From: an uncultured Fidelibacterota bacterium
GTDB taxonomy: Bacteria; Fidelibacterota; UBA8477; JABMPR01
Length of the DNA: 64,000 nt
Assembly: GCA_937888365.1 (NCBI GenBank)
Contig: CALBFA010000103.1
Span: 1 to 64,000 of the forward strand
Direction of reading: 5' to 3'
Shown: one piece after another, positions 1 through 64,000 of the stretch
How positions within the stretch are numbered: position 1 is the first letter of the stretch
Layout: the number at the start of each line of letters is the position of its first letter
Made by a program: the position numbers and the translations under genes
Notes under the pieces: generated by a model
Database searches by the model: none
Seen by the model: only the letters and a program-made list of their open reading frames with translations
Told to the model about the DNA's origin: nothing

Positions 1-149
1 GGCAACGACTTTTTTTCAAAATCAATAGGGTTACATTAATTTTGAGTCAATGCGTCATATTATCCTAACATGTTGATAAATATTAAATAATTGATTTAGA
101 CCACAAAAATACTAGTTTAATCTCAGTTAAAAAAATAGGGGATTTAGTC

Positions 150-1598
150 ATGCATTTAAAAAGTAAAGTTTTATCAAAAATATGGCGTTTTAAGTTGTTC
201 ATATTTCTTTTCCCCATAATATCTATTGCACAATTCTCAACATCTGAGCCCCTCATACAATTGCCAGGGATAAATGACCAGGTTGACATCCAAAGCGATT
301 GGTGGGGTGAACAAGCCAAATACATGACATGGATAAATTATAATGACAACGTCTATTCTCTCTGTGTCCAAAAAATATTCCCAAACATCGATACTATGAT
401 AATCGTTCAGACAAGTACTAACACATTGTATAAGCCATCCATTACAATAGATGGAGACGGTTTAAAATTAGCATGGTCCGAACAAAATGATGCCTTTTGG
501 TCTCTGAAATTGACATCATTCGATGTGAATATCTGGAGCGAACCTTATACCTTAATGGCAGACGCACCAGACACCATTAAAGCAGACATTAATAATCGCA
601 GAGCCGCTTGGTCGTGTGGAGGAGAATTGTTTTTCATGATTTTTTCTGATTCTACCACCACTGGAGCCCAAGTTATTGATGTTGATGGCTGCAATAATCC
701 CTCTATAAATCAATATGGAGGTGCCTATAGCGAGAGTATTGTATATGAAAAAAATATGATTGATTCGAGCGAAATCGTGTTCGCCTCCTTAAATAGTTAT
801 ACCGGCGATATGACATGGGATTTTGAGGTTTTCTCAAATGGCTGCTTGAATCGGAATCCTGAAATCGGCTCGGTAGACAATATAAGTTTCGAAACCTACA
901 AAGATGGGCAATGGGGGATTAGCTATGCACCATTTTATTCATTTGATTACATGAGTGAACATCTGGACGTAAATGCAAATTATCGACATCCAACACAATT
1001 TACATTTGGGATTCCTGTCAGCGGAAGTCGAGAAGATATTGACGATTATTTACTGATTTACGATAGCGATTCTCTTGACGGAAATTCTGAAATTATGGCA
1101 TTATTTCAAGGGATTATGTCAGGCGTTGAATCAACGATTAATATATCAAACTTACCAGGCAGCGACACGTGGCCAGTATTGACGCAATATGGGAATTATG
1201 ACACATTGTATATTGCTGTGATTTGGCAACACGAAACTGAAACGGGGACAGAAATATGGTGGGCGAAAGCAGGTGTCGATTTGCCACAAGGCGATATTCA
1301 GTCCGAGCTTGTCAATCCGACGAATTTCAAACTACATCAGAATTATCCGAACCCATTTAATCCAAGTACAAAAATAACTTATAACTTGACTAAAAATGCG
1401 GAAATAATCCTAAATATTTATGACGTAAAAGGACACATGATTCAAACAATCTGTTCAGGTTTTACGCAAGCTGGTTCATATAGTTATAAATGGAATGGTA
1501 CGAATAATTCTGGACTTTCTGTACCCACAGGAATCTATTTTGCTCGAATGGAAACGTCGAATTATTCTGAAACGATTAAGATGCTGTATCTAAAATGA
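150..1598 (+). CDS. Secreted protein with T9SS C-terminal sorting domain
   Basis: Function unknown; predicted to be exported and then moved across the outer membrane by the type IX secretion system. Residues about 1-28 form a basic, hydrophobic signal peptide ending near SIAQF. The middle (about 30-390) is a beta-rich region without a recognised catalytic motif, with Asp/Trp-rich strands that look propeller-like. The last 85 residues are a typical sorting domain: YPNPFNPSTKI, then a NIYDVKG segment, then a GIYFARM strand and a final LYLK. An AGGGGA Shine-Dalgarno-like stretch lies just before the ATG. A rho-independent terminator follows, so it appears to be a single-gene unit. The sorting domain is clear; the cargo role is open. 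Confidence 0.85.
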   Translation: MHLKSKVLSKIWRFKLFIFLFPIISIAQFSTSEPLIQLPGINDQVDIQSDWWGEQAKYMTWINYNDNVYSLCVQKIFPNIDTMIIVQTSTNTLYKPSITIDGDGLKLAWSEQNDAFWSLKLTSFDVNIWSEPYTLMADAPDTIKADINNRRAAWSCGGELFFMIFSDSTTTGAQVIDVDGCNNPSINQYGGAYSESIVYEKNMIDSSEIVFASLNSYTGDMTWDFEVFSNGCLNRNPEIGSVDNISFETYKDGQWGISYAPFYSFDYMSEHLDVNANYRHPTQFTFGIPVSGSREDIDDYLLIYDSDSLDGNSEIMALFQGIMSGVESTINISNLPGSDTWPVLTQYGNYDTLYIAVIWQHETETGTEIWWAKAGVDLPQGDIQSELVNPTNFKLHQNYPNPFNPSTKITYNLTKNAEIILNIYDVKGHMIQTICSGFTQAGSYSYKWNGTNNSGLSVPTGIYFARMETSNYSETIKMLYLK

Positions 1599-1621
1599 TA
1601 TTCTGTTTATAAAGTAAAATC

Positions 1622-1654
1622 AAAGCCTCTGTTTAATCAGGGGCTTTTTCTTTT
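1622..1654 (+). terminator. Rho-independent terminator after the first T9SS cargo gene
   Basis: AAAGCCTCTG pairs with CAGGGGCTTT (one G-U pair) around a short TTTAAT-type loop, followed by a T-rich run. It lies 24 bases past the stop codon. Confidence 0.8.
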
Positions 1655-1792
1655 GTCTCCAAAATCTCATCAAATTTCAAGATGCAATCTTTGCTAATTT
1701 ATTCATTAAACTTAATGACAAGAGTAATCATACACCAAAAAGTGACTGTCTTTTATAGTGCTATAGCCTGAGATAAAATTAGTTTCAGCCCT

Positions 1793-2296
1793 ATGGAAAT
1801 TTTATCAATTGCTGTCATAAGTATCATCACATTCATCGCCGTTGTCTCCTCCTGGGTGTTTTTTTCGGGAACATTCATTATGACCATTTTAGCATTGGTG
1901 ATGGCTTGGTGGGGTGGATTTCAAGGTGAGATTCAGATTATCCACATCATACTATTATTCGCATTGTCGGCAATACTGGAAGTCATCGAATTTGGATTGG
2001 GAGCTGTTGTCGCGAAACAATATGGCGCTTCAAAACGGAGTACAATTTTGTCTATTGTCGGCGGTATTGTTGGAACAATTCTCGGGGGAAGCGTCTTTAT
2101 TTTCATTGGCGCTTTGATAGGACTTCTAACGGGTGCTTATCTGGGAGCCTATTGGGGCGAGCGTCAAGACGGAAAATCGCAAAACGAAGCGAAACGCGCA
2201 GCGCTGGCCGTTTTAGCAGGGACCATTACAAGTAAAGTTCTAAAATCAGTCGCCGTTGTTTGGATTGGTTTTTGGTTAATACAGGTCGCAGGGTGA
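1793..2296 (+). CDS. DUF456 family membrane protein
   Basis: Small inner-membrane protein of unknown function. The 167 residues hold about four hydrophobic helices. The region KQYGASKRSTILSIVGGIVG and the later glycine-rich GALIGLLTGAYLGAYWGE match the small-residue helix packing typical of DUF456 proteins, followed by a short charged loop and a last helix. Family length is normally 150-170 residues, so it looks complete. It starts 195 bases after the previous gene, behind that gene's terminator, and precedes the DUF4159 gene by about 130 bases. Co-transcription with the DUF4159 cluster is possible but not shown. Confidence 0.75.
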   Translation: MEILSIAVISIITFIAVVSSWVFFSGTFIMTILALVMAWWGGFQGEIQIIHIILLFALSAILEVIEFGLGAVVAKQYGASKRSTILSIVGGIVGTILGGSVFIFIGALIGLLTGAYLGAYWGERQDGKSQNEAKRAALAVLAGTITSKVLKSVAVVWIGFWLIQVAG

Positions 2297-2350
2297 TAAA
2301 TAAATTGAGTGTCCGGTAGATGTCGCAAATAAATGCAAATAAATGCAGAT

Positions 2351-2418
2351 AAAAGATAAAAGATAAAATTGTGAAAAATATACTTTCAAAAGGAAAATAT
2401 AATCAGCGAAAATCAGCG
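2351..2418 (+). repeat. 68-bp dispersed repeat, copy 1
   Basis: By my alignment this matches 3127-3194 at 64 of 68 positions (substitutions only). It begins AAAAGATAAAAGATAAAATT and ends in a CAGCGAAAAT-CAGCG tail. It lies immediately upstream of, and partly inside, the longest ORF of the DUF4159 gene. Confidence 0.85.
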
Positions 2419-2424
2419 CGATTA

Positions 2425-3087
2425 GTGGGAAAGGTCAATCGACATATTAGAGGGTCGATTTTAATTATGGTATTTGCATCATCTCTCTTTTCCCAAGATT
2501 TTCAATTGGCGCGTTTGCACTATGGTGGTGGCGGTGATTGGTATGCTAATCCAAGTTCCTTGCCAAACCTCATCAATTTCGTGAATCAAGAAACGACTTT
2601 AAAACTTGATGATACAGAAGCAAGAGTCAAACTCAGTGATGGAAATTTATACAATTTCCCATTTCTATATCTCACGGGTCACGGCAATATTAAATTTACG
2701 TCTGACGAAGTTTATCGCTTAAGAGATTATTTAACCCAAGGTGGATTCCTCCATGCGGATGATAATTATGGATTAGATGAATCCTTTCGTCGAGAGATGA
2801 AGCGCGTTTTCCCTAATAAAGAATGGGTCGAGTTACCCGCGACGCATCCCATATTTAATACGAAATTTAGTTTCCCTAATGGCTTGCCTAAGATACATGA
2901 ACATGATGGCAAACGTCCCCAAGCTCTTGGATTATTTCACGAAGGGAAACTCGTCGTCCTTTATACCTATGAATCGGATTTAGGCGATGGCTGGGAAGAT
3001 TTGGAAGTCCATAAAGATGGCGAAACTAAACATTTAGCGGCACTTAAAATGGGCGTCAATATTTTGATGTATTGCTTTATGCCTTAA
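2425..3087 (+). CDS. DUF4159 domain protein, exported
   Basis: Predicted periplasmic protein with a DUF4159 domain, which has a glutamine-amidotransferase-like fold; no enzymatic activity is established. The domain covers nearly the whole mature protein: FQLARLHYGGGGDWYANP at the start, LTGHGNI in the middle, then GGFLHADDNYGLD, LPATHPIF and YTYESDLGDGWED. The ORF track starts at GTG 2371, but that codon lies inside a dispersed 68-bp repeat; the GTG at 2425 gives a compact signal peptide (basic n-region, ILIMVFASSLFSQ) and is preferred, though neither start has a good ribosome-binding site. It precedes the DUF4175 gene, its usual neighbour in FCB genomes. Confidence 0.8.
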   Translation: MGKVNRHIRGSILIMVFASSLFSQDFQLARLHYGGGGDWYANPSSLPNLINFVNQETTLKLDDTEARVKLSDGNLYNFPFLYLTGHGNIKFTSDEVYRLRDYLTQGGFLHADDNYGLDESFRREMKRVFPNKEWVELPATHPIFNTKFSFPNGLPKIHEHDGKRPQALGLFHEGKLVVLYTYESDLGDGWEDLEVHKDGETKHLAALKMGVNILMYCFMP

Positions 3088-3126
3088 TGAAAAAATATTT
3101 AACACAGATAAATGCAGATAAAAAAC

Positions 3127-3194
3127 AAAAGATAAAAGATAAAATTGTGCAAAATAGACTTTCAAATGGAAAATATAATCAGCGAAAATTAGCG
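3127..3194 (+). repeat. 68-bp dispersed repeat, copy 2
   Basis: Second copy of the 2351-2418 element, again located immediately upstream of a gene of the same cluster. Just before it lies CACAGATAAATGCAGATAAA, a phrase whose relatives also occur before copy 1 and near 31059 (GCAGATAAACGCAG). Confidence 0.85.
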
Positions 3195-3226
3195 AGAGAA
3201 GAAAGTTTGAACGCGAAGAGAAGTAA

Positions 3227-6200
3227 TTGACAGAAGTAAGCAGAAATAAATCAATTATAATTGATGTAAATCCATTTAAAATGGTCTTTAAACCATTTGC
3301 CAGCGCCATTGCGAGAGGATTTCGTACAAAAAGTCTTTTAAGTCTTGGACTCTTATTACTCATAATATTTTTTGGTATTATAAGCGCTGAATCAATTCGT
3401 TATTTCGACTCTGAAATGCGCTGGTTTCTCCTTCGAATATTTATTGGGATAGGCCTTTTTGGCGCAGCCTCAATTGCGATTCTAACACAACTTTTATCAA
3501 ATCAAAAATTAAAAAGCACGACCTCGATTTCCATCACAAAAGCATTGAGTGAGAAATTGCATGAGGGAGGTCAAATAATATTACAAGGCTTTCATCTTTC
3601 AAACGACCCGATGCAAGCGGGGATTTCGGTGGAGCTCAAAGACATCGCTATACAAAATGCCTTGTCTCAATTGCAACAAGTCGATGCTCATATCCTCTAC
3701 CCTGAATTTAGAATTAAAATATTGAAAAAACGCTTCACGCTTGTATCTGGAGCGCTATTGATTTTAGCCCTTATATTCTTTCAACCCATTTCCTTAGCAT
3801 TCACAAGAGTGATGCATCCATTTACCGTTTTCGAATATCCTATGCCCGTTATTATAAAAATTCAAGCTGATGACTATGACGTTTTGGCCGGCGATACGAT
3901 TCATGTTTCGGGACAAATATTGGGTCGTGAGGCTCAATCCGTACATCTTCTTATCGATTCAAAAAATCATCATAATGATAAAATCATCCGTGTCCGTGAT
4001 TCGAATTATGAGATGATTTTACCACGCGTTCAAGAATCTTTTAGCGTCATCGCATCCTCTAAAATGGCTTATTTCTGGGAGCCTTGGACATGGGCTCGTT
4101 CGGATATAATTTCTGTTCATGTCCTCAATCGCCCCGTTGTATCATCCATGGAAACAACCATCATTCCGCCGAAATACACAGGACTAGAAATTCAGATATC
4201 AACGGATAATGCGCGTAAAATCAGTACATTACCTGGGAGTAAAATTGAAATTAGGGGTAAGAGTACAAAGGCTTTGAGCCGTGCAGTCGTTCAATTTCAA
4301 ACAAAATCAGATATTGCATGCGACGTGAAAAGCGATGTCTTTTTTGCGAACTGGACGATTCATCAATCGGATAATTTTAAATTGAATATTTTTGATGATG
4401 ACTCAATCCCAAATTTGAATCCTCTCGAATATCTGGTTTATATTGACGAAGATGCAGCGCCTTATATCAAGATTATTTTGCCTGCTATGGATGTCTTACT
4501 CGGTGATAATGCGCAATTGCCCTTGCGCTTGAAAATTGGCGATGATTTCGGTTTTTCTAAACTATTGTTGAATTATCGAATTCTAAAACCCGACTATTTT
4601 GAGCCTGATTCGACGGTTTATAAAAGCAATATTAAGATTCCCTCTGATTCGAAGACAGCCGCTGAATTCGATTGGAATTGGGACTTATCGGAACTGAATC
4701 TTATCCCTGAATGGGGCGTCGAGTACTGGTTCCAAATTTATGACAATAATAATGTCTCAGGCTATTCAATGGCGAAATCAAAGGTTTATTCGGCGCGATT
4801 GCCATCCATGTTAGAAATGTTTGAACAAACGGATGCAAAGGAAAAAGAGATTCGTCAAGATACAGAATCCGTTTTGGAATCTGTCAAAGACATCAAAGAA
4901 AAAATTGATCAACTTGCCATGGAAGTTAAGAAAGATCAGCAACTCGATTGGAATCAGCAGCAAGATGCTCAAAACGCTATGGCGGATATGAAAGCCTTAG
5001 AACAGCAGCTGGAAGCCATCAGTGAAGAGTTGGACAAAATGATTCAGGAATCACAAGAACAGAATCTTTTTGACGACGAAACATTGAATCAATTCGAAGA
5101 ACTTCAAAAGATGTTTGAAAATCTCATGACGCAAGAATTGAAAGAAGCCATGCGAAACCTTCAAGACGCTATGGAGGAAAATAATCCCCAAGCTATGGAA
5201 AATGCCATGTCTGAGTTTCAGCAATCGATGGACGAATTTAAAAAAAGTCTGGAACGCACTTTAGAATTATTCAAGCAAGTCGAGATGGAACAGAAGATGG
5301 ACGAACTTTCATCGCGGATGGCAGAGATGGCGAAACAGCAAGAAGAATTGTTGAATTCCATGGATGAAAACAGTCCCGAAACAACGGCGGCACTTGAAGA
5401 AAATATTGAAAAAGCATTTGAACAAGCTCAAAAAGTGGCAGAGGAATTAAAAGAACTTGCCGAAGAAAATGAGAATTTAGACACGAGTCAATTGGACGAA
5501 CTTCAATCTGAAATGTCTGAATCTGGCGCAAAAGAAGATTTAAGTGAAGCGACGGATCAATTTAAAGAAGGGAATATGGAAGCGGGCAAGCCGTCTGCGA
5601 AATCAGCCCAGAAAAAATTACAAAAAATGGCGCAACAAGCGGGACAAATGCAACAAGGGATGCAGCAACAAATGATGGAACAAGTCATGGGAGAATTTCG
5701 AAAAATCCTCATGAAAACCTTGTCTCTCAGTCAACGTCAGGAGGCCCTTGAAAGTGAAACGAAAAAAGCGCGTTCCACCAGTTCGACTTTACGAGATTAT
5801 GCAGATGATCAATACGACTTAACGCGCAATATTCAGCAAATTGCCGCTGAACTTTCGGATTTAGGCAACGAGACATTCGCCGTATCGGGGAAAAGTGCGA
5901 AGCAATTAGGCAAAGCATTGTCCGCGATGCAAGAGGCTATTTCCGAGATGGAAAGTCGTCGACCGGGTCAGGCGGCGGGTCAACAAAAAGGTGCACGACA
6001 AGCGTTGAATCAACTCGCGCAAGACCTCGCATCGTCCATGCAATCATTAGAAGAAGGTGGCCAAGCGTCTGGATTTCAACAGTATATGGAATCGCTCCAA
6101 AAAATGGCCGGCCAGCAACAAGGTTTAAATCAAGAAACGATGATGCAAATGGGGCAAGGCAATCAATCCATGATGCAACAAATGGCGAGACGTCAGTCAG

Positions 6201-6613
6201 CCTTAAGAGATCAATTGGGCCAAATTGAGCAAGGAATGGGGAATGATGGCCGCATGCTCGGAGATTTAGGAAAAATCGGTGAAGAGATGGAAGCCGTCGC
6301 CAAAGAACTCAATGCGAAGCGACCTAATAAAAAAGTTGTTGAGCAGCAGGAACGTATTTTGTCCAAATTGTTAGATGCTCAACGCTCCGCTCATCAACGT
6401 GATTTTAGCAAAAAACGCAAATCCGAGACGGCCTCGGAAATTAATAATTCAAGTCTTAGGATAGAGCTTCCCGACGATTTAGGCGAGAAGCGAAATATTC
6501 TCTACGAAGAATTGATTTACAGCCTAAAACAGTCATATACGCCAGAAGAGCGCGCACTGATTCAGCAATATTTCCAACTTTTAGAAGAGATGGAGACACC
6601 CCTTGCGCCGTAA
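3227..6613 (+). CDS. DUF4175 family membrane protein with long coiled coil
   Basis: Large envelope protein of unknown function. Two membrane helices lie near residues 34-54 and 65-86 and a third near 172-192. A beta-rich extracytoplasmic region follows (about 200-530). From about 540 to 1060 the chain is a Gln/Glu/Met/Lys-rich helical region with heptad character and runs such as GQMQQGMQQQMMEQ. The 1128 residues are within the normal range for DUF4175. The TTG start at 3227 gives a short basic N-terminus before the first helix; an in-frame ATG at 3281 is an alternative. The stop overlaps the start of the TPR gene by 11 bases, suggesting translational coupling. Related loci usually also carry MoxR ATPase and DUF58 genes, which are not in this window. 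Confidence 0.8.
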   Translation: MTEVSRNKSIIIDVNPFKMVFKPFASAIARGFRTKSLLSLGLLLLIIFFGIISAESIRYFDSEMRWFLLRIFIGIGLFGAASIAILTQLLSNQKLKSTTSISITKALSEKLHEGGQIILQGFHLSNDPMQAGISVELKDIAIQNALSQLQQVDAHILYPEFRIKILKKRFTLVSGALLILALIFFQPISLAFTRVMHPFTVFEYPMPVIIKIQADDYDVLAGDTIHVSGQILGREAQSVHLLIDSKNHHNDKIIRVRDSNYEMILPRVQESFSVIASSKMAYFWEPWTWARSDIISVHVLNRPVVSSMETTIIPPKYTGLEIQISTDNARKISTLPGSKIEIRGKSTKALSRAVVQFQTKSDIACDVKSDVFFANWTIHQSDNFKLNIFDDDSIPNLNPLEYLVYIDEDAAPYIKIILPAMDVLLGDNAQLPLRLKIGDDFGFSKLLLNYRILKPDYFEPDSTVYKSNIKIPSDSKTAAEFDWNWDLSELNLIPEWGVEYWFQIYDNNNVSGYSMAKSKVYSARLPSMLEMFEQTDAKEKEIRQDTESVLESVKDIKEKIDQLAMEVKKDQQLDWNQQQDAQNAMADMKALEQQLEAISEELDKMIQESQEQNLFDDETLNQFEELQKMFENLMTQELKEAMRNLQDAMEENNPQAMENAMSEFQQSMDEFKKSLERTLELFKQVEMEQKMDELSSRMAEMAKQQEELLNSMDENSPETTAALEENIEKAFEQAQKVAEELKELAEENENLDTSQLDELQSEMSESGAKEDLSEATDQFKEGNMEAGKPSAKSAQKKLQKMAQQAGQMQQGMQQQMMEQVMGEFRKILMKTLSLSQRQEALESETKKARSTSSTLRDYADDQYDLTRNIQQIAAELSDLGNETFAVSGKSAKQLGKALSAMQEAISEMESRRPGQAAGQQKGARQALNQLAQDLASSMQSLEEGGQASGFQQYMESLQKMAGQQQGLNQETMMQMGQGNQSMMQQMARRQSALRDQLGQIEQGMGNDGRMLGDLGKIGEEMEAVAKELNAKRPNKKVVEQQERILSKLLDAQRSAHQRDFSKKRKSETASEINNSSLRIELPDDLGEKRNILYEELIYSLKQSYTPEERALIQQYFQLLEEMETPLAP

Positions 6614-8495
6614 AAATTTACCATTTCTATTTTCAATGTTGTTGATTTTTGTTCTATCATTGATGTCTCCTATTTATGGACAAAAGAGTCAGAGACAAGC
6701 GTTTGATATCCAATATAAGCGAGCTCAAAGTTACGAGCGATTCGGACAAAATGATGAAGCCTTAGCTTTGTATCTTTCGATTTTGGAAAAGAATCCAGAT
6801 GAGCGTCGCGCTTATTATCGCGCAATGCAACTCTACGAAGCTAATGAAAATTGGGACGGTCAGTTGACATTATTAGGGGAACGCTTAAAGCTATCTCCAC
6901 AAGATATAGAATTAAGAGCCGATGAAGCACGCATCCGCTATGGCATGGGCGAAAAGGAATTGGCGAAAGAAATTTGGGAGACGATTGTTGAAAATGCAGG
7001 TCGCAGCGAGAATGTATTTCGCCTTGTTTCAAACGCACAAATTCGAACCCAAGCTCTGGATTTAGCGAAAGCAACCTTGTTAGCGGGACGTCAGAAATTG
7101 GGACGGAATTCATTATTTGCCAACGACTTAGCGCGCCTCTATAAAGTGAGGGGCGAAATAGATTTAGCGACACAGGAACTATTGCTCTATTTCGATGCAA
7201 ATACCCACGCAAAAAACTATATAGAGCGCGAACTCGTCGGTTTTCTAGACAATCCTGATAATCTTCCTATCGTTATTGAAGCATTAAAAATATGGGGAAA
7301 ACAGACGGACAATATTTTGGCGTCTATAGATTTTAGTGTTACAATTTTACTTCATGAAAAGAAATATGATGATGCGGTTCATGAAATTTCGGCTCAGACA
7401 CCAAGCATCCTCGCCCCTCAAACGCTTTTGAATTATGCCATGAGTTTTGAGGCAGAAAAAGCCTGGAGCGCAGCTCAAAAGGTTTATGAAAAACTCATTT
7501 TAGAAACGAAAAATGAGAAATATGCTGGAGCTGCTATTTTGGGTTTAGGACGCGCTATTGAGCATCAAGTTTTAGAAAATAACGAGGAACAATCCATGGC
7601 TGGATTTTATGAGGGGAACACCTTTTTTGCGATTCCTTTTGTTTTTTCGGGTTCGAATCAAGAAAAATTGAATGAGGCGATTTCACTATATAAAGATTTG
7701 GATCGGGGGCAAAAAAGCGGTCTCCGCGCCGAAGCAGTATTTCGCCTAAGTGATTTGCAGCTTCGCGTTTTAAGCGACACCGATTCAGCAATCAAAGGTT
7801 TTGAAACCGTTATGATGACGCCAAGTAATAGAAATTTGCAACAAGAGGCGGGCTTTCGCCTTATTGAATGTCACCTTGTGAAAGGCGATACGGTTGCCGC
7901 AAAAAACATATGGAATCAAGTCATTACATTGACAGGTGCCGACGAAGATGATTCCCAATTTATTGCGGAAAATTTGCGGATATCCCTTCATTCAAAAAAT
8001 TGGACGTATCTAAAAAAAGCCTTGTTAAATCTTTCCGGTTCAACGCGTCCCGCCGATCCGCTATTTAATGATGGCTTGGAACTGTCGTCATTTATAGAAG
8101 GCAATGGGACCTTAGAGGATGAAAATCTCAAGCGCTATTTGGAAGCAGAAGTTCTCATTGGGCGACACAAACTCAGCGAAGCGTCAAAATTACTGAAACT
8201 GATTCAAAGGGGAGACGTGGCAGACGACGCGGCGATTCGAAGAATTGAGCTTTTAATGCTGTTGAAGCAATTCAAAGCAGCCGAAGATGAACTAAATATC
8301 TTTTTAGAAAAGTATGAAACGTCGGATTGGTTTGATGTCGCACTTATCTGGAATGCGGAGTTACAGGAAAAAAGAGGCGTAGAAAATGTGACGTTAATTC
8401 CTCATTATGAACGCGTCCTTGTGGAACGACCCTATTCTCTTTATGCGTCCCAATGTCTGACAAAAATTCGTCAACTTCGTGGCGATTTTAATTAA
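6603..8495 (+). CDS. Exported TPR-repeat protein
   Basis: Predicted periplasmic protein-interaction scaffold. A signal peptide spans about residues 1-26 (LPFLFSMLLIFVLSLMSPIYGQ). The remainder is almost entirely helical with tetratricopeptide-like repeats, for example around AQSYERFGQNDEALALYLSI and in the second half around AEAVFRLSDLQLRVLSDTDSA. No catalytic motif is visible. The TTG start overlaps the end of the DUF4175 gene by 11 bases, and the next gene begins 45 bases downstream, so DUF4159-DUF4175-TPR and the following gene look like one operon. It probably works with the coiled-coil protein at the inner membrane. Confidence 0.8.
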   Translation: MRRKNLPFLFSMLLIFVLSLMSPIYGQKSQRQAFDIQYKRAQSYERFGQNDEALALYLSILEKNPDERRAYYRAMQLYEANENWDGQLTLLGERLKLSPQDIELRADEARIRYGMGEKELAKEIWETIVENAGRSENVFRLVSNAQIRTQALDLAKATLLAGRQKLGRNSLFANDLARLYKVRGEIDLATQELLLYFDANTHAKNYIERELVGFLDNPDNLPIVIEALKIWGKQTDNILASIDFSVTILLHEKKYDDAVHEISAQTPSILAPQTLLNYAMSFEAEKAWSAAQKVYEKLILETKNEKYAGAAILGLGRAIEHQVLENNEEQSMAGFYEGNTFFAIPFVFSGSNQEKLNEAISLYKDLDRGQKSGLRAEAVFRLSDLQLRVLSDTDSAIKGFETVMMTPSNRNLQQEAGFRLIECHLVKGDTVAAKNIWNQVITLTGADEDDSQFIAENLRISLHSKNWTYLKKALLNLSGSTRPADPLFNDGLELSSFIEGNGTLEDENLKRYLEAEVLIGRHKLSEASKLLKLIQRGDVADDAAIRRIELLMLLKQFKAAEDELNIFLEKYETSDWFDVALIWNAELQEKRGVENVTLIPHYERVLVERPYSLYASQCLTKIRQLRGDFN

Positions 8496-8540
8496 AATAT
8501 GCAAACGAACTGGCTGAAAATGACTGGAAAATACGTTTAA

Positions 8541-9803
8541 ATGAAAAATAGAATTCTAATCACAATAATTTTTATAATGACATTTTCGACAAGTTACGGA
8601 AGCAAGATTCTCATTCCCATGGATGCATCACAAACGGATCATTTAAAAGCCTATGGCATTGCGTTTTGGGTTTTGGAACGAGGACAAAATGTGGAATGGC
8701 TCCTTAATTATCGCGGTGGTTCATTTTTAATGGATTTTAATAATGAAATTGTACAAGAATGTCGCATACGAGACGTCAAAAATGAAACGATTTCATCAGG
8801 CTCTGAAACGCAAATTTACGCCGATATTGAAGGTGGGAATATGGATGTCGTCATCCTAGAAAAGACGCCTAATATCGCCGTTTACACACCGCCGGGAAAA
8901 CAACCTTGGGACGACGCCGTAACGCTAGCCCTTACCTACGCTGAAATTGAGTACGACGAAGTTTGGGATTTGGACGTGCTCGAGGGCAAATTACAGGGTT
9001 ATGATTGGCTTCATTTGCATCATGAAGATTTCACCGGTCAGTATGGCAAATTTTATCGTAATTATCGCAATGCACCTTGGTATCAGCAACAAAAACAAGA
9101 GTATGAATCATTTGCACACAATCATGGATTTATGTCTGTGTCCCAAGAAAAGAAAATGGTAGCGAAAAAAATAAGCGAATTTGTGGGGAACGGCGGATTC
9201 CTATTTGCCATGTGTAGCGCAACGGATGCCTTTGATATAGCACTCGCTGCCGAAGGAATTGATATTGTTGATCGCGTTTATGATGGCTCACCCGTTGATC
9301 CTCAGGCGCAAGAAAAATTGAATTATTCCAAGTCCCTAGCTTTTGATAATTATCAGCTTTATACGGATCCAATGTTATATGAATATAGCGACATTGATTT
9401 CCCTTCTTCTATCCGTCCTGTGGCGCCTGGAGCGGAAGCAGACTATTTTACACTCTTCGAATTCTCAGCAAAGTGGGATCCTGTACCAACGATGTTGACG
9501 CAAAATCATGTGGGTATTGTAAAGGGTTTTATGGGACAAACGACGGGCTATAGACGTGACAAAATTAAAAAGCATGTCATCATCATGGGTGATGTTCCGA
9601 ACGGTGAACAAGTAAAATATATACATGGTAATGCCGGAAAAGGGACCTTTACCTTTTTAGGGGGACATGATCCCGAAGACTATCAGCATTTCGTGGGAGA
9701 CCCACCGACTCAGCTTTCGTTGCATCGCAATTCGCCTGGGTATCGACTTATTTTAAACAATGTGCTTTTCCCAGCAGCGAAGAAAAAAGATCGAAAAACG
9801 TAA
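8541..9803 (+). CDS. Exported protein of the family often labelled 'asparagine synthetase B'
   Basis: From memory of the family, databases commonly name these FCB proteins asparagine synthetase B, but nothing here supports that reaction: there is no N-terminal nucleophilic Cys2 glutaminase domain and no SGG-x-DS ATP-binding loop. Visible are a signal peptide (residues 1-20), a first domain beginning KILIPMDASQTDHLKAYGIA, a LHLHHEDFTG motif near residue 155, GGFLFAMCSATDAFD near 217, and a conserved end GGHDPEDYQH followed by LILNNVLFPAAKKK. The GGFLFAM and HHED regions suggest a GATase/ThuA-like fold, as in DUF4159. It is the fourth gene of the DUF4159/DUF4175/TPR cluster. Family membership is fairly sure; function is unknown. 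Confidence 0.65.
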   Translation: MKNRILITIIFIMTFSTSYGSKILIPMDASQTDHLKAYGIAFWVLERGQNVEWLLNYRGGSFLMDFNNEIVQECRIRDVKNETISSGSETQIYADIEGGNMDVVILEKTPNIAVYTPPGKQPWDDAVTLALTYAEIEYDEVWDLDVLEGKLQGYDWLHLHHEDFTGQYGKFYRNYRNAPWYQQQKQEYESFAHNHGFMSVSQEKKMVAKKISEFVGNGGFLFAMCSATDAFDIALAAEGIDIVDRVYDGSPVDPQAQEKLNYSKSLAFDNYQLYTDPMLYEYSDIDFPSSIRPVAPGAEADYFTLFEFSAKWDPVPTMLTQNHVGIVKGFMGQTTGYRRDKIKKHVIIMGDVPNGEQVKYIHGNAGKGTFTFLGGHDPEDYQHFVGDPPTQLSLHRNSPGYRLILNNVLFPAAKKKDRKT

Positions 9804-9916
9804 TTGAATTGGTGGCTTTATTTTTTGATTTTAATAATGAAATAAAGGATCAAAATCGTCGAAATTGGAGCCTATATTTTCTAATGAATTACGTGAAACT
9901 TCAACTAGATTAAGCG

Positions 9917-10621
9917 ATGATGCTGAAACAAAATAAATTACAACCGAAAACTTGGATCATTTTTTGGCTTTTTACTTTTGCCTTTTTTGCAAGCTCGCTA
10001 TTTGGACAAATTGAAAAAGAAAACGGTACCTTGTATTATCGTGAATGGAGTCGAGCAGATGTATCACCTCCACAAACTCGAAGTGAATTATTAGGCAAAC
10101 CTCATGTAGGTGTAACGTATAAATTTGATAAAGTTATTGCGGTTGTTTGGTATAATGCTGAGGATCGAATCGTAAAGCGAGAACGCTCATTTTATGACCA
10201 GAATGGTAACCCTAAAACCCGCAAAGTCTTTGATGGGAATAATCAGCTTGTAAAGGAATTTCAATTTCGAACCAACGCAGGGACTTTGCCTGAATTAAAA
10301 TTTGTCTTCGGGGAAAATTTTGTTCAAATCGATCGTTATTTTTTGGTTGAAATCGACTACAATAGTAATGGAAGGGAACTTCTATTTACCATCAAAGAAA
10401 TTTCAGGCGAACTTATTTGCCATCGTCAGACTGCCTATAATGAGGATGGTCGGAAGCGTGAAGAAATTTTCGTAAATGATACGAACAATAGTATTATTAC
10501 GCGCACAAAATTCAAATATGATATTGAAAAAAATCAGACAGTTGTCGAAGAATATGATGGTGATGCAAACTTAACAAGTCGTGTGGTTTTATATGGTCAT
10601 GACGATTTTTTAACCAAATAG
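9917..10621 (+). CDS. Exported hypothetical protein with MORN/RHS-like strand repeats
   Basis: Not recognised at family level. A signal peptide ends near FFASSLFGQ. The mature part has short repeating strands of the type found in MORN- or RHS-like beta sheets: RSFYDQNGNPKTRKVFDGNN, TAYNEDGRKREEIF and TVVEEYDGDANLTSRVV. Such repeats are found in surface or antitoxin-like proteins, but no partner is adjacent. It begins 113 bases after the previous gene with two in-frame ATG codons at 9917 and 9920. A separate transcription unit is likely. Confidence 0.6.
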   Translation: MMLKQNKLQPKTWIIFWLFTFAFFASSLFGQIEKENGTLYYREWSRADVSPPQTRSELLGKPHVGVTYKFDKVIAVVWYNAEDRIVKRERSFYDQNGNPKTRKVFDGNNQLVKEFQFRTNAGTLPELKFVFGENFVQIDRYFLVEIDYNSNGRELLFTIKEISGELICHRQTAYNEDGRKREEIFVNDTNNSIITRTKFKYDIEKNQTVVEEYDGDANLTSRVVLYGHDDFLTK

Positions 10622-10682
10622 GTTTCGCTCCCAATACTGCAATAGAAGCAACAGAAAACGTTTTAAAACAAAGGGATTTGGA

Positions 10683-12866
10683 TTGAAAACAAGGCTCATC
10701 GTATTTTCATTATTATCGAGTATTTTATTCGGACAATGGGTTGGTTTTACAAAATCAATTAATCCAGATTTTGCTGTTGGTAGCATTGCGCAAAGCGAAG
10801 TCGCTATTTATGAGGAACTCGTTTCTCTAATAGATAATTCCCAAACGCAAATCGACATCTGTGCTTATGATATCGAGCTTCAAACCGTCGCAGAGGCTCT
10901 CATTTCTGCGCAAAATCGCGGGGTTAATATTCGTGTCATCACTGATCACGACTACCTCGCTGAAGAAGGTCTGATTTCGTTGCAAAACGCCGGTGTTACG
11001 ATTATCGATGATGCCTTTGGCGTCCTTAACAGCGGTAGTGGTGAAATGCATAATAAATTCGTTGTGATTGATGCCTCAATCGTCTGGACCGGCTCTTATA
11101 ATTTAACACATTACGGAACCGTCAGTAACGCAAATAACGCTCTTTGGATTGAAAATACCCAGCTAGCAGCCATCTACATGGATGAATTTAACGAAATGTG
11201 GGGCAGCGAAACGATGGTCCCTGATGAGAATAATGCACGGTTTCACAACCAAAAAACGAATAATACGGCTCATGATGTCGTGATTGATGGCTATCATTAC
11301 GGCGTTTATTTCTCGCCTAGCGATGCCCCCACCCAACACATTATTGATGCCATTTCTACGGCGAATTATGAAATATATTTTAGCATTTTTGCCTTTTCAA
11401 CAGATGAGATTACGGATGCAATGTTGGCGGCACAAGAAGCAAATCCTGATCTTGAAGTCAAAGGGCTTTTTGAATCAACCTATTGGAATACGTCTTGGAG
11501 CGAAAGCATCCCCATGCGGGGAGAAGGCGATCGGGCATGGGCAAATCCTGCGGAAGTTTATGAGGACAATGTCCAAGCTGATGAGGGACTTAAGCGACTT
11601 CATCATAAAGTTATGATAATTGACGGACAGCATCCCAGCAGCAATCCCATTATCATTACGGGTTCCATGAATTGGTCTGCAAATGGCGAATCGTTGAATG
11701 ATGAAAACACACTGATTATTGAAAATCCAAGCATCGCAAATCAATATGTCCAAGAATTTGCAGCACGATTTATGGAGGCAGGCGGCGTTATTGAACCGCT
11801 TCAAATTAACTTATTATTTGACCCGCCCTTTATTGATTTTAACACCGTTTTCGTGGGTGAGACATCAAGTCGCGCGGTGACGGTCGTTAATACATCTGAA
11901 TCACCTATTGAATTTGAAATTCCAGTAATTTCCAACAATATTTCTGGTATTTTGACAGATGGCTTACCGTTGTCAACTCTGTTACCCGGCGACACATTAA
12001 GCTTTTCCGTCAATTTTTCGCCTTCATATCATGGGGTATGCGCATCGGCGTTGGATGTGCTTGGGAATGACGGTTCGCCTATTAGCTCATCGATTGACGT
12101 GCTAGGACGCGGCGTTGGAAACGGAGACCTCGCAGTCGTGATAAACGAATTTATGGCGAATCCAACGCAAGTTGCTGACACTAATGGCGAATGGATCGAG
12201 TTGATGAATCAAAGCGCATTTCCCGTTCGAATCGATCATTGGAGTCTTCAAGACAACGATGGCGAAATATTTCAGATTCTAAGCGACGCCGTACTCGTTC
12301 TTGAGAGTCAGGCGTTTTTTGTGCTCTCTGTTAATGGCGATGCCGCAACTAACGGTGGGTTGGATGTTGATTACGAATACTCTGGACTGATTCTCGCGAA
12401 TACATCTGATGAAATTATTTTAATTGATGAAAACTCCACCACAGTTGATGCTGTTCTTTATAATAGCTCATGGACGATTCCTACAGGAAAAAGTTTGGCT
12501 CTTGATGATGTGGGCGGATGGAATCCTTCTACGACACAATATGGATATGGTGATTTTGGGACACCCGGTGCATTAAATGAGTACCAAGTTGAAATTGATA
12601 AACAGTATATCGCTAAATCTTACAACCTTATATCTGCCTACCCCAATCCTTTCAATGGGACACTACGAGTTGACATCGCATCAAATATTTCAAATGAATA
12701 CGTCATCTATTCTCTTCTAGGTCAGGAAATTACACGACAAAATATTTCCAATAGTTCGTCATTTACGTGGAGGCCACACAACAATATCCCATCAGGTGTT
12801 TATTGGGTGGTTCTATTAAATAAAGGGCAACGTGTGGTAAGTGAGAAAGTGTTGTTTTTGAAGTAG
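10683..12866 (+). CDS. Secreted phospholipase-D-like protein with lamin-tail and T9SS sorting domains
   Basis: Predicted extracellular phosphodiesterase (nuclease or lipase) of the phospholipase D superfamily. The TTG start gives a signal peptide MKTRLIVFSLLSSILFGQ. Two complete HKD motifs are present: HNKFVVID (residues 123-130, followed by GSYN) and HHKVMIID (307-314, followed by GSMNWS). After the two PLD halves come an Ig-like 'choice-of-anchor' domain (about 380-475), a lamin-tail-like domain starting VVINEFMANP (about 490-600), and a C-terminal sorting domain with AYPNPFNG and YSLLGQEI. Domain order suggests a cell-surface or released enzyme acting on extracellular DNA or phospholipid; the substrate cannot be told from sequence. 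It ends about 225 bases before a toxin-antitoxin cassette. Confidence 0.85.
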   Translation: MKTRLIVFSLLSSILFGQWVGFTKSINPDFAVGSIAQSEVAIYEELVSLIDNSQTQIDICAYDIELQTVAEALISAQNRGVNIRVITDHDYLAEEGLISLQNAGVTIIDDAFGVLNSGSGEMHNKFVVIDASIVWTGSYNLTHYGTVSNANNALWIENTQLAAIYMDEFNEMWGSETMVPDENNARFHNQKTNNTAHDVVIDGYHYGVYFSPSDAPTQHIIDAISTANYEIYFSIFAFSTDEITDAMLAAQEANPDLEVKGLFESTYWNTSWSESIPMRGEGDRAWANPAEVYEDNVQADEGLKRLHHKVMIIDGQHPSSNPIIITGSMNWSANGESLNDENTLIIENPSIANQYVQEFAARFMEAGGVIEPLQINLLFDPPFIDFNTVFVGETSSRAVTVVNTSESPIEFEIPVISNNISGILTDGLPLSTLLPGDTLSFSVNFSPSYHGVCASALDVLGNDGSPISSSIDVLGRGVGNGDLAVVINEFMANPTQVADTNGEWIELMNQSAFPVRIDHWSLQDNDGEIFQILSDAVLVLESQAFFVLSVNGDAATNGGLDVDYEYSGLILANTSDEIILIDENSTTVDAVLYNSSWTIPTGKSLALDDVGGWNPSTTQYGYGDFGTPGALNEYQVEIDKQYIAKSYNLISAYPNPFNGTLRVDIASNISNEYVIYSLLGQEITRQNISNSSSFTWRPHNNIPSGVYWVVLLNKGQRVVSEKVLFLK
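12687..12743 (+). repeat. T9SS-tail segment matching the remnant at 14226-14282
   Basis: This 57-bp stretch of the phospholipase-D-like gene encodes ISNEYVIYSLLGQEI and aligns in frame with 14226-14282 at 47 of 57 bases by my count. Many differences are at third codon positions, which points to homologous coding sequence and not to a fresh duplication. Confidence 0.7.
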
Positions 12867-13012
12867 GTAGTAGCCTGTAGCTATAAGATTTTCATATCCA
12901 ATTACACTTCCAATCGACATTTTATCTATTACTTGTGGCAATATTTTTTAGATAGTATTTATCATTGCTACACATAAGTGTCAGGCTAAAAACTTGTCAC
13001 AAGTAAAACATA

Positions 13013-13078
13013 TTGTTTCATATTAAAACAATCTCTTGTTTTATATTAGAACATTCTGTATCTTTGTTGCATAAACAA
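13013..13078 (+). promoter_or_regulatory. Promoter and candidate operators of the toxin-antitoxin operon
   Basis: Two related 19-bp imperfect palindromes, TTGTTTCATATTAAAACAA (13013-13031) and TTGTTTTATATTAGAACAT (13036-13054), are followed by a shorter one, TTGTTGCATAAACAA (13064-13078). A Bacteroidetes-type -7 element TATCTTTG lies at 13059-13066, with TTG 20 bases upstream at 13036. The promoter therefore overlaps the palindromes, as expected for autorepression by the HTH antitoxin. A further small palindrome ACTTGTCACAAGT is at 12992-13004. The AAGGGAAA before the ATG at 13092 can serve as ribosome-binding site. Confidence 0.6.
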
Positions 13079-13091
13079 AAGGGAAATAGAT

Positions 13092-13895
13092 ATGAATGTA
13101 AAATTATCACAAAAGCAGATTGGTCAGAGAGTAACGGAGCTCCGGAAGAATAAGGGATTATCTCAAGAAGATTTGGCTAAAAGAGTTAATATCTCTCGTC
13201 CATCTTTGGCTCAAATTGAATTGGGCAACAGGAGTGTTAATATTCTTGAATTACAGCAACTGTCAATAGAATTAGGATTCTCATTAGATGATTTTATGTC
13301 TAAAAATTTTGAGATTCATCAAGAAATTGATGGTGATAATGAGAAAAGCACTAACATAGCTGAAGAACGTATTGCTGTCCCAATTTTAAAAATTGATAAG
13401 CTCAAAAATGTGCTATTATACATTTTAGAAAAATGTGCAGGGAAGCCAAATGTTGGAGAAACGGTTCTTTATAAGTTGTTGTACTTTTCTGATTTTAATT
13501 ATTACGAGTTATATGAAGAACATTTAACGGGTGCAAAATATAGAAAATTACCATTTGGCCCTGTCCCTCAACAATTAAATACAATTATCAAACAAATGAT
13601 TGAGGGAGGACAATTGAAGCGTGTTAAGACTGAATATCACGGTTATCCTCAAACTCGTTATTTACCTTTAGAGAAGTCTGATTTAACTCAATTGCAAGCA
13701 AGTGAAACGGACATTCTTGATAGGGTTATAGAACAAATGAGCGACTGGTCGGCTACTGCAATAAGTAATTATTCTCACAATGATTTACCTTGGTTGGCTT
13801 CAAAAGAGGGAGAAGAAATAAATTATGAATTAGCTTTTTATAGAGAGGCTCCTTTCTCTGTAAGAAATTATGGTGATGAAATTGAACAAGAATGA
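13092..13895 (+). CDS. XRE-HTH plus Panacea (DUF4065/SocA-like) antitoxin
   Basis: Antitoxin and probable autorepressor of a type II toxin-antitoxin pair. Residues about 8-66 are a lambda-repressor-like HTH (RVTELRKNKGLSQEDLAKRV, SRPSLAQIELGNRS). Residues about 100-245 are a Panacea/DUF4065 domain: KLKNVLLYILEKC, GETVLYKLLYFSDF, FGPVPQQLNTII and the late WSATAISNYSH segment. Panacea domains are known to neutralise many unrelated toxins, and HTH fusions are a common arrangement. The stop overlaps the toxin start by four bases (ATGA), the usual coupling. The AT-rich, weakly biased coding sequence differs from the neighbouring housekeeping genes, consistent with acquisition. Confidence 0.9.
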   Translation: MNVKLSQKQIGQRVTELRKNKGLSQEDLAKRVNISRPSLAQIELGNRSVNILELQQLSIELGFSLDDFMSKNFEIHQEIDGDNEKSTNIAEERIAVPILKIDKLKNVLLYILEKCAGKPNVGETVLYKLLYFSDFNYYELYEEHLTGAKYRKLPFGPVPQQLNTIIKQMIEGGQLKRVKTEYHGYPQTRYLPLEKSDLTQLQASETDILDRVIEQMSDWSATAISNYSHNDLPWLASKEGEEINYELAFYREAPFSVRNYGDEIEQE

Positions 13896-14236
13896 TTTTT
13901 GAGGAATTAACAGAATTTAAAAAAGATTTGAAAAAACTCTTAAAAAAATATAGAACGCTAGAGAATGATTTAGATGTTGTAAAAAAGGTGTTAGAATTTT
14001 CTCCTACAGAAAGACCTCCGTTCAGTTTTCGTATTGACAATTTAGGTTTGGAAACGTGTGTGATAAAAGTGAAAAAAATTGCTTGTAGAGCATTAAAAGG
14101 AAGAGGTGTAAATTCAGGTTTGCGATTAATATATGCTCATTTTTCAAAAGAAGATAAAATAATCTTTATTGAGTTATATCATAAAAATGATAAAGAATAT
14201 GAAGACAGAAAAAGAATTATGGACAATTTCAAATAA
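13892..14236 (+). CDS. RelE/ParE-like toxin
   Basis: Predicted toxin partner of the preceding Panacea antitoxin, probably a ribosome-dependent mRNA endonuclease of the RelE/ParE superfamily. The 114 residues start with two helices (EELTEFKKDLKKLLKKYRTL), then strands and the family-typical core: KIACRALKGRGVNSGLRLIY and KIIFIELYHKNDKEYED. The GRG-N-SGLRLIY and IELYHKNDK segments are the RelE-type sheet with basic and hydroxyl side chains; the exact catalytic residues cannot be assigned by eye. The last three codons and the stop run into a remnant of a T9SS tail (14226-14282), so the 3' end of the gene sits at an insertion boundary. Confidence 0.8.
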   Translation: MIFEELTEFKKDLKKLLKKYRTLENDLDVVKKVLEFSPTERPPFSFRIDNLGLETCVIKVKKIACRALKGRGVNSGLRLIYAHFSKEDKIIFIELYHKNDKEYEDRKRIMDNFK

Positions 14237-14282
14237 ATACGTCAACTATTCTCTTCTTGGACAGGATATAACTCATCACAAT
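14226..14282 (+). pseudogene. Remnant of a T9SS C-terminal sorting domain
   Basis: The reading frame starting ATT TCA AAT encodes ISNKYVNYSLLGQDITHHN, aligned to ISNEYVIYSLLGQEITRQN in the phospholipase-D-like protein upstream (13 of 19 residues). The frame continues only as unrelated sequence and is part of track ORF 14169-14387, which is otherwise not a gene. It has no start of its own and begins inside the toxin's last codons. It is best read as the 3' scrap of a second sorting-domain gene interrupted by the toxin-antitoxin cassette. Confidence 0.6.
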
Positions 14283-14383
14283 TTTAATATTTTCATTATC
14301 GTTTTAAGCTACTTTTCTCGTAGTTTAGGCGGAATGAAATATTCAATAAAATCTGACAAAAAAATGAATAGAAAGAAGCGACC

Positions 14384-15799
14384 ATGAGTCAAATACTTTT
14401 TGTGAGCGCCGAAGTTGCACCTTACTCAAAAGCTGGTGGTCTTGCCGATGTTGCTGGTGGACTGCCTCCCGCTCTAAAGGCTTATAAATACAACGCCACG
14501 AACCTGTCGCCCTTATATGGCAGTATCAATTGTCAGAAATTTAAACTTAAAGAAACGACCATTTCAGGGACGGTTTATTTGGGTAAAGATGCCTATTTGT
14601 ATAAAATTTGGTCTAATGATGACGAAAGCCATTGGTTTGTACACAACGACGAATTCTTTGGACGTAACGGCATTTACACCGATGCACGTGGAGAAGGATT
14701 TCCCGATAATAATCTACGGTTTTTCTTTTTCCAAAAAGTAGCAGTCGATTTAATAAAACGTGCTCATATCAATCCTAAAGTAGTACATTGTAATGACCAC
14801 CATACAGCGCTAATTCCCCTTATGCTAAAAGCGGTAAACGAAAACGCCGCAACCTTATTGACGGTGCATAATTTTCAATACCAAGGCTGGTTTTCGTCTG
14901 ATGAGTTTGGACTCTTGACTCAGGATGAACAAAATTTAATCAATCCTGTTGCGACTCAACACTATAACGCAATGGAACTAGGCTTACATTATGCTCATCA
15001 CGTAAATACCGTAAGTCCCAATTATGCGAAGGAAATATTAGAAATTCCCGATTGGTCTTTTGGTCTTTTTGACAAGATTCAAAGTATAAAGGACAAATTT
15101 TCAGGCATTCTAAATGGCGTAGATTACAGCTATTGGAACCCCCAATACGATTCGCATATTGAGCATCGCTTTGACGTAGAAAATACATTTGGGAAAAAAT
15201 TGAATAAAGCCGCATTGCAGGTTCATTGCTCTTGGCCCGTTGCGCCGGACACAGCAGTAATTGGCAATATTTCTCGCCTTGTGGACGCCAAAGGCTACCC
15301 TCTTATTATTGACATTTTACCTGATTTAATGGAATTGGATGTACAATTTGTATTTTTAGGAACTGGGATGGAAGCGATACAAAACAAGCTTCGAGAATTC
15401 GCAAATGCCTATCCTAAAAAGATTGCATATTTTAATGGATATGACGAACCATTTGCTCATCTCATTGAAGCAGGGGCGGACTTATTTTTGATGCCATCTG
15501 CATTCGAACCTTGTGGACTAAATCAAATTTATAGCTTAAAATACGGCACTCTTCCAATTGTCCACGAGACAGGTGGTTTAGCAGATACGGTTGAAAACTG
15601 GGACGGCGAAACAGGGACAGGTTTTAGTTTTAATCAACATAATTCGCAAGCTTTGTTAGAAACTATCGTAAGAGCCATCCAAACATATCAGGATAAAAAA
15701 AGTAGAGAAAAATTAATACAAAATGCCATGAAAAAAGACTTTTCATGGTCGTTTGCAGCCAAGAAATATGCTGCCTTATATAAATCATTAGAATCGTAA
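14384..15799 (+). CDS. glgA: Glycogen synthase (ADP-glucose, GT5)
   Basis: Transfers glucose from ADP-glucose to the growing alpha-1,4-glucan. The N-terminus has the nucleotide-sugar loop SKAGGLADVAGGLPPAL (Lys16-Ala-Gly-Gly-Leu). HCNDHHTALIP and LLTVHNFQYQG mark the first Rossmann domain, and IGNISRLVDAKGYPLI starts the second. The catalytic-region motif AFEPCGLNQIYSLKYGT carries Glu375. At 471 residues it matches bacterial GlgA. It starts about 100 bases after the T9SS remnant and is followed after a short gap by glgC, a standard glycogen-synthesis operon. No branching enzyme gene lies nearby. Confidence 0.95.
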   Translation: MSQILFVSAEVAPYSKAGGLADVAGGLPPALKAYKYNATNLSPLYGSINCQKFKLKETTISGTVYLGKDAYLYKIWSNDDESHWFVHNDEFFGRNGIYTDARGEGFPDNNLRFFFFQKVAVDLIKRAHINPKVVHCNDHHTALIPLMLKAVNENAATLLTVHNFQYQGWFSSDEFGLLTQDEQNLINPVATQHYNAMELGLHYAHHVNTVSPNYAKEILEIPDWSFGLFDKIQSIKDKFSGILNGVDYSYWNPQYDSHIEHRFDVENTFGKKLNKAALQVHCSWPVAPDTAVIGNISRLVDAKGYPLIIDILPDLMELDVQFVFLGTGMEAIQNKLREFANAYPKKIAYFNGYDEPFAHLIEAGADLFLMPSAFEPCGLNQIYSLKYGTLPIVHETGGLADTVENWDGETGTGFSFNQHNSQALLETIVRAIQTYQDKKSREKLIQNAMKKDFSWSFAAKKYAALYKSLES

Positions 15800-15816
15800 A
15801 GAGAGTGAGCGAGAAT

Positions 15817-17058
15817 ATGAATAAGATGAGATTAGGAGCCATTATTTTAGGTGGGGGACGAGGCGAAAGATTGTCACCGCTTACCTTGCATCGGGCGAAG
15901 CCAGCTGTTCAAATTGGTGGAAAATATAGACTTATCGATGTCCCAATTAGCAATTGCATCAATTCGGGAATTCGTCATATTCATATTTTGACGCAGTTTA
16001 ACACATTGAGTTTGCATCGTCATATTTATCAAACGTATAAATTCGACACCTTTTCAAAAGGGACGATTGAAATCCTTGCCGCTCAGCAAACTATGGATAA
16101 TAGTCAATGGTTTCAAGGCACTGCAGATGCAGTTCGATCCTATTGGAGTCGATTTAAGGATATGAACGTTTCGCATTATGTAATTTTAGCGGGCGACCAT
16201 CTCTATAAAATGGATTATGATGCGTTTTTTCAGAATCATTTAGACACAAACTCTGATATTTCTATTGGCGTAATTCGAAAACATCGTGATGAAGCAAGAG
16301 AACTCGGCGTTTTAAAAACGGATGAAAATGATGTTGTGATTAAGTTTGTGGAAAAGCCTCAAACCAAAGACGAAATTGATCAAGTCATTGATGCGCGTTC
16401 CAAAGGCGAAAACGTTTTGGCCTCGATGGGGATCTATATTTTTAGCAAAGAGGTATTGAAGGATTTGTTGTCACAAGAGGGGAATGATTTCGGAAAGGAT
16501 CTTATTCCGCCTGCTATCGCAAAGTACAAGACATCCGCCTATCGTTTTCAAGGATATTGGGAAGATATTGGAACCATCAGAACATTTTTCGAATCGAGTA
16601 TTGCGTTGACGGGGGACAAACCTGATTTTTCTTTTTATGATGCCAATAAGCCCATTTATACGCGATCACGATTTTTGCCTGGAAGCCGTATTCATGGTGC
16701 TGAAATTAAAGATTCGATTATTAGCGAAGGTTGTATCATAGGCGATGCGAAGATTACGAATTCTATTGTTGGTATGCGAGGGATTATTAAAGACAATGTT
16801 GAGCTGGATCGTGTTTACATGATGGGGGCTGATTTCTATGAAGAAGAGGCTCGAGAAGATGCATTGATTCCTGTCGGAATAGGCGAGGGTTCGGTGTTGA
16901 AGAATATCATAGTGGACAAAAATGCTCGTATTGGTAAAAATACAAAATTGGTAAATATGCATAATATCGATTTTACTCAAACTGAAAATTATACGATAAA
17001 GCAAGGCATTATTATTATTCCAAAAGGTGTAGTGATCCCGAATGGGTTTGAGATATAG
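15817..17058 (+). CDS. glgC: Glucose-1-phosphate adenylyltransferase (ADP-glucose pyrophosphorylase)
   Basis: Makes ADP-glucose from glucose-1-phosphate and ATP, the committed step of bacterial glycogen synthesis. It has the pyrophosphorylase signature GGGRGERLSPLTLHRAKPAV, then KYRLIDVPISNCINSGI, then the sugar-binding stretch VEKP and GYWEDIGTIRTFFESS. A left-handed beta-helix domain with NSIV/DSIIS-type turns fills the C-terminus. The ORF track starts at GTG 15805; ATG 15817, behind a GAG-rich leader, is preferred and gives 413 residues, the usual length. glgA ends 17 bases upstream. A hairpin terminator follows. Confidence 0.93.
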   Translation: MNKMRLGAIILGGGRGERLSPLTLHRAKPAVQIGGKYRLIDVPISNCINSGIRHIHILTQFNTLSLHRHIYQTYKFDTFSKGTIEILAAQQTMDNSQWFQGTADAVRSYWSRFKDMNVSHYVILAGDHLYKMDYDAFFQNHLDTNSDISIGVIRKHRDEARELGVLKTDENDVVIKFVEKPQTKDEIDQVIDARSKGENVLASMGIYIFSKEVLKDLLSQEGNDFGKDLIPPAIAKYKTSAYRFQGYWEDIGTIRTFFESSIALTGDKPDFSFYDANKPIYTRSRFLPGSRIHGAEIKDSIISEGCIIGDAKITNSIVGMRGIIKDNVELDRVYMMGADFYEEEAREDALIPVGIGEGSVLKNIIVDKNARIGKNTKLVNMHNIDFTQTENYTIKQGIIIIPKGVVIPNGFEI

Positions 17059-17112
17059 TATTACGAATTAAAAGAAATTTTAAAAAGAATATTCTCGAAA
17101 TTCAAATTAAAC

Positions 17113-17149
17113 AAAAAGCTCATGAATTCATAACTCGTGGGCTTTTTTA
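17113..17149 (+). terminator. Terminator after glgC
   Basis: AAAGCTCATGA pairs with TCGTGGGCTTT (two G-U pairs) around a 9-base loop and is followed by a T run. It closes the glgAC operon. Confidence 0.75.
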
Positions 17150-17247
17150 TTGAAATCGTCCTTTGCAGGATTAGCTTCGCCCACCATGGATAGAACGAAC
17201 GTACAAGACTATAAAAAACAGCATAATAAAAATAGGTTCGTCGTTTA

Positions 17248-18021
17248 ATGCAATGTCTCATGCTTGGAAGCGGAAGCGGCGGTAATGCGTTTATTGTGAA
17301 ATCCGATAGCATTATGATTTTGATTGACGCAGGTTTATCTGCCGCTCAAATTCATAAACGGATGTCCATGCGAGGGCTTTCGGCAGACGATATTACAGCC
17401 TGTTTTATTACCCACGAACATGGTGATCATGTGCGAGGCGCTTCCATGCTTTCATTACGCCATAAAGTGCCGATATATATGCATCCTGCAACGAAGCAAA
17501 AAACATCCAAACTTTGGAGAGGCAATGAAACGATTCATTTCCTTGAAATTGGCGATAGTTATGAATTTTCAGACATAACGATTACCTCGATTCCAACATC
17601 TCATGACTCTGAATCATCTATGGGATTTTTATTCAAGAATAGTCGTTATCAATTGGGTTATCTCACGGATTTAGGTTCAGTTTCAGAAGATACCTTTTTA
17701 GCGATGAAGGATGTAGATTTCATCGTTATGGAAGCGAATCATGACAAAGAAATGCTTTTAAATGGTCCTTACCCAATGCATCTAAAGCGACGTGTGGATA
17801 GTCGAGTGGGACATTTGTCGAATTCGGATTCAGGCGAATTTTTAAATTTATTGGTTGAGTTAGGCAAACTCAAAGGCGCCATACTAGCCCATTTATCGGA
17901 AAAAAATAATACACCTGAAAAAGCATTGGAAACCGTATTGTCAAAATTAAAGACTAAAATTCCCGTGATGGTTGCATCACAACACGAACCCTCAGAAATA
18001 ATTGAAATGGAGAAATTATGA
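17248..18021 (+). CDS. YycJ/WalJ-type metallo-beta-lactamase-fold hydrolase
   Basis: Cytoplasmic metal-dependent phosphodiesterase of the YycJ family; in other bacteria the family has been linked to DNA repair as an exonuclease. The N-terminus LGSGSGGNAFIVKSD and LIDAGLSA are family hallmarks. The metal-binding motif THEHGDH covers residues 55-61, and YLTDLGSV and MEANHD supply further ligands, with AILAHLSEKNNTPE at the C-terminus carrying the last histidine. The 257 residues match the family. It overlaps the following cyclophilin gene by four bases (ATGA). Confidence 0.88.
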   Translation: MQCLMLGSGSGGNAFIVKSDSIMILIDAGLSAAQIHKRMSMRGLSADDITACFITHEHGDHVRGASMLSLRHKVPIYMHPATKQKTSKLWRGNETIHFLEIGDSYEFSDITITSIPTSHDSESSMGFLFKNSRYQLGYLTDLGSVSEDTFLAMKDVDFIVMEANHDKEMLLNGPYPMHLKRRVDSRVGHLSNSDSGEFLNLLVELGKLKGAILAHLSEKNNTPEKALETVLSKLKTKIPVMVASQHEPSEIIEMEKL

Positions 18022-18641
18022 AAAGAATAATCCTATTTAGCATCGTGACGAGCTTGTTCATATTGAATTGTTCCGGCGATAAATCCGAAACCGAAAATAA
18101 AAATGCATCCCCAAAAGAGGAGACGAACGTGTCAAATATTGAAGAAGTGGTCGTAATGGAAACAACATTAGGAACAATTGTTATTGATTTATACGAAAAT
18201 GAAGCGCCAATACATTCGGCTAATTTTAAAAAACTTGTGACTGAAAAACAAATAGTGGGTACGTATTTTCATCGTGTAATTCCTGGTTTCGTTGTGCAAG
18301 GTGGCGACCCAAATACCCTGGATGGCGATAGACGAAACGACGGTATGGGCGGCGTTCCAGGGGAAAGAATTACGGCAGAAATCGGCATGAAGCATTTGCG
18401 TGGTTGCTTGGGTGCTGCACGAGATAACAATCCTGAAAAAAATTCATCAACGAGCCAATTTTACTTTTGCTTAGAAGATTTACCTCAACTCGATAGTGGT
18501 TACACAGTTTTTGCAAAAGTGATTAAAGGGATGGATGTGGTCGATGCGATTGCTAAAGGGAAAACAGATCCAAACGACAATCCAGTAGAATCGATTTATA
18601 TTAAATCTGCAAAATTAGTTCCAAAGAGTGAACTAAACTAA
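18018..18641 (+). CDS. Cyclophilin-type peptidyl-prolyl isomerase lipoprotein
   Basis: Catalyses cis-trans isomerisation of prolyl bonds in exported proteins. The signal peptide ends in the lipobox LFILNC, so the mature protein should be lipid-anchored; an acidic/Asn-rich linker precedes the cyclophilin domain (about residues 48-205). Core motifs are ENEAPIHSANFKKLV, TYFHRVIPGFVVQGGDP and NSSTSQFYFCLEDLPQLDSG. Phe-His-Arg and Gln-Gly-Gly-Asp are the active-site stretch. It is coupled to the YycJ gene upstream and lies in a row with patatin and DsbD genes, with DsbD sharing the envelope-folding theme. Confidence 0.9.
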   Translation: MKRIILFSIVTSLFILNCSGDKSETENKNASPKEETNVSNIEEVVVMETTLGTIVIDLYENEAPIHSANFKKLVTEKQIVGTYFHRVIPGFVVQGGDPNTLDGDRRNDGMGGVPGERITAEIGMKHLRGCLGAARDNNPEKNSSTSQFYFCLEDLPQLDSGYTVFAKVIKGMDVVDAIAKGKTDPNDNPVESIYIKSAKLVPKSELN

Positions 18642-18687
18642 AACTTCGCAGAAATCTTGAATTGAACATCATCTTAGTGGAGAAATT

Positions 18688-19611
18688 ATGAAAAAACCTG
18701 TTATTGCCCTCGCTTTAGGTGGAGGTGGCGCTCGGGGCTTTGGTCATTTGGGTATTTTGGAAGGTCTCGAAAAACTAAATATTCGTCCGCAAATTATTAC
18801 AGGAACGAGCATGGGTGCTCTCATGGGAGCGCTTTATACGCGTTATCAAAACAGTAAAATTGTGAAGCAGGTTTTTGATGATTTGATAAAAAGTCCTGAA
18901 TTTGATAAACTTGGATTCAAAAACATGAGCATTGTCGATGCGAATAGCGGATTTTGGGACCAAGTGACGAACTCCATTCAAAATCGTGTTGTTATGAACA
19001 TTGCTCAAAGTCGCAAAGGAATTATACCGAACGTAAAATTGCATCACTTTCTTGAAAATGTCCTCACAGAAAATGTGTGGTCGAAAGATGGTGTTCGATT
19101 CGCAACCACAGCGACGGATATCATTGCAGGTGAGGATGTCTATTTTACAGATGGCTCTTTGCTGGATGCCGTTGAGGCTTCGATGTCGATACCTGGCTTT
19201 GTGCCACCAATCCCTCGAGGTGACCAACTCCTAGTTGATGGAGGTGTTTCGCAAATTGTTCCGATTTCCCTTGCCAAATTTATGGGAGCTGATTTTGTGA
19301 TAGCAGTTGACGTCGCTCAAACTGTTAACCCCGTGGCACAACTTGATAATGCCACTCAGATTGTAGCCCAAAGTGAGGGGATTACAGCATTCCTTTATAG
19401 AGAACGCCTGTTAAAAGAAGCGGATTTTGTTTTTACAATAGATATACCTGGTTCCCATTGGTCCGAATTTCATCGGAGTGAAGAATTTATTCATGCTGGC
19501 ACAGAAGTATTTAATCGTCAAGCTGAGAACCTAGAAAAAATAATTAAAACGCTACACACACCCATGTGGAAACAAAAATTAAAACAGATGATAAATCTGA
19601 AAAAGAATTAA
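18688..19611 (+). CDS. Patatin-like phospholipase (RssA-type)
   Basis: Predicted serine acyl hydrolase with a Ser-Asp dyad acting on lipids. The oxyanion loop GGGGARG is at residues 11-17, the nucleophile elbow GTSMG at 39-43 (Ser41), and the catalytic aspartate in LLVDGGVSQ (Asp184). No signal peptide is present, so it should act in the cytoplasm or at the inner face of the membrane. At 307 residues it fits short bacterial patatins of the RssA/NTE type. It lies 46 bases after the cyclophilin gene and ends 10 bases before dsbD. A good GGAG lies before the ATG. Confidence 0.9.
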   Translation: MKKPVIALALGGGGARGFGHLGILEGLEKLNIRPQIITGTSMGALMGALYTRYQNSKIVKQVFDDLIKSPEFDKLGFKNMSIVDANSGFWDQVTNSIQNRVVMNIAQSRKGIIPNVKLHHFLENVLTENVWSKDGVRFATTATDIIAGEDVYFTDGSLLDAVEASMSIPGFVPPIPRGDQLLVDGGVSQIVPISLAKFMGADFVIAVDVAQTVNPVAQLDNATQIVAQSEGITAFLYRERLLKEADFVFTIDIPGSHWSEFHRSEEFIHAGTEVFNRQAENLEKIIKTLHTPMWKQKLKQMINLKKN

Positions 19612-19621
19612 AGGACACGTC

Positions 19622-21400
19622 ATGCCCCTCATCCGAAACATTATTTTAACGCTTATTTTTACATGTTTTTCGATAGCTCAAGTCTTGCCAGAAGATATTG
19701 TTTTTGCGAAACCAATTTTGGGGCAAAATGGCATTAAAACGAATACTTCGATGAACGTAGCGTTGGAAATTGACATTCTTAGTCCTTGGCACGTGTATTC
19801 ACCAAAAGTGAACGACGAATTTTCAATTCCTATCCAAGTTATTTTTGAAGATTCAAGTGTTTCAATTTCTGACTGGCATTATCCTGAGGCAGATTTTGTT
19901 TCAGTCGCAGGTATAAAAGAGCCGTCAGCGGTATTTGGTGGAAAATTCTATTTAACGGCGACACTTACTGTCGGCGATGTCTCTTCTGAAACACTTGATT
20001 TAAAAGGCAGCGTTTATTATCAGGCCTGTAACGATGAGAGTTGTTTAATCCCCACAGAAGTTCCTTGGTCCGTGTCAATCCCTGTCTTATCGGCGGATAA
20101 AGCCATCACAATGATGAATGAATCATTGTTTGAATTAACCGAAACGATGGACGCAAATGAACCAATCGATGCAAATGAACAAGCTTCAGATGAGGTTTCC
20201 GACTTAATAGCGGAAAAAGGGCTCGTTTTATCACTCATTTTCATATTCTTTGGTGGATTGGCTTTGAATCTGACGCCATGTGTTTATCCTTTGATTCCTA
20301 TAACCATAAGTTTTTTTGGTGGAAAAGATCAAGGACGCATGAAAACATTTTGGATGGCGCTTGCTTACGTTTTCGGTATCGCAATTACCTACTCGGTTTT
20401 AGGTGTTTTCGCAGCGATGACGGGAAGTCTTTTCGGGACGCTTCTAACACATCCAGCCGTTTTAATAGGTATCGCCGTTATCATGGTTGGACTTTCACTT
20501 TCCATGTTTGGTGTGTATGAATTTCGACTCCCGTCTGGTTTAATGATGGCAGCAGGTCAGACCAAAACTGGGATTTTGGGTTCGTTATTTATGGGATTAA
20601 CCTTAGGAATCGTTGCTGCACCGTGCGTCGGACCATTCGTCATCGGGTTATTAACGTACGTCGCCAAATTGCAGGACCCATTTATGGGATTCCTTCTGTT
20701 TTTCACTTTAGCTATTGGTCTCGGTATTCCTTATCTCTTCATTGCAATGTTTTCATCGCGATTTAGCTCAATGCCGCGTTCTGGCGCTTGGATGATAGGC
20801 GTTCGTGTTATCTTTGGGATTATTCTTATTGGCATGGCTATTTATTTCGTGATGCCTCTTATGGGTGATTTTGGGATGTACGTCGTTTCAATCTTTTTAA
20901 TCCTGTCTGGAGCTTATCTCATTATTCTAAATAAAGATGGCAATGAGATGGCTGGATTTAGAATATTTAAGCAAGTTTTAGCGATTGTCTCAATCATGGC
21001 CGGGAGCTTTTTAGCAGCGCCTGAACATGACGCAAACGATGCATCAATTAAGTGGGAAAAGCCTTACACAATGGAAGAAGTTGACGCACTTCTTGCAACA
21101 AATCAAACAATTATGATGGACTTTTATGCCGATTGGTGTATTCCATGCAAAGAAATGGATAAATTGACATTCCCTGATGAGAAAGTCGTTGAATTGAGTC
21201 AATCATTTGTGATGATTAAGATTGATTTGACGAAAGCATCAGGCGAATTTGAGACGGCCGTTTATTCACGATTTGGTATACAAGGTGTACCAACGTACTT
21301 ATTTTTAAAACCAGAAATCAATGAAATTAGGGCATTGAGATCATCTGGATTTGAAAATGCTGAGACCTTTGTCAAGCGCATGAAGGCTGCGTTAAAATAA
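19622..21400 (+). CDS. dsbD: Thiol:disulfide interchange protein DsbD
   Basis: Carries electrons from cytoplasmic thioredoxin across the inner membrane to periplasmic thiol proteins. All three parts are visible: an exported N-terminal alpha domain with the cysteine pair C136/C141 (ACNDESCLIP), a central membrane domain of about eight helices with the redox cysteines C220 (LTPCVYPLIP) and C335 (APCVGPF), and a C-terminal thioredoxin-like domain with WCIPC (C506, C509). The 592 residues match full-length DsbD. It is the last gene of the YycJ-cyclophilin-patatin-DsbD row. Confidence 0.95.
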   Translation: MPLIRNIILTLIFTCFSIAQVLPEDIVFAKPILGQNGIKTNTSMNVALEIDILSPWHVYSPKVNDEFSIPIQVIFEDSSVSISDWHYPEADFVSVAGIKEPSAVFGGKFYLTATLTVGDVSSETLDLKGSVYYQACNDESCLIPTEVPWSVSIPVLSADKAITMMNESLFELTETMDANEPIDANEQASDEVSDLIAEKGLVLSLIFIFFGGLALNLTPCVYPLIPITISFFGGKDQGRMKTFWMALAYVFGIAITYSVLGVFAAMTGSLFGTLLTHPAVLIGIAVIMVGLSLSMFGVYEFRLPSGLMMAAGQTKTGILGSLFMGLTLGIVAAPCVGPFVIGLLTYVAKLQDPFMGFLLFFTLAIGLGIPYLFIAMFSSRFSSMPRSGAWMIGVRVIFGIILIGMAIYFVMPLMGDFGMYVVSIFLILSGAYLIILNKDGNEMAGFRIFKQVLAIVSIMAGSFLAAPEHDANDASIKWEKPYTMEEVDALLATNQTIMMDFYADWCIPCKEMDKLTFPDEKVVELSQSFVMIKIDLTKASGEFETAVYSRFGIQGVPTYLFLKPEINEIRALRSSGFENAETFVKRMKAALK

Positions 21401-21501
21401 CGTTTGCCAACAGGGACTATCTTTTATATGATTGACGAAAGTGAAAATAAATGAATACGGGCAACGGTCCATTTAATTTTGCTAACTATAGAGGACCAAT
21501 A

Positions 21502-23067
21502 ATGAGAAAATACACTATCGTAACTTTAATATTATTAATATTATGTCTAAATACTGCAATTTTTGCTGGGGCTGACGACGATAGTGAAAAAAATCTGTAT
21601 TGGGTTTACTTCACGGATAAAGAATTCGTACAACAGGGGGCGCCACTCCCGGCAGATATAGAAATTACCCATCTTACAGATCGAGCCTTAAATCGTCGAG
21701 AAATGAGAAGTTCAATTGGACTTTTGACGTATTATGATGTGGATATTGCGGCAAGTTATATTGAGGAAATCGAAAACCTCGGATTAGAGATAAGAACGAA
21801 AAGTCGTTGGTTAAACGCTATCTCGATACTTGCCACTGAAGGCGAGATAGTTTTACTAAACGGTAAACCTCATATTCGAGGCACATCAAGAGTGAGAAAA
21901 GTTTCTAAACGCGCAGTAAAAAAAATATCTAGAGACGAAGAAACACTTTTAGACTCGGGTGAATATGGATATAGTTTTGAACAACTGCAGCAGATTAATG
22001 CCATTGCTGCACATGATTCTGGATTTACAGGAGCAGGCGTACTTGTGTTAATGTTAGATACTGGATATCGCACGGATCATGAAGCTTTTTCGGGCGATCG
22101 TATCTTGGCCGAACGGGATTTTATTCAAGATGACAGCATTACAACAAATCAAGAAGGTGACCACGCTAATCAACATAATCATGGAACAATGACTGCAACG
22201 ACGTTAGGTGGTTTTAAAGACAGCATTCTAGTCGGTGTTGCATATGAGTGCGATTTTTTATTAGCAAAAACCGAAATATTAGATCAAGAAATTGAAATAG
22301 AAGAAGATTTATATGTCGCAGGCCTTGAATGGGGTGAAGCTTTAGGGGCTGATGTATCATCGAGTTCACTCGGTTACTTAGATTGGTACACTTACGAAGA
22401 TCTTACGGGGAATTTGGCTGTGACGACTATTGCGATCGATATTGCGGTAAGTTTAGGTTTAGCGTGTGTTACAGCGGCTGGTAATGAAGGCAGCAACACC
22501 TGGCATTACATCATTGCTCCAGCAGATGCAGATAGTGTTATTTCGGTTGGCGCTGTCAATAGTCAAGGGACAATCGCTAGCTTTAGTTCGTATGGACCCT
22601 CTGCTGATGGTCGTATTAAACCTGAAGTTTGTGCACAAGGTGTTAGTACTTTCACCGCATCTGCTGCGAGTCCAAATGCCTATACCGCCGCGAGCGGAAC
22701 GAGCTTAGCAACGCCTCTTGTCGGTGGAGCTGTGGCGCTTATTATTCAAGCTCATCCAGACTGGACACCGATGGAAGTGCGAGAAGCACTCATGATGACA
22801 GCAAGCCAGAATAGTAGTCCCGACAATCATTATGGATTTGGCATTATTGATATCATAGCCGCTATTAATTATAACCAAGATATGAATTATGGTGATTTGA
22901 ATTTAGACGGGAATTTGAATATTCATGATGTTGTACTCGCGGTTGAATGGACAATGAATCTTTCCACTCTCAATGCAAATCAAATTCAATTGCTCGACCT
23001 TAATTTTGATCAAGCGATTAACGTATTGGATATTGTTATTCTGATTGATTGGGTTTTAACTTTTTAA
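21502..23067 (+). CDS. Secreted subtilisin-like (S8) protease with C-terminal dockerin-like repeats
   Basis: Exported serine protease. The ORF track starts at 21451, but ATG 21502 has AGAGGA at proper distance and leads directly into a signal peptide (RKYTIVTLILLILCLNTAIFA), giving 521 residues. A propeptide-like region is followed by the S8 domain with Asp186 (MLDTGYRTDH), His227 (QHNHGTMTA), oxyanion Asn328 (AAGNEGS) and Ser401 (SGTSLATPL). The last 65 residues contain two calcium-loop repeats, GDLNLDGNLNIHDVVLAV and LNFDQAINVLDIVILIDW, which look like a type I dockerin and not a T9SS tail. The protein therefore probably docks to or is retained by something other than the sorting system used by its neighbours. 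Confidence 0.88.
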   Translation: MRKYTIVTLILLILCLNTAIFAGADDDSEKNLYWVYFTDKEFVQQGAPLPADIEITHLTDRALNRREMRSSIGLLTYYDVDIAASYIEEIENLGLEIRTKSRWLNAISILATEGEIVLLNGKPHIRGTSRVRKVSKRAVKKISRDEETLLDSGEYGYSFEQLQQINAIAAHDSGFTGAGVLVLMLDTGYRTDHEAFSGDRILAERDFIQDDSITTNQEGDHANQHNHGTMTATTLGGFKDSILVGVAYECDFLLAKTEILDQEIEIEEDLYVAGLEWGEALGADVSSSSLGYLDWYTYEDLTGNLAVTTIAIDIAVSLGLACVTAAGNEGSNTWHYIIAPADADSVISVGAVNSQGTIASFSSYGPSADGRIKPEVCAQGVSTFTASAASPNAYTAASGTSLATPLVGGAVALIIQAHPDWTPMEVREALMMTASQNSSPDNHYGFGIIDIIAAINYNQDMNYGDLNLDGNLNIHDVVLAVEWTMNLSTLNANQIQLLDLNFDQAINVLDIVILIDWVLTF

Positions 23068-23118
23068 ATTAATAATCTTTTTATTTGGTTCCGATAAAGG
23101 TTCCCCTAGCTTGCGGGT

Positions 23119-23778
23119 ATGAACGATTATAAAGAAAAATTACCAGAGTATTTTATAGATGGACCACCTTGGGAGCACCGAGATTCGATCGGTATATTTT
23201 TAGCGATTGTTGAGACCATTAAAGGCATTTTCCTTTTTCCTGAAACTGTTATTTCAGTTATGAAACGAAAAGGTGGACTTATTGATGCTTTCAGTTTTTC
23301 AATACTGATGCAAGTACTCGCCACATTAACTTTAGCAAGTGTTAGCAAACTTTTCGGTTTTAATTTTGAGCTTATTCCCCACGAACTTCTAGAAGGAGGA
23401 ATTTTGGGTGATATCTCATCAGGAATTTTAGTCCTTTTTTTTCCAGTAGGTGTCTTTTTACAAATTCTAATTTTTAGTCTGTCCATCTACATCGCCATTC
23501 GAATCATCGGAAACGATAATTATCAAGCTTCAACAATCATTCGTCTCTATGCTTATACGTCTGGCGCTACTAGTATCTGGACAATAGTGCCAGGGATTGG
23601 ATCTTTATTTGCCTTCTTTTTTTCATTTAGATTTCTATTTATTGGACTCAAGGTTTTATATGGAGAAGGGTCTGCCTGGCTCGTGAAAACGGTTATTATT
23701 TCAATTATTGTCACTCCTTTTTTAATCATTGCCGTTGCTTTGCCATTAGGTTCATTAATTCTTATCTTCGGGGGCTAA
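23119..23778 (+). CDS. YIP1 family membrane protein
   Basis: Inner-membrane protein with a Yip1 domain; bacterial members have no settled function. A soluble N-terminus of about 25 residues is followed by an amphipathic stretch (GIFLFPETVISVM), the place where the family shows its P-x-x-xF motif. Four to five membrane helices span about 55-215. The segment IRIIGNDNYQASTIIRLYAYTSG is typical. Length fits the family. No clear Shine-Dalgarno sequence lies before the ATG. The gene leads a loose row with a lipoprotein and an outer-membrane barrel gene. Confidence 0.75.
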   Translation: MNDYKEKLPEYFIDGPPWEHRDSIGIFLAIVETIKGIFLFPETVISVMKRKGGLIDAFSFSILMQVLATLTLASVSKLFGFNFELIPHELLEGGILGDISSGILVLFFPVGVFLQILIFSLSIYIAIRIIGNDNYQASTIIRLYAYTSGATSIWTIVPGIGSLFAFFFSFRFLFIGLKVLYGEGSAWLVKTVIISIIVTPFLIIAVALPLGSLILIFGG

Positions 23779-23838
23779 AGAAAAGGAACAAAGTGTGTCG
23801 ATAATGGTTCACAAAGTAAGAATGATAAGGGGGTTGAA

Positions 23839-24492
23839 ATGAAAAATATTTTTTTAGGGATGCTTTTTATAATCCTTGCTGGATGCTATACACAAGTGCT
23901 TCCTCCACAGGATTATACAGATTTACCCATAAGTGTGACGAATGTCAATATTTATACGACATCATCCTACTCTTGCTGGGATCCTTGGTGGGAGCCACCT
24001 ACCATTCGATTCGGGTCAATGTGGCCCAATTATTATAGTCGATATCCTTATCAATGGGGAGGCGGACTTTGGTATCCTTATGCCCCAAGTGATTCATATT
24101 ATGGTGAGCCAATTTATGAGGAAATGAAACAAGGTCGAGAATTTGGGCGCGAACGAAACGTCATCCCCGCTGCACCTTCAATAGGAGGAGCGAATACAAG
24201 CGGAAGCGGGTTTCAAGCAGTTCTCCCAATTGATTTAGATCATGGAAGAATAACGTCGACTGAAAATTCTGATAAAGACAAACCAGCACCTAAAAAGGTT
24301 GAAAACCTGACGCCTGTAAAAAAGAATCCTAAAAAGGAATCCAAAAGAGGCGTTAATGAAATCATCAAAGTGATTAGTAAAATTGCGTTGTCTTCCAATG
24401 ATAGCGGTGACGAAAATACTAAAGAAAAAAGTAGTGAACAAAAGAAAGAAAAAACTACGACTGAATCAAAATCAAAAAAACAACGCCGATGA
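23839..24492 (+). CDS. Lipoprotein with aromatic N-terminal and lysine-rich C-terminal region
   Basis: Not recognised. The lipobox IILAGC makes it a lipoprotein. After it comes a Tyr/Trp/Pro-rich stretch (SCWDPWWEPPT, YYSRYPYQWGGGLWYPY) and from about residue 145 a strongly basic low-complexity tail (KDKPAPKKVENLTPVKK and later lysine runs). It starts after a clear GGGGG-type leader and overlaps the following barrel gene by four bases (ATGA), so the two products are probably made together. It might be an accessory or anchor of that outer-membrane protein. Confidence 0.65.
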   Translation: MKNIFLGMLFIILAGCYTQVLPPQDYTDLPISVTNVNIYTTSSYSCWDPWWEPPTIRFGSMWPNYYSRYPYQWGGGLWYPYAPSDSYYGEPIYEEMKQGREFGRERNVIPAAPSIGGANTSGSGFQAVLPIDLDHGRITSTENSDKDKPAPKKVENLTPVKKNPKKESKRGVNEIIKVISKIALSSNDSGDENTKEKSSEQKKEKTTTESKSKKQRR

Positions 24493-25721
24493 GACATGTA
24501 TTTGTTTTAGTAATCAGTATCAGTTTCTCTTTTGGACAGAATTATTTAGATGTTTTAAGACCGTTTCTTGGCCAGGATGTTCAAAATATCGGCTTGGGAA
24601 TATACAATTCAAATTGTGGAACTTCTGATTTCAACCCCGCTTCGTTAACGTCTGTTAGACAATCATCTTTAAAACTTAGTTTACATAATAATCTGCCGAA
24701 CGCTACCACACGTTACCTTACAAATGAAGCTTCATTTGCGGACACAATAAATAATTCTGAATTGTTTATTCCCGCTTTTGATGCCGTTTTTCCCATTCCT
24801 GTCTATCGTGGATCGTGGGTTCTTGGTGTGAGTCTTTCACCGCTTCGATATTTTAATGAGGCTACTAAAATAAATTATTCCGAACACGATACAATTTCGA
24901 ATTATATGAATAAGAATGATGCCGGAAATTTAAAATCATTTACGGTTTCATCAGGCATTCTTTTTACGCCAAAACTGAGCTTAGGTGCAAGTATCTCACA
25001 CATTTGGGGTCAAAATAAATTTTCGACAGTTTATCAAACCGAGAACAATACTTCTTTTTATCACGACACACTTTCAATTTCGCCCCACTATTCAGGATGG
25101 AATACAAAACTGGCGTGGATGTGGGAATTCAATCCCTACATCACTTTTGGTGGATGGCTAGAAATGCCATCTGTATTGAACGTCGAAGAACGATATTATT
25201 TCAAAAAAGAATCAAATATCAGCAATGAGCAATCGGTTGATAATATTAAATATACGCTTCACGGCCCTTACAATATTGGACACTCTTTGGATTTAAATGG
25301 TGACCCAATCAATCTGAGTATTGGATTAATTTATCACGGCTTTAGCAATATGTCTATGGAAAGCAATCTGTTGAATGAATTAAACGGTTCACTCGACAAT
25401 GATGTCAATAATGAGATTCCTGATAAATTGCTTTCGGTTTACGAATGGCAATTTGGGAGTCGATTGAATCTAAAAGCGTTTTCCGTGTCACTTGGTTTTT
25501 CTACAATGAAAAACCCCAAGCAAACTTTAACATCAAAAATTCAAAAATATAATGCGAGTTTGACCTTCCCGATTTCTCAAAAACTTTTGTTTGAAACGTC
25601 TGTACAAGCGCAAACACAAGCCGACAAACTTTTGATCATTTCCTCATTGACGAATGATACGTATGCTGAAATTAATTATAATTTCGTAAATATTCTGATG
25701 GGATTTAGGTATGATTTGTAA
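24489..25721 (+). CDS. Outer-membrane beta-barrel protein
   Basis: Predicted outer-membrane protein with a short signal peptide (HVFVLVISISFSFGQ) and a mature part made of alternating hydrophobic/polar strands, such as SWVLGVSLSPLRYF, SLGASISHIWGQ and ALSISPHYSGWNTKLAW-like segments. The early NPASLTSVRQSSLKLSLHN resembles the start of PorV/FadL-type barrels, where an N-terminal hatch is followed by about 14 strands; assignment to that superfamily is an inference from pattern only. The start codon overlaps the lipoprotein gene stop. It ends about 50 bases before a T9SS cargo gene. Confidence 0.65.
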   Translation: MRHVFVLVISISFSFGQNYLDVLRPFLGQDVQNIGLGIYNSNCGTSDFNPASLTSVRQSSLKLSLHNNLPNATTRYLTNEASFADTINNSELFIPAFDAVFPIPVYRGSWVLGVSLSPLRYFNEATKINYSEHDTISNYMNKNDAGNLKSFTVSSGILFTPKLSLGASISHIWGQNKFSTVYQTENNTSFYHDTLSISPHYSGWNTKLAWMWEFNPYITFGGWLEMPSVLNVEERYYFKKESNISNEQSVDNIKYTLHGPYNIGHSLDLNGDPINLSIGLIYHGFSNMSMESNLLNELNGSLDNDVNNEIPDKLLSVYEWQFGSRLNLKAFSVSLGFSTMKNPKQTLTSKIQKYNASLTFPISQKLLFETSVQAQTQADKLLIISSLTNDTYAEINYNFVNILMGFRYDL

Positions 25722-25725
25722 ATTG

Positions 25726-25759
25726 TTTTACATCACAAAGCGTACGAAACAATGTAAAA
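25726..25759 (+). promoter_or_regulatory. Inverted repeat between barrel gene and T9SS cargo gene
   Basis: TTTTACAT and ATGTAAAA form a perfect 8-bp inverted repeat around an 18-base spacer, ending about 10 bases before the TTG start of the next gene. It could be a protein site or a leader hairpin; there is no T run of a normal terminator. Confidence 0.3.
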
Positions 25760-25769
25760 AGGTACCTCA

Positions 25770-27164
25770 TTGAAAAAGAATATTTTAAGTTTATTAATAT
25801 TATTATCTACAATTTTCGCTCAAAATGAGATTTGGGATTCAGGCGAACTATCCTTCAATTTTGGGTATCCAACACCGAATGAATTAGCATCGTATTCTGG
25901 AAGCTTGATTCCTGATACACTCTCTGGTCAGGGCTGTTTCGCGTTCAAACTTTTTAATAATGATACGGCAACTTTTGTCAATTTAGCCTATGAAACACAA
26001 CAGTTAAATGACACAGTCGCCGTCATGGACATTTTTATTATTGTTAAACGACAAGCTGGAGACTTTCAAAGTGGTGTCTATCCGATTAACCTTAATCTGC
26101 AAGCACCAACACTTTTTCTCTGGATTCAAGATTTAGAAGCAAACAATTTTATTGGCCTACTTGAAACACTTATCAACGGAGGCGATTTATCGCAAATTGA
26201 TGCTACAATATTTAGTGCTATTTCAGGGGAGATAGCCATCAATGAGCTTTCATCTTCTGTGACATCAGGAACATTTGAAGGGACGATGATCAGTTCTAAT
26301 TTTTCGTTCTTAGTCATCCAAAATGGTACATTTTATGCCGAACGAAATATCCCATCACCTCAATATACAAACGGCACTCTGTCTTTTACTGGATTTGCTC
26401 CCATGGCGATACAGGGGCCTTTTGTCCCAATTATAAATGATGAGGGCGTAGGAGGTCAGTCCCAATTAACCGCAGATACAGCAGGGGTTGGGATCATTGG
26501 TTTTAAATCCAGTTCTTTAGATTCCATTGATTTAGTTTTGTCTTCAATCATCACAACTGAAACTGACAACTTCGCAACCGGTGCGACATTCCCTATATCA
26601 AATACTTCACCAACAGGAGCTCAATTTGCCTATGTTCGCGGCTTAGATATGAATCAATTTTTATCAAGTTTCTCAAACGGCGCTTCTTTAGACTCCATGG
26701 AGTTTGAAAACGCTTATGTGGGCGTTTCAGGATTTTTAACGTTGGATTATATCTCAGATCAGCAAGTTCAGCTGAGCGCTGATTCAATTTTACTGCAAAA
26801 GCCGAGTGATGGCTCAATCACAACGATATATAATTATTTTGCCGTTGCTTTAGCGCCTGAGTCCAATGACATCCGCGTTACACCTTATATTCCAGAGACA
26901 ATAGACCTTGGCGCAGCGTATCCGAACCCATTTAATGGGACGACAATTTTACCCCTAATAACGCAATCAAGTACCACAATTGAGCTAAAAGTTTTTGATG
27001 TCTTAGGACGCGAAATTTTTGCTCAATCCCATGCTGTTGCAATTGGAAGAAACGATTTAAAACTCAATTTTACATCTAAAAATTTCCCATCAGGTTGGTA
27101 TATGATTCAAGCTCATAAATCAGGAAAAGTCGTTGGCACATCCGCTGTGTTATTTGTGAAATAA
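25770..27164 (+). CDS. Secreted protein with T9SS C-terminal sorting domain
   Basis: Cargo of the type IX system with no recognised catalytic domain. The TTG start follows AAAAAGG at normal spacing and opens a signal peptide KNILSLLILLSTIFAQ. The mature region (about 18-380) is beta-rich and Ser/Thr/Asp-rich, with two similar halves that begin around SGELSFNF and GFKSSSLDSIDLVLS. The C-terminal 80 residues are a sorting domain: AAYPNPFNGTTILP, LKVFDVLGREI, WYMIQAHKSGK and a final LFVK. It may be exported together with the barrel and lipoprotein upstream. Confidence 0.8.
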   Translation: MKKNILSLLILLSTIFAQNEIWDSGELSFNFGYPTPNELASYSGSLIPDTLSGQGCFAFKLFNNDTATFVNLAYETQQLNDTVAVMDIFIIVKRQAGDFQSGVYPINLNLQAPTLFLWIQDLEANNFIGLLETLINGGDLSQIDATIFSAISGEIAINELSSSVTSGTFEGTMISSNFSFLVIQNGTFYAERNIPSPQYTNGTLSFTGFAPMAIQGPFVPIINDEGVGGQSQLTADTAGVGIIGFKSSSLDSIDLVLSSIITTETDNFATGATFPISNTSPTGAQFAYVRGLDMNQFLSSFSNGASLDSMEFENAYVGVSGFLTLDYISDQQVQLSADSILLQKPSDGSITTIYNYFAVALAPESNDIRVTPYIPETIDLGAAYPNPFNGTTILPLITQSSTTIELKVFDVLGREIFAQSHAVAIGRNDLKLNFTSKNFPSGWYMIQAHKSGKVVGTSAVLFVK

Positions 27165-27375
27165 CAATCAGCCACCTGTTTAAATCCATTTCATTACGAC
27201 GAGTTCAACAAAATCTATACAATTGAAATTTGATTCATTTTCTACCGATAAATTTTACTTGGTATTTCTTAAAGTTTGAATAAATATCGGATGATGTTAC
27301 ACAATAAAACACACTACAATCTAGCGGCTTTTTCAACTTGCAGCTACTGTAATATAATTTTTAGAAAGGATTCGC

Positions 27376-30300
27376 ATGAAGCGTAAAATGGTCACAATTG
27401 ACGGCAACGAAGCCGCTGCTTATGTTGCCTTTAAGACAAATGAAGTCTGTGCAATTTATCCCATCACACCTTCCTCACCTATGGGCGAGTGGGCAGAACA
27501 ATGGTCTGTTATGGATCAAAAAAATATTTGGGGAACGTCCCCAACGGTTGAAGAACTTCAAAGTGAAGGTGGAGCCTCAGGAGCTGTTCACGGTGCATTA
27601 CAAACAGGTGCGTTAACGACTACATTTACAGCCTCACAAGGTTTGTTATTGATGATTCCAAATATGTACAAAATTGCAGGGGAATTAACCTCGACCGTTT
27701 TTCATGTATCAGCTCGTTCTTTGGCGGCTCAAGCACTTTCCATTTTTGGAGACCACTCTGACGTCATGGCAGCGCGTTCGACGGGTTTTGCATTTTTGGC
27801 ATCCAATAGCGTTCAAGAGGTGATGGATTTAGCGTTGATAGCTCAAGCTTCAACCCTTAAATCACGTATCCCCTTTATACATTTTTTTGATGGCTTTAGA
27901 ACGTCACATGAAGTGATGAAAATTGAACAATTTACGGAAGATGACATTCGCGGCATGATCGACGATGACCTCGTTATAGCTCACCGCAATAGAGGATTAA
28001 ATCCAAATCATCCCGTTCTTCGTGGAACAGCTCAAAACCCTGATGTTTATTTCCAAGGTCGCGAAACGGTCAATCCATATTACGAAGCGACGCCTGAAAT
28101 CGTTCAAGAAGCAATGGACAAATTTGCCAGTATCGTCGGTCGTCAGTATCATTTATTTGATTATCATGGTGCTCCAGATGCCACAAAATTGATTATTATT
28201 ATGGGTTCTGGCGCTGAAGCTGTCCATGAAACAGTGGACTATTTACTTGAAAAAGGTGAAAAAGTCGGTGTCTTGAAAGTGCGTCTCTACAGACCCTTTT
28301 CTATAAAAGACTTTATGAAAGCAATCCCAAGTTCGGTTGAATTTATTTCCGTATTAGATAGAACAAAAGAACCTGGTGCAACAGGCGAACCGTTGTATCA
28401 AGATGTTGTGACGTCTTTTGCTGAAGTTGTAGGAACAGAAGGTTGCCGATTTGAAAAAATGCCAAAAATCGTCGGTGGTCGTTATGGACTCTCTTCTAAA
28501 GAGTTTACACCTGCAATGATTAAAGCTGTTTTTGATAATCTTGAACCAAAAACATTTAAAAACCATTTCACTATTGGCATCCATGATGATGTATCCCATA
28601 CAAGCCTTGAATGGGACAATAATTTTGCAACAGACGGTAACTCATTTGGTGCAATGTTCTATGGTATGGGTTCTGACGGAACCGTTGGAGCGAACAAAAA
28701 CTCAATCAAAATTATTGGTACAGAGACGGACAATTTTGCTCAGGGTTATTTTGTATATGACTCGAAAAAAGCAGGTTCCACGACTGTTTCCCATCTACGT
28801 TTTGGGAAAGATCAAATTCGCTCTACCTATTTAATTGAAAAAGCAAACTTTGTCGCCTGTCATAATTTTGAACTTTTAAATATGTTTGATATCCTTAAAC
28901 ATGCCAAAGACAATGCTACATTTCTTATCAATTCGCCTTATGGAGCCGATGATTTATGGGACTATCTCCCTCGTCATTACCAAAAATATATTTTAGATAA
29001 ACACCTCAATGTTTATACGATTGATGCTCTTAAAGTTGCACAAGAAACGGGTATGGGCGTTCGCATTAATACCATTATGCAAACCTGTTTCTTTGCTATT
29101 TCAGGTATTCTTCCCCGCGAAGAAGCCATCACGAAAATTAAGGATGCTATTAAAAAAACATATGGCCTAAAAGGCGACGATGTTGTTAAAAAGAACTTTC
29201 ATGCTGTTGATGAAACGCTTGCGAACTTATTTCAACTTAAGATTCCTGAAGCTGTTACGGCAGCTGTTTCGACTTTTAAAGTTGTTGCAGACTCGGCTCC
29301 GGAATTTGTTAGAAATATTACGGCGACAATCATGGAAGGTCGCGGTGACGATTTACCTGTAAGCGCAATGTCTCCTGATGGAACATGGCCTTTAGGCACA
29401 ACTCAGTATGAAAAACGAAACATCGCGCATGAAATCCCTGTTTGGGAACCAGATCTTTGTATTCAATGCAATAAATGTGTGATTGTATGTCCCCACGCTG
29501 CTATTCGTCCAAAAGTTGTTACAGACGCTGATGTTAAAATGGCGCCTCCTACCATGAAATTTACCGGGATAAAAGGTAAAGAATGGGCTGATGACGAGAA
29601 TTATATTTTACAAGTTGCACCAGAAGATTGTACCGGCTGTAATATTTGTGTTGAGTTCTGTCCTGCTGTTGATAAAGTTGATAAAAATAAAAAAGCTATC
29701 AACATGACGCTGCAACGACCTCTTCGTGAAACCGAGAGTCAAAACTGGGAATATTTTGTTGACCTTGTAGATTTAGCACGGGATCGCGTAAGACACGATA
29801 CTGTCAAAGGTTCCATGTTTTTAGAACCATTATTTGAGTTCTCTGGCGCATGCGTTGGCTGTGGCGAGACTCCTTATATTAAACTCGCTACACAATTATT
29901 TGGTGATCGAATGGTCATTGCCAATGCAACGGGCTGTTCATCTATTTATGGCGGAAATTTACCAACAACACCATATAAAAAGAATGTTGATGGTCGCGGT
30001 CCAGCTTGGTCAAATTCACTATTCGAAGACAATGCAGAGTTTGGTTTAGGATATCGTTTGACGATAGACAAACAGGCTGAACACGCACGCGAACTCCTTG
30101 TTGATATGGGAGATGCAATTGATGCTGAACTTGTGGATGCGATTCTAAATGCCGATCAATCAACGGAGCCTGGCATTTATGAGCAGAGAGAGAGAGTTAC
30201 AAAACTCACTGAAACGCTTCAAAAAATCGATACCGCTCGTTCCAAAAACTTACGCTCTATTGCTGATAATTTAGTGAAGAAAAGTGTTTGGATTATTGGT

Positions 30301-30942
30301 GGCGACGGCTGGGCTTATGATATTGGTTACGGTGGTCTTGATCATGTTCTTGCCTCTGGAAAAAATGTGAATGTCTTAGTTCTCGATACTGAAGTTTATT
30401 CCAATACAGGTGGTCAAACCTCAAAGGCAACTCCTATGGGTGCTGTAGCCAAATTTTCGGCTGCTGGTAAATCTACGGGCAAAAAAGATATTGGTATGAT
30501 GGCTATGGCCTATGGCAATGTCTATGTCGCTTCCGTTGCTATGGGAGCAAGTGATGCTCAAACCGTCAAAGCTTTTATTGAAGCTGAAGCGCATCCGGGT
30601 CCATCAATTATCGTCGCATATAGTCATTGTGTGGCTCATGGTTACGATATGGGCGATGGCATGAATCAACAGAAAAAAGCCGTTGAATCAGGTTATTGGC
30701 TGAATTATAGATATAACCCAGCAAATGAAGATGCTGGTAAAAATCCCCTTACTCTTGATTCAAAAGCGCCTAAAATTCATGTAAAAGAATACACGCAACA
30801 AGAGACTCGTTTTAAAATTCTCGGCAAAACGGATCCAGAACGTGCTGAGATGTTATTAGAAGCTCTTGATACACAATCTAAAAAACGCTATAAACATTAT
30901 AACGATTTAGCGAGCATCTCTTATGTTAAAGAAGAGGTCTAA
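27376..30942 (+). CDS. nifJ: Pyruvate:ferredoxin (flavodoxin) oxidoreductase
   Basis: Oxidises pyruvate to acetyl-CoA and CO2 with reduction of ferredoxin, or the reverse. This is the single-chain form of 1188 residues. The N-terminal pyrimidine-binding domain shows IYPITPSSPMGEWAE, followed by the transketolase C-terminal-like part. A two-cluster ferredoxin domain has CIQCNKCVIVCP (Cys695 onward) and CTGCNICVEFCP (Cys752 onward). The last part binds thiamine diphosphate: CVGCGETPYIKL, ATGCSSIYGGNLP, GGDGWAYDIGYGGLDH and DTEVYSNTGGQTSK. It is a single gene with its own terminator and a 212-base leader containing TATAAT shortly before the start. Strong evidence of ferredoxin-based, oxygen-sensitive metabolism. 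Confidence 0.97.
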   Translation: MKRKMVTIDGNEAAAYVAFKTNEVCAIYPITPSSPMGEWAEQWSVMDQKNIWGTSPTVEELQSEGGASGAVHGALQTGALTTTFTASQGLLLMIPNMYKIAGELTSTVFHVSARSLAAQALSIFGDHSDVMAARSTGFAFLASNSVQEVMDLALIAQASTLKSRIPFIHFFDGFRTSHEVMKIEQFTEDDIRGMIDDDLVIAHRNRGLNPNHPVLRGTAQNPDVYFQGRETVNPYYEATPEIVQEAMDKFASIVGRQYHLFDYHGAPDATKLIIIMGSGAEAVHETVDYLLEKGEKVGVLKVRLYRPFSIKDFMKAIPSSVEFISVLDRTKEPGATGEPLYQDVVTSFAEVVGTEGCRFEKMPKIVGGRYGLSSKEFTPAMIKAVFDNLEPKTFKNHFTIGIHDDVSHTSLEWDNNFATDGNSFGAMFYGMGSDGTVGANKNSIKIIGTETDNFAQGYFVYDSKKAGSTTVSHLRFGKDQIRSTYLIEKANFVACHNFELLNMFDILKHAKDNATFLINSPYGADDLWDYLPRHYQKYILDKHLNVYTIDALKVAQETGMGVRINTIMQTCFFAISGILPREEAITKIKDAIKKTYGLKGDDVVKKNFHAVDETLANLFQLKIPEAVTAAVSTFKVVADSAPEFVRNITATIMEGRGDDLPVSAMSPDGTWPLGTTQYEKRNIAHEIPVWEPDLCIQCNKCVIVCPHAAIRPKVVTDADVKMAPPTMKFTGIKGKEWADDENYILQVAPEDCTGCNICVEFCPAVDKVDKNKKAINMTLQRPLRETESQNWEYFVDLVDLARDRVRHDTVKGSMFLEPLFEFSGACVGCGETPYIKLATQLFGDRMVIANATGCSSIYGGNLPTTPYKKNVDGRGPAWSNSLFEDNAEFGLGYRLTIDKQAEHARELLVDMGDAIDAELVDAILNADQSTEPGIYEQRERVTKLTETLQKIDTARSKNLRSIADNLVKKSVWIIGGDGWAYDIGYGGLDHVLASGKNVNVLVLDTEVYSNTGGQTSKATPMGAVAKFSAAGKSTGKKDIGMMAMAYGNVYVASVAMGASDAQTVKAFIEAEAHPGPSIIVAYSHCVAHGYDMGDGMNQQKKAVESGYWLNYRYNPANEDAGKNPLTLDSKAPKIHVKEYTQQETRFKILGKTDPERAEMLLEALDTQSKKRYKHYNDLASISYVKEEV

Positions 30943-30975
30943 ACCCTCGATTATAATTGTTTAAAGTATAAATAT

Positions 30976-31009
30976 GAAAAAGCCATCTCGTTTGAGGTGG
31001 CTTTTTTTT
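30976..31009 (+). terminator. Terminator after pyruvate:ferredoxin oxidoreductase gene
   Basis: AAAAGCCATCTC and GAGGTGGCTTTT form a 12-bp stem (one G-U pair) with a 4-base loop, followed by eight T residues. A strong, classical terminator. Confidence 0.92.
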
Positions 31010-31217
31010 GGTTAACTCTTTTTGGCTCAAGCAAAACATGAAAGAAGGTCTCTGCAGATTGCGCAGATAAACGCAGAAAAAAGCATTGCAAGGTAAGTAT
31101 CTTGCATGCTGTTTAACAATTCCTCTCAATACTTGTTATTTAATCATTTTGTCACTGCAACCACCCCGCCCCATAGCGTCGTGACACCCCTCCTTAAAAA
31201 AGGATGGGAATTTGTCT

Positions 31218-31253
31218 CGTGGGTTTTCATTATTTTTAATTATGAGACCCACG
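31218..31253 (+). repeat. Inverted repeat CGTGGGT...ACCCACG, copy 1
   Basis: A perfect 7-bp arm pair surrounds a 22-base AT-rich centre that itself has CAT/ATG symmetry. The same block recurs in the third repeat copy near 32089-32124. Confidence 0.7.
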
Positions 31254-31303
31254 CTAGCAATTAATTCTCACAGATAAGTATTCATCAAACCCGCTCATCA
31301 GCT

Positions 31304-31324
31304 CCCCTCCTTTGTAAGGAGGGG
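31304..31324 (+). repeat. CCCCTCCTT-TGT-AAGGAGGGG hairpin
   Basis: A perfect 9-bp stem with a 3-base loop. The same stem with other loops recurs around 31687-31707 (loop ATC) and around 32174-32194 (loop GCT), while a decayed form is in the first copy at about 31187. Confidence 0.75.
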
Positions 31325-31482
31325 CAGGGGTGGTAGGGTTGCTAATTAGCAATTACAAATGACTCGGCAACCCTAATGCGGTTATCGTGCCTCGATACAT
31401 CCCGACGCTCCGCGCTTCCCTACGGCGGGACACTCGGCAACCTTTATGTGGTCATCGAGTATCACGAAGAAAATCAAAAGAA

Positions 31483-31546
31483 AACGTCGTAGACGTTGTT
31501 ATCTTTGTAATAATGGCGAACAACGAAACATAACCTCGTAGAGGTT
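31483..31546 (+). repeat. Paired GTA-loop palindromes with promoter-like TATCTTTG, copy 1
   Basis: AACGTCGTAGACGTT (31483-31497) and AACCTCGTAGAGGTT (31532-31546) are perfect palindromes around GTA that differ only by one compensating base pair. Between them lies TATCTTTG (31500-31507), identical to the -7 element proposed upstream of the toxin-antitoxin operon. Confidence 0.7.
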
Positions 31547-31858
31547 TGATAACTTTTTCTGCTCCCTCTGCGGATAGACTTTTAAAAAACCGCAAGCAAG
31601 ATGCTTATGTTACTTTGAATCCCCATCAATACTTGTTATTTAATCGTTTTGTCACTGCAACCACCCCGCCCCATAGCGTCGTGACACCCCTCCTTATCAA
31701 GGAGGGGAATTTGTCTCGTGGGTTTCTAATTAATAATTAGCAATTACAAATGACTCGGCAACCATCATGCGGTTATCGTGCCTCGATACATCCGCCAACC
31801 AGCGGATACTCGGCAACCACATACAGGTCACCAAGTATCACGAAGAAAAACAAAAACA

Positions 31859-31923
31859 AACGTCGTAGACGTTGATATCTTTGTAATAATGCTCACCAAC
31901 CTAGACTTAACCTCGTAGAGGTT
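31859..31923 (+). repeat. Paired GTA-loop palindromes with promoter-like TATCTTTG, copy 2
   Basis: AACGTCGTAGACGTT at 31859-31873 and AACCTCGTAGAGGTT at 31909-31923 flank TATCTTTG at 31876-31883. Stems and TATCTTTG are unchanged relative to copy 1, while the sequence between has several substitutions. Confidence 0.7.
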
Positions 31924-32396
31924 TGATTGCTCCTCTGCTCTCATGGCAGTAAAAAGAAAAAACCGCAAGCAAGATGCTTATGTTACTTTGAATCCCCTCA
32001 ATACTTGTTATTTAATCATTTTGTCACTGCAACCACCCCGCCCCTAGCGTCGGGACACCCCTCCTTATCAAGAAGGGGAATTTGTCTCGTGGGTTTTCAT
32101 TATTTTTAATTATGAGACCCACGCTAGCAATTAATTCTCACAGATAAGTATTCATCAAACCCGCTCATCAGCTCCCCTCCTTGCTAAGGAGGGGCAGGGG
32201 TGGTAGGGTTGCTAATTATTAATTAATAATTAGCAATTACAAATGACTCGGCAACCCTAATGCGGTTATCGTGCCTCGATACATCCCGACGCTCCGCGCT
32301 TCCCTACGGCGGGACACTCGGCAACCTTTATGCGGTCATCGAGTATTTTCGTGCATACGAAAATGTATCGAGATGAACCTTAACGCTGATATTTTT

Positions 32397-32436
32397 TTGC
32401 ACTTGCACTTGCACTTGCACTTGCACTTGCACTTGC
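32397..32436 (+). repeat. (TTGCAC) hexanucleotide tandem repeat upstream of the TonB-dependent receptor
   Basis: Six perfect TTGCAC units plus TTGC, ending 42 bases before the receptor start codon. Such tracts can change unit number by slipped-strand mispairing; here that would alter promoter or leader spacing and not a reading frame. The LHLHLH peptide in track ORF 32271-32471 is just its translation. Confidence 0.9.
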
Positions 32437-32478
32437 TTATACTACCCGCGCAATTGAGTAAAAATTTTTAGAAACGAT

Positions 32479-34965
32479 ATGAAAACCACACTCATTAATG
32501 TAATGTTAAAAATGTATATAGGTAGTTGCGTTTATAGAGTGGGCAAAGTCTTAATACTACTGCTATTGCTTGTAGATTTTGCCTATTCTGCAAATGTGGA
32601 TATATCAGGAACTATTTTTGATAATACTGGTGCAGTGCTCCCCAATGTGCATATAGCAAACATTAGTGATGGCGTTTCTACTGTGAGTAATGCTGATGGG
32701 GCGTTTCGCATTCCTGCTAATCAGCACGAGGAGAGTTTAATAACCTTCTATCACATTGGGTTCAAAAGGGACACTCTACTTATTCGTGCAAACTCTGTTT
32801 CAAAAACCCCTCTTACGATTGTTCTTCACCCAATTAACATCCGCTTTTCACCAGTCACGGTTATCGGAAATCATGTCCTGCAGGCACAGCAACGCTATGA
32901 ATCATCCATGCACATAATCTCTGGAAAAGAGTTGAAATTAGCAGCTGGTTTTTTAGGATCAGATGTATTTCGAGTTCTTGGTCGAAGTGCCTCATCTTCT
33001 TCAACAAGCGAATTTTCGAACCAACTTTATATACGCGGCGGGACACCCGATCAGAACCTCACATTATTAAATGGCATCCCCATATATCAACCCTATCACT
33101 TACTTGGCCTTGCGTCTTCTGTAAGCGAAGAGACCGTCGATTACCTAAAGTTTTATACGGGAAATTTTTCAACTGAGTACGGTGAACACATGAGTTCGGT
33201 CGTCGATATTGTTACAAAGTCAGGCTCATCAACGTTTGGTGTTGAGACCGATGTTAATCTTCTTTCTGCAACGTTGACAGCAAGCGCTCCAATTACACCA
33301 ACAATTCGATGGAGAGGGACAGGCAGGCGAAGTTATTATGATATTTTAAGTACCTTTACCAATCAGGATTTTGGATATAATTTTCAAGACTTCGAAGGTA
33401 AACTTTCTTACATGCCTACTGAGTCATCATTATTTACCTTGAGCACATTCTTGTCTCAGGATGATTATGTGTCACTTTATTCAGAAAATCTAGTTAATAG
33501 CACCTATCGATATGACCCTAACCCAGCTGTGGTATCTGCTGACTCAAACCTTTATCATAAAAAGATAGAAAGTAACGTTAACTGGGGTAATCGGCTAGCA
33601 GGCTTAAATTTTCTTCAACGCATTAGCGATGAAATAACCCTTAATGTTGTGGTCTATTATTCTGACCTTGTTCAAGAGTTGTCATATTTAAAGGCATATA
33701 TCCCTCATGCTCAAGCTTCTGTAAGTACAATTAAGGAAGCACTGGCTGAAAATGAACGCCGACTTTTAGATGATGAGAAAACAAGTGTTTATGGAGATTT
33801 GCAGGATACGGGAGTAAAAACGAAAATTAATCTTAAACGAGATACCTATTCTGCTTCTTTTGGAGCAGGAATATCAAGACAGAAGATAAATTTTAATTGG
33901 CAATTTCGGAATTTTGATATCATTAGTCCCTATATCAACTTTCTCATGGATTTTCCACCAGACACACTCCAAGAAACGTTTATTGTCGATATAAAATATG
34001 GATTCATCGAATTAAACAAACAAGTTGGAGCTCGACTATTGACACGAATGGGTTTTCGCTATTCTTTTAATGGATTTAATGATGCAACAGCACTTGATCC
34101 TCGTTTAAACGTCCGATTTATACTCAGTACAAAGCTTAGCATAAAAGGAGCATGGGGTGTCTTTTCTCAACATCTAGGAACCGCCACTGAGTATGGTTTT
34201 TATTCGCTTGCCAGCGCTTATTTTCCAATTGAAGATGGCTTTTCAACAGCGACGCACTCATTGTTTGGCCTGACTTATCAGGGCGAAACGATAAGAGCTG
34301 AAGTAAATGTTTATGATAAAGTATTTAATAATATTCTTTTCCAAGACCCGACAAGCGTCTTTGTTTACGGCGAAGGTCGTTCTCATGGTGTTGAGTTTTC
34401 GGGTGACATACTACTAAATCAACATATAACAACTCAAATGGCATACACGTATTCCGACAATGAAAAAAAACTGACTGGTGAGACCTTTCACCCAAATTAC
34501 GATATCCGTCATAACTTGAAAATGTCAACATCATATAAAATGAATGATAATTACTTCGGTCTATCATGGACATTCAATACCGGAAGACCTGCAAATTTAT
34601 ACTACACAAAGGCAGAAACAGCCATCCCTAGTACGGTGGACATTAATGATGCATGGGTTTCCACTATGCCGATTATGATGATTACACCTAAAAATTTCTT
34701 GAGATATCCCATGTTTCATCGTCTTGATTTTCGTTACGCAAGAGGCATCAATTTTAAATCGATGACGGGTGAGATTTATTTAAATATTATCAATCTTTAT
34801 GGTCGAAAGAATGTCCTCTATTATGACGAGATAGAATATAAGGATAAGGATGTTACAGTAATAATTGAGGGTAATGAATATGTCCGTACAGAAAGATCCT
34901 ACTCTGCGAAACCTAAATATGGTTTGCCCCTATTGCCCATTATTGGAGTTAAATTTGCGTTTTAG
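32479..34965 (+). CDS. TonB-dependent receptor with carboxypeptidase-regulatory-like domain
   Basis: Outer-membrane energy-dependent importer, substrate unknown. After a long signal peptide (hydrophobic KVLILLLLLVDFAYSA; in-frame ATG codons at residues 9 and 12 are alternative starts) comes a CarboxypepD-regulatory-like domain (about 40-115: DISGTIFDNTGAVLPNVHI). A plug domain follows (about 120-235: LYIRGGTPDQNLTLLNGIPI, YTGNFSTEYGEHMSSVVDIV), then a barrel ending in phenylalanine (GVKFAF). At 828 residues it is shorter than typical SusC. It sits 42 bases past the hexanucleotide tract and overlaps the following lipoprotein gene by 11 bases. Confidence 0.92.
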   Translation: MKTTLINVMLKMYIGSCVYRVGKVLILLLLLVDFAYSANVDISGTIFDNTGAVLPNVHIANISDGVSTVSNADGAFRIPANQHEESLITFYHIGFKRDTLLIRANSVSKTPLTIVLHPINIRFSPVTVIGNHVLQAQQRYESSMHIISGKELKLAAGFLGSDVFRVLGRSASSSSTSEFSNQLYIRGGTPDQNLTLLNGIPIYQPYHLLGLASSVSEETVDYLKFYTGNFSTEYGEHMSSVVDIVTKSGSSTFGVETDVNLLSATLTASAPITPTIRWRGTGRRSYYDILSTFTNQDFGYNFQDFEGKLSYMPTESSLFTLSTFLSQDDYVSLYSENLVNSTYRYDPNPAVVSADSNLYHKKIESNVNWGNRLAGLNFLQRISDEITLNVVVYYSDLVQELSYLKAYIPHAQASVSTIKEALAENERRLLDDEKTSVYGDLQDTGVKTKINLKRDTYSASFGAGISRQKINFNWQFRNFDIISPYINFLMDFPPDTLQETFIVDIKYGFIELNKQVGARLLTRMGFRYSFNGFNDATALDPRLNVRFILSTKLSIKGAWGVFSQHLGTATEYGFYSLASAYFPIEDGFSTATHSLFGLTYQGETIRAEVNVYDKVFNNILFQDPTSVFVYGEGRSHGVEFSGDILLNQHITTQMAYTYSDNEKKLTGETFHPNYDIRHNLKMSTSYKMNDNYFGLSWTFNTGRPANLYYTKAETAIPSTVDINDAWVSTMPIMMITPKNFLRYPMFHRLDFRYARGINFKSMTGEIYLNIINLYGRKNVLYYDEIEYKDKDVTVIIEGNEYVRTERSYSAKPKYGLPLLPIIGVKFAF

Positions 34966-35866
34966 ATTTTTTATAATTACCGTCGCAACTTTATTCATAT
35001 TTCTTTGCTGTAGTACAGAGCCAGAAATCAATACTGACGTGCTTAGAGATAAAACGATGGTGATGTGTGAGTTAGGGATTGGTAAATCAGTGACAAAACA
35101 AATATTGTACATTCAACGTATCAGATACCTAGTTGATGTTGCATTTACGGATGATAGCACTATCCCCTTTGGCGTTGAAGGTGCATCAGTCATTGTCAGA
35201 GGTAATGGTCATGAGTATGTTTTTGCAGATAGTGGGAATGGTGTTTATGAATATTTAATGACGGATACAACCGAAGTTATTGAAATGGGTAAGCTTTATG
35301 AACTTTCAATTACCCTGCTCAACGGGGAGACCATGTCGTCAACTACCATTACACCTGCAGTTACGTTTCCCGATAATCAAGACACCTTGTTTATTCGTCC
35401 AGATAGCGTTCTTAGTTGGTGGTATGATTATGATACGCCATATCCTCTAACGCGTACAGAACCAAGTTTTAAAGATACACTCTTATTTCAACTTGAAGAA
35501 AATACGATCCTTAGAAGTCCAACAACTTCGATAAATTCTCTTCGTCCGAATGATTTGTTTTGGATACCTGGGTTAAATCGAGAACTTTATAAATATCCTA
35601 TTATTTCTGACCATTCCATATTTATTTCAACAGCTGTGGACAGCCCATTTCTCTTTTTAGAATCATTTAGTTCTCAATCAACGCAGATAGAATTTCGATT
35701 GGAGCATCCACATAAATTTGATTATGACAGAATTATGTTAGATGACAATTGGCCGCTTGATGAAGCTTTTTTAAAACAAGTTTCAAACATTGATAACGCA
35801 TATGGTATTTTTACATCTGGAAGCGTCAATGTTTCAAAAGGTATCGTTGTAAGTGTTATTCCATAA
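34955..35866 (+). CDS. DUF4249-like surface lipoprotein
   Basis: Probable partner lipoprotein of the TonB-dependent receptor. The ORF track begins at 34865, inside the receptor gene; TTG 34955 has GGAG six bases upstream and gives a lipoprotein signal RFFIITVATLFIFLCC with cysteines 18/19, 303 residues in all. The mature part starts with a conserved strand pattern (VMCELGIGKS, VTKQILYIQRI), then GVEGASVIVRGNGHEYVF and YELSITLLNGETMSSTTITP, as in DUF4249 proteins that accompany TonB receptors in Bacteroidetes. Family assignment is by pattern and context. A terminator follows the gene. Confidence 0.65.
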   Translation: MRFRFFIITVATLFIFLCCSTEPEINTDVLRDKTMVMCELGIGKSVTKQILYIQRIRYLVDVAFTDDSTIPFGVEGASVIVRGNGHEYVFADSGNGVYEYLMTDTTEVIEMGKLYELSITLLNGETMSSTTITPAVTFPDNQDTLFIRPDSVLSWWYDYDTPYPLTRTEPSFKDTLLFQLEENTILRSPTTSINSLRPNDLFWIPGLNRELYKYPIISDHSIFISTAVDSPFLFLESFSSQSTQIEFRLEHPHKFDYDRIMLDDNWPLDEAFLKQVSNIDNAYGIFTSGSVNVSKGIVVSVIP

Positions 35867-35925
35867 AAATAAATCAAACAGAAAGCATTATTACTGAGAT
35901 AAATACCAGTTTTGGACAAAGTTAA

Positions 35926-35951
35926 GGAGGACTCATTTGAGTCCTCTTTTG
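35926..35951 (+). terminator. Terminator after receptor/lipoprotein pair
   Basis: GAGGACTCA and TGAGTCCTC form a perfect 9-bp stem with a 2-base centre (likely opening to a 4-base loop), followed by TTTT. It separates the pair from the symporter gene. Confidence 0.8.
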
Positions 35952-36029
35952 CAACCATCAATTTTATTTTTCAACTTTTGACTAACACCTATATCCGTTT
36001 AGATTTACGCCACTCAAAAGGAGAAGAGA

Positions 36030-37523
36030 GTGACACCCATTTCTATCGGATTTTCAATATATTTATTACTGATTTTGTTCGTCGGCATTTATACCGCAAG
36101 ACAAATGACCAATATGAAAGATTTTGCCCTTGGCGGAAACAAGCTGGGTCCTGTGGTTATTGCATTTTCAGAACGCGCCTCAGGAGAGTCTGCTTGGCTT
36201 ATATTGGGGCTCCCTGGCGCTGCGATTCTCGGCGGTTTTCTTGAATCTTGGACCGTTATCGGCTGCGTTTCAGGCATCATATTTTCATGGTTTATGATTG
36301 CGACTAAACTTCGCAATGCAACTGGACATTATAATGCCATTACACTCCCTGAATTATTTTCGAAAATATTCGGCAATAGTAAGTCCATCCAGATAATTGC
36401 ATCCACCATCATTACATTCTTTTTTACATTTTATGTAGCGGCTCAATTTGCAGGCGCAGGGAAAGTACTGAACGTAACATTTGGAATCCCCGAAACACAA
36501 GGGATGCTGCTGGGAGCCGTTTTAATTGTTTTTTATACCCTTATGGGTGGTTTCTTAGCTGTCGCTTGGACAGATTTAGTCCAAGGGATTATCATGATTG
36601 CAACTCTCGTCATTTTACCATTGGTGGCCTGGATAGAATTGGGTGACTCCCTCGTGTTTGAAAACTTTTTTTCAAGCGCAACTTTTATTGGCGAGACACA
36701 AGGATGGGCTGCTATAACACTGGTAATTGGTGGCTTAAGTTGGGGTTTAGGCTATATGGGACAACCTCATTTGGTCTCTCGATATATGGCAATTGATAAA
36801 GTCGAAAACATTAAATTGGGCCGACGAATCGCTATATCTTGGGCCGTCCCAGCGTTTATTGGCTCTATGCTTATTGGCGTGTTCGGCAAAGAGCTCATCC
36901 TGAGCGGCAAAGTTATGATTGACGGCGTTCTGGTGAATGGAATCAATGACTTGAAGATGCTCATTAGCAATGGCTTCCTCGATCCCGAAAAATTGATGCC
37001 TGCAATGGCGACAGCCCTATTAAATCCATGGGTCGCAGGAATTTTAATCTCTGGAGCGATTGCGGCTATGATGTCTACAGCCGACAGTCAACTCTTGGTA
37101 TCAACAACCGTTTTGACAGAAGATATTGTCGGTCGCTTCTGGAGAAATAGTGTTCAAAATTTCAATCTATTGACAATAGGACGCATGTTAACCGTCATTA
37201 TTGGTGTTGTTGCATTTTTCTTAGCCTATGAAAGTAAAGAAATGGTTTTTGAAATGGTTTCCTATGCTTGGGGAGGTTTGGGTGCGTCTTTTGGACCTGC
37301 ATTACTCCTAACGTTATGGTGGAAAAAGACTTCAAAAATCGGCGTCATTTCAGGAATGATTACAGGAACACTTTTTACAGTGATTGACTTATTCGGTGCT
37401 TGGGTGACAGTACGATTTTCAGCATTTGTATTAGCGCTGATTGCTGTTATACTTGGCTCGCTAATTGGAGACGAAAACAGAGTTGAAAATTCAGACACAA
37501 TTAAGAACCAAAATAATGCATAA
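36030..37523 (+). CDS. Sodium/solute symporter, PutP-like
   Basis: Sodium-coupled uptake of proline or a related small organic solute. The 497 residues form about 13 membrane helices. SSS-family motifs include MKDFALGGNKLGPVVIAFSERASGESAW near the start, YTLMGGFLAVAWTDLVQGIIM in the middle, GYMGQPHLVSRYMAI and AIAAMMSTADSQLLVSTT. These agree best with sodium/proline symporters. The GTG start follows AAGGAG at good spacing. It is followed by the CvpA gene after 51 bases. The exact substrate is an inference. Confidence 0.88.
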   Translation: MTPISIGFSIYLLLILFVGIYTARQMTNMKDFALGGNKLGPVVIAFSERASGESAWLILGLPGAAILGGFLESWTVIGCVSGIIFSWFMIATKLRNATGHYNAITLPELFSKIFGNSKSIQIIASTIITFFFTFYVAAQFAGAGKVLNVTFGIPETQGMLLGAVLIVFYTLMGGFLAVAWTDLVQGIIMIATLVILPLVAWIELGDSLVFENFFSSATFIGETQGWAAITLVIGGLSWGLGYMGQPHLVSRYMAIDKVENIKLGRRIAISWAVPAFIGSMLIGVFGKELILSGKVMIDGVLVNGINDLKMLISNGFLDPEKLMPAMATALLNPWVAGILISGAIAAMMSTADSQLLVSTTVLTEDIVGRFWRNSVQNFNLLTIGRMLTVIIGVVAFFLAYESKEMVFEMVSYAWGGLGASFGPALLLTLWWKKTSKIGVISGMITGTLFTVIDLFGAWVTVRFSAFVLALIAVILGSLIGDENRVENSDTIKNQNNA

Positions 37524-37574
37524 AATGAATCAAAATATAAAAAAAAATATTAACAATTATAAGGAATTATCATA

Positions 37575-38159
37575 ATGGCGACAGTATTCGATTTAGTGAG
37601 TTTAATAGCAATTGGCTGGTTCTTATTCTCGGGAATCAAAAGCGGATTAATTGAAAGTGTTATGAAGTTAATTGGCGCAACTGCAGCCGTTTACCTTACC
37701 ATGAATTATAGTATGGTTGGCTTACAATATTTAGAAAAAGTTTGGGACGTACCCTCAAAATATGAGTCGATTGCTGGCTTCGTTACTGTCTTTTTGGTCA
37801 CTATTTATGCCTTTCAAATTGCTGCATCCTTCATGCGAAAAATCGTACATGGATTATTATTAGGTTGGGTTGATAGAACCGGCGGCGCAGTATTTGGTCT
37901 TTTAAAAGCAGGTGTTTTATTAAGTAGTATTTTATGGATATTAAATCTACTCCCTGCAGATATTTCTCAAGGCTGGCAGAAAGATGCAAAAATACTCCCG
38001 GTTGTTTTAAGTGTTCAAAATGTATTGGTGAGTACATTTAATCTTGAAGATGAATTGGATTTAATTCATGACACGGGGAACAAACTTTTCGAAAGGACAA
38101 AAAATTCGGTTATCGAAGATGCAATGAATAAAGTTGAGGAGGAGTTGAAGAAAAAATAA
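37575..38159 (+). CDS. CvpA family membrane protein
   Basis: Inner-membrane protein of the colicin-V-production family; the molecular role is not established. Four membrane helices are visible: LVSLIAIGWFLFSGIKSGLI, a second at about 28-48, FVTVFLVTIYAFQIAASF, and AGVLLSSILWILNLL. The family hallmark between helices three and four, LGWVDRTGGAVFGLLKAG, is present. The C-terminus is a charged helix (NKVEEELKKK). AAGGAA precedes the start. It follows the symporter and precedes mutS2; cvpA-mutS2 adjacency is common in bacteria. Confidence 0.9.
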   Translation: MATVFDLVSLIAIGWFLFSGIKSGLIESVMKLIGATAAVYLTMNYSMVGLQYLEKVWDVPSKYESIAGFVTVFLVTIYAFQIAASFMRKIVHGLLLGWVDRTGGAVFGLLKAGVLLSSILWILNLLPADISQGWQKDAKILPVVLSVQNVLVSTFNLEDELDLIHDTGNKLFERTKNSVIEDAMNKVEEELKKK

Positions 38160-38182
38160 GAATTCCCCCTATTAAATGAGTC

Positions 38183-38225
38183 TGCCCAATTGATGCGAAA
38201 TCTTACGATTCCCAACAATTGGGCA
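38183..38225 (+). terminator. Hairpin between cvpA and mutS2
   Basis: TGCCCAATTG and CAATTGGGCA are perfect 10-bp arms around a 23-base loop, followed by CCTTTGTT. The large loop and weak T run make it either an inefficient terminator or a leader structure of mutS2. Confidence 0.45.
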
Positions 38226-38280
38226 CCTTTGTTATACCGATGCTTGAGAAAATGAATAAATAATTATTATCACTCTAGAA

Positions 38281-40641
38281 ATGACGAAAGACATGAAAAA
38301 ACAAACCATCAATCAACTCGAGTTTGACGCCGTTAGAGACAAAATCTCCCAAAAAGCTAGAGGTCAGCTAGTAGCTGAAGAACTTTCTCGACTCGAAATA
38401 ATTTCAGATGAAAGTCTTTTGCAGTCTCATTTGACAAAAGTTGATTTCCTTATGGGGGCCCTTGAAAAACGAACGCCATTTCCTTTGCGAGAGTATCATC
38501 ACATCAAGGATAGTCTAACACTTTTAGGTATCGAGGGGACTCAACTTTCACCTCTTCAAGTGTTTAATATTGGAAATATTTTCGAACAAAGTCGCTTGAT
38601 AAAATTGTTTTTTCAAGCGAATGATGCGGATAAAACATCGCCATGGCTCAATCATTATCAAGCAATAGGTATCAATAAAGAAATCGAGAAACGTATTCTT
38701 GAAACCGTTGATGCTGGCGGAAACGTCCTTGACTCTGCATCGTCGCAACTTCGGCGTATTCGACGTCAAATTGCATCCTATGAACAAAAAATACGCAAGC
38801 GTATGGACGAATTGACAGCGACGCTTTTCAAAGAAGGTATCCTGCAAGATCCTCAAGCGACTGTGAAGGGTGGACGTTTGGTTCTCCCCGTAAAAACATC
38901 GGCAAAGCGCTCTGTTAAAGGGGTTCTTACGGATATTTCGAATACAGGCTCAACGACATTTATTGAACCCTACGAAATTATCGAAATGAGTAACCAGATA
39001 AAGGTTTTCCAAAATGAAGAAGTTTTGGAAATAGAACGCATTTTAAAAGAAATAACGGCGCAGTTGTCCCTCGAACAATCAACGATTATTGAAAATTATA
39101 AACAACTCGAAACAGTCGATTTTCATGCCGCCATTGCATTGTACGGAATGGACGTAAAATCTATTATTCCCGAATTGAAACGGCGCCATATCAAAATAAT
39201 TCAAGGTCGGAACCCAATCTTAGAAGCGCAGCGAAAAGTTGTGCCGTTGGATTTAGAGCTTTCGACAGACGAAATGACCCTCGTCATTACGGGACCCAAT
39301 GCAGGTGGTAAAACCGTCGCGCTTAAAACGGCGGGACTTTTAACGCTAATGGCCAATTCTGGCATTCCCATTCCTGCCGACAATGGCAGTATTCTTCCCC
39401 GTGTTGATGCGATTCATACGGACATCGGCGACCAGCAAAGTATTCTCAATGATTTGTCAACATTCTCCGCTCACATGGAATCTATCGTCCGTATTACGGA
39501 AAATGCCACGGAGAATTCACTGATCCTTTTAGATGAATTAGGCACAGGAACCGATCCAAATGAAGGTGCCGCTTTGGCAGAAGTTTTATTAAATTTCCTC
39601 AATGATGCAGGATGCATGACTATAGCAACGACACACTTGGGCTCCTTAAAAGTCGTCGCGCATGAGCAAAAGGGATTTGCCAATGGTTCAATGGATTTTG
39701 ATCAAAAAAACTTGAGACCCAGTTATTTATTTCGCAAAGGAATTCCAGGAAGTTCCTATGGTTTAGAAATCGCTCGAAGAATGGGATTAAAACAATCCAT
39801 CATAGATGAAGCGAAATCAAAAAGTGGTAGTCCGTATCAACGCCTGGAAAATCTTATTGGAAGTCTTGAAAAATCACTTCAAGAAAATGAGCATTACAAA
39901 ACAGAATTAGAAATGTTGCATCGGAAGGCGAAATCTGTCGAAAACGAGAAAGATGCGCTGCTGAAAGACATCCAAAAAGAGCAGAAAAAAGCCAAGCAAA
40001 TAGCCCAACGACACGCAGAAGAATTACTCGCAAAAACGCGCAAAAAGTTGGAACAAACCATTCGAGACATCAAAGATGAGCAGGCCAGTGCAGAATCTAT
40101 AAAATCAGCGAAAGATGAGCTGATTAAAGTGAATGCTCAATGGAAAACAACAATTTACGACCAAGAAAAGTCCAGTAAAGTCATCAAAGAAAATGAATTC
40201 TTCGAAGGAATGCGTGTCAAAATTGTGCCTCTTGATATTAACGGAACGATTCTCGATACCACGATAAAAAAGGGAAAAATTAATGTAGATGCCCAAGGAA
40301 AACGAATGACGGTTCCCTTAGAATGGTTGGAAAAAGGACAAAATAATGACCAAGAGCATGAGGACTCTGTCGTCCTCGTAAATCGCTCACCTTCAACAGG
40401 TATGCGCCTCGATATTCGTGGAAAACGCGCCGATGAAGCCATCGAATTAATTGAACAATTTGTTGATAATGCCACATTGTCAAATCTCGACAAACTCGAA
40501 GTGATTCACGGAAAAGGGACCGGCGTTTTACAAAAGATTGTAAGCGAAACATTAAGCGCGCATCGTGGCGTTAAGAAATTTGCATTAGGCGGTTTTGACG
40601 AAGGCGGTGCCGGGATAACATATATTGAATTAAGGGTCTAA
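38281..40641 (+). CDS. mutS2: Endonuclease MutS2
   Basis: DNA-binding ATPase with nuclease domain; in bacteria MutS2 limits recombination, and in some it rescues collided ribosomes. The N-terminal clamp and lever regions are followed by the ATPase with TGPNAGGKT (337-345), a DLSTFSAHM segment and the Walker B stretch LILLDELGTGTDP. A long coiled coil (about 510-620) leads to a KOW-like segment and the C-terminal Smr domain with LDIRGKRADEA (about 710) and HGKGTGVL (743). The 786 residues are typical. An in-frame ATG at 38293 is an alternative start. No mutL lies nearby. Confidence 0.95.
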   Translation: MTKDMKKQTINQLEFDAVRDKISQKARGQLVAEELSRLEIISDESLLQSHLTKVDFLMGALEKRTPFPLREYHHIKDSLTLLGIEGTQLSPLQVFNIGNIFEQSRLIKLFFQANDADKTSPWLNHYQAIGINKEIEKRILETVDAGGNVLDSASSQLRRIRRQIASYEQKIRKRMDELTATLFKEGILQDPQATVKGGRLVLPVKTSAKRSVKGVLTDISNTGSTTFIEPYEIIEMSNQIKVFQNEEVLEIERILKEITAQLSLEQSTIIENYKQLETVDFHAAIALYGMDVKSIIPELKRRHIKIIQGRNPILEAQRKVVPLDLELSTDEMTLVITGPNAGGKTVALKTAGLLTLMANSGIPIPADNGSILPRVDAIHTDIGDQQSILNDLSTFSAHMESIVRITENATENSLILLDELGTGTDPNEGAALAEVLLNFLNDAGCMTIATTHLGSLKVVAHEQKGFANGSMDFDQKNLRPSYLFRKGIPGSSYGLEIARRMGLKQSIIDEAKSKSGSPYQRLENLIGSLEKSLQENEHYKTELEMLHRKAKSVENEKDALLKDIQKEQKKAKQIAQRHAEELLAKTRKKLEQTIRDIKDEQASAESIKSAKDELIKVNAQWKTTIYDQEKSSKVIKENEFFEGMRVKIVPLDINGTILDTTIKKGKINVDAQGKRMTVPLEWLEKGQNNDQEHEDSVVLVNRSPSTGMRLDIRGKRADEAIELIEQFVDNATLSNLDKLEVIHGKGTGVLQKIVSETLSAHRGVKKFALGGFDEGGAGITYIELRV

Positions 40642-40723
40642 GATTCAATGAAAATTGTAGTATTCGAATTGCAGAAATTCACAAAAAGTGCTGTACCTAG
40701 CAGCGGTATTATTACATTGTAAC

Positions 40724-42550
40724 ATGGCGAGAATTCCTGAACATATAATTGAGCAAGTTCGAGAAGCCAATGATGTTTACGATGTTGTCTCTGAATATGT
40801 CCAACTCAAACGATCCGGTACAAATTATTTTGGTCGATGTCCTTTTCATGACGAAAAAACAGCCTCGTTTAGTGTCAGTACGCAAAAGCAAATTTATCAC
40901 TGTTTTGGATGCGGAAAAGGCGGCAGCGTCATCAATTTTATGATGGAAATTGAAAATCTGGATTTCATCTCATCGGTTCGGAATCTTGCAGAGCGGGCCA
41001 ATATTACTATTGAAGAATCAGCGCCACGTGCTGCAAATGACGACCAAAATGCGCAGCTATATAATCTCCATGAATTGGCGGCTCGCGTTTTTCAACGCAT
41101 CTTGCTTGATAAAGAGGGCGAGAATGCGCTGGCCTATTTTCGTCAGCGTAAACTCAGCGAAGAGAGCATTAAACAATTTAAATTAGGCTACGCACCGAAT
41201 CGTTGGGACACCTTTACAACGGAGGCTATGAAACTTGGTTTGCCTCGCAATATTCTGGAAATGAGCGGTCTCATTAGTGTTAATCAGCAAGGCAATTTAT
41301 ATGATCGTTTTCGCAGTCGTCTGATGGTTCCTATTTATAATTTAAATAATAGAGTGACGGCTTTTGGCGGACGGATATTTGAAGAAGAAGATAACGCCAA
41401 GTATATGAACTCTCCAGAGACGCCCATCTATCACAAAAGTAATATTTTATACGGACTTCATCTTTCTAAAGAAGCGATGCGGAAAAAGAAAACAGCCATC
41501 GTTATGGAAGGCTATTTCGACATGATGCGGGTTTTTCAAGAAGGATTCCATTATGGCGTTGCCGGATCTGGGACAGCGTTTACACTGCAACAAGCCAAAC
41601 TTTTGAAACGATTCTCAGACAAAGCCATTCTATGCTATGATTCCGATAATGCTGGACGAGTCGCCGCCGAAAAAGCCGGACGCTTATTATTGAATGAAGG
41701 TCTGGATGTTAAAATCATGGTTCTCGAAAACGGCGAAGATCCGGACAGTTTTTTTGACCATCATGATGCGGAAGCATTTCAACGCAAAATTGATTCGTCA
41801 GTTGATTATATGGATTACGTGCTTTCGTGGCGAGGCGATACGCTCAAAAGTATTAATGGAAAAAATACCTTCATCAATAGCTTTTTAGACGACCTCTCTC
41901 AGCTTGATAATTCAATTATAAGAGAACTTTTAGCGCAGCAACTTGCCGAAGGATTGGGGCTTGATGCTAGCAATATTAAAACAGTTTTACAGCAAAAAGT
42001 TGCGCCTCAAGAACGACGAGAATTTTTTCGAGATCAGCGCTCCCAGCATCAGGCAGAAGCGCAAATTGAACAGCCCAAAGGCATCCACGAAAAGCAGGAA
42101 AAAGCTGAGTTAAGCCTCTTGAGACTACATTTATCAAATGAAAATGATGGAAAAGATGAATCATTTGATGTGAAAGAATATTTGGAATGGTTGCTGGATT
42201 CTTTAGATGATGAATTTATTAAGATCCTAAAATATAAAGAATTATTCCAATTTATTCGGGGACGACTCCGTAAAAAAGAATTCCCTATTAATCCACGCAG
42301 GCTAATGGATGAACTGCAAAATCAGACCTTCGTTAATATTGTGTCAGGACTTTATGCCAATTCTGGAGCTATTCCTGCAAGCGTTCAAGAAGCGACAGAT
42401 TGTATTATTGCGATTAAACAAATTAAACAAAAGACACGATTAAATGAATTGCGATCACGTCTTCGCTTGCCTGAAACGGATGAAAAAGTGATGATGTCAA
42501 TTTTAAACGAAATGAAAGAAATTCAGGATAACCCCATACTGACAATATAA
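40724..42550 (+). CDS. dnaG: DNA primase
   Basis: Makes RNA primers for replication. The ORF track starts at GTG 40688, but ATG 40724 starts the conserved MARIPEHIIEQVREANDVYDVV and gives 608 residues. The zinc ribbon is C39-P-F-H42 and C60-F-G-C63. The catalytic core follows (RLMVPIYNLNNRVTAFGGRI, then the TOPRIM parts VMEGYFDMMRVFQEG, CYDSDNAGRVAAEKA and EDPDSFF). The C-terminal helicase-interaction part (about 430-605) is divergent. Here the usual neighbour rpoD is missing; the gene ends by overlapping a lipoprotein gene at TAATG. Confidence 0.95.
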   Translation: MARIPEHIIEQVREANDVYDVVSEYVQLKRSGTNYFGRCPFHDEKTASFSVSTQKQIYHCFGCGKGGSVINFMMEIENLDFISSVRNLAERANITIEESAPRAANDDQNAQLYNLHELAARVFQRILLDKEGENALAYFRQRKLSEESIKQFKLGYAPNRWDTFTTEAMKLGLPRNILEMSGLISVNQQGNLYDRFRSRLMVPIYNLNNRVTAFGGRIFEEEDNAKYMNSPETPIYHKSNILYGLHLSKEAMRKKKTAIVMEGYFDMMRVFQEGFHYGVAGSGTAFTLQQAKLLKRFSDKAILCYDSDNAGRVAAEKAGRLLLNEGLDVKIMVLENGEDPDSFFDHHDAEAFQRKIDSSVDYMDYVLSWRGDTLKSINGKNTFINSFLDDLSQLDNSIIRELLAQQLAEGLGLDASNIKTVLQQKVAPQERREFFRDQRSQHQAEAQIEQPKGIHEKQEKAELSLLRLHLSNENDGKDESFDVKEYLEWLLDSLDDEFIKILKYKELFQFIRGRLRKKEFPINPRRLMDELQNQTFVNIVSGLYANSGAIPASVQEATDCIIAIKQIKQKTRLNELRSRLRLPETDEKVMMSILNEMKEIQDNPILTI

Positions 42551-44751
42551 TGGTAAAACGAACGTTCCTATATTTACTGGTTTTGGTTGAAGTAGTCATT
42601 TTGTTTTCGTGTACAGAAGCAAAAGAAAAAATTGACACCGTTCCGCCGACGATTACGTGGATTAGTCCGAGCGTCATTAATGCAAACGTAAGTGGTATTT
42701 ACACCCTTGAAGTCAAAGCGTATGACAACAATCTTATGGCGAGTGTCGTTTTCCTTCTTCATAATGATACGCTTGGCGTTGCGCAACGACACGCTGGCGA
42801 TATTTGGTCATTTAATTGGGATACGCATCAATATAATAATGGTGATTCATTGCCTGATTTAGACGCCGTTGCGATGGATCAGGTGGGTTTGATTAATCAT
42901 ACCGGTTCGCGACAAGTGAAAATAAATAATATAGGTGTTCCGCCGCTGCCATCACAAATAGCATTTATTCGAGCTCCGAATGTGAAACCCTATTTTGATA
43001 AATACAGGCTGGAAATTTTCTGGACCAAATCGAAAGATGCCAATTTTGGGCATTATCTACTATTACGAGATAGTTTGGAATTTACAACGCAAGGAGATCG
43101 AGTATTTCACCATATTTATGCACGCGATAGCGTCAATTTTATAGACAATTTAAACAATATGGACGTCGGACGATATTACTATGCTGTCATCGTTGTGGAT
43201 GATTCATTGCCGTCAGCTTTATCGAATGTGGACTATGGTGAAATCGGTGTATTGACGGACACTGTTACGGTGAATATTGATGCTGTCGCAAAACATGCAA
43301 TTGCTCTGAGATGGGATAAAACCGACGATTTCTATTTTAAAAACTATCTCATTTATCGAAGTGAATCTGACATCATTGATACCTCAATAGCGCCTATAGC
43401 CATCATAAATAGTCGCTTTTCGATAAACCATAATGACGCGAACCTTAAGCAGACAACGAATTATACTTATGGTTTGGTGATTGAAGATACACGAGGAGTG
43501 AAATACTTGACGAATAGTGTTTCAGGCGAAACGCTTCCCCTTGAAGCCGTTGAACTAAATAATTTGACAAATATTGGGAAATATGAAATTACATTAAATT
43601 GGAATCCATCTTCGGACAATGATGTTTTGGGTTATCGCGTTATCCATAGTCATAACGGCAATAGTGAAATTGTGGCAGAACTAGATGGACGTTTGATTTC
43701 GTCGTATCATGATGTCAATCTCAATCAGGATACGGATTATACCTATACTCTTATAACGATTGATTCTTTAGAAGAAAAAACGAGTGTTGAAAAAACAGGG
43801 CGGACTCAGAAAATTGTTCCCGTAACCTTGCTTTCAGCTCAATCAGGCGACTATAATGTTACGATAAATTGGTCGCAGTATTCTTCACCCGCGAATGATT
43901 TTGTTTTTTATGATGTTCAACGACGAATCACAGGATCATGGGAGACACTAACATCAATCGACACAAAAGCGACACTTCAATACAGCGATAACAATGGCGA
44001 CTATGGAACAATTTACGAATACGCCATCACCGTTCGGGACACAAATGGCGGCGTAGCGCAAAGCAATAGCCAATTTCAACATGTCCGTGAATTGTATCGA
44101 GTAAATGTGAATGATGTTACAATCAATGAATCGGGTAATCTCATCGTTAATTGGGCGTGGGCAAATCAATCAGAAGCTTATTTTGACCATTACGAATTAG
44201 TGCGATATAGCAATCTCTATGTCCGTGTAAATGGGAATAAGCAATATTTAATTGATAATATTCCTAATCCATTACCTCATGTTCCTTTTGCTGATGACTC
44301 TGTCGTCGTACAGGTGATATCAGGCGCTTCAACTCAACAATTTATTGATACGGGTGTAACGCATAACTCAGGACTCTATGGGTATCGTATTTTAGTTGTT
44401 GACGGACAGGGGAATTTTGAGCGTGGGAATATGTCAGGGAATTATGAAGGTGAAGGTATTTTACCGGAGCAAGTTCAATTGAATGCAGCAACGAACATTA
44501 CGTCACATAGCGCATCTTTAAATTGGAATACGACTCAACCAGGCAATACATATCATATTTACAGCGATTTTTATGCAGATAGCTTAAGCCTCGAGGGAAG
44601 CAATTTACATATGAGTGTTACAGGCTCAACCAATGCGACCATAGAAAATTTGCAAAGTGGACTTCGATACTATTTTTGTATTTGGACCGAGGATAATTAC
44701 GGTAATATTTCGGATCAAAGTAATATTATTGAGGTTGAGACATTATTTTGA
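42550..44751 (+). CDS. Lipoprotein with tandem fibronectin type III-like domains
   Basis: Surface or periplasmic lipoprotein of unknown function. The signal peptide ends with the lipobox VILFSC. The first domain (VPPTITWISPSVINANVSG) is Ig-like, followed by about six fibronectin-type-III-like modules recognisable by a recurring L-x-W and Y-x-x-Y pattern: YRLEIFWTKSKDANFGHYLL, ITLNWNPSSDNDVLGYRVI, VTINWSQYSSPANDF and ASLNWNTTQPGNTYHIY. No catalytic domain is seen. The start overlaps the dnaG stop by one base, and the end overlaps the LamG lipoprotein gene by four, so the three genes are probably co-expressed. Confidence 0.8.
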   Translation: MVKRTFLYLLVLVEVVILFSCTEAKEKIDTVPPTITWISPSVINANVSGIYTLEVKAYDNNLMASVVFLLHNDTLGVAQRHAGDIWSFNWDTHQYNNGDSLPDLDAVAMDQVGLINHTGSRQVKINNIGVPPLPSQIAFIRAPNVKPYFDKYRLEIFWTKSKDANFGHYLLLRDSLEFTTQGDRVFHHIYARDSVNFIDNLNNMDVGRYYYAVIVVDDSLPSALSNVDYGEIGVLTDTVTVNIDAVAKHAIALRWDKTDDFYFKNYLIYRSESDIIDTSIAPIAIINSRFSINHNDANLKQTTNYTYGLVIEDTRGVKYLTNSVSGETLPLEAVELNNLTNIGKYEITLNWNPSSDNDVLGYRVIHSHNGNSEIVAELDGRLISSYHDVNLNQDTDYTYTLITIDSLEEKTSVEKTGRTQKIVPVTLLSAQSGDYNVTINWSQYSSPANDFVFYDVQRRITGSWETLTSIDTKATLQYSDNNGDYGTIYEYAITVRDTNGGVAQSNSQFQHVRELYRVNVNDVTINESGNLIVNWAWANQSEAYFDHYELVRYSNLYVRVNGNKQYLIDNIPNPLPHVPFADDSVVVQVISGASTQQFIDTGVTHNSGLYGYRILVVDGQGNFERGNMSGNYEGEGILPEQVQLNAATNITSHSASLNWNTTQPGNTYHIYSDFYADSLSLEGSNLHMSVTGSTNATIENLQSGLRYYFCIWTEDNYGNISDQSNIIEVETLF

Positions 44752-45536
44752 TTTTGAAACAAAGAAAAAATATCGTTAAGAATATTTTTATTCTAACAAT
44801 CGTTTTTTTAGGAATAGTGGCCTGTGGCAAAGACACATATTGGCCGTCTTTAGAACTTATTTCAGAAACGGACAATGAAGGATATGTGGAAATTAATGGT
44901 GTTGATTTAAGCGAATATACCAATGGTTTTACGATTGAAATTTGGTTTCGTATTGACGAGGCTCAAAACGGTGCCCCTTGTATATTCCAATTCCCAGGAC
45001 AGAATCAATCAAACGCTTTAGCGATATTTGCAGATCCCATTAACACGAGTGAATTAATCGTATTTTGGAAAAATGAACAATCAAGGATTAGTTTTACCGG
45101 CGATATTTTAGACGGTGAATTCCATTCGCTTATGTGTAGTTGGGACGGCACCTATATTAATGCCTATGTCGATGGGAGTCGACGACTCCAAAAAGAGCGC
45201 AGCTTTTTAACCGAAAATAATTTAACGCGAATGCTACTTGGAGCAGACTTCGATGAGGGCAGTACAAAGGCTGATAACACTTTTACTGGACTCGTCCACG
45301 AATTAAGAATTTGGTCAACGGCCTTAACGGATGAATTGATTTCTTTTCATGGATCCCATGCTGATAAACTCCTTGAGATATATAATCCACGTTATATGGA
45401 AAATTTAGATCATGTCTGGAGATTCAATAGCTCAAACCAAAATACAAATTTAATCCCAGATGATACACCAAAATCCACAAAAGTTGATGCTCAAGTCATT
45501 GGCTCATTCTCTTGGTCAATGGATGGGCCGAATTAA
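44748..45536 (+). CDS. Lipoprotein with LamG/concanavalin-like domain
   Basis: Predicted carbohydrate- or protein-binding lipoprotein. The TTG start overlaps the preceding stop. The signal sequence ends at the lipobox LGIVAC. The LamG-like jelly roll covers most of the mature protein: TNGFTIEIWFRIDEAQNG, GEFHSLMCSWDGTYINAYVDG, then TGLVHELRIWSTALTDELI, the classical order of LamG strands. The final 50 residues hold a second short strand pair (DHVWRFNSSNQN). Together with the FN3 lipoprotein it may form an adhesive surface pair. Confidence 0.8.
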   Translation: MILKQRKNIVKNIFILTIVFLGIVACGKDTYWPSLELISETDNEGYVEINGVDLSEYTNGFTIEIWFRIDEAQNGAPCIFQFPGQNQSNALAIFADPINTSELIVFWKNEQSRISFTGDILDGEFHSLMCSWDGTYINAYVDGSRRLQKERSFLTENNLTRMLLGADFDEGSTKADNTFTGLVHELRIWSTALTDELISFHGSHADKLLEIYNPRYMENLDHVWRFNSSNQNTNLIPDDTPKSTKVDAQVIGSFSWSMDGPN

Positions 45537-45546
45537 CACTGAATAA

Positions 45547-45990
45547 ATGCCAGACAAAGAACGAAACATGTTAAACGTGTCTAAAAAATATTTACTTCTT
45601 ATTTCAGGAATTCTTTGGAGCGGAGTGGGCCTATTTTTAAATATTCTCGCTTTTAATTGGTTTCTAAAAGTTGATTCACACTATTCATTCATGCTACCAG
45701 CAGAAGGGCTTTTTATAGGGTTAATGATTGCTGTTTTTGGGTTAAACCGTGTTATGCAAAAGAATTCGAGTCGTATTATGTCATTACCAGAATCTTCACA
45801 TATTCTGCATTTTCAAGCAAAAAAAAGTTACCTACTGGTTGCTGTTATGATGACCATGGGAATCGTTATTAGAAACACAAACTTACTACCGCAAATTTTC
45901 AAAATTCCGTCCTACATTGCAATGGGAACAGGTCTATTTTTAACGAGTTTTGGATATTTTAAAAAATTCTTTCAATTCAATATAGACTAA
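45547..45990 (+). CDS. Small four-helix membrane protein
   Basis: Unnamed conserved-looking inner-membrane protein of 147 residues with helices near 15-37, 48-65, 95-110 and 120-140. Characteristic pieces are ILWSGVGLFL, SRIMSLPESSHILHFQAKKS and LLVAVMMTMGIVIRN. ATG 45568 (MLNVSKKY) is an alternative start. It begins 10 bases past the LamG gene. The gene faces the minus-strand gene 46013-46456, whose product has the same length and a similar pattern (see findings). No function can be assigned. Confidence 0.65.
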   Translation: MPDKERNMLNVSKKYLLLISGILWSGVGLFLNILAFNWFLKVDSHYSFMLPAEGLFIGLMIAVFGLNRVMQKNSSRIMSLPESSHILHFQAKKSYLLVAVMMTMGIVIRNTNLLPQIFKIPSYIAMGTGLFLTSFGYFKKFFQFNID

Positions 45991-46012
45991 ACGTTTGCAG
46001 GATTTAAAAAGA

Positions 46013-46456
46013 TCATTTTCTCTTAAAGAATAATACTTCTCCGTAGGGATAGCTGCTAAATATTAAGGCAAAGCCAATGCTGAAATCTAGCAATGCAATA
46101 GCAATCATTAAATAATATTGTCCTTGTGCAAATCGAGATAAAAGAACCCCAGCAGTTACCATTATAATGAGGGCAATAACAAATTTTCCTGAAAATATAT
46201 TCCACCATTGAACATTTTTTAACTGTAAAATTCGATTAATATTTTTGTGGGCGCTATTAAAAAAGACGAGTTTAGTTTTTAGTATTGCAATACAAATTCC
46301 GATTGTCAAAATTGTCAAATAGTTAAATATATTTGATTCCAATTGTATGGCTGTTTGGGCTAAAGAATGTCCTTTCCAAATAAGAACACTCGCCCCGATA
46401 TACCAAAATAATAGGGCAAAAGAGAGAGCGAGAGTTGATTTTACTGTTTTAAGCAT
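46013..46456 (-). CDS. Small four-helix membrane protein, minus strand
   Basis: The only convincing minus-strand gene of the window. The 147 residues have four hydrophobic segments (LALSFALLFWYIGASVLIW, IFNYLTILTIGICIAIL, GKFVIALIIMVTAGVLL, YYLMIAIALLDFSIGFALIF) and a basic C-terminus. It is convergent with 45547-45990, with only 22 bases between stops, and divergent from the TrmB-type regulator gene. The middle segment INRILQLKNVQWWNIFSGKF resembles the corresponding part of its neighbour. Function unknown. Confidence 0.6.
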   Translation of the reverse strand: MLKTVKSTLALSFALLFWYIGASVLIWKGHSLAQTAIQLESNIFNYLTILTIGICIAILKTKLVFFNSAHKNINRILQLKNVQWWNIFSGKFVIALIIMVTAGVLLSRFAQGQYYLMIAIALLDFSIGFALIFSSYPYGEVLFFKRK

Positions 46457-46636
46457 TGTCCCACAATTAGACTCATCAGTCGAATAATGTCAAGGGAATT
46501 CAAATAAGTATCTATAATTAAAATGAGAATTGAGATAAAAATGCTAAAAACAACGCAGATATATTAGAAAATTATTGTATATTAATTTACTATTAGCAAT
46601 CCCTAAAAACCTATATATATTATTAGTAACTATGAC
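46457..46636. promoter_or_regulatory. Divergent intergenic promoter region before the TrmB-type regulator
   Basis: 180 bases separate the minus-strand membrane gene from the TrmB-family gene. The region is very AT-rich, with ATATATAT runs near 46611. I do not see a TATCAC-N5-GTGATA site of the kind bound by archaeal TrmB-like regulators. Confidence 0.35.
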
Positions 46637-47473
46637 ATGAGGCACGCATTGGAACGTAAACACATAATAGCACTCAAAACATTCGGATTCACTGCAAACG
46701 AGAGCAAAGCATACCTTACTCTACTTCAGACGAACCCAGCTACTGGTTATGAAATAAGTGGCAAAAGTGGTATCCCCCGCTCAGCAATATACGAAATTTT
46801 GAAACGCTTGGAAACAAACGGGCTTGTAAGTGCTATTGATACCAATCCTACACGATATATTCCGCTACCCCCTGATCAATTATTTGAATACCTAGAGTCA
46901 AAATTCTCTGGAAACATGCTTGAGTTAAAAGCGAGCTTAAAAAATATTGATACCGAAATGGAAGTGGGCGATTTATGGAATATTCGCGGTTACGATAATA
47001 TGATTGAAAAATCGCGCGCTCTTATCCAAAATGCTCAACAAAATATTTATATCTCCTGCTGGAACTCAGAATACAATAAATTAATGCCAGACTTGCGCCA
47101 AGCAGAAGCGAGAGGGATTAAAATCGTTGTCTTTTCATTTTGTAATATTCAAGATAAAATTGGACAAGTATTTTGCTACAATTTTGATAGTTCGGAACTG
47201 GAAAAAATGTGGAATAAAAAGATACTCATTGTTGTCGATCGAACATCTGCATTGCTTGGCGGAGTCGAAAATTTACCTACAAACAAAGTAGCATGGACAA
47301 AGAATAGCGCCATTGTATCCATTGCATTAAACTATATTATTTTGGATTTAACGCTGTTAGGTCAGCGGTTTAAACTTAACGTTAGTAGTGTTTTAGCCGA
47401 AATGCTAGAGGGTGATATTAGAGTTTTGGACGATTTATTAATAGGGCAACAAATAACGTCCAACAAAAGCTGA
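46637..47473 (+). CDS. TrmB family sugar-responsive transcriptional regulator
   Basis: Predicted DNA-binding regulator responding to a sugar or phosphosugar. Residues about 10-80 form the TrmB winged helix: LKTFGFTANESKAYLTLLQ, TGYEISGKSGIPRSAIYEIL, LETNGLVSAIDTNPTRYIPL. A short coiled-coil linker leads to the phospholipase-D-like effector-binding domain (about 115-265), with the typical ALIQNAQQNIYISCW and EARGIKIVVFSFC pieces. The family is best known from archaea, where it controls glycolytic and sugar-uptake genes. Placed directly upstream of gap genes, pyruvate kinase and glucan-degrading enzymes, it is the obvious candidate regulator of that block. Confidence 0.88.
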   Translation: MRHALERKHIIALKTFGFTANESKAYLTLLQTNPATGYEISGKSGIPRSAIYEILKRLETNGLVSAIDTNPTRYIPLPPDQLFEYLESKFSGNMLELKASLKNIDTEMEVGDLWNIRGYDNMIEKSRALIQNAQQNIYISCWNSEYNKLMPDLRQAEARGIKIVVFSFCNIQDKIGQVFCYNFDSSELEKMWNKKILIVVDRTSALLGGVENLPTNKVAWTKNSAIVSIALNYIILDLTLLGQRFKLNVSSVLAEMLEGDIRVLDDLLIGQQITSNKS

Positions 47474-47542
47474 ATTCTACATTTTTAAAATTATGTTGCG
47501 ATTCGCACTACACAAAAAAACAAAAACAATAATTATTTACAT

Positions 47543-47549
47543 AGGAGGT
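47543..47549 (+). promoter_or_regulatory. Strong ribosome-binding site of the GAPDH-like gene
   Basis: AGGAGGT is a perfect anti-Shine-Dalgarno match five bases before the ATG, the strongest seen in this window. It suggests high expression of the pseudoenzyme and, through coupling, of the active GAPDH. Confidence 0.75.
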
Positions 47550-47554
47550 TAAAA

Positions 47555-48574
47555 ATGGGCAAAATTAAAATAGGGCTCATGGGTTTTGGGGAAATCGGGA
47601 GAGACATCTACCGTCTTTCAACTCAACTTGATGATGTCGATGTTACCGCCATTAGCGATATTGGGAAACCAGAAATTCTTCATTACTTACTCAATGCAGA
47701 AGGTTTACCTGATCAAAAAGAAGTGTCGATTGATGGCAACTATCTTGTTTGTGGTAAGCAAAAAACAAGAATGGTTAAAGGCATTGCTCCATCAGATGTC
47801 CCCTGGGATGTGTTAGATGTTGATTATGTCATTGACACGACTCAAAAATACTCAACAAAAGAAGACATGGCTGACCATATCAAAGCAGGCGCTAAACGTG
47901 TAATTCTTGCAAGTTTACCCACGAATGATATTGATGCAATCATCATTCCTGGCATTAATGACGATTCAGCAAAAGCGAGCGATGTGTTTATTTCAGCCGG
48001 TTCCGCTACAACAAACGCTTTAGCTATCATGCTAAAAGTTATTGATGATGCCTTTGGCATTGAGTATGCCATGATGACATCGATTCATGCTTATACAAGC
48101 GATCAGCCTATCCGTGATCGTGTCGCTAAAGACTTTCGTCGCAGTCGTTCCGCCGCCGAAAATATTATTCCTAATATCTCGCGTGCGACTTCTTTCGTTG
48201 AGAAAATCTTGCCTAAATTCGCTGGAAAAATTGACGGCTCAGCTTTGAACGTACCCGTTGGAATGGGCTCACTTTTGGATTTATCGTCCGTACTGACAAG
48301 AATACCCGATACCGTTGAAGAATTTAATGCTGCCATTGAAGCGGGTTTAAATAAAATTCCTGATGTTGCAGAAGTTGTCCATGACCCAATTGTTTCCAGC
48401 GATGTCATCGGAAATAGAAAATCGGTTGTATTTGATGAGCTCGCAACGCTTAAAACAAAAGGTAGAATGGTGAAAACACTTTCTTGGTATGACAATAGTT
48501 TAGCTCAAGCAGCTCGCATTCTAGATGTCGTAAAAATATATGGAAAATTGGATGGTAAAGGAGGCAACGCATGA
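47555..48574 (+). CDS. GAPDH-like protein lacking the catalytic cysteine (predicted pseudoenzyme)
   Basis: Homologue of glyceraldehyde-3-phosphate dehydrogenase over its full length (339 residues), but the active-site motif SNASCTTNCLAPM reads SAGSATTNALAIM here, so the nucleophilic Cys is Ala151 and the second Cys is Ala155. The catalytic histidine (His178, IHAYTSD) and the NAD loop GFGEIGR remain. The phosphate-binding Arg of the ARVPVP motif is replaced (ALNVPV), and the C-terminal WYDNEWGYSNR is WYDNSLAQAAR. It cannot form the thioacyl intermediate, so phosphorylating GAPDH activity is not expected. It overlaps the active gap gene by four bases and may form mixed tetramers with it or act as a NAD-sensing regulatory subunit; both are inferences. 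Confidence 0.9.
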   Translation: MGKIKIGLMGFGEIGRDIYRLSTQLDDVDVTAISDIGKPEILHYLLNAEGLPDQKEVSIDGNYLVCGKQKTRMVKGIAPSDVPWDVLDVDYVIDTTQKYSTKEDMADHIKAGAKRVILASLPTNDIDAIIIPGINDDSAKASDVFISAGSATTNALAIMLKVIDDAFGIEYAMMTSIHAYTSDQPIRDRVAKDFRRSRSAAENIIPNISRATSFVEKILPKFAGKIDGSALNVPVGMGSLLDLSSVLTRIPDTVEEFNAAIEAGLNKIPDVAEVVHDPIVSSDVIGNRKSVVFDELATLKTKGRMVKTLSWYDNSLAQAARILDVVKIYGKLDGKGGNA

Positions 48575-49572
48575 AAATTGCAATAAATGGCTTTGGCCGA
48601 ATCGGACGTTCTGTTTTCAGAATTCTTGAAAAAAGAGATGATATAGATGTAGTTGCCATCAATGACCTATTTGATCATAATGCCTTGGCATATTTACTAC
48701 GCTATGATACCGTAATGGGACGACTTCCTGGTGGAGCAAAAATCGAAGATGACATGATGATTACAAAGAATTCGAAAGTTAAAATGTTTAGCGAGAGAGA
48801 TCCTAAACAATTGCCTTGGGGTGATTTGGGCATCGATGTGGTCGTGGAAGCAACGGGTGTTTTTAGAAAACGTGAGCAGATTCAAATGCACTTAACAGCG
48901 GGTGCTAAGCGCGTTATTCTAACGGTCCCTTCAAAAGATGAGATTGATAATACTATTGTTATTGGCGTGAACGAAAATGAGTTAAAAGCATCTGACCTGA
49001 TTGTCTCAAATGCTTCTTGCACAACAAACTGCCTTGCACCAATGGCTAAAATATTAAATGATAATTTTGGCATCAAAGAAGGTGTGATGACTACGACGCA
49101 TGCCTATACAAATGACCAACGTCTTGCTGATGTACCGCATTCAGATTGGCGCCGCTCCCGAGCAGCAGCCGAAAATATCATCCCAACCACAACGGGTGCA
49201 GCCCGCGCTGTTGGAAAAGTTTTACCTGTTTTAAATGGTAAACTAGACGGTCTTGCAGCACGCGTTCCTGTTCCTGATGGCTCCGTCGTTGACCTTGTTT
49301 GCGAACTCGAAAAAGATGTGACCATTGAAGACATTAACGCAGCCGTAAAAGCCGCCTGTCAAACAGATCGCATGAAGAATATTGTCCAATATTCAGAAAA
49401 TCATCTGGTTTCTTCTGACATTATTGGTAATCCATTTTCATCTATTTATGATGCCTCATTTACGCGTGTTGTGGGTAAACGCATTGTTCGTACATTAAAT
49501 TGGTATGATAATGAGTGGGGATATTCAAATAGAGTCGTTGACTTGATGGGACTTATTCGAGACCTGGATTAA
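48571..49572 (+). CDS. gap: Glyceraldehyde-3-phosphate dehydrogenase, type I
   Basis: Converts glyceraldehyde-3-phosphate, NAD and phosphate to 1,3-bisphosphoglycerate. All hallmark residues are intact: NGFGRIGR at the N-terminus, the active-site SNASCTTNCLAPM with Cys150, His177 in THAYTNDQ, ARVPVPDGS for phosphate binding, and NWYDNEWGYSNRV near the end. The 333 residues are standard. Its ATG overlaps the stop of the GAPDH-like paralogue (ATGA), and the pyruvate kinase gene starts one base after its stop, so all three are translated from one message. Confidence 0.97.
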   Translation: MKIAINGFGRIGRSVFRILEKRDDIDVVAINDLFDHNALAYLLRYDTVMGRLPGGAKIEDDMMITKNSKVKMFSERDPKQLPWGDLGIDVVVEATGVFRKREQIQMHLTAGAKRVILTVPSKDEIDNTIVIGVNENELKASDLIVSNASCTTNCLAPMAKILNDNFGIKEGVMTTTHAYTNDQRLADVPHSDWRRSRAAAENIIPTTTGAARAVGKVLPVLNGKLDGLAARVPVPDGSVVDLVCELEKDVTIEDINAAVKAACQTDRMKNIVQYSENHLVSSDIIGNPFSSIYDASFTRVVGKRIVRTLNWYDNEWGYSNRVVDLMGLIRDLD

Positions 49573-49573
49573 G

Positions 49574-50611
49574 TTGACAAATTATAGACGAACACAGGTA
49601 ATAGCAACACTAGGACCCGCTTCTGACAAGGGAGCGGGTCTTTCTGATTTACTCGACACACAAGCTGATTTTATTCGACTGAACATGGCACACCATTCTC
49701 AAACGTATTATACTGATATCATCGCAAAAATTCGTCAATGGAAAGAATTGAAAAATACAGATCACCCTAAAATATTAATCGATTTAGCAGGTAGTAAAAT
49801 CCGAGTACAACAACTCACATCGCCTTTAATCTTAGAAGTTGATGACGACATAATAATTTCGAAAAAAGAAATCGATTCACCTCATAAAGCCATAATAGTG
49901 ACAGGGGATTTCGAATTTATTCGAAAAATTGGTGAGGGAAGAATATTTATTCATGATGGCAAAATCGAACTCGAAACAATTGAAATATTAACGTCATTCT
50001 CCCTAAAAGCAAAAGTTGTTAGGGGAGGCATCATTGAGTCTCGAAAAGGTGTTAATTTCCCTGGTGTCGAATTGAAATTAATTCCTTTTTCTGAAAAAGA
50101 TAAATCGGATCTTGTTTTTGCGTTGCATCAAGGTGCTGATTGTATAGCACATTCTTTTGTCCAAACAGAAAAAGATTATACGATTTTTGAAAATATTATG
50201 CAAAACGAAAACATTCGTGTACCAATCTTGGCAAAAATTGAAACCGTTTCTTCTGTTGATAATCTAGAAGAAATTATAAAAACTTACGACGGTATTTTGA
50301 TTGCTCGAGGAGATTTAGGCGTTGAAACAACAATGGAAAAAGTACCACTCGTTCAGAAAAAAGCGACACGTCTAGCAACAAAATACGCAAAGCCAATTTT
50401 TATTGCGACGCAACTACTCGACTCAATGCGAGAATCTGAGACCCCAACTCGAGGCGAAATTAATGATGTTGCTTCCGCAATATTTAGTGGTGTTTCAGGT
50501 CTAGTATTGACTGATGAAACCGCCGTTGGGAGACATCCCGCTAAAGTAGTAAAACAATTACAACGTATAATTGATACCATTGAAAATGATATCGAGTGTA
50601 AAAATATTTAA
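49574..50611 (+). CDS. pyk: Pyruvate kinase, short form lacking the C-terminal domain
   Basis: Transfers phosphate from phosphoenolpyruvate to ADP. The TTG start directly precedes the conserved RRTQVIATLGPAS. The barrel with inserted B domain is complete: RLNMAHHS, IDLAGSKIRV (70-78), ILAKIETVSSVDNL with catalytic Lys221, GILIARGDLGVE, IFIATQLLDSM and TPTRGEINDVASAI. The chain stops at 345 residues after ETAVGRHPAKVVKQL, so the roughly 120-residue allosteric domain of common pyruvate kinases (about 470 residues) is absent. The DL-A-G-S-K-I-R-V stretch has Leu and Lys where potassium-dependent enzymes have Thr and Glu. Probably functional but not regulated in the classical way. Confidence 0.88.
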   Translation: MTNYRRTQVIATLGPASDKGAGLSDLLDTQADFIRLNMAHHSQTYYTDIIAKIRQWKELKNTDHPKILIDLAGSKIRVQQLTSPLILEVDDDIIISKKEIDSPHKAIIVTGDFEFIRKIGEGRIFIHDGKIELETIEILTSFSLKAKVVRGGIIESRKGVNFPGVELKLIPFSEKDKSDLVFALHQGADCIAHSFVQTEKDYTIFENIMQNENIRVPILAKIETVSSVDNLEEIIKTYDGILIARGDLGVETTMEKVPLVQKKATRLATKYAKPIFIATQLLDSMRESETPTRGEINDVASAIFSGVSGLVLTDETAVGRHPAKVVKQLQRIIDTIENDIECKNI

Positions 50612-50638
50612 AGACAAATTCAAAGGCGCCTGTCCAAA

Positions 50639-52729
50639 ATGAAAAAAATTCAATTTATTTTCGGAATCCATAATCACCAACCTGTCGGTAATTTTGACGA
50701 TGTATTCCATTTCGCTTGCGACAAAAGTTATATCCCATTTATGGATGTCCTTGAAAAGCATCCAAGTATTTCTATGGCAATCCATTTTACAGGCTCGCTC
50801 ATTGAATGGCTCGATATTCATCGGCCTGAGGTCATGGCGCAATTGAAAAGATTAGTGCAGCGCGGTAATATTGAACTTCTCGGTGCCGGATTCTATGAGC
50901 CCATTTTATCGATGATTCCTAATGAAGACAAAGTCGGCCAAATCAAAATGATGCGGCAATATTTTCAGGATAAATTTCACTATGATATCCATGGTTCATG
51001 GCTGACTGAGCGTGTTTGGGAACCGCATCTAGTCCAACCAATTGCCGATAGTGGCATTCAATATGTTGTCGTTGATGACTATCATTTCAGCACAGCAGGC
51101 ATCCCAAAAGAAGATTTGACAGGCTATTATTTAACCGAAGAAAATGGTCAACGACTGGGTGTTTTTCCTATTAGTCAAGAATTGCGCTATAAAATGCCGT
51201 TTGAAGATCCGCAAGCGACGATTGATGAATTACGAAAGCATGCAACAGAAGAGGGCAATAATGTCTTGGTAATGGCAGATGATGGTGAAAAATTCGGACT
51301 TTGGCCCCAAACATACGAAACCGTTTATGAACAAAAATGGCTCGATAGATTCTTTACAGCTCTAGAAGATAACAGCGACTGGATTAAGACCACTACCTTT
51401 AAAAATTACTATACCACACAACATTCTCGCGGACTTGTCTATTTACCAACGGCAAGCTATTTTGAGATGTCACAATGGACATTACCTGCCAAATTAGGTA
51501 TCGAACTAGAATCGTTTGTACACGAATTAGAGGATGAAAACAAAATGGAAAAACTTCGTCCTTTTGTTAGAGGTGGCATGTGGCGTAACTTTTTTACAAA
51601 ATATGAAGAAGCGAATTGGATGCAAAAACGGATGCAAAGCGTGTCGAATCGTGTCCGAGATGCAAAACCACTTTTAACGGAAGAACAATTTAATAGTGCG
51701 ACGGATGCTATATACCATGCGCAATGTAATTGTGGATATTGGCATGGCGTTTTCGGCGGTCTTTATTTGCCTCATTTGCGACATGGACTCTATGAAAATA
51801 TTCTCAAAGCCGAAAAAATCTTAAATAGTCTTGATGCAGAACATAAAATTCAGACAAAAGATATCGACTTTGATGGTGCGAACGAAATTCAAATGACAAG
51901 CGAGACACTTCAACTCTTTTTGCAGGAAAAGGGAGGCATTATTCGGGAGATAGATTATTTGCCCGCCCATTTCAATGTGTCGAACACATTGCGTCGATAC
52001 GGTGAATCCTATCATCATAAGCTTGCATTGGCGAATAATGACGACACATCAGGGAAATCGATTCATGACATTATATTGACGAAGGAAAAGGGTCTCCAAG
52101 ACAAGCTTTTCGTTGATGCCTTGCCACGATTCTCGTTTCAGGACCATTTTTTAGCTCTAGGCGAGTTGGAGTCAGATTTTTATAGGGGATGTCTTGCGGA
52201 ACAAAGTGATTTCTATAAACAACGCTTTGAGAGTGACATCATGGGTTCTAGTGTGCAATTTTCGGCTGCTGGACGAGTACATAATTTGCCATTTCAATTA
52301 AAAAAATCTGTTTCTCTGAAAGACGACGAAATAGCGTTATCCGTTACGATATTAAATCAAAGTACGGAAACTTATTCGGGTGTATATGGGATGGAATTTA
52401 ATTTCGGATTATTGGGTGGAAATAGTCCTGATCGATATTACGATCTGCCTGAAGTGAATAAAACAGGTGAAACGCTCAACACACAATCGACGGATAAAGG
52501 CATCACGAAAATTGCTTTAATAGACGAATGGGACAATCTCAAAATTAATCTTTCTTGGGACAAACCCGCAGAAATGATTCGCGCTCCCATTGAGACAATT
52601 TCTATGTCAGAAGCGGGTTTTGAGCGCATTTATCAAGCATCAAGTTTACTTTGGAATACTACGGTTCAAATCAATCCAAATGAAGAGTTATCATTTAATT
52701 TCAAAATAAAAATTACATCATTTAAATAA
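50639..52729 (+). CDS. GH57 4-alpha-glucanotransferase/alpha-amylase
   Basis: Breaks and re-forms alpha-1,4-glucan bonds in glycogen or maltodextrin. It has GH57 region I GIHNHQPVGNF, the nucleophile in WLTERVWEPH (Glu124) and the acid/base in MADDGEKFG (Asp214). These positions agree closely with the Thermococcus 4-alpha-glucanotransferase (Glu123, Asp214), and total length (696 against about 660) and the C-terminal beta-sandwich (DUF1925/1926-like) support the same subfamily. No signal peptide is seen, so it acts in the cytoplasm on stored glucan. It starts 27 bases after pyk and precedes the phosphorylase by 36 bases. Confidence 0.9.
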   Translation: MKKIQFIFGIHNHQPVGNFDDVFHFACDKSYIPFMDVLEKHPSISMAIHFTGSLIEWLDIHRPEVMAQLKRLVQRGNIELLGAGFYEPILSMIPNEDKVGQIKMMRQYFQDKFHYDIHGSWLTERVWEPHLVQPIADSGIQYVVVDDYHFSTAGIPKEDLTGYYLTEENGQRLGVFPISQELRYKMPFEDPQATIDELRKHATEEGNNVLVMADDGEKFGLWPQTYETVYEQKWLDRFFTALEDNSDWIKTTTFKNYYTTQHSRGLVYLPTASYFEMSQWTLPAKLGIELESFVHELEDENKMEKLRPFVRGGMWRNFFTKYEEANWMQKRMQSVSNRVRDAKPLLTEEQFNSATDAIYHAQCNCGYWHGVFGGLYLPHLRHGLYENILKAEKILNSLDAEHKIQTKDIDFDGANEIQMTSETLQLFLQEKGGIIREIDYLPAHFNVSNTLRRYGESYHHKLALANNDDTSGKSIHDIILTKEKGLQDKLFVDALPRFSFQDHFLALGELESDFYRGCLAEQSDFYKQRFESDIMGSSVQFSAAGRVHNLPFQLKKSVSLKDDEIALSVTILNQSTETYSGVYGMEFNFGLLGGNSPDRYYDLPEVNKTGETLNTQSTDKGITKIALIDEWDNLKINLSWDKPAEMIRAPIETISMSEAGFERIYQASSLLWNTTVQINPNEELSFNFKIKITSFK

Positions 52730-52765
52730 AAATAACATGAATTCACTAGATGGAGCTTTAATCCT

Positions 52766-54412
52766 ATGACAAAAATAAACCCCAAAGTTGCATATTTTTC
52801 CGCGGAAATCGGTATTTCACCGAGCTTGCATACCTATAGTGGGGGGCTCGGTGTTTTAGCAGGTGACCATATTAAAGCCGCTACTGACCAAGAAATTCCC
52901 CTCGTTGCTATTACTCTAATGTATAAGCAAGGTTATTTTACACAGCGTATGGATGATGTAGGCATGCAAAAAGAATATTATTCTGACTTTGATCCCGATC
53001 CACTACTTACGAGACATCCTGAAAAAGTAAAGTTAACATTGCGTAAACGCCCTGTTTACATTCAAGCTTGGGAGCATAGTGTAAAGGGACTCAATGGGAA
53101 TAAAAATTCAGTATTCTTCTTAGATACTGACTTACCTGAAAATCATCCTGAGGATCGGAAAATAACACTTCGTCTTTATTCCGGCGATAAAGATCATCGG
53201 ATTTTACAAGAGGCGATTCTTGGTTTTGGTGGTATTCGGATGCTTGAGAAGCTTGGATTTTCAGATATTGAAACGTATCACATGAACGAAGGTCATTGTT
53301 CATTTTTAACATTGGAATTATTAAAAAAATTCAAGTATGATGAAGATGAAGTTCGCAAGCATTGCGTTTTCACAACACATACTCCAGTTCCTGCTGGCCA
53401 TGATCATTTTGGATTGGAACGCGTTGAAAAACTTCTTGGGCACCTCACGCCAAAAGACATTAAGCTTCCTTCCCTTGTATTGAGCTCGCGTGTTCATATG
53501 ACTGAACTTGGACTGCATTTTAGCCGTGAAGCGAATGGTGTTTCAAAATTACACGGTGTCGTTGCTAGGGAACAATTCCCTCTATCCAAAATCGGCCATA
53601 TTACGAACGGTGTCTATCACAAGTATTGGATGGGCAAAATGTTTAAGGAATTGTATGATCGTCATTTCCCTGATTGGCGTCAAAATCCGTATCGCTTGAT
53701 GGACATCGACAAAATTTCCGATGAAGAATTAATGCATGCTCATCAAGGACAAAAATCATTTTTATTGGATTATGCCAATTCTCAAACCCAACGAGCATTG
53801 TCAAATGATGTTTTGACAATAGGATTTGCACGTCGAGCCGCATCCTATAAACGCGCATGGTTAATTTTTAAAGATATGGAGCGTTTGCAGTCCATTGCAC
53901 ATAAGAAAATCCAATTTATTTTCGCTGGCAAAGCCCATCCAATGGATGATCATGGGAAGGCGATACTTCAAGAAATCATTCAAAATTCTGAAAAACTTCG
54001 GGGATTCGTAAAAGTTGTTTTTTTGGAAAATTACAATATGTGGCTTGGCAAACTCATTACATCCGGTGTTGATGTTTGGTTAAACACACCGCTACGTCCA
54101 AACGAAGCTTCAGGGACATCTGGCATGAAAGCCGCTATTAATGGTATCCCAAATTTATCAGTTGTGGATGGTTGGTGGGCTGAAGGTGTTGATGAAGGGA
54201 AAAATGGTTGGGCTGTCGGGAATCCTGATTTCCCTGATGATGACTCGGATGCGGAACATTTATATCAACTTCTAGAAGAAAAAGTCATTCCTGCCTATTA
54301 TGGAAAAAATGGTGAATGGATGCAAATGATGCGCGCTTCTATAAAAGCAGGTATCCATTTTACAGCCTATCGTATGGTAAAAGAATACAACGAACGGTAT
54401 TATAAAGCTTAA
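52766..54412 (+). CDS. glgP: Alpha-glucan phosphorylase (GT35)
   Basis: Releases glucose-1-phosphate from glycogen or maltodextrin. It has the N-terminal VAYFSAEIGISPSLHTYSGGLGVLAG of the short alpha-glucan phosphorylases, ETYHMNEGHCSFL, FTTHTPVPAGHDHF and IGHITNGVYHKYW. The pyridoxal phosphate site is EASGTSGMKAAINGIPNLSV with Lys455. At 548 residues it is of the short type without the long N-terminal extension of classical glycogen phosphorylase (about 800 residues). It ends the TrmB-gap-pyk-GH57 block, and the terminator behind it closes the unit. With glgAC at 14-17 kb, synthesis and breakdown are both encoded. Confidence 0.93.
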   Translation: MTKINPKVAYFSAEIGISPSLHTYSGGLGVLAGDHIKAATDQEIPLVAITLMYKQGYFTQRMDDVGMQKEYYSDFDPDPLLTRHPEKVKLTLRKRPVYIQAWEHSVKGLNGNKNSVFFLDTDLPENHPEDRKITLRLYSGDKDHRILQEAILGFGGIRMLEKLGFSDIETYHMNEGHCSFLTLELLKKFKYDEDEVRKHCVFTTHTPVPAGHDHFGLERVEKLLGHLTPKDIKLPSLVLSSRVHMTELGLHFSREANGVSKLHGVVAREQFPLSKIGHITNGVYHKYWMGKMFKELYDRHFPDWRQNPYRLMDIDKISDEELMHAHQGQKSFLLDYANSQTQRALSNDVLTIGFARRAASYKRAWLIFKDMERLQSIAHKKIQFIFAGKAHPMDDHGKAILQEIIQNSEKLRGFVKVVFLENYNMWLGKLITSGVDVWLNTPLRPNEASGTSGMKAAINGIPNLSVVDGWWAEGVDEGKNGWAVGNPDFPDDDSDAEHLYQLLEEKVIPAYYGKNGEWMQMMRASIKAGIHFTAYRMVKEYNERYYKA

Positions 54413-54432
54413 AATAAACAAATAATAATATT

Positions 54433-54460
54433 AAAAAGGGCTCAATTTGATCCCTTTTTA
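54433..54460 (+). terminator. Terminator after glgP
   Basis: AAAAAGGG pairs with CCCTTTTT, with partial pairing of TCAA and TTGA inside, and the second arm provides the T run. It marks the end of the glycolysis/glycogen block. Confidence 0.85.
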
Positions 54461-54496
54461 ATAATAAATATTATTACACTTCATCGTTTTCCAAAC

Positions 54497-54504
54497 TATC
54501 TTTG
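54497..54504 (+). promoter_or_regulatory. TAnnTTTG promoter element before the FecR-domain gene
   Basis: TATCTTTG lies 45 bases before the ATG and matches the Bacteroidetes -7 consensus TAnnTTTG. The expected TTG at -33 is not obvious. The same octamer is found before the toxin-antitoxin operon. AGGAGA before the ATG is a good ribosome-binding site. Confidence 0.4.
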
Positions 54505-54549
54505 CGGGAAAATGAAACGTTATATCTATAATGAGAAATAGGAGAGACT

Positions 54550-56904
54550 ATGATGTTTAGGTACAGTTTAAAAATTGCAGTTATTTTGGTAGTACTAGTA
54601 AGTCAAACATTTGCTGACAAGCTAGCCGTAATATCGAAAGTGCAAGGCGATGTTATGTTGAAAAAATCAGGTACATTTGAATATGATGTTCAAGCCAGCC
54701 TCGGTACAATTATCGAAGATGGTGATCGTGTTAAAGTTGGCGAAGGCTTTGCCGTATTATTTTTAGTTGATGACAAAAGTCAATTAAAACTGCGCCCTAA
54801 TACGGACATGGGTTTACGTTTGACACCAAACGATAATGGTGAATCTTTTCACGTCAGCTTGGATTATGGCCAATTATTGACGGAATATAATAAAACTTCC
54901 GATTATGGTTTTACGCTCCAGACACCTACGTCAGTTGCTTCTATTAAAGGAACCAAGTTTTGGACAAATTCTGGGGAAGATGGTGACCAAGTTGTTGTTG
55001 TCGAGGGTCTCGTTGAAGTCGCCAACAGCATTACGGGAATGACCGTAGATGTACCGGCTGGCGAAACAGCAAATTCGACAAATTCTGGTGGTCTGGATTC
55101 AGGACCAAGTGAAGATGGAGACATTCCACTCGATCCTGAAGAAGAATTTGGCGATGCAGGTGACGAAGAAACAAGTGATGAAGTCGCAACGGACAGTACC
55201 GCTACAGATAGTACTATTACAGGTGATGAAGATATCGTAATTGAAGAAACATTAGTGGAAGAAGATGCTGAAGATTATGGCGTTACACCTCCAAATGTTA
55301 CTGCCCCTACTGACATGCCTCCAAGTTCTGAAACTGAAACTGAAACTGAAACTGAAGAAGAAGGTGGAGGTGGATTACTCGGCAAGTTGGGTGAAAATGT
55401 TGGTATGAATGCTGGCTTTGGAGCTGTCACGATTGACGGTAAACTTTATAATCAAATCGCATTACGCCCCGATATTAATATCGGGAAATTAGGTGTCGGT
55501 TTAGACGTAATTTTATATATGGATGAAGATGGAAATATCCGTAAAGACGATTGGAATGATGCGGGTGATATTCTCGATAAAATAATGTACGTTCGATGGG
55601 GAGCTCCTGGTGATCCTCTTTTCGCTAGAGTTGGAACCTTAACAAATTCCACCTTAGGCTATGGTCTATTTATGACAGGATATAACAACGCTATGGAATA
55701 TCCATCCATTAAAAAAATAGGGACGCATTTTGGTGGAAAAGTTGGTCCTGTAGGTATTGAAGCACTTATAGCTGACTTCAAAGAATTCACAACGGATCCC
55801 GAATTGGCATTTGGATTAGGAGGAATTCGGGCTACTTATTCTTTAGGCAAATTAGCGATTGGTGCGACGTTAGTTTCGGATCAAAACCAATATCTTGGAC
55901 TAAAAGATGCAGACGGCGATGGTTTCCCTGATTTAGTTGATGATTTTGCAGATGATGCATCCTACTCTAAAGATACGGATGGCGACGGACTTCCTGATGA
56001 ATCTGATGGTGATTTAGATGGTGATAACGTAACCGATGTTGTATGGGTATTTAATGATGGCAATACAATAGATATTTCTGAGACAGAAATCTCAGGATAT
56101 ACCGAATATCCTCTGGATACATCTATTGATGCTAAAAACGACCCATTTAATATACATGATAATCCTCGTGGCATTTATGGACTCAGTTTTGACGTTGGTT
56201 ATCCTGTTTTAAATAAGGATTGGCTGAACTTATTTATTTTTAGTGAATTCGGTACCTATATGGGCGGACAAGACAGTTCCTACGTAAAAAATGATAGTGA
56301 TATTTTTGAATTAATACCAAATGAATACGGATGGGGACTTGCCGCACCAGGCATCAGAGCGAATCTATTTAAAATTGTTGATATGAGTCTCGAATATAGA
56401 ATGACAGGCGGTAACTTTGTTTATGGTCTTTTTGATCAAAACTATGATATCGAGCGCGTTTCATTTGTAAATGTTGATGGCGTTGGTTTATCACCTCAAA
56501 CACGTTATGAAAAATTACATCATACACCTTCTCTTGGGGGTGTTTTTGGATCTCTCAATGTTAATCTTTTTAATGTTGTGACAATCATGGGTGGTTATCA
56601 AGATATGCGTTCTGGCGACGGTACAGAAGTGAAGGGTATTATGGCCGAAGCCGGTATAAAACCTGATCTTATTCCAAAAGTTAAAGGTGCAAAAGCATTC
56701 TTAAACAGAATGAACGTGGGCGATCCATGGGATTTAAAATCGGAAGGAACATTGATGGGATACCAATTGTCCATTGATATGGGCGGAGCTCTTTTGACTT
56801 GGAATTACCGTCAATCATTCCGCGATTTAGATGGTAGTGGCATTATCGATCAAGATAATGAAACGATTACGACAGTATCTATTGAAACTGGAATTTCGTT
56901 TTAA
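54550..56904 (+). CDS. FecR-domain protein fused to an outer-membrane barrel
   Basis: Predicted outer-membrane protein. A signal peptide (residues 1-22) is followed by a FecR domain (about 25-175: VISKVQGDVMLKK, GDRVKVGEGFAVLFLVDDKS, TPTSVASIKGTKFWT, VEVANSITG). A very acidic linker (about 180-275) includes the repeat ETETETETE, and a glycine-rich GGGGLLGKLGENV leads to a long beta-strand region with porin-like strands up to the C-terminal phenylalanine (IETGISF). A thrombospondin-3-like calcium stretch, DTDGDGLPDESDGDLDGD, lies in the barrel part. No FecI sigma factor is nearby, so the FecR domain is unlikely to be an anti-sigma factor here. A terminator follows. Confidence 0.75.
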   Translation: MMFRYSLKIAVILVVLVSQTFADKLAVISKVQGDVMLKKSGTFEYDVQASLGTIIEDGDRVKVGEGFAVLFLVDDKSQLKLRPNTDMGLRLTPNDNGESFHVSLDYGQLLTEYNKTSDYGFTLQTPTSVASIKGTKFWTNSGEDGDQVVVVEGLVEVANSITGMTVDVPAGETANSTNSGGLDSGPSEDGDIPLDPEEEFGDAGDEETSDEVATDSTATDSTITGDEDIVIEETLVEEDAEDYGVTPPNVTAPTDMPPSSETETETETEEEGGGGLLGKLGENVGMNAGFGAVTIDGKLYNQIALRPDINIGKLGVGLDVILYMDEDGNIRKDDWNDAGDILDKIMYVRWGAPGDPLFARVGTLTNSTLGYGLFMTGYNNAMEYPSIKKIGTHFGGKVGPVGIEALIADFKEFTTDPELAFGLGGIRATYSLGKLAIGATLVSDQNQYLGLKDADGDGFPDLVDDFADDASYSKDTDGDGLPDESDGDLDGDNVTDVVWVFNDGNTIDISETEISGYTEYPLDTSIDAKNDPFNIHDNPRGIYGLSFDVGYPVLNKDWLNLFIFSEFGTYMGGQDSSYVKNDSDIFELIPNEYGWGLAAPGIRANLFKIVDMSLEYRMTGGNFVYGLFDQNYDIERVSFVNVDGVGLSPQTRYEKLHHTPSLGGVFGSLNVNLFNVVTIMGGYQDMRSGDGTEVKGIMAEAGIKPDLIPKVKGAKAFLNRMNVGDPWDLKSEGTLMGYQLSIDMGGALLTWNYRQSFRDLDGSGIIDQDNETITTVSIETGISF
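55330..55353 (+). repeat. In-frame (GAAACT)4 microsatellite
   Basis: Four perfect GAAACT units encode Glu-Thr pairs in the acidic linker of the FecR-domain protein. Unit gain or loss would change linker length without a frameshift. Confidence 0.8.
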
Positions 56905-56923
56905 TTTTTAAAGTTTAATGTAT

Positions 56924-56957
56924 AAAAAGCCACTCAATACAAAAGGGTGGCTTTTTA
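56924..56957 (+). terminator. Terminator after the FecR-domain gene
   Basis: AAAAAGCCACTC pairs with GGGTGGCTTTTT (one G-U pair) around a 9-base loop; the arm itself ends in five T residues. Confidence 0.88.
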
Positions 56958-57012
56958 ATTTAATATGCTGTACTAAATTATCTAATCTTATGCAGTTTCA
57001 AAAAGCATAAAC

Positions 57013-59904
57013 ATGAAAGATAAATTTCACATTTTTAAACGATACTTAATTGTTCACTTAATTCTTTTATGGTTTGGAAATTCTTTTTCCCAAGAATTAC
57101 CGATTCGTGTGTTTTCTCCCGAAAATGATTTAGTTCAATCCCAAGTTGAAGTATTATTTCAAGACTCAAAAAATCAAATGTGGGTGGGGACTTTAGGTGG
57201 ATTGACATTATTAGTGGGAAATAGTAATTACGCATTCACGACAGCGAATGGATTATCGGATGGTGCGGTTAGAACGATTTATGAAGATTCAAATAATCGA
57301 ATGTGGTTCGGTTTGGATGGTGGATTATCATATCTAGAAAAAGATAATTGGGGCACTTTTAAGCAGATATCGAATGCACATCAATTTAAAATTAAATCAA
57401 TTATCGAGTACAAGAAGAGACTCCTTATTACTACAGCATATAATGGTATGTTTCAAATCATCGCTGATACCTTACAACGATTACCCAGATTTGAGGATTT
57501 GAAAAAAGAGACGCTTCATGCTTTTGAGGTTTATAAAGACACACTTTGGATTGCTTCAAGTCATCACTTGTATTCGTTTAGTGTAACATTAGAAAATAGA
57601 AGAGACGGAAATTTTCTCGCCCTTGCTTCGAAGGACTCAACTTTATGGATAAGTACAATCAATGGAATACTATCTTATTCCCAGAGTGGATTTAAAAGTA
57701 TTTCATCAGGAAATATATCTCTCCAATTATCAGCTAGAGACAATCAGTTATTAGCAGCGGATTATAATGGCCTGCCGTTTATATTGAAGAACAATGATTT
57801 ATTCGTTTTTGACAGATCATCAGGGTTGCCAAAATATAGTTATAAAGCTGCTATTATTGACAACGAGGGAAGCTATTGGTTAGGTTCTGACGGGCATGGT
57901 TTATTTCAAATATTACCACATTCTTTTCGAAACTATACAACCATATCGGGACTTGAATCACCTATTATCAATCATATTTCTTCATTGCCCAATGGGACAA
58001 TTCTTGTGAGTACAGATTCAGGTCTTTTTATGTCAAAAGATTCGAAGTATTTTTCAAAGGTTCCGCTTCCCAAAAATATCCTCATATGGAGTTCGCATTA
58101 TTGGAGTGAAAATCATCTCATTGTTGGATCTGATGAGGAGACTTGGATTATTGAATACTCAAACAATTGGACTATGAATCATTGGGAAAAAGTATTTGAT
58201 TTTCCTGTTTTTGACTTGGCACGTGTACAAGATACGATTTGGGTCGCAACAGAAAATTATCCTCGTTATTTTGCCGATGGTTATTGGCACCTGCCTAAGG
58301 GAACGGAAAAAATAAGATCTCAAGTATGTAAATGTATCGCAACAAAAGATAGTCACGTATGGATTGGTACTTCGAATGGCTTAATAAGTGGAGATTATGG
58401 TCAACTAACACCCTATTATTTTGGGAACCAAACACAAAATAATATTTGGGATCTTTTGATTGACGGATCATACAATGTACATTTGGCGACGAATGGTGGA
58501 TATATTGTAAAAGATGCGTCCTCAGGTGGCCTATTAAAAAAAACAGATATTAGTGATGGCTTGCCGTCTAATATTATATTTTCAATTGGACAAACATCCA
58601 AAAAGAACATCATCCTAGGAACTGCAAACGGATTGGTCATTCAAGATATCAATGGCGTAATGTTGAATTATACGACTAAAGACGGCCTCCCGAGCAATGA
58701 GTTTAACGGTGGAGCATTACAGAATCTAGGAAACAACATTTGGATTGGATCTATGGGTGGTCTTACCCATTTCAAAATAGATGCAATTACAAAAACGAAA
58801 TTTGAAACAAGTTTAATATTTTATTATTTTGAAAATAACGAATCTGTAGCTTCATTTAAAAATAACTATCGAACCAATCATCCAAATCTTCGAATACAAG
58901 TGGAATCGACCAGCCTAATTAATCACAATAATCAAATACAATACAGATTATTAAGTGAAACAAAAACAAAATGGAAAGCAATAAATAAAGATAATTCGGT
59001 GGAACTTAGCGCGCTTGCTCCCGGTGATTACACACTCAATTTTAGATTAAAAAATAATGCAGGTTTTGAGGAATCGATTGAGACTCTATCCTTTACTATT
59101 CTAGTGCCCTTGTGGCAGCGTTCTTGGTTTTATGCGCTCTTAGCGATCATCTCATTTGTTATCGCAGCCAAAGTGTCTTCTGTTTTAGTTATAATCAAAA
59201 CAGAACGAGCATTAGCTGCTCGACATGCCGAGGAAATTGAGATGACGCGTATTTTTTCCGCATCACTTGATCAGAATGTAGATATTAAGATTCCAGGATT
59301 GGATGTTGAAATAAAATCAATAGGCCAGCATGAATATTCAGGCGATTTCAGTGGCATATTAAAGCGCAATGACCATCTATTTGTTTTTGTAGTTGGTGAT
59401 GTCTCTGGTCATGGCTTAGAAACGAGTTACCTCAATACATTTCTAAAATTTGATATTCAAATGTTAGAAAATGAGAGTTATCCACCGGAAACTTGGTTGA
59501 AAGATTTGAATGCGAAGCTGTATAGACAAAAAAATACTGGTTTAAATGTTGCCTTATCGTTGATGCGACTGGATATTGATACGTTCACGTACAAAATCAT
59601 GAGTGCGGGCATGCCAGCCCCCGTCATTATTAATCAAGATCTATTGCATTCTATTGCATTAGAACCGCAACCGCCCATTGGCGTTTTTAATGAAATGCAA
59701 TTTGAATGGGAAAGTGGAATACTTGATGAAAAATCCATAATTTGTATGTATTCTGATGGTTTGACGATTCAGAGCGAACCCCGTGGCATGGTAAGTGCAA
59801 AACCAATAATGCTACTTGAAAAATTACAAGGACTCGGATATTTTCTTCCAGGTGAAGATGATTGGACGTTTATGACCATTGCCCGAGAAAAAGAATTGCA
59901 TTAA
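57013..59904 (+). CDS. Propeller-type sensor with SpoIIE-like PP2C phosphatase output
   Basis: Membrane signalling protein. A signal peptide or first membrane helix (about 8-27) is followed by two-component-regulator propeller repeats in the periplasm (QSQVEVLFQDSKNQMWVGT, GAVRTIYEDSNNRMWFGLDG, and further copies up to about residue 600). Next come a Y_Y_Y-like domain (about 610-695) and one membrane helix at about 704-728. The cytoplasmic end (from about 755) is a PP2C/SpoIIE phosphatase with the metal aspartates in SGDFSG (Asp778), GDVSGHGLE (Asp796), YSDG (Asp915) and DDWT (Asp950). No histidine kinase or DNA-binding domain is present. It likely dephosphorylates an anti-sigma antagonist encoded elsewhere. 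Confidence 0.88.
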   Translation: MKDKFHIFKRYLIVHLILLWFGNSFSQELPIRVFSPENDLVQSQVEVLFQDSKNQMWVGTLGGLTLLVGNSNYAFTTANGLSDGAVRTIYEDSNNRMWFGLDGGLSYLEKDNWGTFKQISNAHQFKIKSIIEYKKRLLITTAYNGMFQIIADTLQRLPRFEDLKKETLHAFEVYKDTLWIASSHHLYSFSVTLENRRDGNFLALASKDSTLWISTINGILSYSQSGFKSISSGNISLQLSARDNQLLAADYNGLPFILKNNDLFVFDRSSGLPKYSYKAAIIDNEGSYWLGSDGHGLFQILPHSFRNYTTISGLESPIINHISSLPNGTILVSTDSGLFMSKDSKYFSKVPLPKNILIWSSHYWSENHLIVGSDEETWIIEYSNNWTMNHWEKVFDFPVFDLARVQDTIWVATENYPRYFADGYWHLPKGTEKIRSQVCKCIATKDSHVWIGTSNGLISGDYGQLTPYYFGNQTQNNIWDLLIDGSYNVHLATNGGYIVKDASSGGLLKKTDISDGLPSNIIFSIGQTSKKNIILGTANGLVIQDINGVMLNYTTKDGLPSNEFNGGALQNLGNNIWIGSMGGLTHFKIDAITKTKFETSLIFYYFENNESVASFKNNYRTNHPNLRIQVESTSLINHNNQIQYRLLSETKTKWKAINKDNSVELSALAPGDYTLNFRLKNNAGFEESIETLSFTILVPLWQRSWFYALLAIISFVIAAKVSSVLVIIKTERALAARHAEEIEMTRIFSASLDQNVDIKIPGLDVEIKSIGQHEYSGDFSGILKRNDHLFVFVVGDVSGHGLETSYLNTFLKFDIQMLENESYPPETWLKDLNAKLYRQKNTGLNVALSLMRLDIDTFTYKIMSAGMPAPVIINQDLLHSIALEPQPPIGVFNEMQFEWESGILDEKSIICMYSDGLTIQSEPRGMVSAKPIMLLEKLQGLGYFLPGEDDWTFMTIAREKELH

Positions 59905-59943
59905 ACAGCATGATTAACCGAAAATATAAATAAGGAAAATAAG

Positions 59944-60699
59944 ATGAAAATCGTAGTATGCATAAAACATGTTCCCGATACAGAAACAAAAATTGTAATT
60001 GTAGATGACGGAAAATCCATTAATTCCAATGGCGTTAAATACATACTTAATCCCTATGATGAGTATGCAGTAGAAGAAGCCTTACAAATTAAAGAAGCAA
60101 ATGAAGAATCTGAGGTTGTAGCAATTTCAGTTGGCGACGATAGCACTCAATCCTCCATACGTTCTGCGTTGGCAATGGGCGTTGATAGAGGTACGCTTTT
60201 AAAAACTGGTAATTTTGCTTTAGTTGATCCATTTTCTGTTGCAAAAATTTTAGCTGAAGAAATTAAACTTGAATCTCCAGATATTATTTTAACAGGCAAA
60301 ATGTCCATTGATGCCTATGGCTCACAGGTTCCAGGACTTATTGCAGAATTATTGGAATTACCGGTTGTTAATTTGGCGAGAGATATTGTTTTAAGTGAAG
60401 GGAAAGCAACGGTTAAGAGAGATATTGAGGGTGGTTCAGAGACACTAATCACAACTTTACCCGCCGTTATTTCTGCTGAAAAAGGCTTGAATAATCCACG
60501 TTATCCAGCGCTTAAAGGCATCATGCAAGCCAAAAAGAAACCTTTAGAGATTAAAGAAATTAATCTGGATGAAACGGATGTAGAAATAATTGAATTGACA
60601 TATCCAAAACAAAAACCTGCGGGGCGAATCGTTGGAAATAGCGCAGACGCCGCAGTAGAACTCGTAAAATTACTTCGTCAAGAAGCAAAAGTTATTTAG
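59944..60699 (+). CDS. etfB: Electron transfer flavoprotein subunit beta
   Basis: AMP/FAD-binding small subunit of the electron transfer flavoprotein. Conserved pieces: KIVVCIKHVPDTETKI, NPYDEYAVEEALQIKE, VAISVGDDSTQSSIRSALAMGVDRG, GKMSIDAYGSQVPGLIAELL and LPAVISAEKGLNNPRYPALKGI. At 251 residues it is complete. AAGGAAAATAAG lies before the ATG. It is coupled to etfA, which starts a few bases downstream. No acyl-CoA dehydrogenase or EtfQO gene is in the window, so the electron donor and any bifurcating role are undetermined. Confidence 0.95.
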   Translation: MKIVVCIKHVPDTETKIVIVDDGKSINSNGVKYILNPYDEYAVEEALQIKEANEESEVVAISVGDDSTQSSIRSALAMGVDRGTLLKTGNFALVDPFSVAKILAEEIKLESPDIILTGKMSIDAYGSQVPGLIAELLELPVVNLARDIVLSEGKATVKRDIEGGSETLITTLPAVISAEKGLNNPRYPALKGIMQAKKKPLEIKEINLDETDVEIIELTYPKQKPAGRIVGNSADAAVELVKLLRQEAKVI

Positions 60700-60709
60700 T
60701 GAGGTGATG

Positions 60710-61669
60710 ATGTCCAAATTTTTAGTTTTTATTGAACAACGAGACGGTGTAGTGAAATCGTCTTCATTAGAGGCAATTTCCACAGCTCGAAAAATTGCAG
60801 ACATTTCAGCTGGAAGCGTTTCTACAATTATAATTACGAATAACCCTGAAAATATCGCTGAAACAGCAGGTAATTTTGGAGCAGATGAGGTATTGGTTGT
60901 TAAGAGCACAAATGAATATTCTCCATCAGTTTTCGCTCAGACAATTTCAAATGTAATTGGCAAAATTAACGCGAATGTTGTACTATTTTCTGCTACTTCA
61001 ATGGGAAAAGAGTTGGCAGCGATTTTAGCTGCTAAATTAAAATCGAGTCTGATTAGCGATATTATTTCAATGGATTGGAATAATCGTATTGAAGTCGTGA
61101 GACCTGTTTATGCCGGGAAAGCTATGTTGAAATTGGCTTCCAAAGGTGAAAAAGTTGTTATCACATTGAGACCAAATGTGTTTCCAGTCATCGAAAATAA
61201 AAAAAGTTGCACGAGTATTGATTTTGAAGTGGCAACACTTTCTGACACAAAATATTCGATTGTTACGCATACCGAACTAAAGTCATCGGGTCGCCCAGAG
61301 CTAACAGAAGCATCGATTATTGTTTCAGGTGGGCGAGGAATGGGTGGTCCAGAGAGATATCCCGTAATTGAATCCTTGGCAGATTCTTTGGGGGCCGCCG
61401 TTGGAGCCTCAAGAGCCGCAGTTGACGCGGGCTGGCGTCCACATTCCGACCAAGTTGGGCAGACAGGAAAGACTGTTTCTCCAAATCTCTATGTCGCCTG
61501 TGGCATTTCAGGAGCAATTCAACATTTAGCGGGGATGAGTTCTTCAAAATACATTGTTGCGATAAACACAGATGCAGACGCACCTATTTTCAAAGTCGCT
61601 GATTATGGGATTGTCGCTGATTTATTTGAAGTAGTTCCGGCTATGGAAAAAGCAGTAAAAGCATTATAA
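60710..61669 (+). CDS. etfA: Electron transfer flavoprotein subunit alpha
   Basis: FAD-binding large subunit. The ORF track starts at GTG 60704, but ATG 60710 has GAGGTG in front and gives the usual MSKFLVFIEQRDG start and 319 residues. The C-terminal FAD domain shows the signature IIVSGGRGMGGPERYPVIE, GASRAAVDAGWRPHSDQVGQ, TGKTVSPNLYVACGISGAI and AINTDADAPIFKVADYGIV. It follows etfB directly and forms a heterodimer with it. A hairpin terminator lies downstream, before the HAD phosphatase gene. Confidence 0.95.
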   Translation: MSKFLVFIEQRDGVVKSSSLEAISTARKIADISAGSVSTIIITNNPENIAETAGNFGADEVLVVKSTNEYSPSVFAQTISNVIGKINANVVLFSATSMGKELAAILAAKLKSSLISDIISMDWNNRIEVVRPVYAGKAMLKLASKGEKVVITLRPNVFPVIENKKSCTSIDFEVATLSDTKYSIVTHTELKSSGRPELTEASIIVSGGRGMGGPERYPVIESLADSLGAAVGASRAAVDAGWRPHSDQVGQTGKTVSPNLYVACGISGAIQHLAGMSSSKYIVAINTDADAPIFKVADYGIVADLFEVVPAMEKAVKAL

Positions 61670-61693
61670 GTTGATTTAAAGAGAATACTTTAA

Positions 61694-61719
61694 ACGGGGC
61701 TTTGGACAGCCCTGTTTTT
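61694..61719 (+). terminator. Terminator after etfA
   Basis: ACGGGGCT pairs with AGCCCTGT (one G-U pair) around a six-base loop and is followed by four T residues. Confidence 0.78.
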
Positions 61720-61733
61720 ATATAGGAGCGCCT

Positions 61734-62408
61734 ATGAATAAACCCAAAGCCATATTTTTTGATTTAGACGGAACCCTCGTTGACACATCGGAAGGTATTG
61801 TGAATCATCTAAATCGTGCATTTGAGATGATGAATTTGAAAGTCTTACCTAAGTCGATAATAATGAAAAATGTTGGCTATGGAGCTGATTATTTAGCGAC
61901 AAATTGTATCGCAACGTATGATGTGGAAAAGAGCAAGGATGCAAAACTAATTGAAGAAGTTTTAAGCCATTTCACATATTTATATCACAAGTATCCAATA
62001 GAAAATACGCGTCTTTATCAAGGTGTGTTGGAGTTTTTAAAAAATAGTGATGTCTTAATGGGCGTCATTAGTAATAAACCAGAAGCTCTCGTTAAAGTCG
62101 TGTTAAACGAATTAGAGATTATTGATTATTTCCGTTTCGAATGGGGAATTGATACGTTTGATTATCACAAACCTAATCCAAAAATCATCGAAACGGCTCT
62201 ACATATGTTCAACATTGATAAGAATGACGTCTGGTTTATTGGCGATAGTTTTGTTGATATTCAAACAGCAAAAGGGGCAGATGTTACGTCGATAGCTTTG
62301 GAAGATGGCTTTACGCCTAAATCAATATTAACGAAAGAATGTCCTGATTTTCAGTTTAAATCATTTAATGAATTTAGCGCATGGGCTCGAAAATATTTTC
62401 AAACTTGA
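61734..62408 (+). CDS. HAD family phosphatase, phosphoglycolate phosphatase-like
   Basis: Cytoplasmic phosphatase of the HAD superfamily, substrate uncertain. Motif I is FFDLDGTLVDTSEG (nucleophile Asp11), motif II GVISNKPE, motif III around YHKPNPKI, and motif IV VWFIGDSFVDIQTAKGAD. A helical cap of the phosphoglycolate phosphatase/beta-phosphoglucomutase type occupies about 15-85. The 224 residues fit Gph-like enzymes. TAGGAGC before the ATG is a good ribosome-binding site. Confidence 0.85.
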   Translation: MNKPKAIFFDLDGTLVDTSEGIVNHLNRAFEMMNLKVLPKSIIMKNVGYGADYLATNCIATYDVEKSKDAKLIEEVLSHFTYLYHKYPIENTRLYQGVLEFLKNSDVLMGVISNKPEALVKVVLNELEIIDYFRFEWGIDTFDYHKPNPKIIETALHMFNIDKNDVWFIGDSFVDIQTAKGADVTSIALEDGFTPKSILTKECPDFQFKSFNEFSAWARKYFQT

Positions 62409-62455
62409 ATGGATTAATCTTGTGATTTGAAACTCAAAAAATATGTTACGCCACC

Positions 62456-63388
62456 ATGACGTTTTTCGATAAAGAATTTAAATCATCAACACTCGGTGTA
62501 TTTGCAATTGCATCTGCTGCCATGCTATGGAGTATCGATGCCTTATTAAGACGTAATTTGTATGCTCTTCCCGCATTGGAAATCGTATTCTTAGAACACT
62601 TCATTGGCTTTGTTGCAATTTCATTTCTCATTTTTAAAAACTGGGCAAAATTAAAAAACTTATCCTCAAAAACCTGGTTTTCTCTCGTTTGGGTTTCGTT
62701 ATTTGGGGGTGTCTTAGGTACATTATTTTACACGATGGCCTTAGGATATATCAATTATATCAATCTCTCTGTGGTTGTCCTTTTACAAAAAATGCAGCCA
62801 CTTTTTGCGATGATTTTAGCCAGTATTGTGTTGAAAGAGAGACTTAATAAATCTTTTTATTTTTGGGCAAGCATCGCACTTATAGGAGGATATTTTGTAA
62901 CTTTCCCTTTTGGTAAAATAATATCGATTGACGGAGGAAAGAATTTAATTGCCAGTTTATTTGCCTTAGCAGCAGCTTTTGCTTGGGGTTCGTCAACAGT
63001 GATGGGCAAATATTCATTAAAGAACTTAGACACATGGATAGTCACCCCTGTCAGGCTTGGTATAACGACGTTGATATCAGGTATTGGCTTACTCTTTATA
63101 AAAACAAATACCTTCAATTATGGCCTAACACAGGAACAATGGATTTCAATTATAGCCATTGTTATTTCCTCTGGTACTGTTGCACTCGGTCTTTATTATT
63201 TTGGTTTAAAATTTTTAAAAGCGAGTCAAGCAACGATTGTTGAAATGGTGTGGCCATTGTCTGCTATCTGCATTGATTGGTTTATATTTGATAAAGTATT
63301 GACAATATCACAACTCATTGGAGCTATTATTTTATTGAGCGGTGTTGCAGGTGTTTCCAGGCCTACACGAAATGCTATCCCACAATAA
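62456..63388 (+). CDS. EamA/DMT family transporter
   Basis: Inner-membrane metabolite exporter or importer of the drug/metabolite transporter superfamily. The 310 residues form ten membrane helices in two EamA repeats: the first about 17-140 (IASAAMLWSIDALLRRNL, GGVLGTLFYTMALGYINYI, FAMILASIVLKERLNK), the second about 165-305 (ALAAAFAWGSSTVMGKYSL, SGTVALGLYYFGLKFLKAS, LIGAIILLSGVAGV). The VLKERLNK loop is typical. The substrate cannot be told. It lies 47 bases after the HAD gene. Confidence 0.88.
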   Translation: MTFFDKEFKSSTLGVFAIASAAMLWSIDALLRRNLYALPALEIVFLEHFIGFVAISFLIFKNWAKLKNLSSKTWFSLVWVSLFGGVLGTLFYTMALGYINYINLSVVVLLQKMQPLFAMILASIVLKERLNKSFYFWASIALIGGYFVTFPFGKIISIDGGKNLIASLFALAAAFAWGSSTVMGKYSLKNLDTWIVTPVRLGITTLISGIGLLFIKTNTFNYGLTQEQWISIIAIVISSGTVALGLYYFGLKFLKASQATIVEMVWPLSAICIDWFIFDKVLTISQLIGAIILLSGVAGVSRPTRNAIPQ

Positions 63389-63511
63389 AACTAAACTGAA
63401 TGCTTATAATAAAAGTCATTTTGACCTTTTGTGTGCAACAAACTCTAATGGGAAAAAAGTGTATTGAAATTAGATTGCGGTTAGAAGATAGAACTGAGGA
63501 AATATTTTATA

Positions 63512-64000
63512 ATGAAATTGAAACGAACTAAAACCTGCGGCGAGGCCAATAAAAAACATGTTGGCGAAATTGTTAACCTGAATGGTTGGGTTAGCACAAA
63601 CCGAGATCATGGTGGTTTTATATTTATTGATCTTCGGGACAGATATGGAAAAACACAAATTACTTTCAAGCCCGATTTATATCCTGAATTAGCTGCTAGA
63701 GCAAAAAAATTACGGATGGAAGCCGTCATAGCTATTAGAGGAGAAATAAAAGCCCGCCCAGAGGGCAATATCAATCCTCAAATGGAGACAGGTGAAATTG
63801 AAGTAGAAGCATCGGAAATGATTGTTTTTAATGAAGCCAAACCGCTTCCTTTTTTGGTTTCTGATCGTGAAAGTGGAAATGAGGAACTTAGACTAAAATA
63901 TCGTTATTTAGAGTTACGAACAGCTGAATTGCAAAGTATTGTTAAACTGCGTCACAAAGCTTATCAAGTTACAAGAGCATTTTTATCGGATCAAAATTTT
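63512..64000 (+). CDS. aspS: Aspartyl-tRNA synthetase, N-terminal part (cut by window edge)
   Basis: This gene is absent from the ORF track because it has no stop inside the window; I translated it from the sequence. It begins MKLKRTKTCGEANKKHVGEI and shows the OB-fold anticodon-binding domain of bacterial AspRS: VNLNGWVSTNRDHGGFIFID, LRDRYGKTQITF, TGEIEVEASE, and the start of the catalytic domain with ELRLKYRYLELRTAELQ. GAGGAAA lies before the ATG. 163 residues are present of an expected length near 590. No evidence is visible on whether it is the discriminating or non-discriminating form. Confidence 0.93.
   Translation, partial: MKLKRTKTCGEANKKHVGEIVNLNGWVSTNRDHGGFIFIDLRDRYGKTQITFKPDLYPELAARAKKLRMEAVIAIRGEIKARPEGNINPQMETGEIEVEASEMIVFNEAKPLPFLVSDRESGNEELRLKYRYLELRTAELQSIVKLRHKAYQVTRAFLSDQNF

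Follow-up and report, generated by a model that had tools for sequence, protein, structure and literature searches.

A four-gene set for exported and membrane proteins in candidate phylum Marinimicrobia, possibly a core envelope module across the FCB superphylum

The window (that is, the whole stretch of 64,000 nucleotides analysed) stems from the candidate phylum Marinimicrobia and carries four neighbouring genes at 2425–9803, all on the forward strand. They encode an exported DUF4159 protein of the GATase/ThuA-like family (2425–3087; Pfam E 2.5e-70), a DUF4175 protein of 1,128 aa (3227–6613; Pfam E 2.6e-13, supported by hydropathy and composition), a TPR protein of 630 aa with an N-terminal signal or anchor segment (6603–8495; several TPR Pfam families, hydropathy) and an exported protein of 420 aa that goes by the name 'AsnB-like' and has a predicted GATase1-like fold (8541–9803; AlphaFold2 and Foldseek). 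These ORFs agree with the initial annotation, and the overlap it had claimed between the DUF4175 and TPR genes measures 11 nt. That all four products are exported or membrane-anchored, as also claimed there, was borne out by transmembrane (TM) stretches in the DUF4175 protein, an N-terminal hydrophobic segment in the TPR protein and signal-peptide-like N-termini in the DUF4159 and AsnB-like proteins, the latter two being recognized by inspection only, with scores below the TM threshold of the hydropathy scan. An NCBIfam scan of the four proteins returned nothing above the cut-offs.

The module is flanked upstream by a gene for a DUF456 integral membrane protein (1793–2296, forward strand; PF04306, E 9.4e-20), a cluster found directly upstream of DUF4159 in 13 of the 35 loci of the phylum and probably outside the module core, and downstream by a gene for an exported 234-aa protein (9917–10621, forward strand), which is kept in eight loci of its own family and is probably accessory. 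Two copies of a 71-bp direct repeat, 93% identical to each other, lie on the forward strand at 2351–2421, right up to the GTG start codon of the DUF4159 gene, and at 3127–3197, upstream of DUF4175; a dispersed element was ruled out, the whole genome having only these two copies. The DUF4159 ORF counted from its first GTG spans 2371–3087, yet the start at 2425 given in the initial annotation is the better one, as 2351–2421 is a repeat copy and the GTG at 2425 yields a clean signal-peptide-like N-terminus. A scan of the region for promoters and terminators found nothing above chance level.

The DUF4159 protein belongs to PF13709 (236.6 bits versus a curated cut-off of 25.9), and its solved relative is 4i66 (profile E 2.6e-19). 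Among 39 sequences, D131 is invariant and D130 nearly so (residues counted from the start at 2371). By a weak profile match over GGFLFA/GGFLHA, in the DUF4159 family an Asp (here Asp-Asp) seems to occupy the place matching the catalytic Cys; the protein may be an inactive relative of the GATase-like fold. The DUF4175 protein is a member of PF13779 (49.3 bits versus a curated cut-off of 27.3), with TM helices at residues 36–54, 68–86 and 165–183 by hydropathy, a beta-rich Ig-like part at about 208–524 and a helical part rich in Gln, Glu and Met at about 528–1123. The initial annotation had put this helical part at roughly 500 residues; it now extends to about 590, with 14.2% Q, 13.7% E and 7.7% M versus 3.1, 4.6 and 1.8% in the Ig-like part. 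The AlphaFold2 model (pLDDT 84, pTM 0.51) matched Ig-like or beta-sandwich arrays in Foldseek.

The AsnB-like protein has no match in Pfam, NCBIfam or the sequences of the PDB. Asparagine synthetase identity was ruled out: none of 12 members carries an Asn synthase, GATase or amidotransferase Pfam domain at E up to 5, and the protein shares with asparagine synthetase B the name only. Its earlier description as GATase/ThuA-like is tentatively supported by the predicted fold. The AlphaFold2 model (pLDDT 87, pTM 0.88) found as its top Foldseek match the GATase1-fold protein STM3548 (2gk3; E 9e-6, probability 1.00), with low TM-scores of about 0.33 (query) and 0.52 (target); other matches included structures of GH42 and lacto-N-biose phosphorylase, as well as one chain from a complex for levan utilisation. 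Cys225 (codon at 9213–9215, forward strand), invariant in 80 sequences, sits between a strand (220–224) and a helix (226–236) in the DSSP assignment of the model, that is, at the nucleophile-elbow position. All five residues of His376-Asp377-Pro378-Glu379-Asp380 (codons at 9666–9680, forward strand) are likewise invariant in the 80 sequences and are candidates for the remainder of a catalytic triad with Cys225. Given the low TM-scores, the active site is assigned from the order of residues and from secondary structure rather than from measured geometry. In the model the protein appears to share its fold class and the elbow position of the Cys with GATase1-fold proteins such as STM3548, but it lacks significant sequence similarity to them, is exported, and carries an extra C-terminal part and a conserved lysine-rich C-terminal tail. 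The model points to an uncharacterised Cys enzyme as its probable nature. A point against this is the His-x-x-Glu spacing of the protein, which departs from the His-x-Glu usually seen in class I amidotransferases. Plasmids and phages were also searched for AsnB-like relatives, and none were found.

Recurrence of the set in FCB genomes, mentioned in the initial annotation, proved to be far beyond chance. At least 25 of the 35 Marinimicrobia loci keep the four-gene order, which is also found in KSB1 and Krumholzibacteriota. In several phyla the TPR gene adjoins the AsnB-like gene or is separated from it by one ClpX-like gene, and in many loci the two overlap (gap −4). AsnB-like identity across FCB phyla is 57–74%; the genome scan for its relatives covered the 80 best matches out of at least 594. 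Within the phylum the median identity is 68% for AsnB-like and 57% for DUF4159, yet 28% for DUF4175 and 22% for TPR; judged by these identities, the former two would form a slowly evolving functional core and the latter two drifting scaffolds.

Across 148 Bacteroidota genomes, AsnB-like was present in 108 and DUF4159 and DUF4175 in 109 each; the three presence sets are identical save for one genome (G156), which has only a paralogous DUF4159/DUF4175 pair (Fisher's P value 5e-35, uncorrected for relatedness). Such near-perfect joint presence and absence ties three uncharacterised families into one genetic unit. Furthermore, three small, near-complete genomes from the same phylum as the window jointly lack the module, bar one weak DUF4159 match. 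The AsnB-like gene does not adjoin the others in Bacteroidota, and many of those genomes have DUF4159 and DUF4175 at unlinked loci. The module is therefore a co-occurring gene set and not only an operon, and since these genes are unlinked, parallel rather than joint function is allowed.

A literature search on DUF4159, DUF4175 and the combined names gave no process assigned to the module, in keeping with the initial annotation; for DUF4175 it turned up AdvA, a protein of Acinetobacter cell division that matches DUF4175. Among the closest known systems is the cmdA–cmdD operon (RL3499–RL3502) of Rhizobium leguminosarum, which presumably holds a DUF4159-type protein. Unlike the module of the window, that operon is built on MoxR and DUF58. 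It is reported to be broadly conserved, with mutants linking it to envelope integrity and cell morphology (title cited in PMC5118466), much like the role proposed here, and R. leguminosarum is also reported to have a TPR protein with an envelope function. Among the TIGR02302 proteins, which are of low complexity and weakly alike to DUF4175, there are likewise envelope-related regulation and phenotypes (RSP_0730; Azorhizobium caulinodans): a TIGR02302 gene is in the CenR regulon (PMC9275681), and a TIGR02302 deletion in Azorhizobium is reported to lead to exopolysaccharide overproduction (title cited in PMC6842974). Transfer of these alphaproteobacterial phenotypes is uncertain, as the window DUF4175 matches TIGR02302 weakly (E 0.0019) and, at 16.6 bits versus an NCBIfam cut-off of 394.3, falls far short of membership.

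Our tentatively preferred reading is that the four genes form a core periplasmic module of the FCB superphylum serving envelope integrity. The DUF4175 protein would be the inner-membrane anchor, with three TM helices and with a tandem array of Ig-like domains and a long arm of helices reaching into the periplasm, and the TPR protein would act as adaptor, so that the products may form a physical complex. AsnB-like would probably be a GATase1-fold amidase or hydrolase with a Cys-His-acid site, acting on a conserved envelope substrate, and DUF4159, of related fold with the nucleophile replaced by Asp, a binding or regulatory partner. The role of the module would likely be the maintenance of envelope integrity, as has been reported for alphaproteobacterial gene sets that encode related proteins.

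The joint losses could also be explained by four independent old core proteins of the FCB group that share no mechanism and were dropped together in reduced or host-associated lineages. The Bacteroidota genes are indeed scattered, with ordinary housekeeping neighbours that include dnaB, clpX and RsmE/TsaD-type genes (identified from sequence by eye); however, without a shared role it is hard to account for the near-identical presence sets of three families, the TPR/AsnB-like overlaps and a four-gene order common to several phyla, and we consider this reading unlikely.

We regard it as similarly doubtful that a MoxR AAA+ ATPase acts in trans on the four proteins as its clients or partners, as in a rearranged Bat/Cmd system. 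A paralogous DUF4159 adjoins a MoxR-DUF58-BatA-short DUF4175-unknown-TldD-PmbA cluster in Bacteroidota, the window's own genome has MoxR with DUF58 at two other loci (C19 and C43), and the control Caulobacter has a DUF4159 match. Those clusters share with the module relatives of both DUF4159 and DUF4175, but their DUF4175 relative is just about 710–780 aa and matches the Ig-like region only, and they include MoxR, DUF58 and TldD/PmbA but lack AsnB-like. Moreover, no MoxR or DUF58 gene lies near the module (DUF58 matches are on other contigs or far off), DUF58 occurs in all 60 relatives, genomes without the module included, and the one exceptional Bacteroidota genome (G156), which lacks AsnB-like and the full-length pair, retains the MoxR-type paralogous pair. 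MoxR and DUF58 are thus ruled out as operon partners here, being found only beside paralogues; of the initial interpretation, the exported set, the membrane helical scaffold with TPR and the FCB conservation stand, and the MoxR/DUF58 neighbours fall away.

An accessory role in type IX secretion (T9SS) or in the maturation of its cargo is improbable: each of the 108 module-bearing Bacteroidota genomes has SprA, and the window has genes with T9SS sorting tails, but nine Bacteroidota genomes that lack the module have SprA too, as do 58 of 60 relatives, among them the three near-complete genomes in which the module is missing, so that T9SS does not need the module and a component on which it depends is ruled out. 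More improbable still is a periplasmic carbohydrate-binding or sensing apparatus in which the two GATase-like proteins would be non-catalytic glycan binders, as the glycan-related Foldseek matches of AsnB-like might suggest, given its invariant elbow Cys and a strict conservation across phyla differing in carbon use that points to a common internal substrate.

The envelope module, as preferred here, may even represent, though we put this with still less confidence, a core pathway of the FCB envelope that has so far gone unrecognised, in which a periplasmic Cys enzyme family (AsnB-like) and a dead relative of its fold (DUF4159) would work on a DUF4175/TPR scaffold. That an exported protein of 420 residues, whose identity stays at about 60% between Marinimicrobia and groups such as Flavobacterium, Gemmatimonadota and Cloacimonadota, is misleadingly named and without a curated Pfam or NCBIfam family is a sizeable knowledge gap, and the genes of the set nearly always co-occur within a large bacterial group that includes the culturable Flavobacterium.

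The four adjacent genes of the initial annotation were recovered at 2425-9803 among the ORFs of the window: DUF4159 (2425-3087; Pfam E 2.5e-70), DUF4175 (3227-6613, 1,128 aa; E 2.6e-13, above the cut-off), a third protein with TPR repeats by Pfam (6603-8495) and an exported 420-aa protein termed 'AsnB-like' (8541-9803), for which profile search returned no family in Pfam or NCBIfam. The GTG at 2425 is the probable start of DUF4159, given that directly upstream (2351-2421, forward strand) lies one copy of a 71-bp direct repeat. The other copy, 93% identical, is upstream of DUF4175 (3127-3197, same strand); as the entire genome holds just these two copies, both at this locus, a local duplication is indicated.

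The recurrence of the set in FCB genomes, noted at the outset, was borne out by inspection of neighbourhoods. The order DUF4159-DUF4175-TPR-AsnB-like is unbroken in at least 25 of 35 loci of the phylum (in a few, genes were missed or split by the ORF caller), with AsnB-like at a separate place in one family; the same order occurs in KSB1 and Krumholzibacteriota, and partially in Latescibacterota. One clpX-resembling gene separates TPR from AsnB-like in Ignavibacteria and Chlorobi; in Balneolota the two adjoin. In Flavobacterium, AsnB-like has a dnaB-like gene close by, and two other loci carry DUF4159 and DUF4175; in other Bacteroidota the latter two adjoin, without AsnB-like beside them.

Among 148 evenly drawn Bacteroidota genomes, AsnB-like, DUF4159 and DUF4175 were present in 108, 109 and 109, respectively (Fisher P value=5e-35, a statistic that ignores relatedness), the sole difference being one genome that carries just a divergent paralogous DUF4159/DUF4175 pair. 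Three near-complete small genomes of the window's phylum form a second lineage of joint absence, one weak DUF4159 match apart: all lack AsnB-like and DUF4175, and two lack DUF4159.

A link to the type IX secretion system (T9SS) was considered via its marker SprA, which is present in all 108 module-bearing Bacteroidota genomes and in 9 others that lack the full module; among 60 relatives it was found in 58, including the three near-complete small genomes without the module. The proposed MoxR/DUF58 partners were not supported as neighbours: DUF58 is encoded in 60 of 60 relatives and was not found near the module. A Bacteroidota MoxR-DUF58-BatA-TldD-PmbA cluster does hold a DUF4159 paralogue together with a shorter protein resembling DUF4175, thus the same two folds are used twice. 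One such locus (L175, 7237-17997) reads MoxR-DUF58-BatA-short DUF4175-unknown-TldD-PmbA, with a divergent DUF4159 gene encoded on the other strand; three further loci (L176-L178) are similar.

Hydropathy shows three hydrophobic helices in DUF4175 (36-54, 68-86 and 165-183). Judged from an AlphaFold2 model, hydropathy and composition, these precede a beta-rich region and then an extended helical one (Gln 14.2%, Glu 13.7%, Met 7.7%). Foldseek matches of the beta part were Ig-like arrays, indicating domain type only. Given the positively charged N-terminus and three transmembrane helices, the bulk of the protein would lie in the periplasm. The TPR protein has a single hydrophobic segment at its N-terminus (hydropathy), and short signal-like N-termini were seen by eye in DUF4159 and AsnB-like.

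Within the phylum, the median identity of each protein to its window counterpart was 68% for AsnB-like, 57% for DUF4159, 28% for DUF4175 and 22% for TPR. Among the best 80 of at least 594 matches, AsnB-like is 57-74% identical to the window copy across 13 groups (Marinimicrobia, Calditrichota, KSB1, Bacteroidota, Ignavibacteria, Kapabacteria, Balneolota, Cloacimonadota, Latescibacterota, Gemmatimonadota, Zixibacteria, Krumholzibacteriota and Eisenbacteria). Cys225 and H376-D-P-E-D are invariant in 80 sequences.

An asparagine synthetase identity was rejected, no such domain being found in the AsnB-like protein. Its AlphaFold2 model (pLDDT 87, pTM 0.88) matched 2gk3, 3soz and GH42 enzymes in Foldseek, all of which we take to be GATase1-like. 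The model thus resembles such domains, in partial agreement with the GATase/ThuA-like fold first suggested: the best E is 9e-6, at a low TM of 0.33/0.52. Cys225 is modelled between strand 220-224 and helix 226-236. A profile match pairs GGFLHADD of DUF4159 with GGFLFAMC of AsnB-like (16 columns, E 2.6e-4, probability 42%); because it is short, Asp131 of DUF4159 (counted from an alternative start at 2371) in place of Cys225 is suggestive only. A solved relative of DUF4159, 4i66, is itself an uncharacterised protein.

DUF4159 also occurs in other settings. Plasmid pCRULAC1 of Corynebacterium crudilactis (NZ_CP015623.1; positions 7968-9155 of locus L188) carries a gene 53% identical to the window's, adjoining a dihydrofolate reductase gene amid resistance genes and IS elements; it looks like a piece of FCB chromosome that was captured. 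Elsewhere the domain lies within a 426-aa protein (locus L181, G020:C13), unlike the standalone form, and one Latescibacterota genome has eight matches.

Other features of the window were noted. An HTH and SocA/Panacea antitoxin-like protein and, downstream of it, an overlapping 114-aa protein without Pfam match (13092-14236) are probably a toxin-antitoxin pair. A 60-bp stretch, 82% identical between 12687-12746 (T9SS tail region of a PLD gene) and 14226-14285 (end of the small toxin-like gene), is a possible remnant of duplication or insertion. Between pyruvate:ferredoxin-oxidoreductase-like and TonB-receptor-like genes (31106-32109), short ORFs recur that have the peptide QYLLFN-FVTATTPP in common, suggesting an intergenic repeat. 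A tandem pair of glyceraldehyde-3-phosphate dehydrogenase genes, of which the first is divergent, lies at 47555-49572, preceded by a TrmB-type regulator and followed by a pyruvate-kinase-like gene.

DUF4159 is not named in the literature searched and DUF4175 in one paper, and no process is assigned to the set there. In Rhizobium leguminosarum, RL3501 is presumably a DUF4159 protein. Indirect envelope links in Alphaproteobacteria come from RL3499-RL3502 (a title cited in PMC5118466), a TIGR02302 gene in the CenR regulon (PMC9275681) and TIGR02302 in Azorhizobium (a title cited in PMC6842974). Some of the module's components belong to known families; the presumed catalytic one lies outside every curated family searched. 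Its mechanism and process are what we infer; the gene set itself is real, and the original observation is confirmed and strengthened.
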